64,000 nt of DNA from Catenulispora acidiphila DSM 44928 (lineage in GTDB: Bacteria; Actinomycetota; Actinomycetes; Streptomycetales; Catenulisporaceae): positions 2,666,001 through 2,730,000 of the forward strand of contig NC_013131.1 of the NCBI RefSeq assembly GCF_000024025.1, written 5' to 3'. Positions 1 to 64,000 of the stretch are shown one piece after another (the first letter of the stretch is position 1; every line of letters begins with the position of its first letter). Under the pieces are notes generated by a model. That model did not search any database, was not told where the DNA came from, and saw only the letters and a list, made by a program, of their open reading frames with translations. A program made the position numbers and the translations under genes.

Positions 1-1
1 T

Positions 2-136
2 GGCCCGGCAATCGGTAGGATCGTCGCGGTCCGGCAGGGAAACCTGCTGGCGACGTCCTTCCATCCGGAGCTGACCGCGGACCGCCGGGTCCACGAGTAT
101 TTCGTGGCGATGGTCACCGCCCGCGACGCAGCCTGA
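2..136 (+). CDS. pdxT: PdxT, glutaminase subunit of PLP synthase (3' end only)
   Basis: Only the last 44 codons are present; the gene starts outside the window. The visible tail contains FHPEL, the His-Pro-Glu motif of class I glutamine amidotransferases that holds the catalytic His and Glu, preceded by a [10 protein letters not shown] segment typical of PdxT. PdxT makes ammonia from glutamine for PdxS in pyridoxal 5'-phosphate synthesis. It stops 28 bp before yebC, and the pdxT-yebC-ruvC order is usual in actinobacteria. The catalytic Cys cannot be seen. Confidence 0.85.
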
Positions 137-164
137 ACGCATTCGTAGGTAGGGAGCAGGGGTA

Positions 165-920
165 ATGTCCGGCCACTCCAAATGGGCGACCACCAAGCAC
201 AAGAAGGCGGTCATCGACGCCAAGCGCGGCAAGCTGTTCGCCCGGCTGATCAAGAACATCGAGGTCGCGGCCAAGACCGGCGGCGGAGATGTCACGGGTA
301 ACCCCACGCTCTTCGACGCGGTCCAGAAGGCGAAGAAGAACTCGGTCCCGGCGGACAACATCGACCGCGCGGTCAAGCGCGGGTCGGGCGCGGAGGCCGG
401 CGGTGCCGACTGGCAGACCATCATGTACGAGGGCTACGCCCCGAACGGCGTGGCGGTCCTGATCGAGTGCCTGACCGACAACCGCAACCGCGCCGCCTCC
501 GAGGTGCGCGTGGCCATGACCCGCAACGGCGGCTCGATGGCCGACCCGGGCTCGGTGTCGTACATGTTCACCCGCAAGGGTGTGGTGCTGGTGCCCAAGA
601 CCGGGAGCCTGACCGAGGACGACATCCTGATGGCCGTGCTCGAGGCCGGCGCCGAGGAGGTCAACGACCTCGGCGAGTCCTTCGAGGTGGTCAGCGAGGC
701 CGCGGACCTGATCCCGGTGCGGACCGCGCTGCAGAGCGCTGAGATCGACTACGAGTCGGCCGAGTCCTCCTTCCTGCCCTCGGTGCAGGTCGAGCTGGAC
801 GAGGACGGCGCGCGCAAGGTGTTCCGCCTCATCGAGGCGCTGGAGGACAGCGACGACGTGCAGAACGTCTACGCCAACTTCGACGTCTCCGACGAGGTCA
901 TGGAGAAGATCGACGCCTGA
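165..920 (+). CDS. yebC: YebC/PmpR-family protein
   Basis: This 251-residue protein has the full family length and the signature N-terminus [14 protein letters not shown], followed by acidic central and C-terminal domains. The family was annotated as DNA-binding transcriptional regulators; recent work on YebC-type proteins links some members to translation of proline-rich stretches, so the role here is left open. A purine-rich GGGAGCAGGGG sits just before the ATG. The gene lies directly upstream of ruvC, as in most bacteria, but a strong hairpin follows its stop, so ruvC may have its own promoter. Confidence 0.95.
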
Positions 921-935
921 CGTCCCGGGCATCGC

Positions 936-971
936 AGGGAGCCGGATCCGCACACGCGGGCCCGGCTCCCT
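936..971 (+). terminator. Hairpin terminator after yebC
   Basis: A perfect 10-bp inverted repeat (AGGGAGCCGG at 936-945 and CCGGCTCCCT at 962-971) lies 16 bp after the yebC stop. There is no T-tract, which is common for actinobacterial terminators. Confidence 0.6.
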
Positions 972-973
972 CG

Positions 974-1033
974 CTGTGTCTGTCCGCGCCGCTAGGCTTC
1001 CGGGACAAGCAAACTTGTTCAGGACAGACACAG
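974..1033. promoter_or_regulatory. Nested inverted repeats upstream of ruvC
   Basis: A perfect 12-bp inverted repeat (CTGTGTCTGTCC at 974-985, GGACAGACACAG at 1022-1033) encloses a smaller one (ACAAG at 1005-1009, CTTGT at 1014-1018). It ends 33 bp before the ruvC start and is followed by further CAGACRCAGGACAGAC-like repeats. It could be an operator or a leader hairpin. A possible -10 (TAGGCT, 993-998) lies inside it. Confidence 0.4.
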
Positions 1034-1066
1034 AACAGACGCAGGACAGACGGAGGTCGGGCGCGC

Positions 1067-1579
1067 GTGCGGGTGCTGGGGGTCGATCCGGGGCTGACAC
1101 GCTGCGGCGTGGGTGTCGTCGAGGGCACGCCGGGGCGGCCGCTGACGCTGGTCGGCGTCGGCGTCATCCGCACCCCGGCGGACATGGACCTCTCGCGCCG
1201 GCTGCTGGCCATCGAGACGGGGCTGGAGCAGTGGCTGGCCGAGCACCAGCCGGAGGCGGTGGCGGTCGAGCGGGTCTTCAGCCAGCACAACGTCAGCACC
1301 GTGATGGGCACCGCGCAGGCCAGCGCGGTGGCGATGCTGGTCGCCGCGCGGCACGGGCTGCCGGTGGCGCTGCACACGCCCAGCGAGGTCAAGGCGGCGA
1401 TCAGCGGGTCCGGACGCGCCGGCAAGGACCAGGTGGCGACCATGGTCGCGCGGGTGCTGCGGCTGGCCGAGCCGCCCAAGCCGGCCGACGCCGCCGACGC
1501 CGCGGCGCTGGCCATCTGCCACATCTGGCGCGGCACGGCGAACAGCCGGCTGGCCGCGGCGATCGCCAAGCAGCGCTGA
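1067..1579 (+). CDS. ruvC: RuvC Holliday-junction endonuclease
   Basis: This 170-residue protein opens with [14 protein letters not shown], carrying the first catalytic Asp of the RNase H-like fold. The Glu in AVERVF near residue 67 and the late acidic cluster [12 protein letters not shown] near residues 140-150 supply the other metal ligands. RuvC nicks Holliday junctions held by RuvAB to finish recombination repair. The GTG start has GGAGG about 12 nt upstream. It is the first of the ruvC-ruvA-ruvB set, with 109 bp to ruvA. Confidence 0.95.
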
Positions 1580-1610
1580 GCCGGACGGCAGCGCGAACGT
1601 AGTGGCACCG

Positions 1611-1655
1611 ACAGCACCAACAGCACTTACAGCACCAACAGCACCAACAGCACCG
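1611..1655 (+). repeat. 9-bp tandem repeat before ruvA
   Basis: Five tandem units of ACAGCACCA (one unit ACAGCACTT, the last ACAGCACCG) fill the ruvC-ruvA gap, followed by degenerate copies to about 1675. The period is a multiple of three and the array lies in frame with ruvA, so read-through would give Ala-Pro-Thr repeats. Confidence 0.85.
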
Positions 1656-1688
1656 AGCACCAACAGCACCGACAGTGAGGAGTGGCGC

Positions 1689-2315
1689 GTGATCGCCTTC
1701 GTGTCCGGCCCGGTGGCCGCGGTGACCCCGACCAGCGCGGTGGTCGAGGTCGGCGGGGTGGGAATGCTCGTGCACTGCGGTCCCGGGACGCTGGCCGCGC
1801 TCGCGGTCGGGGAGAAGGCCAAGCTCTTCACCGCGTTGGTGGTCCGCGAGGACTCGCTGACGCTCTACGGCTTCGCCACCGACGACGAGCGCACCGTCTT
1901 CGAGCTCTTGCAGACCGCCAGCGGGATCGGCCCGAAGGTGGCGCAGGCGATGCTCTCGGTGCACGCCCCGGACACGCTGCGCACGATCTTCATGACCGGC
2001 GACGAGGCGGCGTTGACGCAGGTCCCGGGCATCGGCAAGAAGGGCGCGCAGCGGCTGCTGCTGGAGCTCAAGGAGCGCCTCGGTCCGCCGACCGGCGCCG
2101 TGCCGGGTCAGGCGCACAACGGTTGGAGCCGCGCGGGTTTGGGCTCGTGGCGGGTGCAGCTGTTGGAGGCGCTGACCGGTCTGGGATGGACGGCGCGGGA
2201 GGCCGACGACGCGGTGTCGGCGGTCGGGCCGCTGGCCGCTGAGCAGGAGGCGGCCGGGCAGACGGTGCAGCTCGGTCCGCTGCTGAAGGCGGCGTTGCGG
2301 ACGATGAAGAAGTAG
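1689..2315 (+). CDS. ruvA: RuvA, Holliday-junction branch migration subunit
   Basis: A 208-residue protein with the three RuvA domains: N-terminal OB fold (MIAFVSGPVAAV), tandem helix-hairpin-helix motifs around residues 75-125 (ASGIGPKVAQ and VPGIGKKGAQR), and the C-terminal domain III that contacts RuvB. It binds four-way junctions and loads RuvB. The GTG at 1689 is chosen because GAGGAG lies 7 nt upstream and because RuvA proteins start at this OB strand; the open frame continues upstream to a GTG at 1602 through a 9-bp tandem repeat, which I treat as untranslated. Confidence 0.93.
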   Translation: MIAFVSGPVAAVTPTSAVVEVGGVGMLVHCGPGTLAALAVGEKAKLFTALVVREDSLTLYGFATDDERTVFELLQTASGIGPKVAQAMLSVHAPDTLRTIFMTGDEAALTQVPGIGKKGAQRLLLELKERLGPPTGAVPGQAHNGWSRAGLGSWRVQLLEALTGLGWTAREADDAVSAVGPLAAEQEAAGQTVQLGPLLKAALRTMKK

Positions 2316-2330
2316 CGCGGTATTTAGTGA

Positions 2331-2360
2331 GGGGACAACACCCCCTTATACGTATATATA
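2331..2360. promoter_or_regulatory. AT-rich candidate promoter before ruvB
   Basis: A GGGG-ACAACA-CCCC mini-hairpin is followed by TATACGTATATATA (2347-2360), a strikingly AT-rich island in very GC-rich surroundings. TATATA would serve as a -10 for an independent ruvB promoter, but no clear -35 is visible. Confidence 0.35.
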
Positions 2361-2432
2361 GCGCGCTGCTGACATACCTCGCCGCCGACTGCCCCGCACC
2401 GCTGGTCGCCTCGGGCGGAGGGTCCTGACACG

Positions 2433-3491
2433 ATGGACCCCGAGCCGTCCCGTACACACTCCAGGAGAACCGCCGCCGTGGAACAGGAAACCGAACGCCT
2501 CGTCTCCGGCGCCGCCGTCACCGGCGACACCGAGGAGCAGGCGGCCGACGCGGCGCTGCGGCCCAAGCGGCTGGCCGAGTTCGTCGGGCAGCCCAAGGTG
2601 CGCGACCAGCTCTCGCTGGTGCTGGCCGCGGCCCGGATGCGGGAGGCGGCGCCGGACCACATCCTGCTGTCCGGTCCGCCCGGGCTGGGCAAGACGACGC
2701 TGTCGATGATCATCGCCAACGAGCTGCGGGTGCCGATCCGCATCACCTCCGGGCCGGCCATCCAGCACGCCGGCGACCTGGCGGCGATCCTGTCCTCGCT
2801 GGCCGACGGCGAGGTGCTGTTCGTCGACGAGATCCACCGCATGTCCCGGCCCGCCGAGGAGATGCTCTACATGGCGATGGAGGACTTCCGGGTCGACGTC
2901 ATCGTCGGCAAGGGTCCCGGCGCCACCGCGATCCCGTTGGAACTTCCACCGTTCACGCTCGTCGGCGCCACCACGCGCTCCGGGCTGCTGCCGGCGCCGC
3001 TGCGCGACCGCTTCGGCTTCACCGCGCATCTGGAGTTCTACGACGCCGCCGACCTGGAGCACGTCGTCAACCGCTCGGCCCGGCTCTTGGGCGTGCGCAT
3101 CGTCGCCGAGGCCGCGAAGGAGTTGGCCGGGCGTTCGCGCGGCACTCCGCGTATCGTCAACCGGCTGCTGCGGCGGGTCCGGGACTACGCCGAGGTCAAG
3201 GCCGACGGCACGGTGACCCTGGAGATCGCCAGAGCCGCGCTGGACGTCTACGAGGTCGACGAGCGCGGCCTGGACCGCCTGGACCGCGCGGTGCTGCACG
3301 CCCTGCTCAAGCTGTTCGGCGGCGGTCCGGTCGGGCTGTCCACGCTGGCGGTGGCGGTGGGCGAGGAGTCCGAGACGGTGGAGGAGGTCGCCGAGCCGTT
3401 CCTGGTGCGCGAGGGCCTGCTCGCGCGGACGCCGCGAGGACGGATCGCGACCGCCGCGGCGTGGGCGCATTTCGGGCTCAGCGCACCATGA
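2433..3491 (+). CDS. ruvB: RuvB, Holliday-junction branch migration ATPase
   Basis: A 352-residue AAA+ ATPase with Walker [10 protein letters not shown] near residues 82-90, Walker B VDEIHR near 131, sensor 1 GATTRSG near 178-184, and a C-terminal winged helix ([10 protein letters not shown]). RuvB hexamers pump DNA through the RuvA-bound junction. Two starts are possible: ATG 2433, with GGAGGG about 10 nt upstream, and GTG 2478, with AGGAGA 9 nt upstream. The shorter form (337 residues) still holds every conserved part. The 117 bp gap from ruvA includes an AT-rich island that may be a promoter. Confidence 0.95.
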
Positions 3492-3510
3492 CCGGGTCGG
3501 GGACGTCAAT

Positions 3511-3545
3511 ACCGGTTTGATATCGGGCATATCACGCGAACCGGT
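3511..3545 (+). terminator. Stem-loop after ruvB
   Basis: An outer pair ACCGGTT (3511-3517) and AACCGGT (3539-3545) encloses an inner pair TGATAT (3518-3523) and ATATCA (3529-3534) around CGGGC, with a CGCG bulge on the 3' side. It lies 20 bp after the ruvB stop and probably terminates ruvCAB, though the two-part symmetry would also suit an operator. Confidence 0.5.
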
Positions 3546-3669
3546 GGCGTCCCAGCAATCACATCCTCCCCACCAGGCGATCCGAGGCTCTGGCGGCTCT
3601 GGGGGTTCACAAGTTCCGGATGATTTCGACTACGTTGGGTCACGGGAACCGGCCGTAGGCCCCGGACCG

Positions 3670-3699
3670 TTGTTCGGGGCGTATCCGCTCGCATAAACT
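3670..3699 (+). promoter_or_regulatory. Candidate housekeeping promoter for yajC-secDF
   Basis: TTGTTC (3670-3675) and TAAACT (3694-3699) are separated by 18 bp, a good fit to the principal actinobacterial sigma factor. It lies about 87 bp before the yajC ATG in the 294-bp gap after ruvB; the rest of that gap shows nothing recognisable. Confidence 0.5.
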
Positions 3700-3785
3700 C
3701 CCGCGAGTCGGGCGGTGCCCCCCACCGCCCATCAGCGACCTCCCGGCCCGGCGCCGGCGGTCTTCAACAAGGACCAGCGACACCT

Positions 3786-4265
3786 ATGGGATCTCCCGTT
3801 TTCCTGATCTGGATCGTCCTGATCGGGGCCATGTTCTACTTCATGATGATCCGGCCGCAGAAGCGGGCGCGTGCGAACCAGTCGGACATGCTGCAGCATC
3901 TGCAGCCCGGCGCGCAGGTGCGGACCACCGCCCAGATCATGGGCACCATCGTCGAGGTCGGTGACGACTGGGCCATCGTGGAGACCACCCCGGGGACGCG
4001 CATCAAGTTCGGCAAGCCCGCGATCGTCGGCGTCATCCTGGACGACGAGGCCCAGGACGAGACCGAGGACGCCGAGTCGGGCCAGGACGCCCCGACGCCC
4101 GGCGGCATCGGCGACGCCCCGCACGGCGACACGGTTCCGGCCCAGGACACCGCGCCCGTCCAGGACGCCGTGCCCGCCGGGGCGGACTCCGAGAAGGCCG
4201 AGGCGGACTCCGTCTCGTCCGAGACCTCCGAGGAGGTCAAGGACGGAGAGCCTGCGAAATCGTGA
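3786..4265 (+). CDS. yajC: YajC, Sec translocase accessory subunit
   Basis: A 159-residue protein with one N-terminal membrane helix (about residues 3-22, FLIWIVLIGAMFYFMMIRPQ) ending in the family signature RPQKR, followed by a short cytoplasmic beta domain (GTIVEVGDDWAIVETTPG). The last 65 residues are an acidic, Pro/Ala-rich tail longer than in E. coli YajC. YajC joins SecDF at the SecYEG channel. It precedes secD by 115 bp, as in most actinobacteria. Confidence 0.92.
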   Translation: MGSPVFLIWIVLIGAMFYFMMIRPQKRARANQSDMLQHLQPGAQVRTTAQIMGTIVEVGDDWAIVETTPGTRIKFGKPAIVGVILDDEAQDETEDAESGQDAPTPGGIGDAPHGDTVPAQDTAPVQDAVPAGADSEKAEADSVSSETSEEVKDGEPAKS

Positions 4266-4380
4266 CCGTGGTCGCGAAAAGGCTCACCAACACAAAAGGT
4301 TTCGCTACGGAAAACCTGTAAGGTCGCACCGCCGCCACGGGCCGTGAACTCCCGGTCCGGGTGGCGGGGCGGCGTGGGGT

Positions 4381-6405
4381 GTGACCGACGCGCCGGCGCC
4401 GGACACGACACGACACACGAAGAGACGGACGAATCCCTTGGCCGGATCGAAGGCTCCGCGGTCCCGGAACCGCAAAACGAGCCCATGGACCCCCCTGACG
4501 GCGCTGGCCGCCGTCATCATGGCGCTGGTCGGCACCATGATCGGTACGGGGCACCGCACCCCCCAGCTCGGTATCGACCTGGCCGGCGGCACCACCATGG
4601 TGATGACCGCACAGGGCAACAAGGCCCCGTCGACCGGCGACATGGACACCGTGCTGCAGATCATGCGCAACCGCGTCAACGGGCAGGGTGTGTCCGAGGC
4701 CGAGGTGACCAAGCAGGGCAACAACGCGATCGAGGTCGACCTGCCGGGCAAGAACTCCTCGGAGTTGCTGGCCCAGCTCGGCCAGACCGCGAAGCTCTAC
4801 TTCCGTGTGGTGGTCGACCCCACCACGCTGCAGCTGCCGGCGCGCACCACCCCGGCGCCGCAGCCGCAGACGCCCGCGCCGTCCACGCCGAGCCCGACCG
4901 GCACGGCGACCTCGCCGTCCGGGTCGGCGAGCTCCACGCCGTCGTCCACCTCCTCGTCGAAGGCCAGCAGCTCCCCGTCCTCGAAGGCGAGCACTCCGGC
5001 CACGCCCTCGGGCACCGCGACGTCCACCCAGCACCGGGTCGCCGACTCCGGCCTGAAGGACGCCACCGGCAGCGGCGGCAGCACCGCCACGACGACGCCG
5101 AGCAGCACCGCGACGGCGACCGCGAGCTCCAAGAGCACCGCGTCCGCGCCCTCGACCCCGTCGTCGAACCCGTCCTCGGGTGCCTCCGCGCCGTCCTCCG
5201 GCGCCACGCCGGCGCCCAGCGCCTCCGCGAGCGCCCCGGCCAAGGCGCCCGACGGCACGGTCAAGGAGACCCAGCCCAGCGACCAGTCGGTCGAGCTGTA
5301 CGAGACCATCGACTGCAACCACCCGCCGACGAACCTGGGCAGCATGTTCGCCGCCAACCAGTTCGCGGTCGGCTGTGACTACACCACCAAGGTGCCCTAC
5401 CTGCTCGCCCCGGCCGACGTGGACGGCAAGGACCTGTCCAGCGCCTCGGCCAACCCGGTGACCGCCGGCGGCCAGAACCAGTTCCTGACCGGCGAATGGC
5501 AGGTGGACCTGTCCTTCAACAGCAAGGGCGCCAAGGACTTCGCCAACGTCTCCTCCCAGCTGGTCGGCACCGGCGGGCAGTTCGCCGTGGACCTGGACGG
5601 CCTGGTCTACAGCGCGCCGACCGTGCAGCAGCCGATCACCGACGGCAACGCCCAGATCACCGGCAACTTCACCCAGAAGACCGCCCAGAACCTGGCCGAC
5701 GTGCTGAAGTACGGCGCGCTGCCGATCACCTTCAACGAGGGCAACGTCTCGCAGATCTCGGCCTCCCTGGCCGGCAACCAGCTCTCGGCCGGCCTGATCG
5801 CCGGCGGGATCGGCATGGTGCTGGTCATCATCTACCTGATCGCCTACTACCGCGGCCTGTCGATCGTGGCCATCGCCTCGCTGGCGATCTCCGGGATCCT
5901 GACCTACTCGCTGGCGAGCCTGCTCGGCCCGGCGATGGGCTTCCGGCTCTCGCTGGCCGGCGTCGCGGGTCTGGTGGTCGCCATCGGCATCACCGCGGAC
6001 TCGTTCGTGATCTTCTTCGAACGACTCCGCGACGAGGTCCGTGAGGGCCGTACCCTGCGCACAGCCGTGGACCACGGCTGGGTCCGGGCCCGGCGCACGA
6101 TCATCTCCTCGGACTTCGTGTCCTTCCTCGCCGCCTTCGTCCTGTACGAGGTCTCGATCGGCACGGTGAAGGGCTTCGCGTTCACCCTCGGTCTGACCAC
6201 GCTGCTGGACATCGTCGTGGTGTTCATGTTCACCAAGCCGATCGTCACGCTGCTGGCCCGCCGGCGGTTCTTCAACGACGGCCACCCGTGGTCCGGCCTG
6301 GACCCGAACCGCCTGGGCGTCAAGAAGTCCCCGGGCATCCGCCAGACGATCGTCGACCGCCGTGCCGCAGCCCGCCAGGGCTCCGCGGAAGGGATGGAAG
6401 CCTGA
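4381..6405 (+). CDS. secD: SecD protein-export membrane protein with a large Ser/Thr/Pro insert
   Basis: A 674-residue SecD. It has an N-terminal membrane helix (about 38-58), the first periplasmic motif LGIDLAGGTTM near residue 62, and a C-terminal five-helix RND domain from about residue 465 that includes GITADSFVIFFERLRDE, with the conserved Asp of the proton path. SecDF uses proton-motive force to pull preproteins across the membrane. Residues about 152-290 form a Ser/Thr/Pro/Ala-rich, low-complexity insert in the outer P1 domain, much longer than in well-studied SecD proteins. The GTG start sets this length. The stop TGA shares its final A with the secF ATG. Confidence 0.95.
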   Translation: MTDAPAPDTTRHTKRRTNPLAGSKAPRSRNRKTSPWTPLTALAAVIMALVGTMIGTGHRTPQLGIDLAGGTTMVMTAQGNKAPSTGDMDTVLQIMRNRVNGQGVSEAEVTKQGNNAIEVDLPGKNSSELLAQLGQTAKLYFRVVVDPTTLQLPARTTPAPQPQTPAPSTPSPTGTATSPSGSASSTPSSTSSSKASSSPSSKASTPATPSGTATSTQHRVADSGLKDATGSGGSTATTTPSSTATATASSKSTASAPSTPSSNPSSGASAPSSGATPAPSASASAPAKAPDGTVKETQPSDQSVELYETIDCNHPPTNLGSMFAANQFAVGCDYTTKVPYLLAPADVDGKDLSSASANPVTAGGQNQFLTGEWQVDLSFNSKGAKDFANVSSQLVGTGGQFAVDLDGLVYSAPTVQQPITDGNAQITGNFTQKTAQNLADVLKYGALPITFNEGNVSQISASLAGNQLSAGLIAGGIGMVLVIIYLIAYYRGLSIVAIASLAISGILTYSLASLLGPAMGFRLSLAGVAGLVVAIGITADSFVIFFERLRDEVREGRTLRTAVDHGWVRARRTIISSDFVSFLAAFVLYEVSIGTVKGFAFTLGLTTLLDIVVVFMFTKPIVTLLARRRFFNDGHPWSGLDPNRLGVKKSPGIRQTIVDRRAAARQGSAEGMEA

Positions 6406-7574
6406 TGTCCGCCTCCAACAGCTGGGGCAACCGCCTGTACCGCGGCGAGGTCTCCTACGACTTCATCGGCAAGCAGAAGCGCTGGTACACCATCTCCGGC
6501 GCGCTTCTGCTCATCTCGGCCCTGTCCCTGCTGGTGTTCGGCCTGAACTTCACGCTGGACTTCCGGGGCGGTTCGCAGTTCGACATCGTCTCGCCCACGG
6601 CCAGCACCCAGACGATCCAGAAGAGTGTCAGCTCGATCGTCAAGGACCCCACGGTCCAGACGTCGAACGACAGCCAGGGCCGGCACGTCGTGGTCAAGAC
6701 CACGCCGCTGAGCACCGACCAGCTGCAGAAGGTCCGCCAGGCGATCGCGACCGACGCCGGGAAGACGAAGGACCCGAACGCGGTCACCGTCACCCTGGTC
6801 TCCGGCTCCTGGGGGCATGAGATCACCCAGAAGGCGATCACCGGTCTGGTCGTCTTCGTGGCGCTGGTGATGCTGTACCTGGCGGTCTTCTACGAGTGGA
6901 AGATGGCGCTGTCCGGCATCATCGCGCTGGTCCACGACCTGGTGATCACCGCCGGCATCTACGCCCTGATCGGGTTCGAGGTCTCCCCGGCCACGGTCAT
7001 CGGCTTCCTGACCATCCTGGGCTACTCGCTCTACGACACCGTCGTGGTGTTCGACAAGGTTCGGGAGAACACCAAGGGCTTGGGGACCACTAAGACCGAC
7101 CTGAGCTACACCCAGTCGGCCAACCTGGCGGTCAACCAGACCCTGATCCGCTCGCTGAACACCTCGCTGATCGCGCTGATCCCGGTCGCGGCGCTGCTGT
7201 TCGCCGGCACCGTGGTCAGCGGCGGCGCGGGCGTCCTCCAGGACCTGGCGCTGGCCCTGCTGGTCGGCATCGCGGTCGGCACGTACTCCTCGATCTTCAT
7301 CGCGACGCCGCTGCTGGCCGACCTGAAGGAGCGCGAGCCGGAGATGCGCGCGCTCAAGCGCAAGGCGTCCGGCGCGCAGGCGAAGGCCGCGGCGCGTGCT
7401 GAGCGCAACGCCGTGCCGACGCAGGACCGCCTCGGCGAGGAGTACCCGGGCGACCCGGAGGACTTCGAGGCGGCCGCCGCCGGGGAGCAGACCCGGGACG
7501 TCCCGCGCGGTCCGCGCAACCAGCCGGTGCGCGGCGACCGCGGCCGCAACCGGCCCAGCGGCAAACGGCGCTGA
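6405..7574 (+). CDS. secF: SecF protein-export membrane protein
   Basis: A 389-residue SecF with a first membrane helix near residues 27-48, the LDFRGGSQFDI motif just after it, and the RND-type membrane domain carrying YSLYDTVVVFDKVREN (about residues 205-220), which matches the DTVV(V/I)FD(R/K)xRE signature. It pairs with SecD. The ATG overlaps the secD stop by one base (TGATG), so translation is coupled. The final 65 residues are a basic, Arg/Pro-rich cytoplasmic tail. Confidence 0.95.
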   Translation: MSASNSWGNRLYRGEVSYDFIGKQKRWYTISGALLLISALSLLVFGLNFTLDFRGGSQFDIVSPTASTQTIQKSVSSIVKDPTVQTSNDSQGRHVVVKTTPLSTDQLQKVRQAIATDAGKTKDPNAVTVTLVSGSWGHEITQKAITGLVVFVALVMLYLAVFYEWKMALSGIIALVHDLVITAGIYALIGFEVSPATVIGFLTILGYSLYDTVVVFDKVRENTKGLGTTKTDLSYTQSANLAVNQTLIRSLNTSLIALIPVAALLFAGTVVSGGAGVLQDLALALLVGIAVGTYSSIFIATPLLADLKEREPEMRALKRKASGAQAKAAARAERNAVPTQDRLGEEYPGDPEDFEAAAAGEQTRDVPRGPRNQPVRGDRGRNRPSGKRR

Positions 7575-7577
7575 GGC

Positions 7578-7614
7578 GCGCCGGCGGTTCTGCTCCGCTC
7601 CGGTCCGCCGGCGC
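7578..7614 (+). terminator. Hairpin terminator after secF
   Basis: GCGCCGGCGG (7578-7587) and CCGCCGGCGC (7605-7614) form a perfect 10-bp stem four bases after the secF stop. Confidence 0.6.
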
Positions 7615-7661
7615 CGTCCATCGGCGCTGGCGGCAGGGGCGGTAGCGGTGAGAACCCAAGG

Positions 7662-7667
7662 TAAGCT
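7662..7667 (+). promoter_or_regulatory. -10 element of a leaderless apt transcript
   Basis: TAAGCT sits exactly 6 nt before the GTG start of apt, which places the transcription start at or next to the start codon. No ribosome-binding site is seen. Confidence 0.55.
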
Positions 7668-7673
7668 CACTCG

Positions 7674-8237
7674 GTGAGCTTCCCCGAAAACCCCAGTGGC
7701 GAGGACCTGTCCAAGGTCCTCGCCACTCGCATTCTCGACGTCCCGGACTACCCGAAGCCCGGCGTCGTCTTCAAGGACATCACCCCGCTGCTCGGCGACC
7801 CGGAGTCGTTCGCCCTGGTGGTCGGGGCGATGGCCGAGCAGGTGCGCGCGGCCGGGGCGACCCGCGTCGCGGGGCTGGAGGCTCGCGGCTTCATCCTGGC
7901 CGCCCCGGTGGCGCTGGCGGCCGGCGTCGGCTTCGTCCCGGTCCGCAAGGCGGGCAAGCTGCCGCGCGCGACCTACCGCGAGGACTACGTACTCGAATAC
8001 GCCACCGCGACCATAGAGGTCCACCGCGACGCCTTCGCCCCCGGCGAGCGCGTGATGATCGTCGACGACATCCTCGCCACCGGCGGCACCGCCGTCGCCG
8101 CCGCCAACCTGGTCCGCGACGCCGGCGCGGTACCGGTGGGACTGTCGGTGCTGATGGAACTGGACTTCCTCCAGGGGCGCCGGCGCTTCGCCAAAGCCGT
8201 CCCCGACGCCGGCATCGCCACGCTTCTGGCGGTCTGA
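7674..8237 (+). CDS. apt: Adenine phosphoribosyltransferase
   Basis: A 187-residue enzyme that makes AMP from adenine and PRPP. The PRPP-binding motif VMIVDDILATGGT lies near residues 124-136, with the family marker GLEARGF near 67 and YPKPGVVFKDITPLL at the N-terminus. The GTG start has no Shine-Dalgarno sequence but has TAAGCT 6 nt upstream, suggesting a leaderless mRNA. It sits between secDF and the (p)ppGpp synthetase gene, the conserved actinobacterial order. Confidence 0.95.
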   Translation: MSFPENPSGEDLSKVLATRILDVPDYPKPGVVFKDITPLLGDPESFALVVGAMAEQVRAAGATRVAGLEARGFILAAPVALAAGVGFVPVRKAGKLPRATYREDYVLEYATATIEVHRDAFAPGERVMIVDDILATGGTAVAAANLVRDAGAVPVGLSVLMELDFLQGRRRFAKAVPDAGIATLLAV

Positions 8238-8257
8238 CCTGCTTCTTCCCGCGACCG

Positions 8258-8289
8258 GGAAACAACTTCCGCCAAGCGGTCGTTACACT
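8258..8289 (+). promoter_or_regulatory. Candidate SigR-type promoter of relA
   Basis: GGAAAC (8258-8263) and GTT (8282-8284) are 18 bp apart, which resembles the GGAAT-N18-GTT pattern of the thiol-oxidative-stress sigma factors SigR and SigH. An overlapping TACACT (8284-8289) could instead be an ordinary -10. relA of Streptomyces coelicolor is a known SigR target, which supports the first reading. Confidence 0.4.
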
Positions 8290-8320
8290 GGGCGAACCCA
8301 CTAGGTGAGAGGGGCCCCGC

Positions 8321-11300
8321 TTGGCGACGAAGGAGCAGGTCGGCACAACGCCCGGGACCGGTGCGAACGGCGACGGAGAAGCCACCCCGCACGGCACGGC
8401 CGCCCCAGGAAACGACGCTGCTGCGAAGTCGGCAAAGACGGGCCGCGGTAAGGGCCCCGCCTCCGGCACCACCGCGCGACCCGCGACGGCGGACCCCGCC
8501 GCCGCGAACAAGACCCCCGCCCCCGCTCCAGCCGCCCCTGGGCGCGCGCAGGGGTCAGGGCACGGCAAGAGCCAGGGACACGCGCCGAAGGCCGCTGCGG
8601 CTCCGACTGAGGCCGCTACCGAGGCCGCCACGCCGAGTACACCCGCTGTGCCCGCGCCGAAGTCTGCACCGAAGTCAGCATCGAACGAGTCGATGGTGCC
8701 CGCGCCGACTGCCTCGACCAGATCTGCCGCGGCTGAAGCTTCTTCTGCGCATGCCTCGCCGGCGCCTCACGCTCAGGCTGCGCCGAAGACCCCTGCTGCG
8801 CCTGCTCAGGCCGCCTCGCCCGAAGCCTCGTCTGCGCATTCACCGGTGCCCCACGCTAAGGCTGCACCGAAGACCCCCTCCGCACCTGCCTCACCAGCGC
8901 CGCATGCTCAGGCCGCGCCGAAGAATTCCTCCGCGTCTGCTCCTGCCGCCCCGCACGCGCCGACAGCGCGTGCCAAGGCTGCTCCCGCGCAGACCGCATC
9001 CGCGTCGCCCGCCAAGGCAGAGTCGGGACAGGCTGAGTCAGGACAAGCAGAGTCGGGACAGGCCAGCTCTTCGGCAGCACCCGCGCGCACAAACTCCCCA
9101 TCCGCGCCCGCCGCCTCCCCCGCCTCCGCCGCGCCGTCCGTGCCCGCGCCCGCCGCACCTTCTGCGGCGCCCGCGGCGCTCCCCGCCGCGCCTCCGGTTC
9201 CCCTGACTCCCGGTGCCAAGTCCGGACCCTCCCGTCCCAGCTCCAGCCGTGTCCGCGCGCGCCTGGCCCGCCTGGGCAGCACGCGCAGCGGCGGGCCGCC
9301 GCCGGTCCTGGAGCCGCTGTTCAAGATCATCCGGGCCAACCATCCGAAGGCCGACCTCAAGCCCGTCGAGCAGGCCTACGCCGTCGCCGAGCGGCATCAC
9401 CGCGGCCAGCGGCGCAAGAGCGGCGATCCGTACATCACCCATCCGCTGGCGGTCACCACGATCCTGGCCGAGCTGGGCATGGATGTGCCGACGCTGTGCG
9501 CCGGGCTGCTGCACGACACCGTCGAGGACACCGACTACTCCCTCGACATGCTGCGCAAGGACTTCGGCGACACCGTCGCGCTGCTGGTGGACGGCGTCAC
9601 CAAGCTGGACAAGGTCAAGCTCGGGGAGGCCACGCAGGCCGAGACCGTGCGCAAGATGGTCGTGGCGATGGCCCGGGACATCCGGGTGCTGGTGATCAAG
9701 CTCGCCGACCGGCTGCACAACATGCGGACCATGCGGTACATGAAGCGGGAGAAGCAGGAGAGCAAGTCCCGCGAGACGCTGGAGATCTACGCCCCGCTGG
9801 CGCACCGGCTGGGGATGAACACGATCAAGTGGGAGCTGGAGGACCTGGCGTTCGCCATCCTCTACCCCAAGATGTACGACGAGATCGTGCGCCTGGTCTC
9901 CGAGCGCGCGCCCAAGCGCGAGGAGTACCTGAGCCAGGTCATCGACGCGGTGCACGGCGACCTGCGCGAGGCGAAGATCCGCGCGACCGTCACAGGCCGG
10001 CCGAAGCACTACTACTCGGTCTACCAGAAGATGATCGTGCGCGGCCGCGACTTCGCCGACATCTACGACCTGGTCGGCATCCGGGTCCTGGTGGACTCGG
10101 TGCGCGACTGCTACGCGGCGCTCGGCGCCATCCACGCGCGGTGGAACCCGGTCCCCGGCCGGTTCAAGGACTACATCGCGATGCCGAAGTTCAACATGTA
10201 CCAGTCCTTGCACACCACGGTGATCGGGCCCGGCGGCAAGGCCGTGGAGCTACAGATCCGCACCTTCGCGATGCACCGCCGCGCGGAGTACGGCGTCGCG
10301 GCGCACTGGAAGTACAAGGAGGACGCGGTCGAGGGCGCCCGCAACCCGACCAACGGCGCCGGGACCGCGAACCCCGGCGGCGACATGGCCTGGCTGCGGC
10401 AGCTGCTGGACTGGCAGAAGGAGACCGCGGACCCGAACGAGTTCCTGGACGCGCTGCGCTTCGACCTGTCCACCGCCGAGGTCTACGTCTTCACGCCCAA
10501 GGGCATGGTGATGGCGCTGCCGTCCGGCTCCACCCCGGTCGACTTCGCCTACGCGGTCCACACCGAGGTCGGGCACCACACCATCGGCGCCCGCGTGAAC
10601 GGCCGCCTGGTCCCGCTGGACAGCAGGCTGGACAACGGCGACGTGGTGGAGATCTTCACCTCCAAGGCGCCGAACTCCGGGCCCTCGCGTGACTGGCTGG
10701 GCTTCGTGGCGTCCCCGCGCGCCCGCAACAAGATCCGCCAGTGGTACACCAAGGAACGCCGCGAGGAAGCGGTCGAGCAGGGCAAGGACCAGCTCGCCAA
10801 GGCCATGCGCAAGCAAGGGCTCCCGCTCCAGCGCCTGATGACCTCCGAGTCCCTGGCCACCGTCGCCCACGACCTCCGCCACGCCGACATCAGCGCCCTG
10901 TACGCCGCCATCGGGGAGGGGCACGTCTCGGCGCAGCACGTCGTCCACCGCCTCCTGCACCTGCTCGGCGGCGAGGAGGGCGCGACCGAGGACATGGCCG
11001 AGGCCACCGTCCCGGGCAACATCGAGAAGCTCTCCCGCCGAGGCCAGGCCCGCCCCGCCGGCGACCCCGGCGTCCTGGTGAAGGGCGCCGACGACATCTG
11101 GGTCAAACTCGCCCGCTGCTGCACCCCCGTCCCAGGCGACGACATCATCGGCTTCATCACCCGCGCCTCCGGCGTCAGCGTCCACCGCGCGGACTGCACC
11201 AACATCGAATCCCTGGCCGCCCAGCCCGAACGGATAGTGGAGGTGTCATGGTCGCCCGGAGGGGCGTCCATGTTTCTCGTCGCGATCCAAGTCGAAGCGC

Positions 11301-11521
11301 TAGACAGATCCCGCCTCCTGTCCGACGTCACCCGCGTCCTGTCCGACCAACACGTCAACATCCTCTCCGCCTCCGTCACCACCAGCCGCGACCGCGTGGC
11401 CATCTCCCGCTTCACCTTCGAGATGGCCGACCCGGCTCACCTCGGAGCGGTACTGAAGGCAGTGAAGGGCGTCGAAGGGGTCTTCGACGTCTACCGGGTG
11501 ACGAGCGCGAAGCACGCTTAA
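8321..11521 (+). CDS. relA: RelA/SpoT-family bifunctional (p)ppGpp synthetase/hydrolase
   Basis: A 1066-residue RSH protein. Order: an Ala/Pro/Ser-rich disordered leader (1 to about 310), HD hydrolase domain (about 335-500, with LLHDTVEDT), synthetase domain (about 540-680, with [10 protein letters not shown] and NMYQSLHTT), TGS domain (about 720-780), zinc-finger/CC motif [12 protein letters not shown] near 932, and a C-terminal ACT domain. The RFKD motif and intact HD site indicate both synthesis and hydrolysis of (p)ppGpp. The leader is roughly 200 residues longer than in most RSH proteins and includes three AESGQ repeats. The start is TTG with GAGAGG 8 nt upstream. Confidence 0.95.
9017..9061 (+). 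repeat. 15-bp tandem repeat in the RSH leader
   Basis: Three tandem 15-bp units of the GCAGAGTCGGGACAG type encode AESGQ three times (about residues 233-247) in the disordered N-terminal extension. Confidence 0.85.
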
Positions 11522-11568
11522 GTCTTTCCGTACTCTTTGGGCCGGCCGGCCCGATCTGGAGGCAGATG

Positions 11569-11826
11569 ATGGCGATGGATCTTTCCTTCTACCGCTCGCC
11601 GTTCTCGCGACAGCTTCGCGCTGAGGGCCATGCCGAAGGAGTCGCTGAAGGAGTCGCCGAGGGGCGTATCGCGAGTCTGCATCGGATTCTGAACAAGCGG
11701 GGCATCTTCATCACCGAAGAGCAGCGTGTCCAGTTGTACGCCTGCACCGACCTCGATCAACTCGATGCCTGGCTCGATCGCGCGGCTATTGCCACTCAGG
11801 CGTCCGAGGTCTTCGACGCCGGCTGA
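11569..11826 (+). CDS. Small protein resembling the C-terminal tail of Rpn-family nuclease/transposase-like proteins
   Basis: An 85-residue product consisting of SPFSRQLRAEGHAEGVAEG, an EGxAEG-type repeat, then RILNKRGIFITEEQR and a final CTDLDQLDAWLDRA segment. This is the usual end of actinobacterial Rpn (PD-(D/E)xK recombination-promoting nuclease) proteins, whose full length is near 300 residues; the nuclease domain is absent. It may be a relic or a separate small protein. GGAGG at 11558-11562 fits the ATG at 11569 (6 nt) better than the ATG at 11566. It lies 47 bp after relA; a GGGCCGG/CCGGCCC palindrome (11539-11552) separates them. Confidence 0.5.
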   Translation: MAMDLSFYRSPFSRQLRAEGHAEGVAEGVAEGRIASLHRILNKRGIFITEEQRVQLYACTDLDQLDAWLDRAAIATQASEVFDAG

Positions 11827-11840
11827 CTCGGCAGGAACAG

Positions 11841-11857
11841 GTGAGCATTATGCTCAC
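11841..11857. promoter_or_regulatory. 17-bp perfect palindrome
   Basis: GTGAGCAT-T-ATGCTCAC lies between the Rpn-tail gene and the membrane protein gene, about 80 bp upstream of the latter's promoter. Its symmetry and size fit a repressor or GntR-like operator; it is too AT-rich and tightly looped for a good terminator. Confidence 0.4.
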
Positions 11858-11939
11858 GGTGCCTCACAAGGCGTTTCGGGCGTTCGCAACGTTTTGGGCA
11901 AGCGCACGATTCGGTCTACAACCGGGACGCCGTGATCGC

Positions 11940-11945
11940 TAAGGT
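11940..11945 (+). promoter_or_regulatory. -10 element of a leaderless transcript
   Basis: TAAGGT is 6 nt upstream of the GTG at 11952, with no Shine-Dalgarno sequence between them. A second possible promoter, TTGGGC-N17-TACAAC (11894-11922), lies further upstream. Confidence 0.5.
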
Positions 11946-11951
11946 GTCCGG

Positions 11952-12509
11952 GTGCGGAGTCGAGTCCCGGCGCGGGTGACGTTGTCCCCGGCGCGCAAGG
12001 GGTTGATCGCGGCGGTGGCCGCGCACCTTGTCGCGTTGGTGGGGCTGTTGGTCACCGCGCAGTGGGATCGGGCGGCGTTGTGGGTGGTCGCGGGCGGGTT
12101 CGCGGTGCTGGCGGTGGGGTTGCCGTGGATGCTGATGGCGTTGTGTGTGGACTACGTCGGGGATCCGGCTGCCTGGCGGCGGACGGTCGTGGTGGACGGC
12201 TTCGCCACCAGTGAGGGCTACACGGTGCCGCCGCATCCCTCGGACGAGAGCTATGTCCTGCACCGGGTCTATGAGTTCACGACGCTGCGCGGGGAGACCC
12301 GTCGTGCCGGCAGCCGTGCCACGTTCCCCGAGGCGCCCGACGGACGGATCCGCCTGCGCTACGACCCCCGGCGGCCCACCCGGATATGGCCCGCGCGGAT
12401 CGCTCCCGGGACGGCTGCCGCCGGTGCCGTCGTCACGGTCCTGATGCTCACCGCCGCAGCCTTCGCCTTGGCCGGTGCGATCGGATTCGGGCTGTCGAGC
12501 TGGACATAG
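11952..12509 (+). CDS. DUF3592-like membrane protein
   Basis: A 185-residue protein with two N-terminal membrane helices (about 17-36 and 42-65), a central soluble beta-rich part (about 70-145, with HRVYEFTTLRGET and RLRYDPRRP), and a final membrane helix (about 153-178). This helix-loop-helix layout with an (I/V)xYDPxxP-like segment resembles DUF3592 proteins. Function unknown. The GTG start follows TAAGGT by 6 nt, so the mRNA is probably leaderless. Confidence 0.6.
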   Translation: MRSRVPARVTLSPARKGLIAAVAAHLVALVGLLVTAQWDRAALWVVAGGFAVLAVGLPWMLMALCVDYVGDPAAWRRTVVVDGFATSEGYTVPPHPSDESYVLHRVYEFTTLRGETRRAGSRATFPEAPDGRIRLRYDPRRPTRIWPARIAPGTAAAGAVVTVLMLTAAAFALAGAIGFGLSSWT

Positions 12510-12606
12510 GGATCACAGAAGGGGCGACAGACCCCTAGGGGGCAACCCCTAGCGGCGTTGAGCCACCCAACGCAGGTGGAGAACTTCCAACTCCCGCAAA
12601 GCAATC

Positions 12607-12634
12607 CGGGCGCCTTCCAAAGGGAAGACGCCCG
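12607..12634. terminator. Bidirectional hairpin between convergent genes
   Basis: CGGGCG (12607-12612) pairs with CGCCCG (12629-12634) and CTTCC (12614-12618) with GGAAG, around a short loop. It lies between the stops of the membrane protein gene and the DUF349 gene. Confidence 0.6.
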
Positions 12635-12655
12635 AACTACGAAACAACCAGAACC

Positions 12656-13900
12656 TCAGCGCGTGAACTCCGCCAGCGCCTTCTCCGCCTCGGCCAGCCA
12701 CTCCTGCCGAGCGGCGATCGAAGCCTCCGCCTCCGCGGCCTTCTTCTCCTGCCCCGCAGCGCGCGCCTTGTCGGCCTGCACCTGCAGCTTCTCCAGCACC
12801 GTGCGCAGCTGCTCCACCGTCGCCTCCGCGCGGGCCCGCTTCTCCGGGTCCTTGCGGGAGAGTTCCGCTGCCTCCGCCTCGGCGACGGCGCGGTCCACGG
12901 TGTGCAGGCGGCCCTCGATGCGCTGGCGGGCGTCGCGGGGGACCGGGCCGATGGCCTCCCAGCGCTCGTTCAGGGAGCGCAGGGCGGTGCGGGCGGCGCG
13001 GTGGTCGGTGATCGGGAGCAGGGCCTCGGCCTCGACCACCAGGAGCTCCTTGGCGGCCAGGTTCTCGCGCTCGGCGCCGTTGCGCTCGTCCAGGATGGCG
13101 TTGCGGGCGGCGAAGAAGGTGTCCTGCGCGGCCTTGAAGCGCTTCCAGAGCTCGTCCTCGACGTCGCGCTGGGCCCGGCCGGCGGTCTTCCACTCGCTCA
13201 TCAGGTCGCGGAAGCGGCCGGCGGTGGGGTTCCAGTCGGTGGAGTCCTGCAGCGCCTCGGCTTCGGCGATCAGCTGCTCCTTGTGCGCGCGGATCTCCAC
13301 GCGCTGGGCGTCGAGCTCGGCGAAGTGCTGCTTGCGGCGCTTGGCGAAGGCCGAGCGGGCCTGGGACAGCCGGTGCCACAGCTCGTCGTCGGTCTTGCGG
13401 TCCAGGCGCGGAGCGGCCTTCCACTCGTCCAGCAGCACCTTCATGCGGTCCCCGGCCACGCGCCACTCGGTGGAGGCCGCCAGGCGCTCGGCCTCCTCGG
13501 CCAGCGCCTGCTTGGCGCCGCGGGCCTCGGCCTGCTGCTGCTCGCGGACCGCGCGGTGCTCGGCCTTGCGCTGCTCGGCCAGTTCCACCAGGCCGTCCAG
13601 CCGGGCCAGCAGGCCCTCCAGGTCGCCGACCGCGTTCGCGCCGGAGATCGACTCGCGGAGCTTGCCGATCTTGTCCAGCGCGTCCTTCGGGGACGGCGCG
13701 GAGGGACCGCTCTGCTTGAGCCGGTTGGCGATCAGGTCGACCTCGACCTTGAGCCCGTCGAACTTGCGCTGGTAGTACGCCAGCGCCTCGTCCGGGGACC
13801 CCGCCGCCCACGAGCCGACCTGCCGCTCGCCGTCGGCGGTCCGGACGTAGACGGTGCCGTCCTCGGCGACCCGGCCCCAAGCCTCGGTTGCCTCGCCCAC
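12656..13900 (-). CDS. DUF349 repeat protein
   Basis: A 414-residue, highly charged, mostly helical protein. Several DUF349 units of about 70 residues are visible, each with a W-x(8-12)-R pattern such as LLDEWKAAPRLDRKTDDELW and LMSEWKTAGRAQRDVEDELW, followed by a coiled-coil tail ending at LAEFTR. The family is poorly characterised. The GTG at 13900 is chosen because GGAGG is 6 nt upstream; an upstream extension lacks such a site. It sits near relA on the opposite strand, a placement also seen in Streptomyces. Confidence 0.8.
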   Translation of the reverse strand: MGEATEAWGRVAEDGTVYVRTADGERQVGSWAAGSPDEALAYYQRKFDGLKVEVDLIANRLKQSGPSAPSPKDALDKIGKLRESISGANAVGDLEGLLARLDGLVELAEQRKAEHRAVREQQQAEARGAKQALAEEAERLAASTEWRVAGDRMKVLLDEWKAAPRLDRKTDDELWHRLSQARSAFAKRRKQHFAELDAQRVEIRAHKEQLIAEAEALQDSTDWNPTAGRFRDLMSEWKTAGRAQRDVEDELWKRFKAAQDTFFAARNAILDERNGAERENLAAKELLVVEAEALLPITDHRAARTALRSLNERWEAIGPVPRDARQRIEGRLHTVDRAVAEAEAAELSRKDPEKRARAEATVEQLRTVLEKLQVQADKARAAGQEKKAAEAEASIAARQEWLAEAEKALAEFTR

Positions 13901-14000
13901 GATGAGCCTCCAAGTTCTGCTGGACCGGGGTGTCTGCGGACCGGTCCGCCACATACACCTGCACGGATCCGGGTCCCGGTCGTCCAGTGGGAAACAATAG

Positions 14001-14032
14001 CGCGGACCGTCCCGATGAGGGGACGGCCCGCG
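14001..14032 (-). terminator. Strong hairpin terminator of the cyclophilin gene
   Basis: CGCGG-A-CCGTCCC (14001-14013) pairs with GGGACGG-C-CCGCG (14020-14032) around GATGAG, with one facing A/C mismatch. It lies 68 bp beyond the minus-strand cyclophilin stop. The remaining 200-bp gap shows nothing else firm. Confidence 0.65.
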
Positions 14033-14099
14033 TCACGTTCCGGAATCGAACCGCTGTTCCTCGGGCCAGTTCGGGCCCGCAGGGGTCCGCACGCCGGAG

Positions 14100-14936
<837 letters not shown>

Positions 14937-14989
14937 CGATTCGCCTCCGGTTGTGGTCGGCCGTGGCCGGCCGAGGTCATCTCAGGTCC

Positions 14990-15023
14990 ACACTGTGTGA
15001 TCGAGCTTTCAGCCGCACAGTGT
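14990..15023. promoter_or_regulatory. Inverted repeat in the divergent cyclophilin/MBL promoter region
   Basis: ACACTGTG (14990-14997, within CACAC-T-GTGTG) and CACAGTGT (15016-15023) are inverted copies 18 bp apart in the 245-bp divergent region. They may be operator half-sites; no clear -35/-10 pair could be assigned. Confidence 0.3.
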
Positions 15024-15181
15024 ACGGTGCGTTCCCTAGAAATCACCTGTGAGCTTCCAATGAGTTCGCAAAGGGACCGGCGCCCCCGGTAGCCTGCGTA
15101 GGGAACCTCTTTCGACCGCATCGATCGTTCGGTCCGGCCCACGCGGCGACCGACCGGTTCGACCAACCCTGTGGGGCGCGC

Positions 15182-15877
15182 GTGCTTGTCGCCGGATTCC
15201 CAGCCGGAAGCCTGGGTGCGAACTGCTATCTCGTGGCGCCCGCCGCCGGCGAGCAGTGCGTGATCATCGATCCCGGCGAGGACGCCGTCCCCGGGGTCGA
15301 GGACGCCGTCCGGGAGCACGGGCTCCAGCCGGTCGCGATCCTGCTGACCCACGGCCACGTCGACCACACGATGAGCGTGGTCCCGGTCTGCGGCGACTAC
15401 GGCGTCCCGGCCTACATCCACCCCGGCGACCGCGAGATGCTCACCGACCCGCAGAAGTGGCTGGGCATCGCACCGGGCACGAAGGTCTTCGGACAGTCGA
15501 AGTTCGTCGAGCCCTCCGACGTCAAGGAGCTCACCGACGGCGTCGTGCTGAACCTGGCCGGTCTGGAGATCACCGTCGACCACACCCCGGGCCATACCAA
15601 GGGCTCGGTGACGTTCCGGACTCCCGAGCAGCAGGACATCCCGCAGGTGCTCTACACCGGGGATCTCCTGTTCGCCGGAGCGGTCGGCCGCTGGGACCTG
15701 CCCGGCGGCGATCGCGACGAGTTGCTGGCGTCACTGGCCCGCGTCTGCCTGCCGCTGCCGGACGAGACCGTCGTCCTGTCCGGCCACGGCCCCCAGACCA
15801 CGATCGGCCGCGAGCGCGCCACGAACCCGTTCTTGACGGAAGCCGCGCCGCTGTCGGTCAAACCCCGCGGCTTGTAG
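15182..15877 (+). CDS. Metallo-beta-lactamase-fold hydrolase (glyoxalase II-like)
   Basis: A 231-residue protein with the full set of MBL metal motifs: THGHVDH (about residues 59-65), HTPGHTKGS (about 134-142), TGDLLF (about 159-164) and the late SGHGP (about 199-203). It begins LGANCYLV, typical of glyoxalase II-like hydrolases. It may hydrolyse S-lactoylglutathione-like thioesters or related substrates; the substrate is not shown by sequence. The GTG start has no clear ribosome-binding site. hisS starts 17 bp downstream, probably in the same operon. Confidence 0.88.
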
Positions 15878-15894
15878 GGATACCCACACACACC

Positions 15895-17157
15895 ATGAGC
15901 AAGTTCCAGAACGCGCCGGGCACCTTCGACCTGCTCCCGCCGGACTCGGCCGCCTTCCTCGGCGTGCGCGAGGCGATGACCGCGCCGCTGCGCGCCGCCG
16001 GCTACGACTACATCGAGACGCCCACCTTCGAGTCGACCGCGCTGTTCAAGCGCGGCGTCGGCGAGAGCACGGACATCGTCACCAAGGAGATGTACTCCTT
16101 CACCACCCGCGGCGGCGACGACGTCACCCTGCGCCCCGAGGGCACCGCCTCGGTGCTGCGCGCCGCCCTGCAGGCGAACCTGATCCGCGGCAGCCTGCCG
16201 GTGAAGCTGTGGTACTCCGGCTCCTTCTACCGCTACGAGAAGCAGCAGCGCGGCCGCTACCGCCACTTCTCCCAGGTCGGCGCCGAGGCCCTCGGCGCGG
16301 AGGACCCGGCGCTGGACGCCGAGCTGCTGATCATCGGCGACGACATCTACCGGGGTCTGGGCCTGACCGAGTACAGCCTGCTGCTGAACTCCCTCGGCGA
16401 CCAGAAGTGCCGTCCGGTCTACCGGGAGAAGCTGCAGGAGTTCCTGCGCGGCCTGGACCTCGACGAGGAGACGCGCAAGAGGGCTGAGATCAACCCTCTG
16501 CGAGTCCTCGACGACAAGCGCGAAGCGGTCCAGAGGCAGCTCACCGGAGTCCCGCTGATCAGCGACAACCTCTGCGAGGAGTGCCGGGCCTACCACGAGG
16601 AGGTCCGCCGCCTGCTCACCGCGGCCGGCGTGAAGTTCCTCGACGACCCGAAGCTGGTCCGCGGCCTGGACTACTACACCCGCACCACCTTCGAGTACGT
16701 GCACAGCGGCATCACCGGCTCGCCGACCGCGATCGGCGCCGGCGGCCGCTACGACGGGCTGTCAGAGGAGCTGGGCGGGCCGAGCCTGCCGAGCGTCGGC
16801 TGGGCGCTCGGCGTGGACCGGACCGTCCTGGCGCTGCACGCCGAGGGCCGCGAGGTGGCCGCCGGCGACCAGCTGGACGTCTTCGCGGTGCCGCTGGGCG
16901 ACCAAGCGCGCGAGGTGCTCTTCGAGCTGGTCACCACGCTGCGCCGGTCCGGCGTCGCGGCCGACTTCGGCTACGGCAGCAAGGGCATCAAAGCCGCGAT
17001 GAAGGCCGCCGACCGCTCCGGCGCGCGCTACGCGCTGGTGCTCGGCGAGCGGGACATCGCGGAGAACATCATTCAGATCAAGGAACTGGCGACCGGTGAG
17101 CAGGAGTCTGTCTCCTTCACCGACATCGTCACGACGATTCAGGAGAAATTGAAGTGA
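15895..17157 (+). CDS. hisS: Histidyl-tRNA synthetase
   Basis: A 420-residue class II synthetase. Motif 2 is seen as [16 protein letters not shown] (about residues 113-128), the histidine-specific loops as [14 protein letters not shown] (about 256-269) and GAGGRYDGL, and motif 3 as GWALGVDR (about 301-308). A C-terminal anticodon-binding domain follows from about residue 325. The stop codon overlaps the GTG of aspS (GTGA), so the two synthetases are translationally coupled. No T-box leader is visible. Confidence 0.96.
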
Positions 17158-18914
17158 TCCGCACCCACGAGGCTGGGACGCTCCGCGCGTCCGATGCCGG
17201 TACCACCGTCACGCTGGCCGGGTGGGTCGCCCGGCGGCGCGATCACGGGGGCGTCACCTTCCTGGACCTGCGTGACGCGTCGGGCTTCGTGCAGGTCGTG
17301 GTTCGCGAGAGCGAGTCCGTGCACGACCTGCGCAACGAGTACTGCGTCGTGGCCACCGGCGAGGTGCGCGTGCGCCCCGAGGGCAACGAGAACCCGGACC
17401 TGCCGACCGGCGCGATCGAGGTCGTCGTGGACACCGTCGAGGTGCTCTCGCCGGCCGCGCCGCTGCCGTTCCCGATCGACGAGCACAAGAGCTCGAACAT
17501 CAACGAGGAGATGCGGCTGAAGTACCGCTACCTCGACATCCGGCGCGAGCCGATGGCCCGGGCGCTGCGCATGCGCTCCAAGGCCACCAAGGTCATCCGG
17601 GACGTCATGGAGGAGCACGGCTTCCTCGACGTCGAGACCCCGACCCTGACCCGCTCCACCCCCGAGGGCGCGCGCGACTTCCTGGTGCCGGTGCGCCTGC
17701 AGCCGGGCACCTGGTACGCGCTGCCGCAGTCCCCGCAGCTGTTCAAGCAGCTGCTGATGGTCGCCGGCCTGGAGCGCTACTACCAGATCGCGCGCTGCTA
17801 CCGGGACGAGGACTTCCGCGCCGACCGGCAGCCGGAGTTCACGCAGCTGGACGTCGAGGCCTCCTTCGTCGACCAGGAGGACATCCTGAGGATCGGCGAG
17901 GCGATCGTGGCCGCGGTGTGGAAGGAGACGCTCGGCGTCGAGATCCCGCTGCCGCTGCCGCGGATGAAGTACCACGAGGCGATGGACCGTTACGGCTCGG
18001 ACAAGCCGGACCTGCGCTTCGGCCAGGAGCTCACCGAGCTGACCGAGTACTTCGCCGGTACCGAGTTCCGGGTGTTCCAGGCGCCCTACGTCGGCGCCGT
18101 GGTGATGCCGGGCGGTGCGGCCCAGACCCGCAAGGAGCTGGACGGCTGGCAGGACTGGGCCAAGGCGCGCGGCGCCCGCGGGCTGGCGTACGTGGTCATC
18201 GACGCCGAGACCGGCGAGCTGCGCGGCCCGGTCGCCAAGAACCTGTCCGAGGCGCACCTGGCCGGGCTGGCCGACAAGGTCGGCGCCAAGCCCGGCGACG
18301 CGGTCTTCTTCGCCGCCGGCAAGCGCACCGCCTCCCAGGAGCTGCTGGGCGCGGCGCGCCTGGAGATCGGCCGGCGCGGCGCGCTGATCGAGGAGAGCGC
18401 GTGGAAGTTCCTGTGGGTCGTGGACTTCCCGATGTTCGAGCCGATCGAGGACGCCGCGGGGGAGCAGACCGGCTGGCACGCGGTGCACCACCCGTTCACC
18501 GCGCCGACCGCCGAGAGCTTGGACACCTTCGACAAGGACCCCGGCTCGGCGCTGTCCAACGCCTACGACATCGTGCTCAACGGCACCGAGCTCGGCGGCG
18601 GGTCGATCCGTATCCACCGCAAGGACGTGCAGGAGCGCGCCTTCGACGCGATCGGGCTGTCCCAGGAAGAAGCGCAGTCGCAGTTCGGCTTCCTGCTGGA
18701 GGCCTTCAACTACGGCCCGCCGCCGCACGGCGGGATCGCCTTCGGCCTGGACCGCCTGGTCGCGCTGCTGACCGGCGCGGACACCATCCGCGACGTGATG
18801 GCCTTCCCGAAGACCGCCACCGGCGGCGACCCGCTGACCGGCGCCCCGGCGCCGATCACGGCGGCGCAGCGCAAGGAGGCCGGCGTGGACGCGGTGTACG
18901 AGGCCAAGAAGTAA
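17154..18914 (+). CDS. aspS: Aspartyl-tRNA synthetase, bacterial type
   Basis: A 586-residue enzyme with an N-terminal OB anticodon-binding domain ([19 protein letters not shown]), the catalytic core including [13 protein letters not shown] and motif 2 [18 protein letters not shown] (about residues 214-231), the bacterial GAD insertion (about 300-420), and motif 3 GIAFGLDRL (about 523-531). The length matches the bacterial form with the insertion domain. The GTG overlaps the hisS stop. A strong terminator follows. Confidence 0.96.
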
Positions 18915-18964
18915 GCCGATAGCGAGCGGGTGGTAAGCCGGTACTAAGCCGGTAGCAAGCGGGT
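18913..18964. repeat. Imperfect 19-bp direct repeat after aspS
   Basis: AAGCCGATAGCGAGCGGGT (18913-18931) and AAGCCGGTAGCAAGCGGGT (18946-18964) differ at two positions. The first overlaps the aspS stop codon. Confidence 0.6.
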
Positions 18965-18971
18965 CAACCGA

Positions 18972-19001
18972 GGGCGGGCCGGGCGTGATCCCGGCCCGCC
19001 C
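18972..19001 (+). terminator. Strong intrinsic terminator of hisS-aspS
   Basis: A perfect 12-bp stem (GGGCGGGCCGGG and CCCGGCCCGCCC) with a CGTGAT loop is followed by TTGTTG, 57 bp after the aspS stop. Confidence 0.8.
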
Positions 19002-19037
19002 TTGTTGTCGGTCGCCGAACCCTGATTGACTTGTCGC

Positions 19038-19796
19038 ATGCCTGTGGTGACCGGAGTACTGGCCGATTACGCACGCGGAGAAGCCTCGGAGAGCGACGTG
19101 GTGCGCGCACTGCTCGCCCACGACGGCTGGTACGCCCCGATGCTGTGGCTGGACGAGACCTTCCCCGACCGCAAGGTCTACGACAGCATGATCCCGACAC
19201 CGGCCCTCGGCCAGGCGCCGGCGCCCGGGGACCTGTGGCTGTTCACCGACGCCGGCCAGGTGGACGCGGCGATCCAGGCCGGTGCGGCCTTCGCCGCGGC
19301 CGGCGGCCCGGTCTCCGGCGTCGACGTGTTCGGCGCGCTGACCCGGAACGTCACCGAGATCCGGGTGAACCCGGCCGGTCCGGGGGTGCACGGCTGGTCG
19401 GTGGGCATCGACGACGCCGTGCTGGACTTCCTGGCGCGGTGGATCAGCGCCCTGCAGATCGAGACCGCGCTGAACGACAGCGCCGAGGACCTCGGCATGC
19501 GGCTGGCCGCCTTCGAGCACTACGTCGTCCCGGTCGACGACACCGGCCGGCCGCGCGTCGTGGCGTTGCTGAAGCCGCCGGGCAACTACGTCATGGCGTT
19601 CACCGCGCCGGACCTGTATACCGCGCACCAGAAGCGCGACCCCGGGGTGACCGGCGCCGCGGACATGTCCGCCGCGACGCTGTTCCAGCTCGCGGACTAT
19701 GACGGCGTGGACGGCGTGGTGCTGGACATGAAGGAGTCTGATTCCTTCATCCTGCCCCAGGACCTGTGCGACGCGGTGCTGAAATTGATCGGTTAG
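19038..19796 (+). CDS. SseB-like protein with two repeated modules
   Basis: A 252-residue protein of unknown function. Two similar halves are visible, each an alpha/beta module with a strand leading to (L/A)FT(D/A)-type text: DLWLFTDAGQVDAAI near residue 65 and NYVMAFTAPDLYTAH near 190, each followed by a V/D-rich strand. This resembles SseB N-terminal domains, known in actinobacteria without clear roles. The ATG at 19038 is the most likely start, but neither a Shine-Dalgarno sequence nor a TANNNT -10 is obvious, so the start is uncertain. Confidence 0.5.
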   Translation: MPVVTGVLADYARGEASESDVVRALLAHDGWYAPMLWLDETFPDRKVYDSMIPTPALGQAPAPGDLWLFTDAGQVDAAIQAGAAFAAAGGPVSGVDVFGALTRNVTEIRVNPAGPGVHGWSVGIDDAVLDFLARWISALQIETALNDSAEDLGMRLAAFEHYVVPVDDTGRPRVVALLKPPGNYVMAFTAPDLYTAHQKRDPGVTGAADMSAATLFQLADYDGVDGVVLDMKESDSFILPQDLCDAVLKLIG

Positions 19797-19893
19797 GCGG
19801 TTCAGCAAGCTCAGTAGCTCTCAGCGGCTCGGCAGACCTGAGCAGCTCTTAGCCGTACTCGCACGCGCAGCAGATCTCACCAGTCCCGCAAGC

Positions 19894-20757
19894 TCAGCAG
19901 CAGTTCTCTGATGCCAGCGCTCCCGCTCCTGCCCCCGCCGCCACCCGAGGCCGCTTCTCGGCCTTCTCCACCCTCTCCGCCTTCGCCGTCCGCTCCGCCG
20001 CAGCGCCATCCTTCGGCTTGATCGCCAGCAGTGGGATGAACCGGTGCGCCAGCGGGCCTATCAGCAGGGCGTAGGCGGCGGTGCCGATGCCCACCGTGCC
20101 GCCGAGGAGCCAGCCGACGGACAGGACCGTGAGCTCCATCGAGGTGCGGACCACGCGGATCGAGTGGCCGCGGGCGGCGTAGCCGGTCATCACGCCGTCG
20201 CGCGGGCCGGGACCCATGCCGGCGCCGATGTAGGCGCCGGTCGCCACGCCGTTCAGGGCGATGCCGGCGAGCATCTCGCCCCAGCGCAGCCACCAAGCGT
20301 GCGGGGTCGGCATCCAGGCCATCGCGCCGTCCATCGCCAGGCCGACCACGACCACGTTGCTGAGCGTGCCGAAGCCGGGCTTCTGCCGCAGCGGGATCCA
20401 GAACAGCATCACCGCCACGCCGACCAGGATCACCGTGGTGCCGACCTGCAGACCCAGGTGCTTGGCCAGGCCCTGGTGGAAGACGTCCCAGGGGTTGGCG
20501 CCGAGGCCGGACATCAGGATCATGCCGTCGCTGACGCCGTACAGGACCAGCCCGAGCTGGAGCTGGACCATGCGGTGCGCGCGGCGGTCGCGGGGGATCA
20601 GGGCCCAGAGCCAGGCCAGGGCGGCTCGAGCCGCGGCGCCGACCGGCAGCGGATCGGCGATCCGGTCCTCGTGCCGCCCGAGCATCGCGCGCTCGGCCTG
20701 GTCGCCGGCCACGGCGGCGGGGTGGGACACGCGCTCGGCGGGCACCGTGCTGGTCAT
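19894..20757 (-). CDS. yczE: YczE/YitT-type membrane protein
   Basis: A 287-residue protein with about five membrane helices and the family motifs SGLGANPWDVFHQGL (about residues 81-95), WIPLRQKPGFGT, and YIGAGMGPGPRDGVMTG (about 180-196). The last 45 residues are a charged, Ala/Lys-rich cytoplasmic tail. The transported substrate is unknown. The ATG at 20757 has GGGAGG 5 nt upstream. It is divergent from a MocR-type regulator, the YczR/YczE arrangement seen elsewhere, so it is probably the regulator's target. Confidence 0.82.
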   Translation of the reverse strand: MTSTVPAERVSHPAAVAGDQAERAMLGRHEDRIADPLPVGAAARAALAWLWALIPRDRRAHRMVQLQLGLVLYGVSDGMILMSGLGANPWDVFHQGLAKHLGLQVGTTVILVGVAVMLFWIPLRQKPGFGTLSNVVVVGLAMDGAMAWMPTPHAWWLRWGEMLAGIALNGVATGAYIGAGMGPGPRDGVMTGYAARGHSIRVVRTSMELTVLSVGWLLGGTVGIGTAAYALLIGPLAHRFIPLLAIKPKDGAAAERTAKAERVEKAEKRPRVAAGAGAGALASENCC

Positions 20758-20782
20758 GCTGGCCTCCCTCAGGATTGCCCTT

Positions 20783-20821
20783 GCGGGCCACTTCCCCCAG
20801 GATGGAGGTGAAGTGGCCCGC
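20783..20821. promoter_or_regulatory. 12-bp inverted repeat, probable MocR operator
   Basis: GCGGGCCACTTC (20783-20794) and GAAGTGGCCCGC (20810-20821) are perfect inverted copies with a 15-bp spacer, centred in the 93-bp region between yczE and the MocR gene. Weaker symmetry continues outward (CCTCCCT near 20763, AGGGAGG near 20839). Confidence 0.6.
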
Positions 20822-20850
20822 TTCTGTAGGGCCAATCTAGGGAGGGTGGC

Positions 20851-22368
20851 ATGGCGGCTCCGCTGGAACTGGCGACGACCGACCGCACGGTGGGCAGCAC
20901 GCGCTTGGCGCGGCTGGTCCGCGAGGTCTCGCATCTGGGTACTGCCGAATCGGCCGCCGACACGGAGCGCCGCCCGGCCTACCGCGCGCTGGCGCACACG
21001 GTCCGGGCCCTGATCCTGGACGGCCGCATCGCGCTGCGCACCCGGGTCCCGGCCGAGCGCGACCTGGCCGCCGCTCTGGGCATGAGCCGGACCACCGTCA
21101 CCGCCGCCTACGACCTGCTGCGCGAGGACGGCTTCCTAGAAAGCCGGCGCGGCTCGGGCACCTGGACCACGCTCCCGCCCGGCGCCGGCCCGAACGTCTC
21201 CGGCGGCTGGCTGCTGCCCGCGCAGCCCGGCTCCGCCGACGTCGCCATCGACCTGTCCTGCGCTTCCTTCGGCATGCCCGGCGCGCTGATGGCCGAGGTG
21301 CTGGCCGAGGTCTCGCCGACCGTCTCGGCCCTGACCGCGGACACCGGCTACTACCACGCCGGCTGGCCCGAGCTGCGTGAGCTGATCGCCGAGCGCTACG
21401 TCGAGCGCGGCCTGCCGACCACGCCGGACCAGATCGTCATCACCTCCGGGGCACAGCACGGCAACGTGCTCGCGCTGGGTCTGCTGTGCGGACCGGGGGA
21501 CCGGGTCGTGGTGGAGAGCCCGACCTACCCGAACAGCGTCGAGGCGATGCGCCGGGCCCGGCTGCGGCCGGTCCCGGTGCCGGTCGGCGAGGACGGCATC
21601 GAATGCGACGTGCTGGCCGCGCAGTTGCGGCAGGCGGCGCCGCGCGTGGCGTACCTGATCCCGGACTTCCAGAACCCGACCGGCACGCTGATGTCGCCGG
21701 AGCGCCGGGCCGAGGCCGCGGAGGCGGCGCGCGCCGCCGGGACCTGGATCATCAACGACGAGACGGTCTCGGACATGGCGCTGGACGTCCCGGCGCCGAC
21801 GCCGTTCCCGGCCTCGGTCTCGCGGGCGGCCGCCGAGCAGGTGATCAGCGTGGGCTCGATGTCCAAGAGCCACTGGGGCGGCCTGCGGATCGGCTGGATC
21901 CGGACCACCCCGCGGATGGCCACCGAGCTGGCCGGGCAGCGGGTGGCGATGGACATGGCCGGCTCGGTGCTGGACCAGATCATCGCGGTCGCGCTGCTGC
22001 GGCGCGGTTGGGGCTTCGTCGAGGAGCGGCGGGAGCGGCTGCGGCGGCAGCGGGCGGCGCTGGAGGAGGCGCTGACCGCCGAGCTGCCGGACTGGTCGTG
22101 GCGCCGGCCGCCGGGCGGGCTGTCGCTGTGGGTGGACCTGGGCGAGCCGTCGTCCTCGGAGCTGGCCGGGCGGGCCGCGGCGTTCGGCGTGCGGCTGGTC
22201 GGCGGGCCGCACTTCGGCGTGGACCCCGGGACGTTCGAGCACCGGGTGCGGATCCCGTACACGCTGCCGGAGCAGACGCTGCGGGACGCCGTGCGGCGGC
22301 TGGCGGCGGCGTTCCGGTGCGAGGCGGCGCTGCCACCGGTATCCGACGAAAACCTGTGGGTGGCCTGA
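20851..22368 (+). CDS. MocR-family (GntR/aminotransferase) transcriptional regulator
   Basis: A 505-residue protein: a GntR winged-helix domain (about residues 45-115, with VPAERDLAAALGMSRTTVTA) fused to a fold-type I aminotransferase domain. The PLP-site text is intact: PDFQNPTGT (about 270-278), the Asp/Glu strand, and the Schiff-base lysine in SVGSMSKSHWGGLRIGW (Lys near residue 335). MocR proteins sense PLP or amino-acid adducts rather than doing catalysis. A GGGAGGG ribosome-binding site precedes the ATG. Divergent from yczE, which it most likely controls through the inverted repeat between them. Confidence 0.9.
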   Translation: MAAPLELATTDRTVGSTRLARLVREVSHLGTAESAADTERRPAYRALAHTVRALILDGRIALRTRVPAERDLAAALGMSRTTVTAAYDLLREDGFLESRRGSGTWTTLPPGAGPNVSGGWLLPAQPGSADVAIDLSCASFGMPGALMAEVLAEVSPTVSALTADTGYYHAGWPELRELIAERYVERGLPTTPDQIVITSGAQHGNVLALGLLCGPGDRVVVESPTYPNSVEAMRRARLRPVPVPVGEDGIECDVLAAQLRQAAPRVAYLIPDFQNPTGTLMSPERRAEAAEAARAAGTWIINDETVSDMALDVPAPTPFPASVSRAAAEQVISVGSMSKSHWGGLRIGWIRTTPRMATELAGQRVAMDMAGSVLDQIIAVALLRRGWGFVEERRERLRRQRAALEEALTAELPDWSWRRPPGGLSLWVDLGEPSSSELAGRAAAFGVRLVGGPHFGVDPGTFEHRVRIPYTLPEQTLRDAVRRLAAAFRCEAALPPVSDENLWVA

Positions 22369-22381
22369 GCCCGACTGAGCC

Positions 22382-22951
22382 ATGATCGGCTCTGTGGACA
22401 CCTATCTCGAGACCGACCGCCTGTATCTGCGCTGCTTCACGGCCGACGACGCCGACCTGCTGATCGAGCTGGACAGCGACCCGGCCGTGATGCGCTACCT
22501 GACCGGCGGCAAGCCGACTCCGCCGCAGGACGTCCGGGAGCGGATCCTGCCGGCGATTCTGGCGGGCTCGGAGAAGTGGGACTACCGGCTCGGCTTGTTC
22601 GCCGCGCACGAGAAGGACGGCGAGGCCTTCATCGGCTGGTTCATCCTGCGCCCCAAGGCCGAGGGACCTCTGGACGAGGTCGAGCTGGGATACCGGCTGC
22701 GTCAGGCCGCGTGGGGCAAGGGGTATGCCACGGAGGGCTCGCAGGCGTTGCTCCGCAAGGCGTTCACCGAACTCGGGGTGCGGCTTGTCTGGGCCGAGAC
22801 GATGTTCGTGAACAGCGGTTCGCGCAACGTGATGGAGAAGCTGGGGCTGGCGCACGTGGCGACGTTCTTCCCCGAGCTGGAGCCGATCGAGGGCTCCGAG
22901 CACGGGGAAGTCCGCTACGAGCTGACAGCGGAGCAGTGGTCTCGGCGGTAG
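22382..22951 (+). CDS. RimJ/RimL-type GNAT acetyltransferase
   Basis: A 189-residue protein of the Acetyltransf_3 type, starting ETDRLYLRCFTADDADLL and carrying the acetyl-CoA loop as AAWGKGYATEGSQALL (about residues 109-124). The substrate (protein N-terminus or small molecule) cannot be read from the sequence. The ATG at 22382 is 13 bp after the MocR gene; GTG 22394 is an alternative that keeps the whole domain. Probably co-transcribed with the regulator. Confidence 0.8.
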   Translation: MIGSVDTYLETDRLYLRCFTADDADLLIELDSDPAVMRYLTGGKPTPPQDVRERILPAILAGSEKWDYRLGLFAAHEKDGEAFIGWFILRPKAEGPLDEVELGYRLRQAAWGKGYATEGSQALLRKAFTELGVRLVWAETMFVNSGSRNVMEKLGLAHVATFFPELEPIEGSEHGEVRYELTAEQWSRR

Positions 22952-22955
22952 CCGG

Positions 22956-23594
22956 TCACTGCCCGCCGCTGGCGGCGCCGGCCGGAACGGTGATGGTCCC
23001 GGTGAAGACGTCGAAGTACATCGCCGCGGCCACGCCGAGCCCGACGACGCCGAGCACCAGGGCGCCCCAGGTCAGGACGCGCACCCAGACCGGCGCCTGC
23101 TGCTTGGCGGCGAACGCGCCGAGGAACAGGGCGGCGGCGGCGATCACCACGGCGGCGATCGCGAAGCCCATGCTGACGAACGCCTGCTTGTGCCACACGT
23201 CGGTGTAGCGCTGCTTGATGATCGCGTCGGCCTGGGCGTTGGCGGTGTTGATCTGCCCGATCAGGGACTGCCGCTGCGAGAGGATGTCGCCCAGCCAGTT
23301 CCCGCCGAGCGAGGTGATCGCCAGACCCGCGGCCGTGACGGCGGCCGCGCCGGAGGCCACGATCGAGGCCGAGCCGGAGGCGGGGGAGTCCTGGAAGCCA
23401 TAGGGCTCCACGTCGTCCTCGGCGCCCTCGACGAGGTCGTCCTCCTCGACGAGCTCCGCGACGATCTCAGGCGTCTCGTCGGCGTGGCGGTCGTCCTCGG
23501 CGGAGGCGTCGACGACGACAGTGGTCGCCTCGGCCTTCTCAGCCTCGGCGTCCCCCACGCGGTCGGTGCTGTCGGTGCTGCTAGGAGTAGTCAT
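22956..23594 (-). CDS. Membrane protein of unknown function
   Basis: A 212-residue protein with a long acidic, Glu/Asp/Val-rich cytoplasmic N-terminus (about 1-70) and three hydrophobic segments (about 76-98, 138-160 and 170-192). No family was recognised. The ATG at 23594 lacks a Shine-Dalgarno sequence; TAAGCT lies 8 nt upstream on the minus strand, so a very short leader or leaderless mRNA is possible. Its stop is 4 bp from the stop of the convergent GNAT gene. Confidence 0.6.
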   Translation of the reverse strand: MTTPSSTDSTDRVGDAEAEKAEATTVVVDASAEDDRHADETPEIVAELVEEDDLVEGAEDDVEPYGFQDSPASGSASIVASGAAAVTAAGLAITSLGGNWLGDILSQRQSLIGQINTANAQADAIIKQRYTDVWHKQAFVSMGFAIAAVVIAAAALFLGAFAAKQQAPVWVRVLTWGALVLGVVGLGVAAAMYFDVFTGTITVPAGAASGGQ

Positions 23595-23728
23595 GGGAGT
23601 GGAGCTTAGGCATGTCAGCCTGAGAGAGCGATTAACGCCCGGCTGCGATTGAGGGTCGGACAGGGGGCACTCCCCGCCGGCAAGCCCTACCCAGCCGCGA
23701 TGACCAGGTGTTCTACGCCCCCACAGCA

Positions 23729-24490
23729 CTACCGCAATTGGTGTGCCGGCGTAAACAACATCCGCTGCCCCAGCTCCGCAGCCGCCAAAGCAGCCATCAG
23801 AGCAGCCGCCAGCAACATGTACATCACGACAATCTGGTACCGGATAGCCACCTCCGGCGACACCCCCGCCAGAATCAACCCGGTCATAGCCCCCGGCAGA
23901 CTGATCAACCCGACCACCTTGGTGGAATCCAATGTCGGAATCAGCGCCGTCCGCAACAACTCCCGCCGATGCGGCGCAAAGGCAGCAGTGGCACTGAGCC
24001 CCAACGAAAGCCGCGCCTCAATAGCCGCCCGCTGCCCCCGAACCTCCGCCACCATGCGAGACAACGTCACCCCCGTAGCCGCCATCGACCCACTCACCAC
24101 CATGCCCCCCACCGGCACAACAACCCGCGGCGTGCTCTGAATGACGCCGAACACCATCAGCACCCCCATAGTCACCGCCGCCGCGATAGCCACAGCAGCA
24201 GTGGCGACATACCGAGAGTGCCTCAGCCCCCTGCCCCGCCGCCCCGCAACCTGACCAGCGATGACCACCATGACGGCCAACCACGCGAAGCCACCCGGCA
24301 GTCCCGCATGCTCGAAGAGGAAGAGCAACACGGCGCCAACCAGAAAGAGCTGAACCCCCGCCCGCACAGCAGCAACAACAACTTCACGAGCCAGCCCAAG
24401 CCGCTGCCGCCACGCAATAAGCACCGCAACACCGACAAGGCTCACCGACAGCGCGACGCCGGTCCACTCGGGCACCGCGGGACTGCTCAT
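23729..24490 (-). CDS. fetB: FetB/YbbM-family (UPF0014) ABC transporter permease
   Basis: A 253-residue protein with about six or seven membrane helices and the family text RAGVQLFLVGAVLLFLFE, VVPVGGMVVSGSMAATG and STKVVGLISLPGAMTGLIL (about residues 187-205). E. coli FetB pairs with FetA to export iron. A FetA-like ATPase gene lies 383 bp upstream on the same strand. The ATG has TAAGAT exactly 6 nt upstream and no Shine-Dalgarno sequence, indicating a leaderless transcript of its own. A 7-bp tandem array begins just upstream of that promoter. Confidence 0.88.
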   Translation of the reverse strand: MSSPAVPEWTGVALSVSLVGVAVLIAWRQRLGLAREVVVAAVRAGVQLFLVGAVLLFLFEHAGLPGGFAWLAVMVVIAGQVAGRRGRGLRHSRYVATAAVAIAAAVTMGVLMVFGVIQSTPRVVVPVGGMVVSGSMAATGVTLSRMVAEVRGQRAAIEARLSLGLSATAAFAPHRRELLRTALIPTLDSTKVVGLISLPGAMTGLILAGVSPEVAIRYQIVVMYMLLAAALMAALAAAELGQRMLFTPAHQLR

Positions 24491-24496
24491 GCCGCG

Positions 24497-24502
24497 ATCT
24501 TA
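24497..24502 (-). promoter_or_regulatory. -10 element of leaderless fetB
   Basis: On the minus strand TAAGAT is followed by CGCGGC and then the fetB ATG. The tandem repeat at 24527 begins about where a -35 box would end. Confidence 0.5.
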
Positions 24503-24526
24503 GGGGGCTGGTGCGACATGGTTCGG

Positions 24527-24717
24527 CGACCGGCGACCGGCGACCGGCGACCGGCGACTGGCGACTGGCGACCGGCGACCGGCGACTGGCGACTGGCGAC
24601 TGGCGACTGGCGACTGGCGACTGGCGACTGGCGACCGGCGGGCGGCGACCGGCGGGCGGCGAAGGTCGGGCGGCGGGCAGCGGGCGGCGAAGGTCGGGCG
24701 GCGGGCGGCGGGCAGCT
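24527..24717. repeat. 7-bp minisatellite CGACYGG between fetA and fetB
   Basis: Sixteen uninterrupted units of CGACCGG or CGACTGG run from 24527 to 24638, then degenerate units (CGGGCGG, CGAAGGT, CGGGCAG) continue to about 24717. It occupies much of the 383-bp gap between fetB and the ATPase gene. The remainder (24718-24872) holds an AT-rich patch near 24747-24780 with TATATT on the minus strand, a weak promoter candidate; no gene is seen. Confidence 0.9.
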
Positions 24718-24872
24718 GCCGTGGCGGCGATGTCAGTAGTGTGAGGTATCAATATAAAAGGGGCGAAAATGTCCTAACACAATGGCATCCGGCCCGCGCG
24801 CCGCCTCAGCCCGCCGACTCCGAGCCCTGCCTCCGCCTACCGATCCGAGCCGACCCCACCCGGAGCCCCACC

Positions 24873-25550
24873 TCAATCCGCCCCACCCGCACTCACATAC
24901 CTGACCCCCGCAACCGGCCCGCTCTCCACCAGCCGCCCCTTCCGCAGCACCAGCGCGTCGTCGGCCATGCGCCGCACCTGCGCGGCGCTGTGGCTCACCA
25001 AGATCGCGGTGAGGCCGCCGCCGAGCAGGCCGCACAGGGTGTCCTCCACCGCTGCCGCGGCCTCTGGGTCCAGTGCGGATGTCGGCTCGTCGAGCAGCAG
25101 GACGTCCGGTCCGACCGCCAGCGTGCGGGCCAGGCAAACGCGCTGTCCTTCGCCGCCGGACAGGCCTTCGGTCGGCCGGTCGTGGAACTCCGGTGCGAGT
25201 CCTACCCGCTTCAGCAGCTCGAGCGCCTCGTCATCCGTCAGCTGCGGCGCCCCGACGCGCAGCTCCTCTCGCACCGATGCCGTCACCAGCACGGGCCGCT
25301 GCCCGACCAGGCCGACCCGTCGGCGCAGCGCGAGGACGTCCAGGGTCTCCAGTGCCGCGCCGTCGAGCAGGACGGTGCCGCTGTCGGGGTCGTCGAGGCG
25401 GTTGAACAGGCGCAGGAGAGTCGTCTTGCCCGCGCCGCTCGGGCCCACAAGGGCGGTGCAGCGGCCGGGGGCGATGGTCGCGGTGACGTGGTCGATGATG
25501 CGGTGTCCGGCGCGTTCGACGCACACCTCGCGCAGGTCGAAGCGGCTCAC
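24873..25550 (-). CDS. fetA: FetA-like ABC transporter ATPase
   Basis: A 225-residue stand-alone ATPase with Walker A GPSGAGKTT (about residues 36-44), signature LSGGEGQRV (about 128-136), Walker B VLLLDEP (about 151-157) and the switch His in LVSHS. It is small, as FetA proteins are, and neighbours a FetB-type permease on the same strand, so an iron or metal exporter is likely. The GTG at 25550 overlaps the stop of the upstream GNAT gene (GTGA), indicating coupling. Confidence 0.82.
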   Translation of the reverse strand: MSRFDLREVCVERAGHRIIDHVTATIAPGRCTALVGPSGAGKTTLLRLFNRLDDPDSGTVLLDGAALETLDVLALRRRVGLVGQRPVLVTASVREELRVGAPQLTDDEALELLKRVGLAPEFHDRPTEGLSGGEGQRVCLARTLAVGPDVLLLDEPTSALDPEAAAAVEDTLCGLLGGGLTAILVSHSAAQVRRMADDALVLRKGRLVESGPVAGVRYVSAGGAD

Positions 25551-26341
25551 GCCGGGAGCCTGCCGCTCTTCATGCGGTGCGTCGTGCGGAAGCCCAGGCG
25601 TGCGTAGATGCGGCGGGCGGGTTCGTTCGGGTGCCAGTGGCCGAGGGCGCAGAAGGCGTCGCCGTTGGCCAGCGAGCGGCGGGTCAGCCATGCCGAGACC
25701 GCCGCGCCGAGTCCTTGGCCGCGTGCCTCCGGGCGCGTGCCTATCGATGCCAGGTACCCGTTGCCGCCCTCGCGCCGGCAATACGCGCCGCAGGCCAGCA
25801 GCGCGCCCTCAGCGTCGCGCACCACGCCCCACGCCTCGATCCCCTCCCAGCCCGGCTTCGCCGAGTGCGAGGGGTTCGCCACCTTCAGGAAATCGCCGAT
25901 CTCGGCGTCGGCCTCGGCGGAGGGCATCATCTCCGCCACCCGCTCCTCGCCTGGTAGCGCCGGCAGCTCGACGCCCCACGCCGGGTCGAATGCCATGAAG
26001 TCCCAATGTTCCAATTCCGCGGCGGCGAGCGGACCCAGGTCCGTCTCGCGCGGGACGCTGAAGCCGTGCGGGGTGCGCGGCAGCTCGGCGAGCGCGTGGT
26101 CGAGCAGCGCGCGGGCCGTCTCCGGGGCGCCGACCACGGTCAGCCAGTCGACCAGCCCCGGGCCGTCCGCCGAGCCGCCGAAGGCGAAGCCGCCGTCGGG
26201 GGCGATGAAGGCCACGCCCTGCTGGGCCAGCGATTCCTCGGGTGCGGCGTCCGAGCGCAGCAGGTAGTCCGTGCCCGCGACGGCGAACAGTTCGCCGACC
26301 GCCTCCGTGCGCCGTATCACTGGTTCGGTCATAGCGATCAT
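25547..26341 (-). CDS. GNAT-family acetyltransferase
   Basis: A 264-residue protein. The N-terminal half has no recognised motif; the C-terminal half is a GNAT domain with IGTRPEARGQGLGAAVSAWL (about residues 202-221), the acetyl-CoA-binding motif A, and NEPARRIYARLGF near the end. Substrate unknown. Two ATGs (26341 and 26332) are possible and neither has a ribosome-binding site. Its stop overlaps the ATPase start, so it is the first gene of a GNAT-fetA unit. Confidence 0.75.
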   Translation of the reverse strand: MIAMTEPVIRRTEAVGELFAVAGTDYLLRSDAAPEESLAQQGVAFIAPDGGFAFGGSADGPGLVDWLTVVGAPETARALLDHALAELPRTPHGFSVPRETDLGPLAAAELEHWDFMAFDPAWGVELPALPGEERVAEMMPSAEADAEIGDFLKVANPSHSAKPGWEGIEAWGVVRDAEGALLACGAYCRREGGNGYLASIGTRPEARGQGLGAAVSAWLTRRSLANGDAFCALGHWHPNEPARRIYARLGFRTTHRMKSGRLPA

Positions 26342-26367
26342 TGTGACGGACGGCTGTGACGGACGGC
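26342..26367. repeat. 13-bp direct duplication upstream of rarA
   Basis: TGTGACGGACGGC occurs twice in tandem (26342-26354 and 26355-26367), followed by a partial third TGTG. It fills the short divergent gap between the GNAT gene and rarA. Confidence 0.75.
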
Positions 26368-26385
26368 TGTGTCGGTACGGGGCGC

Positions 26386-26391
26386 TAAGGT
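26386..26391 (+). promoter_or_regulatory. -10 element of leaderless rarA
   Basis: TAAGGT is exactly 6 nt before the rarA GTG start. No Shine-Dalgarno sequence is present. Confidence 0.5.
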
Positions 26392-26397
26392 CGTGAC

Positions 26398-27789
26398 GTG
26401 GAGCAGCTGGACTTGTTCGAGGAGGCGGGCACCGAGAAGGCCAGGAACGCGGCCCCGCTCGCGGTCCGCATGCGCCCTCGTGTCCTCGGCGAGATCGTCG
26501 GCCAGAAGCACCTGCTGCGGGCCGGCTCCCCGCTGTGGCGGCTGGTCGAGACCGGAGACGGCGTGACCGTGCCGTCCTCCATCCTGCTCTGGGGTCCGCC
26601 GGGCACCGGCAAGACCACCCTGGCCTACGTGCTGGCCAACGCCACCGAGCGCACCTTCGCCGAGCTGTCCGCGATCAACGCCGGCGTCAAAGAGGTCCGC
26701 GCCGTCGTCGAGCGCGCCAAGCGCGAGCTCGGCATGTACGGCCGCGAGACCCTCCTGTTCCTCGACGAGATCCACCGCTTCTCCAAAGCCCAGCAGGACT
26801 CCCTGCTCCCCGCCGTGGAGAACCGCTGGGTCACCCTGGTCGCCGCGACCACCGAGAACCCGCACTTCTCGATCATCTCCCCGCTCCTGTCCCGCTCCCT
26901 GCTGCTGACCCTGCAGCCGCTGACCGAGGACGACGTCCGCGAGGTGATCCACCGCGCGCTGGAGGACGAGCGCGGGCTCGACGGCAAGGTCGCGCTCCCG
27001 CAGGACTCCGAGGAGCACCTGCTCCGCATCGCCGGCGGCGACGCCCGCCGCGCCCTCACCGCGCTGGAAGCCGGTGCGGCCGGGGCGCTCGCGGCGGCCA
27101 AGGGCGACGGCCCGGCCGAGCTGACCCTGGAGATCATGGAGCAGGCGGTCGACCGCGCCGCCGTCCGCTACGACCGCGACGGCGACCAGCACTACGACGT
27201 CGCCAGCGCCTTCATCAAGTCGGTCCGCGGCAGCGACGTGGACGCCGCCCTGCACTACCTGGCCCGCATGGTCGACGCCGGGGAGGACCCGCGCTTCATC
27301 GCCCGGCGCCTGGTGATCTCCGCCAGCGAGGACATCGGCATGGCCGATCCCAGCTCGCTGCAGGTGGCCGTGGCCGCGATGCAGGCGGTGTCCTTCATCG
27401 GCTGGCCCGAGGCGCAGATCACGCTGGCGCACGCGGTGATCCACCTGGCCCTCGCGCCGAAGTCCAATTCCGCGGTGAAGGCCATCGGCGCGGCGCTGGA
27501 AGACGTGCACAAGGGACTGGCCGGTCCGGTCCCGCCGGGCATGCGTGACTCTCATTACTCCGGAGCCCAGACGCTCGGCCACGGAAAGGGCTATATCTAT
27601 GCCCACGACGTCCCCGGCGGCGTGGCGGCACAGCAGTACGCCCCCGACACCGTGAAGGACCGCCGTTACTACGAGCCCACCCGGCACGGCGCGGAGGCCC
27701 GCTACTCCGACGTCTACGACCGTGTCAGAGCCTTGCTGGAGGGCGCCGGCGCCGCCAAACCACCGGGCGCCGAGACCGAAGCCTCCTGA
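26398..27789 (+). CDS. rarA: RarA/MgsA, replication-associated recombination ATPase
   Basis: A 463-residue AAA+ protein with Walker [12 protein letters not shown] (about residues 64-74), Walker [10 protein letters not shown] (about 119-127), sensor 1 [10 protein letters not shown] (about 149-158), and the C-terminal tetramerisation part with [10 protein letters not shown] and [16 protein letters not shown]. RarA acts at stalled forks with SSB and RecA. The length matches the family. The last 20 residues are a loose Ala/Pro tail. Confidence 0.93.
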
Positions 27790-27908
27790 CACGCCGACGC
27801 CGCACCGCCGCCGGAGCCCGGTGCCTGACACCTTCCGCCGCGCGATAAGGTGCTGTCTCCAAACGTAAAGCGTTTCGTCAATACCGATAACAACTCAGGG
27901 AGTCCCTG

Positions 27909-28334
27909 GTGTCCGCTGGCGCGATTGTCGGACTGATCTTCGCGATCTTCTTCGCGATCGGAGTGTGCTTCTTCGCCTTCGTCCTGGTCCGCGTGGCCGA
28001 AGTGCTGAAGGAGACGACCAAGCTGGTCGCCGGCATCACCCAGGAGACCGTCCCGATGCTGAACGAGATCACCGACACGGTGAAGAACGGCAACGCCCAG
28101 CTGGTGAAGGTCGACGCCATCACCGACAACGTCGCGACGATGTCGAAGAACGTCTCCGGCCTGGTCGGCACCGCCACCTCGGCGATCGGCGGACCGCTGG
28201 TGAAGGTGGCCTCCTTCAGTTATGGGGTGCGCGCGGCCATCACCTCGCGCAAGAATGAGGACGTGGCCAAGCGCGTCAAGGCCGAACTGAAGGCGGACCG
28301 CAAGGCCCGTCGCGCCGACAAGAAGAAGGGATGA
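27909..28334 (+). CDS. DUF948 membrane protein
   Basis: A 141-residue protein with an N-terminal membrane helix (about 5-28), an amphipathic helical middle part with many Thr/Asn/Val (EVLKETTKLVAGITQETVPML), and a Lys/Arg-rich end. This matches DUF948, found in actinobacteria and firmicutes, function unknown. The GTG has AGGGAG about 8 nt upstream. It lies 7 bp before the next small gene and upstream of alaS, a conserved actinobacterial order. Confidence 0.8.
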   Translation: MSAGAIVGLIFAIFFAIGVCFFAFVLVRVAEVLKETTKLVAGITQETVPMLNEITDTVKNGNAQLVKVDAITDNVATMSKNVSGLVGTATSAIGGPLVKVASFSYGVRAAITSRKNEDVAKRVKAELKADRKARRADKKKG

Positions 28335-28341
28335 CGGTCTG

Positions 28342-28644
28342 ATGTTCACAGGAACTGTGCGCCGCCTCTTCTGGGTGTCCATGGGCGCGACCGCCGGAGT
28401 GCTGGTCTTCCGCAAGGTCACCGCCACCGCCAAGGAACTGACCCCCGCGGGCCTCGCGGACCGCGCTGCCATCTCCGGCGGCGGTCTGCTGGACTCGGTC
28501 AAGGAGTTCTTCGAGGACGTGCGCGAGCGGGCGCACGACCGCGAGGAGGAGCTCAACGTGGCGCTCGGCATCGACGTCCCCCCGACGTCGACAGACCGTG
28601 ACCCGGAAGGTGACGGTTTCTCCAAGAAGGCGCGAGCTATTTAG
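28342..28644 (+). CDS. DUF6167-like small protein
   Basis: A 100-residue protein with a short N-terminal hydrophobic stretch ([20 protein letters not shown]) and an acidic amphipathic helix ([20 protein letters not shown]). It resembles the small conserved proteins found between DUF948 and alaS in Streptomyces (DUF6167). Function unknown. It starts 7 bp after the DUF948 stop, so the two are probably made together. Confidence 0.65.
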
Positions 28645-28751
28645 GGCCGGTCGCCCCACCTGGCCGACCCGGCCCACCCCGACGCCCCGTCACTCGCGGC
28701 GCCAGGGTTGCTGCCCCGGCGCGCCGCATTCCCAAGAAGGCTGACAAGCTC

Positions 28752-31421
28752 ATGGAATCCGCGGAGATCCACCGCCGCTGGCTCGACTTCTTCCAGAAGA
28801 AGGGCCACACGGTCGTCCCGTCGGCGTCGCTCATCTCGAACGACCCGACCACCCTGCTCACCATCGCGGGCATGGCCCCGTTCAAGCCGTACTTCCTCGG
28901 CGAGCAGCCCGCGCCCTGGCCGCGCGCGACCTCGGTCCAGAAGTGCGTGCGCACGCTGGACATCGAAGAGGTCGGCAAGACCACGCGGCACGGCTCGTTC
29001 TTCCAGATGTGCGGCAACTTCTCCTTCGGCGACTACTTCAAGGAGACCGCCATCCCGATGGCGTGGGAGCTGTGCACCACGCCGGTCTCCGAGGGCGGCT
29101 TCGGCCTGGACCCGGAGAAGATCTGGGTCACCGTCTACCTCGACGACGACGAGGCGGAGGAGATCTGGAAGAAGGCGGGCTTCCCGGCCGAGCGCATCCA
29201 GCGCCTCGGCATGAAGGAGAACTACTGGTCGATGGGCGTGCCCGGGCCCTGTGGCCCGTGCTCGGAGCTCTTCTACGACCGCGGCCCGGAGTTCGGCGAG
29301 GCCGGCGGCCCGGCGGTGAACGACGAGCGCTACATGGAGTTCTGGAACCTGGTCTTCATGCAGTTCGAGCGCGGCGCGGGCGGCGACAAGGGCGGCTTCC
29401 CGATCCTCGGCGAGCTCCCCAGCAAGTCCATCGACACCGGCCTGGGCCTGGAGCGCCTGGCGACGATCCTGCAGGGCGTCAACAACCTGTATGAGATCGA
29501 CACCTCGCGCGCGATCCTGGACAAGGCGGCGTCCATCGCGGGTGTCACCTACGGCCGGGACACCAGGACCGACGTCTCGCTGCGCGTGGTCACCGACCAC
29601 GTGAAGACCGCGACGATGATGATCGGCGACGGCATCACCCCCGGCAACGAGGGCCGCGGCTACGTGCTGCGCCGCCTGATGCGCCGCGCGATCCGCAACA
29701 TGCGCCTGCTCGGCGCGCACGGCGCGACCATCAAGGACCTCGTCGAGATCACCATAGGGGCGATGGGCCAGGCCTACCCCGAGCTGATCGCGGACGCCTC
29801 GCGCATCGTCGCGGTCGCGGTCGCCGAGGAGACCTCCTTCCTGCAGACGCTGCGCACCGGCTCGGCGATGTTCGAGACCGTCGCGGACGAGGCGAAGGCC
29901 TCCGGCAGCGCGGTCTTCTCCGGCGACCAGGCGTTCAAGCTGCACGACACCTTCGGCTTCCCGATCGACCTGACCCTGGAGATGGCGTCCGAGGCGGGTC
30001 TGAGCGTCGACGAAGAGGGCTTCCGCCGCTTGATGAAGGAGCAGCGGGACCAGGCGAAGGCGGACGCGCGGGCGAAGAAGACCGGCCACGCGGACATGTC
30101 GGCGTACCGGGAGCTGCTCGACGCGGCGGGCCCGTCGGCGTTCACCGGCTACCACGAGGTCTCCTCCGAGGGCCTACTGAAGGCGATGCTGGTCAACGGC
30201 CAGGTCGGCAGCTCGGCCAAGCCCGGCGACGAGGTGGAGCTGGTCCTGGACCGCACCCCCTTCTACGCGGAGGGCGGCGGCCAGCTGGCCGACCACGGTC
30301 TGATCCGGCTCGGCAACGGCGCGCTGGCCGAGGTCGTGGATGTGCAAAAGCCCGTCGGCGACCTGATCGCGCACCGGGCGATCGTGCGCGACGGCGAGGT
30401 TGTGCTGGGCGCCGAGGCGTGGGGCGAGGTGGACACCGCGCGCCGCGCGGCGATCTCCCGCGCGCACACCGCGACGCACATGGTTCACAAGGCGTTCCGT
30501 GAGCTGCTCGGCGAGACCGCGACCCAGGCGGGTTCGGAGAACTCCCCCGGCCGCTTCCGCTTCGACTTCGCCTCCCCGGGCGCGGTCCCGCACTCGGTGC
30601 TGGCGGACGTCGAGCAGCGGGTCAACGAGCTGCTGATCGACGACCTGTCGGTCACCGCGCAGGTGATGAGCCAGCCCGAGGCCAAGGCGATGGGCGCGAT
30701 GGCGCTGTTCGGCGAGAAGTACGGCGACCGGGTCCGCGTGGTCTCGGTCGGGGAGTGGGCGCACGAGCTGTGCGGCGGCACGCACGTGGACAACACCGGC
30801 CGCCTCGGTCTGGTGAAGCTGCTGTCCGAGTCCTCGATCGGCTCCGGCGTGCGCCGCGTCGAGGCGCTGGTGGGCACCGACGCGTACAACTTCCTCGCGC
30901 GCGAGCACGTCCTGGTTTCGCAGCTCGCGGAGGTCGTGAAGGCGCGCCCGGAGGAACTGGTCGAGCGGGTCGGCGGCATCATGACCAAGCTGCGGGACGC
31001 GGAGAAGGAGATCTCCGCGCTCAAGGCGGGGCAGCTGCTGCAGATCGCGGGCTCGCTGGTGGACGGCGCGAGCGACGTCCACGGCGTCGCGGTGGTCACG
31101 CACCAGGCGCCCGACGGCGCGTCCGCGGACGATCTGCGCAAGCTCGTGCTGGACGTGCGCGGCCGGCTCGGCACGCGCCCGGCGGTGGTCGCGGTCGCGG
31201 CCGCGGCGGGGGAGCGGCCGGTGGTGGTCATCGCGACCAACGAGGGCTCGCGCGGGCTTGGTCTGAAGGCGGGCGAGCTGGTGCGCTCGGCGGCCAAGAC
31301 GCTCGGCGGCGGCGGAGGCGGCAAGGACGACGTCGCGCAGGGCGGCGGCACCGACGCCACGGCCATCCCGGCGGCGCTGGAGGGCGTCGGCAGGGCGGTG
31401 GCGGAGAAGGTGGCCGCGTAG
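28752..31421 (+). CDS. alaS: Alanyl-tRNA synthetase
   Basis: An 889-residue enzyme with a catalytic core starting [19 protein letters not shown], class II text [20 protein letters not shown] (about residues 77-96), the editing-domain metal sites HTATHMVHK (about 571-579) and [10 protein letters not shown] (about 674-683), and a C-terminal glycine-rich dimerisation domain ([15 protein letters not shown], about 855-869). The length is normal. No T-box or other leader is visible in the 107 bp before it. Confidence 0.96.
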
Positions 31422-31453
31422 GCGTTTCGAAACGCCGCCAGACGGCTTTCCGG

Positions 31454-31478
31454 CCCGGGATCGATCTTCGATCCCGGG
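31454..31478 (+). terminator. Hairpin terminator after alaS
   Basis: CCCGGGATCGA (31454-31464) and TCGATCCCGGG (31468-31478) form a perfect 11-bp stem with a 3-nt loop, 33 bp after the alaS stop. The rest of the 223-bp gap to ruvX may hold a promoter but no clear boxes were found. Confidence 0.7.
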
Positions 31479-31644
31479 TCCTGTCACGGATCTCGTCACC
31501 CACGGTGATTCGTGTCTTGTCATACCGTGTCCGGCACGTCGGTTATCGTCCCCGGAGGCGACAGCAGAGGCCGGAACCGGGTACGGTCACGGACGCGTCA
31601 CGGTTGGCGTGGCCCGTACCCGGACGGAAGGAGGACCGCGGATC

Positions 31645-32160
31645 ATGGAACAGCCGGAGGTCCCGGATCCGTCCCCGCGAAGCGAGATGCGCCGCGGTGT
31701 GCGCCTCGGCGTCGACGTCGGCACCGTCCGGATCGGCGTCGCCTCCTGCGACCGCGACGGCTTGCTCGCGACCCCGGTGGAGACGGTGAAAGCCGAGCCG
31801 CGCCGCGCCTCCCTGGACCGGCTGGCCGCGCTGGCCGCCGAGTACGAGGCCTTCGAGATCGTGGTCGGCCTGCCGCGCTCCCTGTCCGGCGGCGAGGGTC
31901 CGGCCGCGGCCAAGATCCGCGCCTACGCGCGCGATCTGGTGCGCCGCCTGGGTCCCGGGACGCCGGTCCGGCTCGTCGACGAGCGTCTGTCGACGGTCAC
32001 CGCGACCCAGGGTCTGCGCGCATCCGGGGTCAAAGCCAAGAAAGGCAGATCGGTGGTAGACCAGGCTGCCGCCGTGGTTATCTTGCAGAACGCACTTGAT
32101 GCCGAACGGATGTCCGGACGTCCGCCCGGCCTGATGGTCCAGCTGGAGGACGGCAACTGA
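31645..32160 (+). CDS. ruvX: YqgF/RuvX, RNase H-fold putative pre-16S rRNA nuclease
   Basis: A 171-residue protein with the family start LGVDVGTVRIGVA (about residues 20-32), the VGLPRSLSG loop (about 75-83), and VRLVDERLSTVTA (about 111-123) carrying the later acidic residues. YqgF processes the 5' end of 16S rRNA in E. coli. ATG 31645 is chosen because AGGAGG lies about 10 nt upstream; GTG 31609 and ATG 31687 also exist. The stop shares its last A with the mltG ATG (TGATG). Confidence 0.9.
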   Translation: MEQPEVPDPSPRSEMRRGVRLGVDVGTVRIGVASCDRDGLLATPVETVKAEPRRASLDRLAALAAEYEAFEIVVGLPRSLSGGEGPAAAKIRAYARDLVRRLGPGTPVRLVDERLSTVTATQGLRASGVKAKKGRSVVDQAAAVVILQNALDAERMSGRPPGLMVQLEDGN

Positions 32161-34235
32161 TGAGCGACGGCGATTGGCGATACGGGGGCGACGCGCCTCA
32201 GGGGCGGGGCCGCCGGAGGGCCGATGCGCAGCCGTCGGATCCGTATGGGGAGGATCCGTCGTACGGCCAGCAGGAGCAGCAGGGCCAGCAGCAGTCCGGG
32301 TACGACCAGGGCTACGGCCGGCAGGGCTCGTACGGACAGCAGCAGGGCTACGACCAGAGCCAGCAGGGGTACGGGCAGCAACAGCAGGGTTCTTACGGTC
32401 AGCAGGGCTACGCGCAGGGGCAGCAGGGTCAGCCCGGGCAGCAGCCCGGACAGCAGCGCGGATACGGGCAGCAGGGACAGCAGAGCCCGCAGGTTCCGCC
32501 GCAGGCTCAGCCGGGTCCGCAGTCTCAGGGCCAGCCCGGGCAGCAGCGCGGCTACGGCCAGCAGGGCGGCTACGGCGGCCAGGCGCAGCAGGGCGGCGGC
32601 ACGCGCGGCTACGGCCAGCAGCAGCCGCAGGCGCAGCAGTACGGTCAGCAGCAGGGGCAGCCGGGCTACCAGCAGCCCGGCGCCGGCGCTGGCGCCGGCT
32701 ACGGCCAGCAGGCGCCGCAGGGTTACGGCCAGCCGCAGGCGGGCCAGCCGGAGGCGGCGGGCGGTACGCGCGGACGCCGCGCCTCACGGCCCGGCCCGAA
32801 GGTCGTCCAGAGCGAAGTCATCGACCCCTACGCGCACCAGTCGCAGGACCCTTACGCCGCTGGCGGCACCGCGACGGCGGCCGACTCCTATGGCGACGAC
32901 GGCTGGGGCGACACCGGCGCGGCGGCGCCCGGCGGCGAGGGCTACGCCGAGCAGGCCAGCGGCAGCTGGGAGGAGGGCGGCCGGGGAAGCCGGTCGCGCG
33001 GCGGTTCCCGGGGACGCGGCAGCCGCGGCCGGCGCGCCGCCGAGGAGGAGTACGCCGAGGGCGGCTACGACCAGGCCGGCTATGACCAGAACGGCGGCGG
33101 GGACTGGAACGACGACGGGTTCTTCGAGGACCAGTCGCCACGGCGCCGGGGCGGCAAGCTGCGCGCCTGGGCACCGCTGTTCGTGCTCGTCGGCATCCTG
33201 AGCCTGTTCGGCGGCTGCATGTACGCCGGCTACTCGTACTACAAGGGCAAGTACGGTCCCGCCCCCGACTACACCGCGGCGGCGAACTGCCCGGCGACCG
33301 CGAAGATCCCGGTGGACGTCCCGCGCGGCGCGACCGGCCAGCAGATAGCGAACGCGCTGTTCAGCGCCGGTGTGGTGAAGAGCGCGCGGGCGTACGTCAA
33401 CGCCGCCAACCAGAACCAGGGCTCCTCCGGTATCACCGCCGGAACCTACGCGCTCTGTCCGCAGATCTCCGGCACCAACGCGGTGCTGGAGCTGTTGAAG
33501 AAGTCGAACCTGTCGGACGCCTCGCAGATAATCGTGACCTCCCACGAGTGGTCGAAGGACGTCATCGCCAGCCTGATCAGCAAGCGGAAGTGGAAGCAGG
33601 CCGACTTCGACGCCGCGATCGCGAACAACACGATCGGGCTGCCGGCGTGGTCGGTGGACTCCACGAGCCACAAGTTCACCGCCGAGGGCATGCTGGAGCC
33701 GGGGACGTACTCGATCACGTCGTCCGACTCGCCGAAGAGCCTCCTGACGCAGATGGTCGCCAACCGGATGACGTTCCTGAAGAACATCAACTTCGAGACG
33801 GCTGCCGCGAAGGTGACCTGCGGGACCGTGAAGTGCACGCCGGAGCAGGTGCTGACCGTCGCCTCGATCGCCGAGGGCGAGGTCACCGACCCCAACGACG
33901 GCGCCAGCGTCGCCGAGGGCGTCTACGCGCGTCTGAAGGCCGGCGACTACCTCGGCGTGGACTCCACCGCGCTGTACTTCATCGGGCACCTCCCGGCCGG
34001 CCAGCTCCCGTCCGCCAAGCAGGTCCAGGACGCGAACAACCCGTACTCGACCTACGCGCCGCACCACGGTCTGCCGCCGACGCCGGTGTACATCACGTCC
34101 GACGACATGATCAAGTCCGCGCTCGCACCGACCCACGACGGGTACTACTACTGGTGCGTCACCGCCACCGGCACGAACTTCTACACCAAGAGCCAGCAGT
34201 CGCAGCGCGACAAGGCCTGTTCCACCTCACAGTGA
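32160..34235 (+). CDS. mltG: MltG endolytic murein transglycosylase with a prion-like Gln/Gly/Tyr N-terminus
   Basis: A 691-residue protein. Residues about 30-210 are Gln/Gly/Tyr-rich with repeated GYGQQ, SYGQQ and GYDQ units; 210-330 are Arg/Gly and acidic patches; one membrane helix lies near 335-360; the rest is a YceG/MltG domain outside the cell. The catalytic segment reads ASIAEGEVTD (Glu near residue 572), equivalent to the ASIVEKE motif, and NPYSTY plus GLPPTPV near the end fit the family. MltG cuts nascent glycan strands. The cytoplasmic tail is far longer than in E. coli. Coupled to ruvX, with aroE 10 bp downstream. Confidence 0.92.
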   Translation: MSDGDWRYGGDAPQGRGRRRADAQPSDPYGEDPSYGQQEQQGQQQSGYDQGYGRQGSYGQQQGYDQSQQGYGQQQQGSYGQQGYAQGQQGQPGQQPGQQRGYGQQGQQSPQVPPQAQPGPQSQGQPGQQRGYGQQGGYGGQAQQGGGTRGYGQQQPQAQQYGQQQGQPGYQQPGAGAGAGYGQQAPQGYGQPQAGQPEAAGGTRGRRASRPGPKVVQSEVIDPYAHQSQDPYAAGGTATAADSYGDDGWGDTGAAAPGGEGYAEQASGSWEEGGRGSRSRGGSRGRGSRGRRAAEEEYAEGGYDQAGYDQNGGGDWNDDGFFEDQSPRRRGGKLRAWAPLFVLVGILSLFGGCMYAGYSYYKGKYGPAPDYTAAANCPATAKIPVDVPRGATGQQIANALFSAGVVKSARAYVNAANQNQGSSGITAGTYALCPQISGTNAVLELLKKSNLSDASQIIVTSHEWSKDVIASLISKRKWKQADFDAAIANNTIGLPAWSVDSTSHKFTAEGMLEPGTYSITSSDSPKSLLTQMVANRMTFLKNINFETAAAKVTCGTVKCTPEQVLTVASIAEGEVTDPNDGASVAEGVYARLKAGDYLGVDSTALYFIGHLPAGQLPSAKQVQDANNPYSTYAPHHGLPPTPVYITSDDMIKSALAPTHDGYYYWCVTATGTNFYTKSQQSQRDKACSTSQ

Positions 34236-34245
34236 GGAACCCGAC

Positions 34246-35067
34246 CTGACCCGCCACGCCGCCGTCCTCGGCTCCCCGATCGCGCACTCGCTGTCCCCGG
34301 TCCTGCACCGGGCCGCCTACGCCGCGCTCGGCCTCACCGCCTGGACCTACGACGCGCACGAGGTCGACGAGGCGTCGCTCCCGGACTTCCTGTCCGGGCT
34401 CGACGCCTCCTGGGCCGGCCTGTCCCTGACCATGCCGCTCAAGCGCGCGATCATCCCCCTCCTCGACGAGGTCACCCCCACCGCCCGCGCCGTCGAGGCG
34501 GTGAACACGGTCCTCCTCGCCCCGAACGGCTCCAGGCAGGGCACGAACACCGACGTCCCCGGCCTGGTCAACGCCCTGGCCGAAGGCGGCGTGACCGACG
34601 CGGCCTCGGCAGCCGTCCTCGGCGCGGGCGCGACGGCGTCCTCAGCCCTGTCCGCCCTGTCAGGCATCGCCAAGGCCGAAGTCGAGGTCTACATCCGCAA
34701 CCACGCCCGCGACACCGAGGTCCACGCGATCGCCGATGCGGTCGGCACCGCCGTGCGCATCCGCGACTGGACCGAAGCCGCAGCGGCGTTCGACTGCGAA
34801 CTGGTCATCGGCACCACGCCGGTCGGCGCGACGGACGACCTCGCGGAGTCGGTCCCGACAGCTCCAGGCACACTGTTCGACGTGCTGTATCACCCGTGGC
34901 CGACGCCGCTGGCCGCCGCCTGGGCGGATCGCGGCGGTGCGGTACTCGGCGGGCTGGACCTGCTGGTCCACCAGGCGGTGCTGCAGGTCGAGCTGATGAC
35001 GGGGCGCGCGCCGGCGCCGTTGGCGGCGATGCGGGCTGCGGGAGAAGCGGCGCTGGCTGGGCGGTGA
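34246..35067 (+). CDS. aroE: Shikimate dehydrogenase, apparent CTG start
   Basis: A 273-residue enzyme that reduces 3-dehydroshikimate with NADPH. From CTG 34246 it reads TRHAAVLGSPIAHSLSP, giving the shikimate-binding Ser15 and Ser17, then catalytic Lys66 in TMPLKRA and Asp103 in NTDVPGL, and the NADP loop VLGAGATASSAL. No ATG, GTG or TTG exists in this frame between the stop at 34108 and the conserved N-terminus; GAGGAA at 34234-34239 lies 6 nt before the CTG. The first ordinary start (ATG 34432) would delete 62 conserved residues. It begins 10 bp after mltG. Confidence 0.85.
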   Translation: MTRHAAVLGSPIAHSLSPVLHRAAYAALGLTAWTYDAHEVDEASLPDFLSGLDASWAGLSLTMPLKRAIIPLLDEVTPTARAVEAVNTVLLAPNGSRQGTNTDVPGLVNALAEGGVTDAASAAVLGAGATASSALSALSGIAKAEVEVYIRNHARDTEVHAIADAVGTAVRIRDWTEAAAAFDCELVIGTTPVGATDDLAESVPTAPGTLFDVLYHPWPTPLAAAWADRGGAVLGGLDLLVHQAVLQVELMTGRAPAPLAAMRAAGEAALAGR

Positions 35068-35080
35068 CTGGGCGGTGATC

Positions 35081-35092
35081 GGCTGAACTTGT

Positions 35093-35098
<6 letters not shown>
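35081..35098. terminator. Bidirectional terminator between aroE and the methyltransferase
   Basis: GGCTGAAC (35081-35088) and GTTCAGCC (35091-35098) form a tight stem-loop between the convergent stops. The methyltransferase stop codon lies inside the 3' arm. Confidence 0.55.
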
Positions 35099-36580
<1,482 letters not shown>

Positions 36581-36582
36581 GT

Positions 36583-36598
36583 GCCCACTCTAGTGGGC
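36583..36598. promoter_or_regulatory. TetR-type operator over the divergent promoters
   Basis: GCCCACT-CT-AGTGGGC is a perfect inverted repeat, followed by a third half-site GTGCCCACT at 36601-36609. It overlaps TAGAGT, the inferred -10 of the methyltransferase gene (minus strand, 36592-36587), and lies just downstream of TATAGT (36569-36574), a possible -10 for the TetR gene. Confidence 0.6.
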
Positions 36599-36640
36599 GC
36601 GTGCCCACTCGTCCATTGTCCGTTGAGGGGATCTGCTGCT

Positions 36641-37222
36641 GTGCCGACTGGCGTTGCCATTCGTGATCCGCGTGAGCAGCTTTTTGGTGCCGCTGAGCGG
36701 GTTCTGCTTGCTGGGGGTCCGGCGGCTTTGACCAGTCGGGCGGTTACTGAGGAGGCCGGGGTTGCCAAGGGGGTGCTGCATCGACACTTTGCCGACTTCG
36801 ATGCCTTCCTTGCCGACTACCTCATCGACCGGGCGCGGCGGGTGGGGGAGCAGGATGTGCGGTTGCGGGCGTGCGCTGGGCAGGGCGATCTAGCTGACAA
36901 TCTGGCTGAGGCGCTGACCGCGTTCTTCGGCTCGGTGGCTCAGTACGTGTTGGTGCTCGTGACCTTCCGCGATGGTTTGCGTGCCCGGCTGCGGGCGGCT
37001 GGCGTCCCAGGGCTGCCGGTGCTGACCGAGGGCACTCGTATGGTCGCCGGCTATCTGGAGGCTGAGCGTGATCTTGGGCGGCTTCCCGCCGTGCTCGACA
37101 CCGACCTCAAGACCCTGATGCTGGTGGGGTCGGTGCAGCTGGCTGCCGCCGGGCGCGACGACGAGGCGCCGTCCTTCAGTGAGGTGCGGCGCGTCGTCGT
37201 TGAGGCGTTGGGGTTGGGGTAG
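36641..37222 (+). CDS. TetR-family transcriptional regulator
   Basis: A 193-residue regulator with an N-terminal helix-turn-helix (SRAVTEEAGVAKGVLHRHF, about residues 31-49) and a ligand-binding C-terminal domain. The GTG at 36641 is chosen because GAGGGG lies about 10 nt upstream and because homologous TetR proteins begin shortly before REQLFGAAERVL. It is divergent from the repeat-bearing methyltransferase gene and probably represses it and itself through the 36583-36598 palindrome. Codon choice here (more T in third positions) is less GC-biased than in neighbours, hinting at a more recent arrival. Confidence 0.85.
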   Translation: MPTGVAIRDPREQLFGAAERVLLAGGPAALTSRAVTEEAGVAKGVLHRHFADFDAFLADYLIDRARRVGEQDVRLRACAGQGDLADNLAEALTAFFGSVAQYVLVLVTFRDGLRARLRAAGVPGLPVLTEGTRMVAGYLEAERDLGRLPAVLDTDLKTLMLVGSVQLAAAGRDDEAPSFSEVRRVVVEALGLG

Positions 37223-37240
37223 GCGAGCGTGGAGAGGGGC

Positions 37241-39055
37241 TCAGTCGCTGGTCGTGGGGTCGCTGCTGCTGTCACTCGGTGTGCACGTGATGTCCACCCG
37301 TCCGGCATCGGCCGTGCCGCCCGGCATTCCTGGCGCGGTCCAGGTGATCTCGACCTCGCCCGACAGATTCTGCTGGTCGTCCGACATCGCGAAGGTCTGG
37401 GGGTTGGAGCCGTTGTGTGCGTTCACCACGCCGCTGCCGGTGACGCTGTCGCCGGTCACGCGCCAGTGGTACGTGATCGCCACCGTGCCGCTGCTCGGCA
37501 GCCCCGAGACGTTGAACGTCACCGTCGCCGTCGGCGGCTCTGGAGGCGGGCACGGCCCGCTGTACGTGCCCTTCGTCATGCCCGCGCTGGCCGAGATCGT
37601 CACCGTGACGCTCGACGACGAAGGCGGTGCGGTGCTCCCGCCGGGCCCGGTCGGGCGCGTCGGGGGCGGCAGCTGCGACGGCGGAATCGACTCGTTCGGC
37701 GGCGATGTCAGGGGGTTCAACGTCGGCAGCGGCACGCTGATCGCGGTCGCCGTCGTGGCCAGGGTCGAGCCGGGAGAGGTCTCGCTCGTCGAAGTGGTCG
37801 GACCGCCGGTCGTCGTCGCCGAGGGCGTACTGCCCGTGCTGTTCACACCCGGTGTCGGCGCCACCCCCGCGGCGCCCGCCGAAGAGCCGCCGTCCGTTGA
37901 CGAACCCTGGCCGGAATTTGCCGATGTGTTTTCGCCGGGCGGCCTGACCGCCGCCTCGCTGTGCTTCCCCGGAGACAACGCGGCCGCCGCCACAGCGACG
38001 CCGACCACTGCGACCACGGCCGCAGCGATTCCGGCTTTGGTCCGGCGGCCCATCGCGGCGCCAGCGGGACTGTCGGTACCAGTGACACCCACGCCGCCAG
38101 CGACGGCACCCGCAGCACCCGCGCCGCCAGCATCCTCCGCAGGCAGCGCCGCCACCAAGGCGGCCAACTCCCCCCGCCCCCGCTCCTCCCACTCCAACCC
38201 GAACGCCACGACCGCAGCCGCGTCCACCTCGGCGAGAAACGCCTCGGCCGAAGCCGGCCGCTCCTCTGGAGCCTTCGCCAACCCCTGCGCCAGCAACGGC
38301 GCCAACGTCTCCGGCGCATCCCCCACGGGTATCGGCGCCGCCCGATGCATCGTCTGCAGCTCGAACACCGACTCCGCCGTGTACGGCACACGCCCCGTCA
38401 GGCACTCGAAGAAGGTCGCCGCGGCCGCGTAGACATCCGTCACGAACCCCGGCGTGGCGCCCTCCCACAGCTCCGGCGCCATATACGACGACGTCCCAGC
38501 CGCCGGCATCATCGCCCCGGTCCGCGCCGCGAGCCCGAACCCGCCGACCTTGACGTCCCCCTCCGGGGTGATCAGCACGTTCGAGGGCTGAAAGTCCCGG
38601 TGCGCCACCCCGGCCTCGGCCGCCGCGCCCAGCCCGAGCAGCGACCCGCGCAGCACCGTCAGCGCCGCCTCCGGGGGCAGCGGACCCGAGATCGCGAGCA
38701 CCCTCCGCAGTGCTGCGCCCTCGACCGCCTCCGTGACCAGCGCCAGCTCGGTCCCGGTCGGCGACGGCACGACCTCGCGAACCCGCACCACGTTCGGCTG
38801 GTCCAGCTCGGCCAGCCGCTCGGTGTCCTGCCATAAGTGGTCGCGGAACGCCTCGTCCGAACACACCCGCGCGCCGGGGTAGGTGATCACGACCCGGGCG
38901 CCGCTCGCGTCGTGCACCGCTTCGACGGTCAAGCCGGCGTCCCCGGCGTCCCCGCCACCCCCGCCACCCCCGCCGTCCCCGGCGACCACCCCAGCGGCTT
39001 CCCCGGCGCCGAGTACCCGGATCCTGGTGTATCCGGGAACGGTCCATCCGGCCAT
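37241..39055 (-). CDS. Receptor-type Ser/Thr pseudokinase
   Basis: A 604-residue protein laid out like an actinobacterial PknB-type receptor: kinase-like domain (about 8-290), Ala/Gly linker, one membrane helix (about 338-362), then a Ser/Thr/Pro stalk and an external beta-sandwich-like domain (about 470-590). The kinase fold is recognisable (YMAPELW at 191-197, TDVYA with the helix-F Asp), but the beta-3 Lys is Thr58 (VVIT), HRDLKPxN reads HRDFQPSN (Lys to Gln156), and DFG reads GFG (172-174). ATP-dependent catalysis is therefore doubtful. GGGAGG precedes the ATG. It follows the ABC-2 exporter genes by 62 bp on the same strand. Confidence 0.8.
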   Translation of the reverse strand: MAGWTVPGYTRIRVLGAGEAAGVVAGDGGGGGGGGDAGDAGLTVEAVHDASGARVVITYPGARVCSDEAFRDHLWQDTERLAELDQPNVVRVREVVPSPTGTELALVTEAVEGAALRRVLAISGPLPPEAALTVLRGSLLGLGAAAEAGVAHRDFQPSNVLITPEGDVKVGGFGLAARTGAMMPAAGTSSYMAPELWEGATPGFVTDVYAAAATFFECLTGRVPYTAESVFELQTMHRAAPIPVGDAPETLAPLLAQGLAKAPEERPASAEAFLAEVDAAAVVAFGLEWEERGRGELAALVAALPAEDAGGAGAAGAVAGGVGVTGTDSPAGAAMGRRTKAGIAAAVVAVVGVAVAAAALSPGKHSEAAVRPPGENTSANSGQGSSTDGGSSAGAAGVAPTPGVNSTGSTPSATTTGGPTTSTSETSPGSTLATTATAISVPLPTLNPLTSPPNESIPPSQLPPPTRPTGPGGSTAPPSSSSVTVTISASAGMTKGTYSGPCPPPEPPTATVTFNVSGLPSSGTVAITYHWRVTGDSVTGSGVVNAHNGSNPQTFAMSDDQQNLSGEVEITWTAPGMPGGTADAGRVDITCTPSDSSSDPTTSD

Positions 39056-39117
39056 CGCGCCTCCCAGATAAGTCGTTGCAGTTCAGCGGCCTCGCCCGAC
39101 AGTGCGCGGTTACCGTA

Positions 39118-40080
39118 TCAGCCTGTGTACAGGTTGCGGATAACTTCTTCGATGTCTGCGTCCCTGATCGAGACGTCCAACAACTCATAGCGCGCCGCGA
39201 TCGCGGACACCAGAGCCGCCGCGTTCGCCTCCGCCGGGAACGTCAGCCACTGGCGCGGGCCGTCCACGCGCGCCACCGTCGCGCCCGGCACGTCGATCGC
39301 CGGACCGGGCTCGGCGAGGTCCACGACCAGCGTCCGGTCCGCCGCGAACCGGGCGCGTAGGGCGTCCAGATCGCCGTCATAGGCGACGGTCCCGTGGTCG
39401 ATCACCACCACCCGGCGGCACAACCGCTCGATATCGTCCAGGTCGTGGGTGGTCAGCACGATCGTTGTGCCCTGCTCCCGATTCAGCTCGGCCAGGAACT
39501 CGCGGACCACGGCCTTGCTGGTGACGTCCAGCCCGATCGTCGGCTCGTCCAGGTAGAGCACGGCCGGGTCGTGCAGCAGCGCGGCGGTCAGGTCGCCGCG
39601 CATGCGCTGGCCGAGGCTGAGCTGGCGCACCGGGGTGTCGAGCAGCGGCTCCAGCTCGAGCAGGGCGACGTAGCGCTTGAGGTTGGCGGCGAAGCGGGCC
39701 TCCGGGACCGCGTACATCCGGTGCAGCAGCGCGAAGGAGTCGCGCAGCGGCAGGTCCCACCACAGCGTCGTGCGCTGCCCGAACACCACGCCGATGCGCC
39801 GGGCCAGCTGCTTGCGGTCCCGGATCGGCTCCAGTCCGGCGACCCGCAGCGTGCCGGCCGAGGGGGACAGGATGCCGGTGAACATCTTGATCGAGGTGGA
39901 CTTCCCGGCGCCGTTGGGCCCGATGTAGCCCAGCAGCTCGCCCTCGGCGACGGCCAGGTTCAGGTCGCGGACCGCCTCGACGGTGGTCCGCTCCCGTTTC
40001 AGGCGGCCGGCCTTCTTGCGCAGCGTGTAGGTCTTCGACAGGTTCTCGGCTTCGATGATGGGTCGGGATACAGAGTTCAC
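39118..40080 (-). CDS. ABC-2 exporter ATPase (viologen-type)
   Basis: A 320-residue ATPase with Walker A GPNGAGKST (about residues 55-63), a Q-loop FGQRTTLWWDLP, signature QLSLGQRMRGD (about 150-160), Walker B VLYLDEPTIGLD and switch His TTHD. The N-terminus SKTYTLRKKAGRLKRE with an insertion before Walker A is typical of ATPases that pair with DUF990 permeases. The GTG at 40080 follows the permease stop by 5 bp. Substrate unknown. Confidence 0.88.
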   Translation of the reverse strand: MNSVSRPIIEAENLSKTYTLRKKAGRLKRERTTVEAVRDLNLAVAEGELLGYIGPNGAGKSTSIKMFTGILSPSAGTLRVAGLEPIRDRKQLARRIGVVFGQRTTLWWDLPLRDSFALLHRMYAVPEARFAANLKRYVALLELEPLLDTPVRQLSLGQRMRGDLTAALLHDPAVLYLDEPTIGLDVTSKAVVREFLAELNREQGTTIVLTTHDLDDIERLCRRVVVIDHGTVAYDGDLDALRARFAADRTLVVDLAEPGPAIDVPGATVARVDGPRQWLTFPAEANAAALVSAIAARYELLDVSIRDADIEEVIRNLYTG

Positions 40081-40085
40081 GGCGG

Positions 40086-40952
40086 TCAGCTCCCGGTGGA
40101 TCGGTGGTGGCGCAGGGCCTGGCGCCAGGCGAGCAGGGCCAGACCCCACAGGGCGGCGGCGAACAGCGGTCCGGCGAAGCGGAGGAAGGAGGGCGTGCCG
40201 AGCGGGTCGGCGTGGTCCAGGACGTAGAGGGTGGGCTGCCAGTTCACGTAGGCCAGCGGCAGGCCGAACGTGAGGAACAGCATCAGGTTGCGGCCGTACA
40301 ACGCCAGGGGATAGGAGGTCATGTACTGACCTCCATAGGTGATGCTGTTCATCACCTCCGAGGCGTCCGCCGCGACGATCTGGAACGCGCCGACCAGGAT
40401 CCAGATCGCCCCGAACACCGCGACCCCGACCAGCAGCGTGTAGGGCACCATCGCGACGCGCAGCAGCGTCCAGTGCACCGGCGCCTTGGCCAGCCCGACG
40501 GCCAGCGCCGTGTACGCGGGGACCAGCGGCGCGAGCCGGCGTGGCGTGAACTGGTCGGCGAACACCTGCGGCAGCACCCCGACCGGCCGGATCAGCAAGC
40601 TGTCGAAGGTGCCCATGCGGATGCGCACGGCCAAGTACTCGGTGCCGGTGAAAAGCAGGTCGCTGGTGTAGAACGCGGCCTGCGCAGTCCCATAGAGGTA
40701 GAGCGCCTCGGGCAGCGAGAAGCCGCCGATCGCCTTGACGTTGCCGAACACGACCAGGATGCCGAGCAGCTCCAGGCTCGCGGTCAACGCGCTGTTCACC
40801 ATGGTCAGCGCCATCGACGCGCGGTACTGCATGGCCGAGCGCGCCCAGAAGCGGGCGGTCCAGGCGTAGGTCGCCACGGTTCCTGGCGTGCGCTGATCGA
40901 AGCGCTTCTCGTAGCCGCTTTCCAAGCGGTTCTCCAAGCGCGGCTCAGCCAC
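40086..40952 (-). CDS. ABC-2 family permease (DUF990-type)
   Basis: A 288-residue protein with about six membrane helices. Conserved family text is seen as FDSLLIRPVGVLPQVFADQF (about residues 115-134) and YPLALYGRNLMLFLTFGLPLAYVNW (described here by its ends YPLALYG and PLAYVNW, near 218-242). It is the second permease of a two-permease, one-ATPase ABC-2 exporter. The GTG start overlaps the stop of the first permease gene by 8 bp. Confidence 0.8.
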   Translation of the reverse strand: MAEPRLENRLESGYEKRFDQRTPGTVATYAWTARFWARSAMQYRASMALTMVNSALTASLELLGILVVFGNVKAIGGFSLPEALYLYGTAQAAFYTSDLLFTGTEYLAVRIRMGTFDSLLIRPVGVLPQVFADQFTPRRLAPLVPAYTALAVGLAKAPVHWTLLRVAMVPYTLLVGVAVFGAIWILVGAFQIVAADASEVMNSITYGGQYMTSYPLALYGRNLMLFLTFGLPLAYVNWQPTLYVLDHADPLGTPSFLRFAGPLFAAALWGLALLAWRQALRHHRSTGS

Positions 40953-41739
40953 CCTGGACCACCACCCGGTGCCGCGCCCGCCGCGTGATCAGACGCCCGG
41001 CCAGCAGCAGCGCCACGGCCCACCCGATCTCGAACAGATACGCCCCGCCGATCGCGGCGCCGGTCCGCTTGCCCAGGAACACGTCCGCCGGCAGCTGCAC
41101 CAGCGAGGCCCACGGCAGCATCCGCGCCAGATGCCCCAGCCAGGCCGGGAACAGCACCAGCGGCACGATCATGCCGCCGAGGAAAGAGGTGAGGACGTTG
41201 GCCAGCCCGGTCACCCCCTTCTCGTCCAGCAGCCAGAACGCGGACATCGCCGCCAGGTAGCGCAGCGCGAAGCTCACGATCGTCCCGAGGAACACCGCCA
41301 CCAGGAACGCAGCCCACACCCGCGGATCGGCGGGCACATGCAGATGGAACATCAACGCCCCGACTATGAAAGGCACCACACTGCGCCCCAGCAGCCCGAA
41401 CGCGGCGCGCCCCAGATCGTTCGCGAGCCAGTAGGCCTGGAAGTCGACCGGCCGGAACAGATCCGTCCCGATGTCGCCGGACCGAATGCGCGCGGGAATG
41501 TCGAGCCCATTCGTCAGCAGCGACATCGGCCCGATCATCGCCTGCGCGAGAAAGACATAGGTGAGCGCATCAGCCAGCCCATAGCCGCCGATGCTGGGCC
41601 GCTGCTTCCACACAGCGGTCATGATGAACGCCTTGATGACGCCGAACACAGTGTTGGCCAGCACGCCGCCGAGCAGCGCGCCACGATAGGTGAGGTAGCG
41701 ACGGAAGGCCTGTCGGGTGATGAGGGCATAGACGACCAA
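40945..41739 (-). CDS. ABC-2 family permease (DUF990-type), TTG start
   Basis: A 264-residue protein with about six membrane helices, beginning [20 protein letters not shown] and carrying [17 protein letters not shown] (about residues 83-99), which parallels the RP motif of the partner permease. The TTG at 41739 has GGAAGGA 8 nt upstream; no ATG or GTG lies in frame near the conserved N-terminus. It is the first gene of the exporter operon and is divergent from aroC. Confidence 0.78.
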
Positions 41740-41765
41740 GGGTCCTGTCCTTCCGGGGGCGAACT

Positions 41766-41835
41766 TGGCACTGTGCCAGCGGCCGCGCGCGGGGTGCAAC
41801 GGGATTTGGCGGGCGGTCCGCCCGCCGCGCACCCC
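41766..41835. promoter_or_regulatory. Palindromes in the divergent ABC/aroC region
   Basis: TGGCAC-T-GTGCCA (41766-41778) is a perfect 13-bp palindrome. Downstream GGCGGGCGG-T-CCGCCCGCC (41808-41826) is nested in GGGGTGC (41791-41797) and GCACCCC (41829-41835). The 154-bp region must hold promoters for both operons; boxes could not be assigned with confidence. Confidence 0.4.
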
Positions 41836-41893
41836 GGCGTCCGAACCCCGAACACCGTCCGGCTCGCCAGGCGAGACGTGGAAGAATCGCACC

Positions 41894-43119
41894 ATGTCGC
41901 TACGCTGGCTCACCGCAGGGGAATCCCACGGTCCCGCCCTCACCGCGGTCCTCGAAGGACTGCCGGCCGGGGTTGAGACGTCCACCAAGGCCATCACCGA
42001 CGCTCTCGCGCGCCGGCGGCTCGGCTATGGGCGCGGGGCGCGCATGAAGTTCGAGGAAGACCAGGTGGCCATTCTCGGCGGGGTGCGGCACGGGCTCACG
42101 CAGGGTGGGCCGGTGGCCATTCAGGTGGGGAACACCGAGTGGCCGAAGTGGGAGACCGTTATGGCGGCCGATCCGGTCGATCCGGAGGTGCTTCAGGCGC
42201 AGGCGCGCAACGCGCCGCTGACGCGCCCGCGGCCCGGGCACGCGGACCTGGCCGGGATGCAGAAGTACGGCTTCGACGACGCGCGGCCGGTCCTGGAGCG
42301 GGCCTCGGCGCGGGAGACCGCCGCGCGGGTGGCGCTGGGCGAGGTGGCGCGGGACTTCCTGCGGCAGGCGATCGGTGCCGAGATCGTCTCGCACGTGGTC
42401 GGTATCGGTGGCGCCGAGTCGCCGCGCGGCGCCGTGCTGCCGCTGCCCTCGGACGTCGACAAGCTCGACGCGTCCCCGGTGCGCTGCCTGGACCCCGAGG
42501 CCGAGGCGGCGATGATCGCCGAGATCGACCAGGCGCACAAGGACGGCGACACGCTCGGCGGCGTGGTCGAGGTGGTCGTCTACGGCCTGCCGCCGGGGCT
42601 GGGCTCGCACGTGCAGTCCGACCGCCGCCTGGACGCCCGGCTGGCCGGCGCGATCATGGGCATCCAGGCCATCAAGGGCGTGGAGATCGGCGACGGCTTC
42701 CTGCTGGCGCGCATCCCCGGCTCGCAGGCGCACGACGAGATGGAGGCCGCGGGCGGCGACCCGCTGTCCGTCCGGCGGCGCACCGGCCGCAGCGGCGGCA
42801 CCGAGGGCGGCATGTCCACCGGCGAGCTGCTGCGGGTCCGGGCCGCGATGAAGCCGATCGCGACCGTCCCGCGCGCCCTGGGCACCGTCGACACCGCCAC
42901 CGGCGAGTCGGCCGTGGCGCACCACCAGCGCTCGGACGTCTGCGCGGTCCCGGCGGCCGGCGTCGTCGCCGAGGCGATGGTCGCGCTGGTGCTGGCCGAC
43001 GCGGTGCTGGAGAAGTTCGGCGGCGACTCGGTGGCCGAGACCCGCCGCAACTACGAGTCCTACCTGGCGAACCTGCCCATCCGCATCGCCGGTCCCAAGC
43101 ACTCCGGGCAGGCGCAGGC

Positions 43120-43123
<4 letters not shown>
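41894..43123 (+). CDS. aroC: Chorismate synthase
   Basis: A 409-residue FMN-dependent enzyme that converts EPSP to chorismate. Signature blocks are present: [18 protein letters not shown] at the N-terminus, [14 protein letters not shown] (about residues 111-124), [15 protein letters not shown], and [14 protein letters not shown] near 300. The ATG at 41894 matches the family N-terminus [13 protein letters not shown]; an open frame runs upstream but has no conserved content. It leads the aroC-aroK-aroB-aroQ cluster; its stop overlaps the aroK ATG. Confidence 0.96.
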
Positions 43124-45169
<2,046 letters not shown>

Positions 45170-45180
45170 ACGGAGCTTCG

Positions 45181-45186
45181 TAGTCT
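45181..45186 (+). promoter_or_regulatory. -10 element of leaderless peptidase gene
   Basis: TAGTCT lies exactly 6 nt before ATG 45193; a weak CTGCCG -35 is 17 bp further upstream (45158-45163). Confidence 0.5.
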
Positions 45187-45192
45187 GGGGGC

Positions 45193-46332
45193 ATGACCGC
45201 AGACCGCAGCGCAACCGGACCCGCCGCCATCGACCCCCCGGCGTACGCCGCCCGCCGCGAGCGGCTGCGCGCCGGCCTGGAGGCGGTGGACGCCGACGCC
45301 GCGCTGGTCACCAAGCTGGTGAACGTCCGCTACCTGACCGGCTTCACCGGCTCCAACGGCGCGGTCCTGGTCACCCGGGGCGGCGCGGTGTTCTGCACCG
45401 ACTTCCGCTACGACACCCAGGCCGCCTCCGAGGTCCCGGACGTGGAGCGGATCATCGTCCGGCACTGCGCGCCGGCGCTGGTCGAGCGTGCCGCCAAGGA
45501 CGGGCTGCGGCGCATCGCGGTGGAGGAGCACGAGATCACCGTCGAGGAGCACCGGCAGCTGTCCTCGGAGCTCACCGCGGCGGCGCCCAGCGCGGCGCTG
45601 GTCGGGCTCGGGCACGCGGTGGAGGAGCTGCGCCGGATCAAGGACGAGAGCGAGATCGCGCTCATCCGCGAGGCCTGCGCCATCTCCGACCGCGCGCTGG
45701 CCGAGCTCACCGAGTCCATCCTCATCGGGCGCACCGAGCGCCACATCGCCCAGGAGCTCGAGCGCCGGATGACCGACCACGGCGCCGACGGCCGGGCCTT
45801 CGACACCATCGTGGCCTGCGGCCCGAACTCGGCCGTCCCGCACCACCGGCCCGGGGAGCGCCGGGTCGGCGAGGGCGAGTTCCTCAAGATCGACTTCGGC
45901 GCGCTCTACCAGGGCTACCACGCCGACATGACCCGCACCTTCGTGGTCGGCCGGGCGCCGGCGGACTGGCAGGTGGAGGTCTACGACCTGGTCTTCGCCG
46001 CGCAGAAGGCCGGGCGGCAGGCGCTGGAGCCGGGCGTGCGCTGCGCCGACGTGGACGCCGCGGCGCGCGGCGTCATCGAGGCCGCCGGGTACGGGGAGTA
46101 CTTCGGACACGGTCTCGGACACGGCGTCGGCCTGGAGATCCATGAGGACCCGAGGCTGGGCGCCGGTCTGCCGGGTACACTGGATGATCGCACTCCGGTG
46201 ACCGTCGAACCCGGGGTCTATCTGCCGGGCCGCGGCGGTGTCCGCATCGAGGACACCCTGGTGGTCCGGCCGAAGGCCGAGGGCGGTCCGGAGCTGCTCA
46301 CCATTACCACCAAGGAACTGCTGGTGCTGTAG
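45193..46332 (+). CDS. M24-family Xaa-Pro aminopeptidase
   Basis: A 379-residue protein: an N-terminal creatinase-like domain (to about 145), then a pita-bread peptidase domain with all five metal ligands visible: Asp in LKIDFGALYQG, Asp in YHADMTRTF, His in GLGHGVGLEIHE, Glu in TVEPGVYL and Glu in GVRIEDT. It should cleave N-terminal residues preceding proline. The gene precedes efp, as usual in actinobacteria, but has its own leaderless promoter and is followed by a hairpin. Confidence 0.93.
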   Translation: MTADRSATGPAAIDPPAYAARRERLRAGLEAVDADAALVTKLVNVRYLTGFTGSNGAVLVTRGGAVFCTDFRYDTQAASEVPDVERIIVRHCAPALVERAAKDGLRRIAVEEHEITVEEHRQLSSELTAAAPSAALVGLGHAVEELRRIKDESEIALIREACAISDRALAELTESILIGRTERHIAQELERRMTDHGADGRAFDTIVACGPNSAVPHHRPGERRVGEGEFLKIDFGALYQGYHADMTRTFVVGRAPADWQVEVYDLVFAAQKAGRQALEPGVRCADVDAAARGVIEAAGYGEYFGHGLGHGVGLEIHEDPRLGAGLPGTLDDRTPVTVEPGVYLPGRGGVRIEDTLVVRPKAEGGPELLTITTKELLVL

Positions 46333-46350
46333 ACCGCTCCGATGCGGTCT
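46331..46350 (+). terminator. Short hairpin between the peptidase gene and efp
   Basis: AGACCGC (46331-46337) and GCGGTCT (46344-46350) form a 7-bp stem with a 6-nt loop. It overlaps the peptidase stop codon and may attenuate read-through into efp. Confidence 0.45.
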
Positions 46351-46394
46351 GACTCGCCAGGGCCGGCAGTCGGGAAGCAGGAGTACACACCGAC

Positions 46395-46958
46395 GTGGCT
46401 AGCACGAATGAACTGAAGAACGGCATGGTCCTCAAGATCGACAACCAGCTCTGGTCTGTCGTGGAGTTCCAGCATGTCAAGCCGGGCAAGGGCCCCGCCT
46501 TCGTGCGCACGAAGCTCAAGGCCGTGCTCTCGGGCAAGGTGGTCGACCGGACCTTCAACGCCGGTATCAAGGTCGAGACGGCCAACGTCGACCGCCGCGA
46601 CATGCAGTACCTCTACCAGGAGGGCACCGACTTCGTGTTCATGGACATGGACACGTACGACCAGCTGCACGTCTCCGGCGACACCGTCGGCACCGCGGCC
46701 AACTACATGCTCGAGGGCACCATGGCCCTGGTCGCCACGAACGAGGGCACGCCCTTGTACGTGGAGCTGCCGGCCGCCGTCGAGCTCGTCATCGAGTACA
46801 CCGAGCCGGGCCTGCAGGGCGACCGCTCCACCGGCGGCACCAAGCCCGCCAAGCTGGAGACCGGCCACGAGATCCAGGTCCCGCTGTTCCTGACCACCGG
46901 CGAGAAGGTCAAGGTCGACACCCGCGACGGTTCCTACCTCGGCCGCGTCAGCAGCTGA
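46395..46958 (+). CDS. efp: Elongation factor P
   Basis: A 187-residue EF-P with an N-terminal KOW-like domain and two OB domains (ending [20 protein letters not shown]). The loop that reaches the peptidyl-transferase centre reads [10 protein letters not shown] with Lys32 at its tip. No modifying enzyme gene is present in the window. EF-P relieves ribosome stalling at polyproline, relevant here because several nearby genes encode proline-rich tails. The stop shares its last A with the nusB ATG. Confidence 0.96.
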
Positions 46959-47395
46959 TGGCTTCTCCGCGCAGCAAGGCCCGGCAGCGGGCCCTGGAGA
47001 TCCTCTTCGAGGCGGATCTGCGGGGCGTCGATCCGCGCACGGTCCTGGCCGACACCCAGGCACGGATCCGTGCCCAGGGACCCGAGGGCACGATCCCGCA
47101 GGTGCAGCCGTACGCGGCGACCCTGGTCGAGGGCGTGCTGGAGCACGTGGACAAGATCGACGACCTGCTCGACGAGCACAGCGAGGGCTGGGCTCTGGAC
47201 CGCATGCCGACCGTGGACCGCAACGTCCTGCGGATCGGCGTGTACGAGCTGCTCTGGCAGTCCGACGTGCCCGACGCGGTGGTCCTGGACGAGGCGGTCT
47301 CGCTGGCGCGGCTGATGTCGACCGACGAGTCGCCGCAGTTCGTCAACGGGCTGCTCGCGCGGATAGCCGAGGTCAAGGACAGCTTGAAGCGGTAG
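46958..47395 (+). CDS. nusB: NusB antitermination factor
   Basis: A 145-residue helical protein with the family start SKARQRALEILFEADLRG and the later ERNVLRIGVYELLW-like segment (here DRNVLRIGVYELLW, about residues 87-100) plus DEAVSLARLMSTDESPQFVNG-type text near 107-127 (only its ends are given: DEAVSLA and FVNGLL). NusB with NusE binds boxA in rRNA leaders. It is coupled to efp by a one-base overlap and followed by a strong terminator. Confidence 0.94.
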   Translation: MASPRSKARQRALEILFEADLRGVDPRTVLADTQARIRAQGPEGTIPQVQPYAATLVEGVLEHVDKIDDLLDEHSEGWALDRMPTVDRNVLRIGVYELLWQSDVPDAVVLDEAVSLARLMSTDESPQFVNGLLARIAEVKDSLKR

Positions 47396-47407
47396 CCGAG
47401 ATACGAG

Positions 47408-47447
47408 GAAGGGCCCGTCCCGCGACGATTCGCGGGGCGGGCCCTTC
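47408..47447. terminator. Strong bidirectional terminator after nusB
   Basis: An 18-nt arm (47408-47425, starting GAAGGGCCCG) pairs with 47430-47447 (ending CGGGCCCTTC) with one G-T mismatch around a CGAT loop. It lies between nusB and the convergent lactonase gene. Confidence 0.85.
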
Positions 47448-47467
47448 TGCTTGCGCGGACTGTGTTT

Positions 47468-48400
47468 TCAGACACGCCAATCGGCGTCGAAGGCGCGCGC
47501 CGGATTGCGGCGGAAGAACGCGCCGGCGACTTCGGGCCCGAAGTCCCGCTGCACGCGAGCCCTGATATCGGTGAGCAGGAACGGGATGCCCGGTCCGCCG
47601 CCGCTCGCGGCTCGGGCCGCCGCGCTCGTGGTGTCGCCGCCGAGCAGGACGTGGTCGGCGTGCCCGGACTCGACGAGGGAACCCAGCAGGTCGAACAGGT
47701 GCCAGTCGGTCGCGTGGTTGGCGCGGGACGGGCCGTCGAAGCCGAGGAAGGCTCCTGCTTCGGCGGCCTCGCGGTGCGGTCCGGGATCGGGGAATCGGTT
47801 CAGGTGGCCCAGAATCACCGATCCGGCGGGGACGCCGAGCCGGTCGTGCAGGGTCCTCAGCACGCCGAGGGGATGAGTGCCGCCTTCCAGATGGACGGCG
47901 ACGGCCGACCCCGTGGCGTGGTGCGCGGCGGCGGCTGCTTCGAAGACCACTGAGGCGTGCCGATCCACCTGGTGGAAGTCCCCGGCCACCTTGATCAGCC
48001 CGGCGCGCGGCGGCAGCGGCGGTCCGTCCGGCTCCTCATCACCTCGCAGCCCTTCGCCGAGTTCTGCGATGAACCGTTCAGCGAGCCCGTCGAGCAGCCG
48101 TGGAAGTTTCTCGGGCGAGTAGTGCACCGCCTGATGCAACCCGGTGGCCGCGATGATGTGCACCCCGGCCGCCTCCGACAGCGCCGGCAGTTCCTCCGCA
48201 CGCCGTCCCAACCCTATCGGCGTCCACTGCGCCAGCGCCTGTCCGCCGGCTGCCGCGAACGCCCGCAGCTCGGCCTCGGCCGCCGCCGGGTCGTCGAGTT
48301 CCTGGCCGGGCAGCTTGGTCGAGGCGAAGAACAGGTGGTCGTGGGAATCGGTGACGCCCAGCGTGTCCGCCGCGATGTCGCCCAGGACCGTGCGGATCAC
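47468..48400 (-). CDS. Phosphotriesterase-family hydrolase (putative lactonase)
   Basis: A 310-residue amidohydrolase-like protein. The metal-binding pattern of phosphotriesterases is visible: DSHDHLFF (HxH, about residues 17-24), GLIKVAG with the bridging Lys (about 127-133), HLEGGTH, LGHLNRF with a metal His, and a late LLGGDTT with the catalytic Asp (about 258-264). Many such enzymes are lactonases rather than phosphotriesterases. The GTG start overlaps the stop of the upstream CMD gene (GTGA), so the two are made together, with CMD first. Confidence 0.75.
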   Translation of the reverse strand: MIRTVLGDIAADTLGVTDSHDHLFFASTKLPGQELDDPAAAEAELRAFAAAGGQALAQWTPIGLGRRAEELPALSEAAGVHIIAATGLHQAVHYSPEKLPRLLDGLAERFIAELGEGLRGDEEPDGPPLPPRAGLIKVAGDFHQVDRHASVVFEAAAAAHHATGSAVAVHLEGGTHPLGVLRTLHDRLGVPAGSVILGHLNRFPDPGPHREAAEAGAFLGFDGPSRANHATDWHLFDLLGSLVESGHADHVLLGGDTTSAAARAASGGGPGIPFLLTDIRARVQRDFGPEVAGAFFRRNPARAFDADWRV

Positions 48401-48789
48401 TTGTCCGCCGCTTCGAACGCTGCCGCAGCCGCCCGCAGCCCCGCCAGCGCCTTCGGCACGCCGACATACGGCGCCAGATGTACGAAGACCTCCACGATCT
48501 CCTCCCGGCTCATGCCGATCCGCTCGCTGGTCTTCACATGCCCGACCAGCTGGGGCTCCACGCCGCCCAGCGCCGTCAGGGCGGCCAGGTTGACGATCTG
48601 CCGCTCCCGCAGGGTCAGCGCGGGGCGCTGGTACGTGCCGCCGAACAGCGCCGTCACGATCCAGTCCGTGAAGCCCGGCGCCAGCTTCTCCACGCCGGGC
48701 AGGGCGGCGTTCTGCGTCGCCTCGTCCTGGAGCACGTCCAGCAGGGCGTAGCCGGCCTCGCGGTCGAGGGTGGCTGCTTCGAAGTCCAT
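48397..48789 (-). CDS. Carboxymuconolactone decarboxylase-family protein
   Basis: A 130-residue protein with the CMD fold text LTLRERQIVNLAALTALGG (about residues 59-77), HVKTSERIGMSREEIVEVF (about 84-102) and HLAPYVGVPKAL. It lacks the CxxC of AhpD, so it is closer to true carboxymuconolactone decarboxylases than to alkylhydroperoxidases. The ATG has GGGAGG 4 nt upstream. Paired with a lactonase-like gene, which suggests a lactone-degrading step, and divergent from a CGNR regulator. Confidence 0.78.
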   Translation of the reverse strand: MDFEAATLDREAGYALLDVLQDEATQNAALPGVEKLAPGFTDWIVTALFGGTYQRPALTLRERQIVNLAALTALGGVEPQLVGHVKTSERIGMSREEIVEVFVHLAPYVGVPKALAGLRAAAAAFEAADK

Positions 48790-48808
48790 GGGTCCTCCCG
48801 CATTTCGT

Positions 48809-48864
48809 GTAACGCCTCAAGCGTTACTTGAGCACGCTAGCAGATGTAACGGTGAGACCGTTAC
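48809..48864. promoter_or_regulatory. Twin GTAACG-N7-CGTTAC operators
   Basis: Two copies of the same dyad lie in the 85-bp divergent region: GTAACG/CGTTAC at 48809-48827 and at 48846-48864, each with a 7-bp spacer and 37 bp centre to centre. The second is part of a perfect 9-bp inverted repeat (TGTAACGGT and ACCGTTACA around GAG) and overlaps TACACT (48862-48867), the -10 of the CGNR gene. The first lies just upstream of the CMD gene. Confidence 0.75.
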
Positions 48865-48874
48865 ACTGATCCGC

Positions 48875-49450
48875 ATGGACCCCGCCCCCTTCCGCCTCGA
48901 CACCGGCGCGACGTGGCTGAACCTGCTCGCCACCCGGGGCAGCGCGTTCGGCCGCCATCCGGAGGAGCGCATCCCCACCCCGGAGCGCTTCGCCGAATGG
49001 CTGGCCGCCGTGGAACTGGCTCCGCAGACCCCGACACCGGTCACCGCCGAGGATCTGGACCTCGCGCGCCACCTGCGCGAAACGCTGCGTCCGCTGGCCC
49101 TGTCCGCCGCCACCGGCGAGGATCCGCACCAGGAGGCCGCAGGGGAGCTGATCGCCTTCCTGGCGGCCCACGACGAGCCTCTGCGCGTGGTCGCCGCGGC
49201 AGGCGTGCCGGGCTTGGACCGCCCCGCCCCGCAGGACGCCGCCGCCGCCCTCGGCCGGATCGCCCGCCAGGCCGCCGAACACCTCACCGGACCCGAGCGC
49301 CACGCGCTGAAGTCCTGCCCGGAGTCCGACTGCCGGGGCGTCTTCGCCGATCCGGACGGCCGCCGCCGCTGGTGTCCGTCCCCGGCGTGCGCGAGCCGGG
49401 GCAGGGTGCGGGCGCACCGGGCCCGCAAAGCGGCGGTCACAGCCGACTGA
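48875..49450 (+). CDS. CGNR zinc-finger/ABATE-domain transcriptional regulator
   Basis: A 191-residue protein with an N-terminal ABATE (putative stress-sensing) domain (about 1-140) and a C-terminal zinc finger CPESDCRGVF ... WCPSPACASRGRVRAHRAR (about 150-186), where CASR stands in the position of the family's CGNR. The four cysteines are in place. The ATG at 48875 follows TACACT by 7 nt, so the mRNA is probably leaderless. It most likely regulates itself and the divergent CMD-lactonase pair through the twin operators. Confidence 0.82.
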   Translation: MDPAPFRLDTGATWLNLLATRGSAFGRHPEERIPTPERFAEWLAAVELAPQTPTPVTAEDLDLARHLRETLRPLALSAATGEDPHQEAAGELIAFLAAHDEPLRVVAAAGVPGLDRPAPQDAAAALGRIARQAAEHLTGPERHALKSCPESDCRGVFADPDGRRRWCPSPACASRGRVRAHRARKAAVTAD

Positions 49451-49463
49451 GCAGCGCTGACCG

Positions 49464-49478
49464 GCCGCTGTCAGCGGC
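49464..49478 (+). terminator. Weak hairpin after the CGNR gene
   Basis: GCCGCTG-T-CAGCGGC is a perfect dyad 13 bp after the CGNR stop; the loop is short and there is no T-tract. Confidence 0.35.
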
Positions 49479-49561
49479 TCGTCAGCGGTCTGCCAGCCGC
49501 CGGCGGGAGGCTGGTCGCGGGTCGGAAGTCCGTCCGGCTAGCGGAGCGAGGGGAGCTGCCC

Positions 49562-50410
49562 ATGGGCGCCTACGTGGACGTCGACGGCTTGAACATGTAC
49601 TACGAGGTCGCCGGAGAGGGCGAACCGGTGATCCTTCTCCACGGCACCGGCGGGATCGCCGACATCTGGCGCCCGCAGCTGGACCTGCTCGCCGACTGGT
49701 ACCAGGTCTTCACCCCCGAATGCCGCGGCCACGGCCGGACCGCGGACGTCGAGGGCCCGTTCAGCTACGAGAACTTCGCCGACGACCTCGCCGGCTTCAT
49801 CGAGGCGCTCGGCCTCGGACCGGTGCGGCTGGTCGGCTGGAGCAACGGCGCCGCCGTGGTCCTGCGCCTGGCGCTGCGCCGTCCGGACCTGGTGCGCCGG
49901 CTGGTCCTCATCGGCGGCACGGCGGGTCCCGAGGGCGAGACCGCGCTGGCCGCGCAGTTGGGGGAGGAGCCCGGCCGGACGCTGCTGGCCGACGCCTGGA
50001 AGCCGGTCTACCAAGCCCTGTCCCCGGACGGCCCAGAGCATTTCGCGGTCGTCGAGGAGAAGCTGCACCAGATGTGGCGCGAGGGGACGTCGGTCGGGAT
50101 GGACGAGATCGCCGCGCTTCCGATGCCGCTGCTGGTCATGCAGGGCGACGACGACAGCGTCGAGATCGCGCACAGCGCGGCGCTGGCCGGGACGGCGCGC
50201 GACGGCCGCCTGGCGGTGGTCCCGGGGACCTCGCACGCGGCGCCGCTGGAGAAGCCGGAGCTGGTGAACCTGATCCTGCTGGACTTCTTCGAGGACAAGC
50301 CCGCCGAGCGGATCTTCCCGCTGGGCTCGCTGCGCTCGGCGGCTGGGCTGGGGGACCATGGCGGCCCGACCTCGGGCGGACGGCCCGGGTTCCTTCCGTG
50401 GGCGGCCTGA
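49562..50410 (+). CDS. Alpha/beta-fold hydrolase
   Basis: A 282-residue hydrolase with the oxyanion-hole text LLHGTGG (about residues 25-31), nucleophile elbow GWSNGA (Ser near 98), the acid in MQGDDDSV (about 197-204) and the catalytic His in GTSHAAP (about 224-230). Substrate unknown. GAGGGGAG lies about 6 nt upstream of the ATG. The final 30 residues are Gly/Pro-rich and not part of the fold. Confidence 0.82.
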   Translation: MGAYVDVDGLNMYYEVAGEGEPVILLHGTGGIADIWRPQLDLLADWYQVFTPECRGHGRTADVEGPFSYENFADDLAGFIEALGLGPVRLVGWSNGAAVVLRLALRRPDLVRRLVLIGGTAGPEGETALAAQLGEEPGRTLLADAWKPVYQALSPDGPEHFAVVEEKLHQMWREGTSVGMDEIAALPMPLLVMQGDDDSVEIAHSAALAGTARDGRLAVVPGTSHAAPLEKPELVNLILLDFFEDKPAERIFPLGSLRSAAGLGDHGGPTSGGRPGFLPWAA

Positions 50411-50541
50411 GCCGCTCGGGTCGCTGGAATCGCTTGGATCGGTTCGATCACTGGAATCGCCTGAATCGGCGCAGCTGTCGAGCTGTCGAGCCGGGCTGCA
50501 GGCGTCCCGATTCTTAGCTTCCGTCCTCGTCCGAACAGCCT

Positions 50542-50576
50542 AAAGCCCGCCGCGCGGCAGATGCGGGGCGGGCTTT
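50542..50576. terminator. Bidirectional terminator between the hydrolase gene and bldD
   Basis: AAAGCCCGCC (50542-50551) and GGCGGGCTTT (50567-50576) form a 10-bp stem whose ends give A/T tracts on both strands. The 192-bp convergent gap otherwise holds only short CTGGAATCG-type repeats. Confidence 0.75.
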
Positions 50577-50602
50577 GAGCCGTGGTGAAGCTGTGGACCT
50601 GC

Positions 50603-51157
50603 TTACGCCTCGTCGTCCTCGGCGAAGCCGCCCGGGAAGCCGCCGGCCTCGCCGTCGCCCTCCTCGTCGTTGTACGGACGCGCCGCGGCGGGGTTCAGGA
50701 CGTCCCACTCGGTGAGCATCTTGACCAGCTCCGACGGTGCCATCTCGTAGATGACGCCGAGCGTGCGCAGGTCCTCGCCGCGGATCGTCATGACCCGGCC
50801 GTTCCAGTCGCCGCGCTGGCTCTGGATGCTGCCGACGTAGCGCAGCAGCGGACCGGCCTGGTCGACCGGGAGGGCCTTGAGCCGCTCCAGGTCGAGCACC
50901 AGCTTGCCGCCCTGCTCGTGCGCCGACGCCGGGGCGCCGGTGCCGGGCAGCAGTTCGTGGACCGGCACGCCGTAGAACTCGGCGAGCTCGGACAGGCGCT
51001 GCACGGTGACAGCGCGGTCGCCGCGCTCGTACGAGCCGACGACGACGGCCTTCCAACGGCCCTGCGACTTCTGCTCTACGCCGTGCAGGGACAGGCCCTG
51101 CTGGGATCGGATGGCGCGCAGTCGGACGCCCAGCGCTTTCGCGTACTCGGTGGACAT
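50603..51157 (-). CDS. bldD: BldD, c-di-GMP-responsive developmental repressor
   Basis: A 184-residue BldD. The Xre-type DNA-binding domain (about residues 10-70) is nearly identical to the Streptomyces protein over SQGRWKAVVVGSYERGDRAV. The C-terminal domain keeps the c-di-GMP signature RxD-x8-RxxD as Arg115/Asp117 and Arg126/Asp129 (RGD ... RGED). BldD with tetrameric c-di-GMP represses sporulation genes in Streptomyces. A 20-residue acidic Gly/Glu tail is added at the end. ATG 51157 is preferred because GGGGAG lies just upstream. A BldD box overlaps its own promoter. Confidence 0.95.
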   Translation of the reverse strand: MSTEYAKALGVRLRAIRSQQGLSLHGVEQKSQGRWKAVVVGSYERGDRAVTVQRLSELAEFYGVPVHELLPGTGAPASAHEQGGKLVLDLERLKALPVDQAGPLLRYVGSIQSQRGDWNGRVMTIRGEDLRTLGVIYEMAPSELVKMLTEWDVLNPAAARPYNDEEGDGEAGGFPGGFAEDDEA

Positions 51158-51256
51158 GTAGCTCCCCATAGACACAACTGCGGCCTAACGTGTTCCCCTC
51201 GCCACACGGCTTGGCCCAGTTCAGCGGATCGGCAGTTTTCTCGAAGGACCCGTTGG

Positions 51257-51269
51257 TGACTTAGCGTGA
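51257..51269. promoter_or_regulatory. BldD box at the bldD promoter
   Basis: TGACTTAGCGTGA matches the BldD consensus TNACNCWGNGTNA at eight of nine fixed positions (T for C at position 6). It directly follows the bldD -10 on the minus strand, over the expected transcription start. Confidence 0.65.
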
Positions 51270-51297
51270 CGGTACGCGCAGCTGTACTTCTGCGCAA
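51269..51297 (-). promoter_or_regulatory. bldD promoter
   Basis: On the minus strand TTGCGC (51297-51292) and TACCGT (51274-51269) are 17 bp apart. This gives a 5' leader of about 105 nt for bldD. It lies in the 331-bp divergent gap between bldD and pyrR. Confidence 0.55.
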
Positions 51298-51366
51298 GTC
51301 CCGTCGTTGTAAAGCAACCGATGACTGCCGGTGGTCTGGTCCAATCAGCTTATGTCACGCACAGCA

Positions 51367-51416
51367 GTGCTCCGCACTCGGATGGCGGAGCACCCGTGAC
51401 GATCATGCGTGATCGT
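51367..51416. promoter_or_regulatory. Dyads and candidate promoter region of the pyr operon
   Basis: A 9-bp inverted repeat (GTGCTCCGC 51367-51375, GCGGAGCAC 51385-51393) is followed by ACGATCA-TGCG-TGATCGT (51399-51416). TAGAGT (51422-51427) is a probable -10, so the second dyad sits at the -35 and may bind a regulator. Confidence 0.45.
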
Positions 51417-51452
51417 CCTGGTAGAGTCGTTGCCGACCGAGTCCTTTAACGA

Positions 51453-51470
51453 TCTGTCCCGTGAGGCAGA
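51453..51470 (+). promoter_or_regulatory. PyrR-binding RNA element in the pyr leader
   Basis: TCTG (51453-51456) and CAGA (51467-51470) close a loop region reading GUCCCGUGAGG in RNA, which matches the PyrR anti-antiterminator core UCCNGNGAGG. It lies 19 nt before the pyrR ATG, immediately upstream of the AGAAGGGGG ribosome-binding site, so PyrR-UMP binding would most simply block translation. Confidence 0.7.
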
Positions 51471-51488
51471 GAAGGGGGTCTTTTTAGT

Positions 51489-52058
51489 ATGTCCGCAATA
51501 CCGCAAGGTGCGCGGTCGGTACTCGACGAGGCTGACATCTCCCGGGCGTTGACCCGGATAGCGCACGAGATCCTCGAACGCGCCAAGGGCGCCGAGGACG
51601 TCATGCTCCTGGGGATCCCCACCCGCGGCGCCACGCTCGCCAAGCGGCTGGCCGCCCGCATCGCCGACGTCGAGGGCACCACGGTCCCCGTCGGTTTCCT
51701 GGACGTCACCATGTACCGCGACGACCTGCGCCTGAAGCCGGCCCGCGCGCTGGAGCGCACCGAGATCCCCGACGAGGGGGTCGACGGCCGCCTGATCGTC
51801 CTGGTGGACGACGTGCTGTACTCCGGCCGGACCATCCGCGCCGCGCTGGACGCCCTGAACGACCTCGGCCGCCCGCGCGCGGTGCAGCTGGCGGTCCTGG
51901 TCGACCGCGGCCACCGCGAGCTGCCGATCCGCGCCGACTACGTCGGCAAGAACCTGCCGACCTCGCAGCGCGAGAGCGTGAAGGTCCGGCTGCGCGAGCA
52001 CGACGGTGTGCAGCATGATGCCGTCTACCTGGGGATTGAGAGCGAGACGGCTATATGA
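51489..52058 (+). CDS. pyrR: PyrR, pyrimidine operon regulator/uracil phosphoribosyltransferase
   Basis: A 189-residue type I PRTase-fold protein with PRPP loop [14 protein letters not shown] (about residues 99-112) and [12 protein letters not shown] near 42. PyrR binds pyr mRNA in response to UMP. The leader carries a matching RNA site just before its own start. Stop and pyrB ATG overlap (ATGA). It heads a six-gene run with stop-start overlaps. Confidence 0.95.
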
Positions 52059-53041
52059 AGCGCCATCTGTTGTCCACCGCCGACCTCTCCCGCGACGACG
52101 CGGTGCTGATCCTGGACACCGCCGAGGAGATCGCCCGGCTGGCGGCCCGCCCGATCAAGAAGCTGCCGACGCTGCGCGGGCGCACCGTGGTGAACCTCTT
52201 CTTCGAGGACTCCACCCGGACCCGGACCTCCTTCGAGGTCGCGGCCAAACGGCTCAGCGCCGACGTGATCAACTTCTCGGCCAAGGGCTCCAGCGTCTCC
52301 AAGGGCGAGTCGCTGAAGGACACCGCGCTCACCCTGGAGGCCATGGGCGCCGACGCCGTCGTGGTGCGGCACAGCGCCTCCGGCGCGGCCTACCGGCTGG
52401 CCAACGCCGGCTGGAGCTCCAGCCATGTGGTCAACGCCGGCGACGGCACCCACGAGCACCCCACGCAGGCCCTGCTGGACGCCTTCACCATGCGCCGCCA
52501 CCTCGGCGGCTTCGACGGCCGCCGGGTCACCGTGGTCGGCGACGTCCTGCACTCCCGCGTCGCGCGCTCCAACGTGCACCTGCTGGCCACCCTCGGCGCC
52601 CGGGTCACCCTGGTCGCCCCGCCCACGCTGCTCCCGGTCGGCGTCGAGAGCTGGCCCTGCGACGTCTCCTACGACCTGGACGCGGCCGTCCCCGGCAGCG
52701 ACGCGATCATGATGCTGCGGGTCCAGCGCGAGCGGATGAACGGCGGCTTCTTCCCCACGCAGCGCGAGTACAGCCGCCGCTACGGCCTGGACGCGCAGCG
52801 CATGGCCAACCTGCCGGACAAGGCGATCGTCATGCACCCCGGGCCGATGGTCCGCGGCATGGAGATCTCCGCCGCGGTCGCCGACTCCGACCGCTCGGTG
52901 ATCGTCGAGCAGGTCGCCAACGGGGTCAGCGTCCGGATGGCCGTGCTCTACCTGCTGCTCAGCGGGAGCGAGTCGGCGATCGGCAGCGACGAGGGCCACC
53001 ACCAGCACCAGAACACCGAACCGAAGGGCGCCGCCGCGTGA
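52055..53041 (+). CDS. pyrB: Aspartate carbamoyltransferase, catalytic subunit
   Basis: A 328-residue enzyme with the carbamoyl-phosphate motif [13 protein letters not shown] (about residues 49-61), the 80s-loop [16 protein letters not shown] (about 73-88), [11 protein letters not shown] (about 132-142) and [11 protein letters not shown] (about 266-276). No pyrI is present. The last 25 residues are an extra Ser/His-rich tail. GTGA overlap with pyrC. Confidence 0.96.
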
Positions 53042-54330
53042 GCACCACCTACCTGATCAAGAACGCGAGCGTCCTGGGCGGCGACCCGCAGGACCTGCTC
53101 CTGCGCGACGGGATCATCGCCGACGCCGGCGCCCTGGGCCCGGTCGCCGGCACAGTGGTGATCGACGCCGGCGGCCTGATCGCCCTGCCCGGCCTGGTCG
53201 ACCTGCACACCCACCTGCGCGAGCCAGGCCGCGAGGACGCCGAGACCGTCGACACCGGCACCCGGGCCGCGGCCCTCGGCGGCTTCACCGCCGTGCACGC
53301 CATGGCCAACACCGACCCGGTCGCCGACACCGCCGGCGTGGTCGAGCAGGTCTGGCGCCTGGGCCGCGAGGCCGGGCACTGCGACGTCTTCCCGGTCGGC
53401 GCGGTCACCGTGGGCCTGGCCGGCGAGCGGCTGGCCGAGCTCGGCGCGATGGCCGACTCCGCCGCCCGGGTGCGGGTCTTCTCCGACGACGGCAAGTGCG
53501 TCTCCGACGCGAACCTGATGCGGCGCGCGCTGGAATACGTGAAGGCCTTCGACGGCGTGGTCGCGCAGCACGCGCAGGAGCCGCGGCTGACCGAGGGCGC
53601 GCAGATGAACGAGGGCGAGCTGTCCGGGATCCTGGGCCTGACCGGCTGGCCGGCGGTCGCCGAGGAGGCGGTCATCGCCCGCGACATCCTGCTGGCCGCG
53701 CACACCAAGTCCCGGCTGCACGTCTGCCACGTCTCCACGGCCGGCTCGGTGGAGCTGATCCGCTGGGCCAAGTCCAAGGGCTACCCGGTCACCGCCGAGG
53801 TCACCCCGCACCACCTGATCCTCACCGAGGACCTGGTGAAGAGCTACGACCCGATCTACAAGGTGAACCCGCCGCTGCGCACCGCCGCCGACGTCGAGGC
53901 GCTGCGCGCCGGGCTCGCCGACGGCACCATCGACGCCGTCGCCACCGACCACGCCCCGCACCCGCAGGAGGACAAGGACTGCGAGTGGGCCGCGGCGGCC
54001 ATGGGCATGCTCGGCCTGGAGACCGCGCTGTCCGTGGTGCAGCAGACCATGGTCGACAGCGGCCTGATGAGCTGGGCCGGCGTCGCCGACCGGATGTCGG
54101 TGCGCCCGGCGGCCATCGGCCAGGTCGAGGACCGGCACGGCCGCCCGCTGGCGATCGGCGAGCCGGCGAACCTGGTCCTGGTGGACCCGGCGGCGAAACG
54201 CACCGTGGACCGGACCGGGCTGGCCTCGCTGTCGCAGAACACCCCGTATCAGGGGATGGAGCTGCCCGGCGCGGTCGTCGCGACGTTCCTGCGCGGGACC
54301 GCGACCGTTCTGGACGGGAAGCTCGCATGA
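53038..54330 (+). CDS. pyrC: Dihydroorotase
   Basis: A 430-residue type I dihydroorotase. Metal motifs: [10 protein letters not shown] (about residues 57-66), the His of AQHAQEPRL (about 178-186), HVCHVST with the next His, and ATDHAPHP with the catalytic Asp (about 304-311). The bridging carboxylate region reads FSDDGKC. It cyclises carbamoyl aspartate. The GTG start overlaps the pyrB stop, and the end overlaps the next ATG. Confidence 0.96.
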
Positions 54331-54884
54331 ATACCCTGATTTTCGCCGCCGACGAGCACTCCGCGCCGGTCACGCACATCGGCCAGCGGATCGTGTGGAC
54401 GATCGTCACGCTGGCCGCCATGGGCGGCATCTACCTGCTCATGTGGCGCGGCTGGAAGAAGCGCCAGTCCCGGCAGACCGACGTGCAGCCGCTCAACGAC
54501 ATCCCGGAAGGCGCGTTCTCCGGGGAGGGCGGCTTCGAAGTGGTCTACGTCTCCACCACCTCCGAGGGCGACTGGCTGGACCGCATCGCCGTCCAGGGCC
54601 TCGGCGAGCGCAGCAACGCGCGGGTCCACGTCGCCGAAGCCGGAATCCTGATCGACCGCGAGCCTGCCGCCGTCTTCATCCCCGCCGACGCGGTGCGCGG
54701 AGTGCGTCTGGCCTCCGGGATGGCCGGCAAGTATCTGCGCGGTGAAGGCCTGGTGGTGATCACCTGGCAGCACGGTGACCGCACCCTGGACACCGGCGTC
54801 GACCCCCGCCACGGGACTGATGGACTGATGCGGGCCCTGGAGGCCCACTTCGCAGTCAGCGCTACAGAAAGGCCGTCCGCATGA
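54327..54884 (+). CDS. PH-like membrane protein inside the pyr operon
   Basis: A 185-residue protein with one membrane helix (about 22-42, [21 protein letters not shown] by its ends IVWTIV and LLMWRG) followed by a basic stretch and a soluble beta-rich domain (about 65-170) with [18 protein letters not shown] and [13 protein letters not shown], resembling actinobacterial PH-like domains. It overlaps pyrC upstream and carA downstream by 4 bp each. The same position is kept in Streptomyces. Its link to pyrimidine synthesis is unknown. Confidence 0.75.
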
Positions 54885-56059
54885 ACAATCGACCCCCGGC
54901 GATCCTCGTCCTGGAGGACGGACGGACCTTCCGCGGCGAGGCCTACGGCGCGCTCGGCGAGACCTACGGCGAGGCCGTCTTCACCACCGGCATGACCGGC
55001 TATCAGGAGACGCTGACCGACCCCTCCTACCACCGGCAGGTCGTCGTCATGACGGCGCCGCACATCGGCAACACCGGCATGAACGACGAGGACCCCGAGT
55101 CCCGGCAGATCTGGGTCGCCGGCTACGTGGTCCGCGACCCCAGCCGCGTGGCCTCCAACTGGCGCTCGCAGCGCACGCTGGACGACGAGCTGGCCGCGCA
55201 GGGCGTCGTCGGCATCTCCGGCGTCGACACCCGCGCGATCACCCGCCACCTGCGCGAGCGCGGCGCGATGCGCTGCGGCGTGTTCTCCGGCGACGCCGCG
55301 CGGCAGGACACCGAGACCCTGGTCGGCAAGGTCGCGGCGAGCCCGGCGATGGCCGGCGCGGACCTGGTCGGCGACGTCAGCACCAAGCAGGGCTACGTGG
55401 TCGAGCCGGTCGGCGAGCACAGGTTCACCGTCGCGGCCTACGACCTCGGCATCAAGTCCATGACACCGCACCGGATGGCCGAGCGCGGCGCCCGGGTGCA
55501 CGTGCTGTCCGCCTCGGCGACCCTGGAGGACGTCCTGGCGCTGGAGCCGGACGGCTTCTTCATGAGCAACGGTCCCGGCGACCCGGAGACCACCGAGGAG
55601 ACGATGGTCCCGATCGTGCAGGCGGTCCTGGACCGGCGGATCCCGGTCTTCGGGATCTGCTTCGGCAACCAGATCCTCGGCCGGGCCTTCGGCTTCGGCA
55701 CCTACAAGCTCAAGTACGGCCACCGCGGCATCAACCAGCCGGTGCAGGACCGCGCGACCGGCAAGGTCGAGGTCACCGCGCACAACCACGGGTTCGCCGT
55801 GGCCGCGCCGCTGGACAAGATCACGGACACCAAGTACGGCCGGGTCGAGGTCAGCCACGTCTGCCTGAACGACGACGTGGTCGAGGGTCTGCGGGCGCTG
55901 GACGTCCCGGCCTTCAGCGTGCAGTACCACCCGGAGGCGGCGGCCGGCCCGCACGACGCGGCCTACCTGTTCGACCGATTCGTCGGGCTCATGCGCGAAC
56001 ATCAGCACAGCACCGATCTCATGGCCGAGAGCAAGAACACCCAGAAGAGCGAGGCCTGA
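54881..56059 (+). CDS. carA: Carbamoyl-phosphate synthase, small subunit
   Basis: A 392-residue glutamine amidotransferase subunit. The N-terminal CPSase domain begins [19 protein letters not shown]; the class I GATase domain carries the nucleophile Cys in [11 protein letters not shown] (about residues 256-266), the HRGINQPV loop, and the His/Glu pair in VQYHPEAA (about 346-353). It supplies ammonia to CarB. It overlaps the upstream gene and ends 1 bp before carB. Confidence 0.96.
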
Positions 56060-56060
56060 G

Positions 56061-59360
<3,300 letters not shown>

Positions 59361-59419
59361 GCCCGCGGCGGTCCCCAGGCCCGTGATCGTGTCCGACCGA
59401 GAAAGATGAGGTGCCTGCC

Positions 59420-60550
59420 ATGCGGATCTATCCGAAACTGTTCAACCTGGTGTTCCGCCGGATGGACGCCGAGCAGGCCCACCGCCTCGGGTTCGGCGCG
59501 ATCCGGGCCGTCGGCGCGCTGCCGGCCGGCACCGGGCTGGCGCTGCTGGAGCGGCTGTACCCGGTGCACGACACGGTCCTGAAGCAGACCGTGTTCGGCG
59601 TGGAGTTCCCCGCGCCGTTCGGTCTGGCCGCCGGCTTCGACAAGAACGCCGAGGGCATCGACGCCCTGGCCGCCCTCGGCTTCGGCTCGGTGGAGATCGG
59701 CACGGTCACCGGCCAGGGGCAGCCCGGCAACGCCCAGCCCCGGCTGGCCCGGCTGATCGCCGACCGCGCGGTGGTGAACCGCATGGGCTTCAACAACGGC
59801 GGCGCCGAGGAGGTCGCGCGCCGGCTCAAGCGGCGCGTGGCCAAGCCCGAGCGCTGGGACAAGGTGCCGCCCGTGGTCGGCGTCAACATCGGCAAGACGA
59901 AGGTCGTGCCGGAGGACGAGGCCGCGACCGACTACGTGGTCTCGACCAAACTGCTGGCGCCGTACGCGGACTACCTGGTCGTCAACGTCTCCTCGCCGAA
60001 CACCCCGGGCTTGCGCAACTTGCAGGCCGTCGAGGTGCTGCGGCCGCTGCTCAAGGCGGTGCGCGCAGCCGCCGACGAGGTGGTCCCGGGCCGGCGCGTC
60101 CCGCTGCTGGTGAAGATCGCCCCGGACCTCGCCGACGCGGATGTGGACGCTGTCGCCGACCTGGCGCTGGAGCTGCGGCTGGAGGGCGTCATCGCGACCA
60201 ACACGACCATCGGCCGCGGCGGTCTGAAGTCCGCGGCGGGCAAGGTCGAGGCGGCCGGTGGCGGCGGCCTGTCCGGTGCGCCGCTGAAGGAGCGCTCGCT
60301 GGAGGTGCTCCAGCGGCTGCGCGCGCGGACCGGGGGCAGGCTGGTGCTGGTCTCCGTCGGCGGCGTGGAGACCGTCGCCGACGCCTGGGCGCGCCTGGTC
60401 GCCGGCGCCGACCTGGTGCAGGGCTACACCGGGTTCGTCTATGAAGGACCGGCCTGGGCCTCGCGGATCAACCGCGGGATCGCCGCGAAGGTGCGGGCCG
60501 GCGGGTACACGAGCCTGCGCGACGCCGTCGAGGCGGCCCGAGTTTCTTAG
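59420..60550 (+). CDS. pyrD: Dihydroorotate dehydrogenase, class 2 (quinone-linked)
   Basis: A 376-residue FMN enzyme. An N-terminal amphipathic region ([16 protein letters not shown]) for membrane contact marks it as class 2. Key text: [24 protein letters not shown], and the catalytic-Ser segment [14 protein letters not shown] (about residues 190-203), then [14 protein letters not shown] 59420 is chosen since GAGG is 8 nt upstream; GTG 59411 is possible. It lies 59 bp after carB. Confidence 0.95.
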
Positions 60551-60574
60551 AACCCATATATAAGGAGAGTTGTC

Positions 60575-61420
60575 ATGGCTGCTCGACCGGAGAAGACTTT
60601 CGGCGCACGGTTGCGGACTGCTCTCGACGAGCGGGGACCGCTGTGCGCCGGGATCGACCCGCACGCGGCGCTGCTGGCGCAGTGGGACCTCGACGACGAC
60701 GTCGCCGGGCTGGAGCGGTTCGCGTACACCGTGGTCGAGGCGCTGGCCGACCGGGTCGCCGCGCTCAAGCCGCAGTCGGCGTTCTTCGAGCGCTACGGGA
60801 GCCGGGGGATCGCGGTCCTGGAGCGGGTCGTCGACGACGCCCGCTCGGCCGGCGCCGTCGTGATCATGGACGCCAAGCGGGGGGACATCGGGTCCACGGT
60901 CGCGGCCTACGCCGATGCCTACGTGGCGCCGTCCTCGCCGCTGTTCTCCGACGCCCTGACCGCGAGCCCGTACCTCGGCTTCGGGTCGCTGGAGCCGCTG
61001 TACGCGATGGCGGAGAAGAACCACGCCGGGGTGTTCGTGCTCGGACTGACCTCGAACCCTGAGGGCTCGCAGGTGCAGGGCGCGATCGGCGCCTCGGGGC
61101 GGTGCGTCGCGGAGGAGATCGTCACCGCCGCGGCCGCCCGCAACGCCGGCGCCTCGCCGATGGGAGCGATCGGCGCGGTCGTCGGCGGGACCGTCGAGAC
61201 GCCGGGCTTCGACCTGGCGCAGCTCAACGGCGCGTTCCTGGTCCCCGGGATCGGGGCGCAGGGCGCGACCGCCGCGGACGTGAAGCGGATCTTCGGCGCC
61301 GGGACGCGGAACGTGGTGCCCTCCAGCAGCCGGGAGATCCTGCGCGGCGGGCCCTCGGTGGCCGGGCTGCGCGATGCGGCGGCGCGGACCGTCGAGGAAC
61401 TGCGGGGGATTCTGGACTAG
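60575..61420 (+). CDS. pyrF: Orotidine 5'-phosphate decarboxylase, actinobacterial type
   Basis: A 281-residue enzyme of the longer (type 2) PyrF subgroup. The catalytic Lys/Asp tetrad segment reads MDAKRGDIGSTVAAY (about residues 94-108), with LCAGIDPH near 24 and VPGIGAQGATAAD (about 222-234). It makes UMP, completing the pathway. AAGGAG precedes the ATG, just after an AT-rich CATATATA. Its stop codon overlaps the stop of the convergent SRPBCC gene inside CTAG, so no terminator separates them. Confidence 0.96.
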   Translation: MAARPEKTFGARLRTALDERGPLCAGIDPHAALLAQWDLDDDVAGLERFAYTVVEALADRVAALKPQSAFFERYGSRGIAVLERVVDDARSAGAVVIMDAKRGDIGSTVAAYADAYVAPSSPLFSDALTASPYLGFGSLEPLYAMAEKNHAGVFVLGLTSNPEGSQVQGAIGASGRCVAEEIVTAAAARNAGASPMGAIGAVVGGTVETPGFDLAQLNGAFLVPGIGAQGATAADVKRIFGAGTRNVVPSSSREILRGGPSVAGLRDAAARTVEELRGILD

Positions 61421-61914
61421 TCGGGCTGCCGGGGTGCCTCGCCTGATTCGGCTGCCCCGGCTGTCTTGGCTGCCCCGGTGGTCTGGGCTGCCTCAAGGAT
61501 GCGCTTGAGGCGGCCCAGCGAGACCAGGAAGAACAGCCGGGTCGTCGGCCCGATCGCCAGCCAGCCGATCCTGCCCAGCAGCCCGAACGGCAGGTCCACG
61601 CGCTCCCACCAGGTGACCTGACAGGCGTCCGCGCCGCGCGCCGCCACCTCGAACCCGCCGCTGCCGCGCACGACATGGCCGGTGTGCCGCACCGTGCAGC
61701 GGCGCGGCGGGTCCCACTCGGTGACCGTCATGGTGTCCAGGAACGCCACCGGCCCGATCCCGGTCCGGCCCTCCAGCTTCCCGCCGACGGCATCCGCGCT
61801 CCCGCGCACCTGGGTCGCGACCATCCACGCACGCTGCGACTCCCAGTCGGCGATCGCCGCCCAGGCTTTCTCCGCCGGGACCCCGACGGTGACGGTCACG
61901 CGCAGCTCAGGCAA
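61417..61914 (-). CDS. SRPBCC-family (polyketide cyclase/START-like) protein
   Basis: A 165-residue protein with the helix-grip pattern of SRPBCC proteins: VGVPAEKAWAAIADWESQRA at the N-terminus, a central beta sheet (GIGPVAFLDTMTVTEWDPPR), and a long C-terminal helix with FFLVSLGRLKRILEA. The last 25 residues are Ala/Glu-rich. Ligand unknown. The TTG start at 61914 overlaps the stop of the upstream MmcQ-type gene by 8 bp, so it depends on coupling. Confidence 0.75.
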   Translation of the reverse strand: MPELRVTVTVGVPAEKAWAAIADWESQRAWMVATQVRGSADAVGGKLEGRTGIGPVAFLDTMTVTEWDPPRRCTVRHTGHVVRGSGGFEVAARGADACQVTWWERVDLPFGLLGRIGWLAIGPTTRLFFLVSLGRLKRILEAAQTTGAAKTAGAAESGEAPRQPD

Positions 61915-62272
61915 GGCGTGCCGCCAGCGTCTTGGGCGCCACCTTGAGGTAGGCGTCGCGGACGATCTCCTCGACGTCCTCCCAGTCCGGGCCGGCGTCG
62001 AGGTTCACGCCGAGCCAGCCGTGGACGCCGACGTACGGCGGCCGGTAGAAGACGTCAGGGTCCTGCTCCATCCGCAGTTCCTGGACGCCCTCCGGCGCCG
62101 GGCACCAGAAGCCCAGGCGCTTGCCGTGGTGGTGGCTGGAGAACATCGCCAGCGTGCGCTTGCCGCGGATGAACCAGGTCGGCTCGCCGTGGCTCTCGCG
62201 CTCCTCGACCTCGGGCAGCGCCAGGCAGACGGCGCGGAGCCGGTCCAGCACGGCGGTCTCTTCGGGCGTCAT
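61907..62272 (-). CDS. MmcQ/YjbR-family protein
   Basis: A 121-residue protein with the family text LPEVEERESHGEPTWFIRGK (about residues 19-38), RLGFWCPAPEG, DVFYRPPYVGVHGWLGV (about 69-85) and a final DAYLKVAPKTLAARL. MmcQ/YjbR proteins have a CyaY-like fold and were proposed to bind DNA; the role is unsettled. The ATG at 62272 has GAGG about 8 nt upstream. Divergent from a TetR gene whose operator lies between. Confidence 0.82.
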   Translation of the reverse strand: MTPEETAVLDRLRAVCLALPEVEERESHGEPTWFIRGKRTLAMFSSHHHGKRLGFWCPAPEGVQELRMEQDPDVFYRPPYVGVHGWLGVNLDAGPDWEDVEEIVRDAYLKVAPKTLAARLA

Positions 62273-62321
62273 GTCACCATCCTCACGGTTCGCACTGACA
62301 GATTCGACCAGGACCGCGCCG

Positions 62322-62339
62322 GTTGAGCGAGCGCTCAAC
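62322..62339. promoter_or_regulatory. TetR operator
   Basis: GTTGAGCG-AG-CGCTCAAC is an 18-bp perfect dyad between the MmcQ-type gene and the TetR gene, a classical TetR-family operator shape. It sits at the -35 of the TetR gene. Confidence 0.7.
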
Positions 62340-62370
62340 GAACCCTTGTGCGATCCGGTACGGTCGCGGC

Positions 62371-63015
62371 ATGAGCTCCGACACCCGGGACCGCCTGCTG
62401 CAGGGGACGATCGACGCCCTGCGGACCCAGGGCATCGCCGGGGTGTCGGCCCGGACCATCGCGGCGGCCGCCGGGGTGAACCAGGCGCTGGTGTTCTACC
62501 ACTTCGGCAGCGTCGACGAACTGCTCGCGGCGGCGGCCATGTGGTCGACCGAGCAGCAGGTGGCCGCCTACCGGGAGCCGTTCGAGCGGGTGCGCTCGCT
62601 GCGGGAGCTGCAGAAGGTCGGCCGCGAACTGCACACGCGGGAGAGCGCGGCGGGGAACGTCACGGTCCTGGGACAGATGCTCGCCGGGGCGCAGACGAAC
62701 CCGGCGTTCGCCGCGGCGACGCGCGACGCGCTGGCGCTGTGGACCGTGGAGATCGAGCGGGTGCTGGCCCGGGTGCTGGCGGACTCCCCGCTCGGGGAGG
62801 TCGCGGACGTGCCGGGGCTGGCGCGCGCGGTGGCGGCGTCCTTCATCGGGATGGAGCTGCTGGCGGCCGTCGACCCCGAGGGCGACAAGGCCGCGTTCCG
62901 GGCCCTGGACCAGCTCGGCGCCCTGCTGGAGTACTTGGACGACCTGGGTCCGGCCTCGCGGGCGGCGGCGCGGCGCGCGGTGCGGACCGCCGTGCGGCGG
63001 TCGGTGCGCGCGTAG
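62371..63015 (+). CDS. TetR-family transcriptional regulator
   Basis: A 214-residue regulator with the helix-turn-helix VSARTIAAAAGVNQALVFYHF (about residues 25-45, a near-standard TetR recognition helix ending YHFGS), then a helical effector domain. The ATG has TACGGT 6 nt upstream and no ribosome-binding site, so it is probably leaderless. It most likely represses itself and the divergent MmcQ-SRPBCC pair through the GTTGAGCG dyad. The tail is Arg/Ala-rich. Confidence 0.88.
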   Translation: MSSDTRDRLLQGTIDALRTQGIAGVSARTIAAAAGVNQALVFYHFGSVDELLAAAAMWSTEQQVAAYREPFERVRSLRELQKVGRELHTRESAAGNVTVLGQMLAGAQTNPAFAAATRDALALWTVEIERVLARVLADSPLGEVADVPGLARAVAASFIGMELLAAVDPEGDKAAFRALDQLGALLEYLDDLGPASRAAARRAVRTAVRRSVRA

Positions 63016-63042
63016 GGCGGCGGCGCGGGAGCGGAGCCGCCC
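63015..63042. terminator. Hairpin after the TetR gene
   Basis: GGGCGGC (63015-63021) and GCCGCCC (63036-63042) form a 7-bp stem starting in the TetR stop codon. The convergent deaminase gene ends at 63120; CTGCCGG repeats fill the rest of the gap. Confidence 0.45.
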
Positions 63043-63119
63043 TGGCTGGACCGGTGTCTGTTGTTTGCGGGCTGCCGGCTGCCGGCTGTGTCTGCCGGCT
63101 CGGCGGTGCGCGACGCGGC

Positions 63120-63614
63120 TCAGGCGTCGCCGAACAGGTGCGCGTTGGCGGCCTTGACCAGCGGCTCGAACTCCGGGAACTCGACGACCTCGATCCCGGC
63201 CTCGCGGAGCAGCTCCGCGCCCTGGCAGTCCTCGACCAGCAGCGACGGCTCGCGCCAGGCGAACACCACGCGCCGGATACCGGAGGCGATGATCAGCTGG
63301 GTGCAGGTGAGCGGCCGGGATTTCCGGATCGAGCACGGCTCGAGCGAGGAGTAGACGGTCGCCCCGGACAACCGCGGGTGGTTCGGGCCGAGGGTGTTCA
63401 GCGCCGACTCCTCGGCGTGCACGTGCTCGTCGGTGTCGCGGGACCAGCCGCGGGCCAGCTCGCGGTCGTCGGCGTCGACGATCAGCGCCCCGACGTTGAA
63501 CGCGCCCGGCGCCGGCGGACAGCGCCAGGCGAGGTCGACGGCGGTGCTGAGCCATTCGCGGTCTTCCCCGCGGGTGCGGTTGGACAGGGGGGAGGCGGCG
63601 TCGATGGTGGTCAC
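63120..63614 (-). CDS. RibD-like deaminase domain protein
   Basis: A 164-residue cytidine-deaminase-fold protein. It has HVHAEESAL (zinc His and catalytic Glu, about residues 50-58) and SLEPCSIRKSRPLTC (about 76-90), where the two cysteines have the long PCxxxxxxxxxC spacing of riboflavin-pathway RibD deaminases rather than the PCxxC of nucleoside deaminases. The reductase domain of RibD is absent. It may act on a pyrimidine of riboflavin or a natural-product pathway. The GTG at 63614 has GAGGG about 9 nt upstream. Confidence 0.78.
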   Translation of the reverse strand: MTTIDAASPLSNRTRGEDREWLSTAVDLAWRCPPAPGAFNVGALIVDADDRELARGWSRDTDEHVHAEESALNTLGPNHPRLSGATVYSSLEPCSIRKSRPLTCTQLIIASGIRRVVFAWREPSLLVEDCQGAELLREAGIEVVEFPEFEPLVKAANAHLFGDA

Positions 63615-63829
63615 TTTCCAAAACCCTCGGTTCTGATCGGGTCCGGCCGGTGGATGGTGGGAGAGACGAGGAACGCGCGGGTGACCGGCACCGTCTCGCC
63701 TCGGCGGGCGCGGACGGCACGGGGTCTGGTCACAAGTCCCAACAGTAGTCGCGGCGGGCCGGGGATTCTCGGGTTCGCCGCCAAGCACGCCCGCGTGATC
63801 GCCGCGACGGAACCCGCCCCGCGGATTGG

Positions 63830-63835
63830 TATCTT
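63830..63835 (+). promoter_or_regulatory. -10 element of the HAD gene
   Basis: TATCTT lies 7 nt before the ATG at 63843 with no ribosome-binding site, again fitting a leaderless transcript. The rest of the 228-bp divergent gap shows nothing recognisable. Confidence 0.45.
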
Positions 63836-63842
63836 GATCGGC

Positions 63843-64000
63843 ATGCTCCGCCCCATACCGCCGGCCGCGGTGTTCTTCGACATGGACGGCCTGCTCATCG
63901 ACTCCGAGCCCACCTGGTTCCAGGCTGAGAAGGACATGCTCGCCGCCTACGGCTTCACCCTCGGCCCCGAGCACTACCCCCACGTCCTCGGCAAGCCGAT
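63843..64000 (+). CDS. HAD-superfamily hydrolase (5' part only)
   Basis: The first 52 codons are visible and run off the window. FFDMDGLLIDSEPTWFQAE contains the HAD motif I DxDGxLxDSE with the nucleophile Asp near residue 13, and the following helical cap start is typical of beta-phosphoglucomutase-like or sugar-phosphate phosphatases. The remaining motifs and the substrate cannot be judged. Confidence 0.85.
   Translation, partial: MLRPIPPAAVFFDMDGLLIDSEPTWFQAEKDMLAAYGFTLGPEHYPHVLGKP

Follow-up and report, generated by a model that had tools for sequence, protein, structure and literature searches.

Organization of the locus

The stretch of Catenulispora acidiphila DSM 44928 analysed here (hereafter the window; 64,000 nucleotides) carries a gene for a CGNR/ABATE regulator divergent from a CMD–PTE gene pair, and two copies of the inverted repeat GTAACG-N7-CGTTAC lie between them. 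The features, in order of position, are:

47468–48400, minus strand: PTE-family metal hydrolase (PF02126), the constant cassette enzyme
48397–48789, minus strand: CMD-family protein (PF02627), an optional cassette member
48809–48827, no strand: distal dyad, GTAACG-CCTCAAG-CGTTAC, at the predicted CMD–PTE transcript start; kept in orthologs
48834–48842, minus strand: predicted extended -10 of the CMD–PTE operon, TGCTAGCGT
48846–48864, no strand: proximal dyad, GTAACG-GTGAGAC-CGTTAC, overlapping the predicted CGNR -10 and the expected CMD -35 zone
48862–48867, plus strand: predicted CGNR -10, TACACT
48875–49450, plus strand: CGNR/ABATE regulator, 191 aa, probably leaderless
49562–50410, plus strand: alpha/beta hydrolase downstream of CGNR, of doubtful cassette membership

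The PTE GTG start overlaps the CMD stop codon (GTGA; by eye). The initial annotation had placed two exact dyads here, 37 bp apart, and both coordinates and exactness were verified. Its placement of one copy over the CGNR -10 and of the other just before the divergent CMD gene also holds: the right arm of the second copy makes TACACT, 7 nt before the ATG at 48875, and 19 bp separate the first copy from the CMD ATG (48787–48789).

Across the whole 10,467,782-base genome (one contig), the exact pattern occurs in two places, both being the window pair, and the reversed pattern has no exact match in this genome or in nine other genomes of the genus. Allowing one mismatch yields five places in the genome, the window pair included, versus seven for the reversed control, so that inexact dyads elsewhere in the genome are background. 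Within the window, two matches are unremarkable at a tolerance of two mismatches, since at least two were found in 19 of 100 shuffles; such window-only statistics are not decisive, and whole-genome and cross-genome tests were used instead.

The dyads accompany the regulator across genomes

The regulator protein was searched in 391 genomes of the order. Intact orthologs were found in 18 genomes, comprising the window's own and 17 others at 54–86% identity, with the next matches at 42% identity or less. The dyad stands directly upstream of the regulator in all 18, and 17 of them possess two dyads spaced 28–40 bp, the remaining locus (L077) having a single one. Among the 373 genomes that lack an ortholog, a single dyad occurs in 11 and two dyads in none (Fisher p 7e-24 for any dyad and 8e-29 for two dyads, kinship ignored). 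Conservation near orthologous CGNR genes in related genomes, which the initial annotation had proposed to look for, is thus borne out.

Of the 37 exact dyads in the ortholog-bearing genomes, 35 are located at the cassette; the two exceptions are single sites in genomes G300 and G301. None of the 11 single dyads in ortholog-less genomes is positioned immediately upstream of CGNR or close to a CMD or PTE gene; that of L377 is found about 1.2 kb beyond the downstream end of a CGNR gene. The reversed pattern is present in 48 of the 391 genomes and in none of the 18; together with the 11 genomes above, this indicates that single exact dyads also arise by chance. A CGNR fragment without dyads (residues 112–188; locus L053, contig C62 of genome G305) looks like a deletion or a misassembly. 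By eye, it runs into apparent PTE sequence, and its genome is listed as 77% complete. With CMD as the query against 296 genomes of the phylum, besides the window's own protein only distant paralogs were recovered, the next best at 43% identity.

Starting from the motif, we scanned 84,980 species genomes for dyad pairs separated by 5–35 bp, which returned 81 stretches, 80 of them listed. The CGNR plus CMD–PTE cassette accounts for 62 of the 80, and for 57 of these the ortholog lies within 400 bp of the dyads. In two more the regulator gene extends past the end of the retrieved sequence (in L125 its start can be read; L188 is identical in sequence to L075), and three (L141, L171 and L177) have twin dyads with CMD and/or PTE and no adjacent regulator. 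Two further stretches (L174 and L187) belong to a second CGNR subfamily in Kutzneria, as does the 81st (L190, Kutzneria sp. CA-103260). The other 16 are unrelated, five being Rhizobiales-type loci and 11 metagenome-assembled stretches with recurring GTAACG/CGTTAC (7 to 28 half-sites each). At least 11 genomes were found by both the protein-side and the motif-side approach, which therefore overlap.

The 62 cassettes span 21 actinobacterial genera, including Streptomyces, Nocardia, Actinomadura, Nonomuraea, Pseudonocardia, Microbispora, Streptacidiphilus and Actinokineospora. Leaving aside ORFs that overlap the cassette genes, the ORF cluster with the broadest distribution occurs in eight of the 62 loci (stretches cut at 8 kb). 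The cassette is mobile and patchily distributed.

The Rhizobiales-type loci carry twin GTAACGA-N5-TCGTTAC-like dyads 26 bp apart (L111, 2882–2926; L122, 1456–1500; L126, 4904–4948; L137, 2308–2352; L159, 4508–4552), a look-alike operator unrelated to CGNR; in L111 and L159 the dyads precede, by eye, a small RHH-like antitoxin gene and a GNAT-like toxin gene. Many GTAACG/CGTTAC repeats occur in the metagenome-assembled stretches L143, L170, L182, L152 and L157, with nine dyads in L182. Tandem Repeats Finder identified a 25-bp array in L157 and no array in L114.

In two genomes, the regulator and the operon have come apart. In Nocardia aurantia (L171, genome G678) and Streptomyces orinoci (L177, genome G679), twin dyads precede CMD–PTE or PTE with the regulator not adjacent, and a CGNR ortholog is encoded elsewhere in each genome (56% and 60% identity, respectively). 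In the former it shares the operon's contig, at a distance of about 8.7 kb from the dyads there; in the latter it is on a different contig. Each separated CGNR gene has one exact dyad directly upstream and each operon retains two; no further exact dyad occurs in either genome. Because each partner keeps its dyads when apart, the dyad is tied to the regulator itself and, separately, to the operon.

In the cassette, PTE is the constant enzyme and CMD is dispensable: of the 59 loci where either enzyme was matched, PTE is present in 56 and CMD in 46, and in 13 PTE stands directly at the dyads with CMD absent. At the three PTE-less loci (L117, L128 and L178), the available sequence on that side stops no more than about 420 bp from the dyads. 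The alpha/beta hydrolase at 49562–50410 is doubtful as a part of the system; at twin-dyad loci it was matched in place only in the Catenulispora records L135, L136 and L178, and a fourth Catenulispora record, L156, has no alpha/beta hydrolase match downstream of CGNR.

Predicted promoters within and between the dyads

Promoter layout was compared in 65 orthologs, 62 with two dyads and three with one. Protein searches supplied 20 of these, and the remaining 45 were picked up by the dyad pattern alone; dyad presence in the latter is therefore by construction, which does not apply to their -10 and start-codon results. In all 65, the proximal dyad is followed by NNT, which completes the hexamer TACNNT with its final T outside the dyad, and in 63 the first in-frame start codon comes 6–7 nt past this hexamer. 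This layout suggests that the -10 lies inside the operator and that the mRNA probably begins at the start codon. Thus, the regulator-side dyad probably carries CGNR's own predicted -10, and the CGNR mRNA would be leaderless and originate inside its own operator.

On the other strand, TGNTANNNT is present between the dyads in 38 of the 62 twin-dyad orthologs, and the CMD -10 is recognisable only there. This element is likely the extended -10 of the CMD–PTE operon; its position in the window, 48834–48842, would have the operon's transcript begin at the margin of the distal dyad.

Among the 62 twin-dyad orthologs, all spacings from 26 through 42 bp are represented, as well as 46 and 47, so the two sites are probably bound independently. 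Across the 65 orthologs (45 by construction) the arms are invariant and the 7 bp between them vary. With the inner 7 bp varying and the spacing ranging over 26–47 bp, the identity of the arms is not a mere lack of divergence.

The regulator and the enzymes

The window CGNR protein matches both the ABATE domain (PF07336, 71.8 bits versus a cut-off of 24.4) and the zf-CGNR domain (PF11706, 43.6 bits versus 24). Both domains are matched in all 49 aligned members, the window protein included, and the four zinc cysteines C148, C153, C167 and C172 are invariant in the 49 sequences. The signature in the last helix reads CASR in the window protein rather than CGNR; excerpts of the report on the ABATE/CGNR structure 3h0n give CQNR for that protein (PMC2954205), and the literal motif would hence not be required. 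Between 1 and 11 CGNR matches were counted per genome in 17 genomes, with 10 in the window's own.

At an E value of 0.001, no PDB chain matches the window CGNR protein by sequence. An AlphaFold2 model built from the 49 sequences has a mean pLDDT of 91, and in a Foldseek search its sole match with E below 0.001 is 3h0n (E 6.5e-5, TM 0.60/0.62, 184 columns, rmsd 4.5). In the excerpted report, the authors of this structure (Jann_2411) describe a dimer with a large cavity and a zinc finger that is likely DNA-binding; they left the ligand unidentified and proposed a stress role (PMC2954205). Four other sources, as excerpted, merely name a CGNR protein or domain (PMC2954198, PMC9976334, PMC3485107 and PMC4260502). 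The full-text literature, in which subscription papers are mostly outside coverage, gave no operator, target or ligand for any CGNR/ABATE protein; with that coverage, this negative is not proof of novelty. The initial annotation had held that few CGNR binding sites are defined: the scarcity stands, and "few" understates it, no defined operator having been found in this literature.

In the PTE protein the metal site (HxH, Lys, His, His, Asp) is kept: K138, H171, H200 and D257 are invariant and H21 and H23 at least 93% conserved in 50 sequences, all of which we take to be the metal-site residues. The protein matches three NCBIfam models, in each case with a score far short of the cut-off. Against the phospho-furanose lactonase model NF045706 it scores 92.5 bits versus a curated cut-off of 630 and is on this account not a member of that equivalog. 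Its nearest solved chain is 3pnz, which we take to be a phospho-furanose lactonase. The CMD protein scores 60.7 bits against PcaC (TIGR02425), below the curated cut-off of 155.7. A lactone as the signal, as the initial annotation had suggested from this enzyme pair, is plausible, these comparisons speaking neither for nor against it.

Dyads upstream of other CGNR subfamilies

A family survey covered 239 CGNR genes in 16 clusters of at least four members and asked for an exact 6-bp upstream inverted repeat in at least 70% of members. Eight clusters pass, versus two in the coding control; in the other eight no such repeat is conserved, one of these (cluster 2) having a looser dyad. GTAACG-N7 accounts for cluster 0, with 65 of 65 members (45 picked only by the dyad pattern), and for cluster 12, with 5 of 5 (three picked by the pattern). 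Upstream of cluster 4, GGAACC-N9-GGTTCC is invariant in 9 of 9 (L008, L065, L073, L074, L226, L233, L244, L245 and L349). Cluster 8, from the Streptomyces order, has GTTACC-N17-GGTAAC upstream in 5 of 6 (L320, L326, L327, L335 and L344), and cluster 11, from Catenulispora, TCACGG-N16-CCGTGA in 4 of 5 (L070, L071, L072 and L280, the last with two copies). The cluster 3 repeat was dropped as it lies inside coding sequence, and clusters 10 and 14, which pass in the coding control too, were not counted. CTAATGG-N16-CCATTAG or CTGACGG-N16-CCGTCAG stands upstream of CGNR in L209, L211, L212, L214 and L219 and in L216, L218 and L220; the members being few and closely related, these dyads are weak evidence. 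A common CCRTYAS half-site with spacers one helical turn apart was considered and withdrawn, because clusters 2, 4 and 8 do not fit it.

The second subfamily noted above (L174, L187, L190 and L201–L205) is 28–32% identical to the window CGNR, and its three named members are Kutzneria. Here, twin GTAACG-N7-CGTTAC dyads 38 bp apart are divergent to an alpha/beta hydrolase instead of CMD–PTE. Five members were found by protein search, three of them being genomes also found by the motif; L202 has both dyads exact, and L203 has one exact copy plus one whose first base differs. In all five, by eye, the right arm forms TACNNT and a GTG follows 6–7 nt later.

The exact GTAACG-N7-CGTTAC pattern is absent upstream of all 169 other CGNR genes. 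That CGNR paralogs are devoid of GTAAC-type dyads proved wrong: GTAAC-N5..12-GTTAC is found upstream of 13 of the 169, seven of them in cluster 2, compared to none in coding and reversed controls and a mean of 0.18, at most 1, in shuffles. Cluster 2 (Streptomyces order, 13 members) is 35–39% identical to the window CGNR among the matches listed. GTAAC-N11-GTTAC encloses TTATANT in seven of its members (L085–L088 and L091–L093), and GGTTAC directly precedes an in-frame start codon in 12 (the others being L090, L094, L095, L307 and L308). Here too, the dyad encloses a -10-like hexamer, 6 nt ahead of the start. In the window genome's paralog L005, GGTTAC likewise abuts an in-frame start codon. 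Overall, GGTTAC abuts the start in 13 of the 169 genes, versus one in total for eight hand-picked comparison hexamers.

Three subfamilies, namely the window's group, the Kutzneria group and the GTAACC-type group of the Streptomyces order, fit a scheme with the predicted -10 inside the dyad. We lean towards the view that CGNR/ABATE proteins, as a class, are one-component switches which read dyads and in many cases autoregulate by occupying the -10 of a leaderless gene, their own. With seven clusters showing no repeat, two passing only as the coding control does and one dropped, this family-wide rule is a strong lead, not a result. If true, the half-site would identify the targets, and thereby the signals, of a large uncharacterised family of actinobacterial regulators.

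A model for the operator pair

Taken together, a model for the dyad pair emerges. The dyads, their conservation, their strict tie to the regulator, their position on predicted promoters and the dyad that accompanies a displaced regulator are read from the sequence itself. Kept letter for letter beside the regulator and the hydrolase genes it faces, the dyads are very probably CGNR's DNA switch. The proposal of the initial annotation that they constitute an operator of the CGNR regulator finds strong support in the comparison of genomes with and without the ortholog and in the two displaced regulators. We infer direct binding, one dimer per dyad, repression over activation, and the ligand, the evidence for repression being the overlap with the predicted promoters.

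In the model, one regulator dimer would bind each GTAACG-N7-CGTTAC. The dimer at the proximal site would cover CGNR's own -10, leading to autorepression, and also the upstream part of the divergent CMD–PTE promoter, while the dimer at the distal site would sit over the point where CMD transcription is predicted to begin. The DNA would be released, and the CMD–PTE operon switched on, when the ABATE domain binds a small molecule, which is probably related to the PTE substrate or product. We consider this whole explanation, a dedicated CGNR/ABATE operator pair with autorepression and ligand relief, to be probable.

On the same operator, CGNR could instead activate CMD–PTE, the bound dimer recruiting RNA polymerase, and repress itself at the proximal dyad. 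An activator could act from the proximal dyad, given its position upstream of the predicted CMD -10, and by eye there is no clear CMD -35; the distal dyad, on or after the predicted CMD start, would be in an unusual place for an activator, and the dyad spacing shows no phasing, with all lengths between 26 and 42 bp represented. We regard activation as unlikely.

Still less probable is a different DNA-binding protein reading the dyads, with the CGNR gene merely one of its targets. Direct CGNR binding is our reading, palindromes of this size suit many dimeric regulators, and the GTAACGA-N5-TCGTTAC pair precedes an unrelated antitoxin-like gene in Rhizobiales-type loci. Against this, the presence of twin dyads coincides with that of the CGNR ortholog, also when the latter is displaced, and around the patchy cassette no outside ORF cluster exceeds eight of the 62 loci. 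Each inverted repeat could also pair as RNA and act as an attenuator or terminator hairpin rather than as a protein site, which we hold to be very improbable: the arms are invariant in 65 orthologs (45 by construction) without compensatory change, the loops vary, and the proximal dyad, overlapping the predicted CGNR -10, would not be transcribed toward CGNR. A palindrome pair by chance can be dismissed: near-matches at two mismatches are not rare in DNA of the window's size, but genome-wide uniqueness, conservation in 18 genomes, the contrast across the 391 genomes, the twin-dyad scan and the displaced regulators exclude it.

Under the operator-pair model, the cassette offers a minimal test system, with one regulator, a 6-bp half-site, one or two target enzymes and 62 natural variants, including the two genomes in which regulator and target are apart. 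It makes DNA reading by the CGNR zinc finger and sensing by the ABATE fold directly testable.

Comparison with known systems

The PTE protein shares family, by sequence, and metal-site residues with the PTE family, and falls outside the phospho-furanose lactonases of NF045706. With the 4-carboxymuconolactone decarboxylase PcaC, the CMD protein shares the CMD domain, whereas its score lies below the cut-off and the gene is absent from 13 of 59 cassettes. The regulator has both domains, the four cysteines and the whole-length fold in common with Jann_2411. For that protein the structure is known without DNA; in the present case, the sequence defines an operator together with its target operon and promoter arrangement.

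Local one-component repressors with a divergent target are familiar from TetR/LacI-type circuits. The features in common are dimer-type palindromes in a divergent intergenic region that overlap the regulator's own predicted promoter; as in an autoregulated circuit, conserved dyads lie in the shared intergenic region over the CGNR promoter, which is assigned by consensus only. In contrast to TetR/LacI-type regulators, the DNA here would be read by a treble-clef zinc finger, with a separate fold as the sensor, and the operator contains the predicted -10 of a probably leaderless gene. The type of circuit is thus ordinary; its new parts are a defined, if predicted, operator for the CGNR family and a putative -10 within the operator of a probably leaderless regulator gene.
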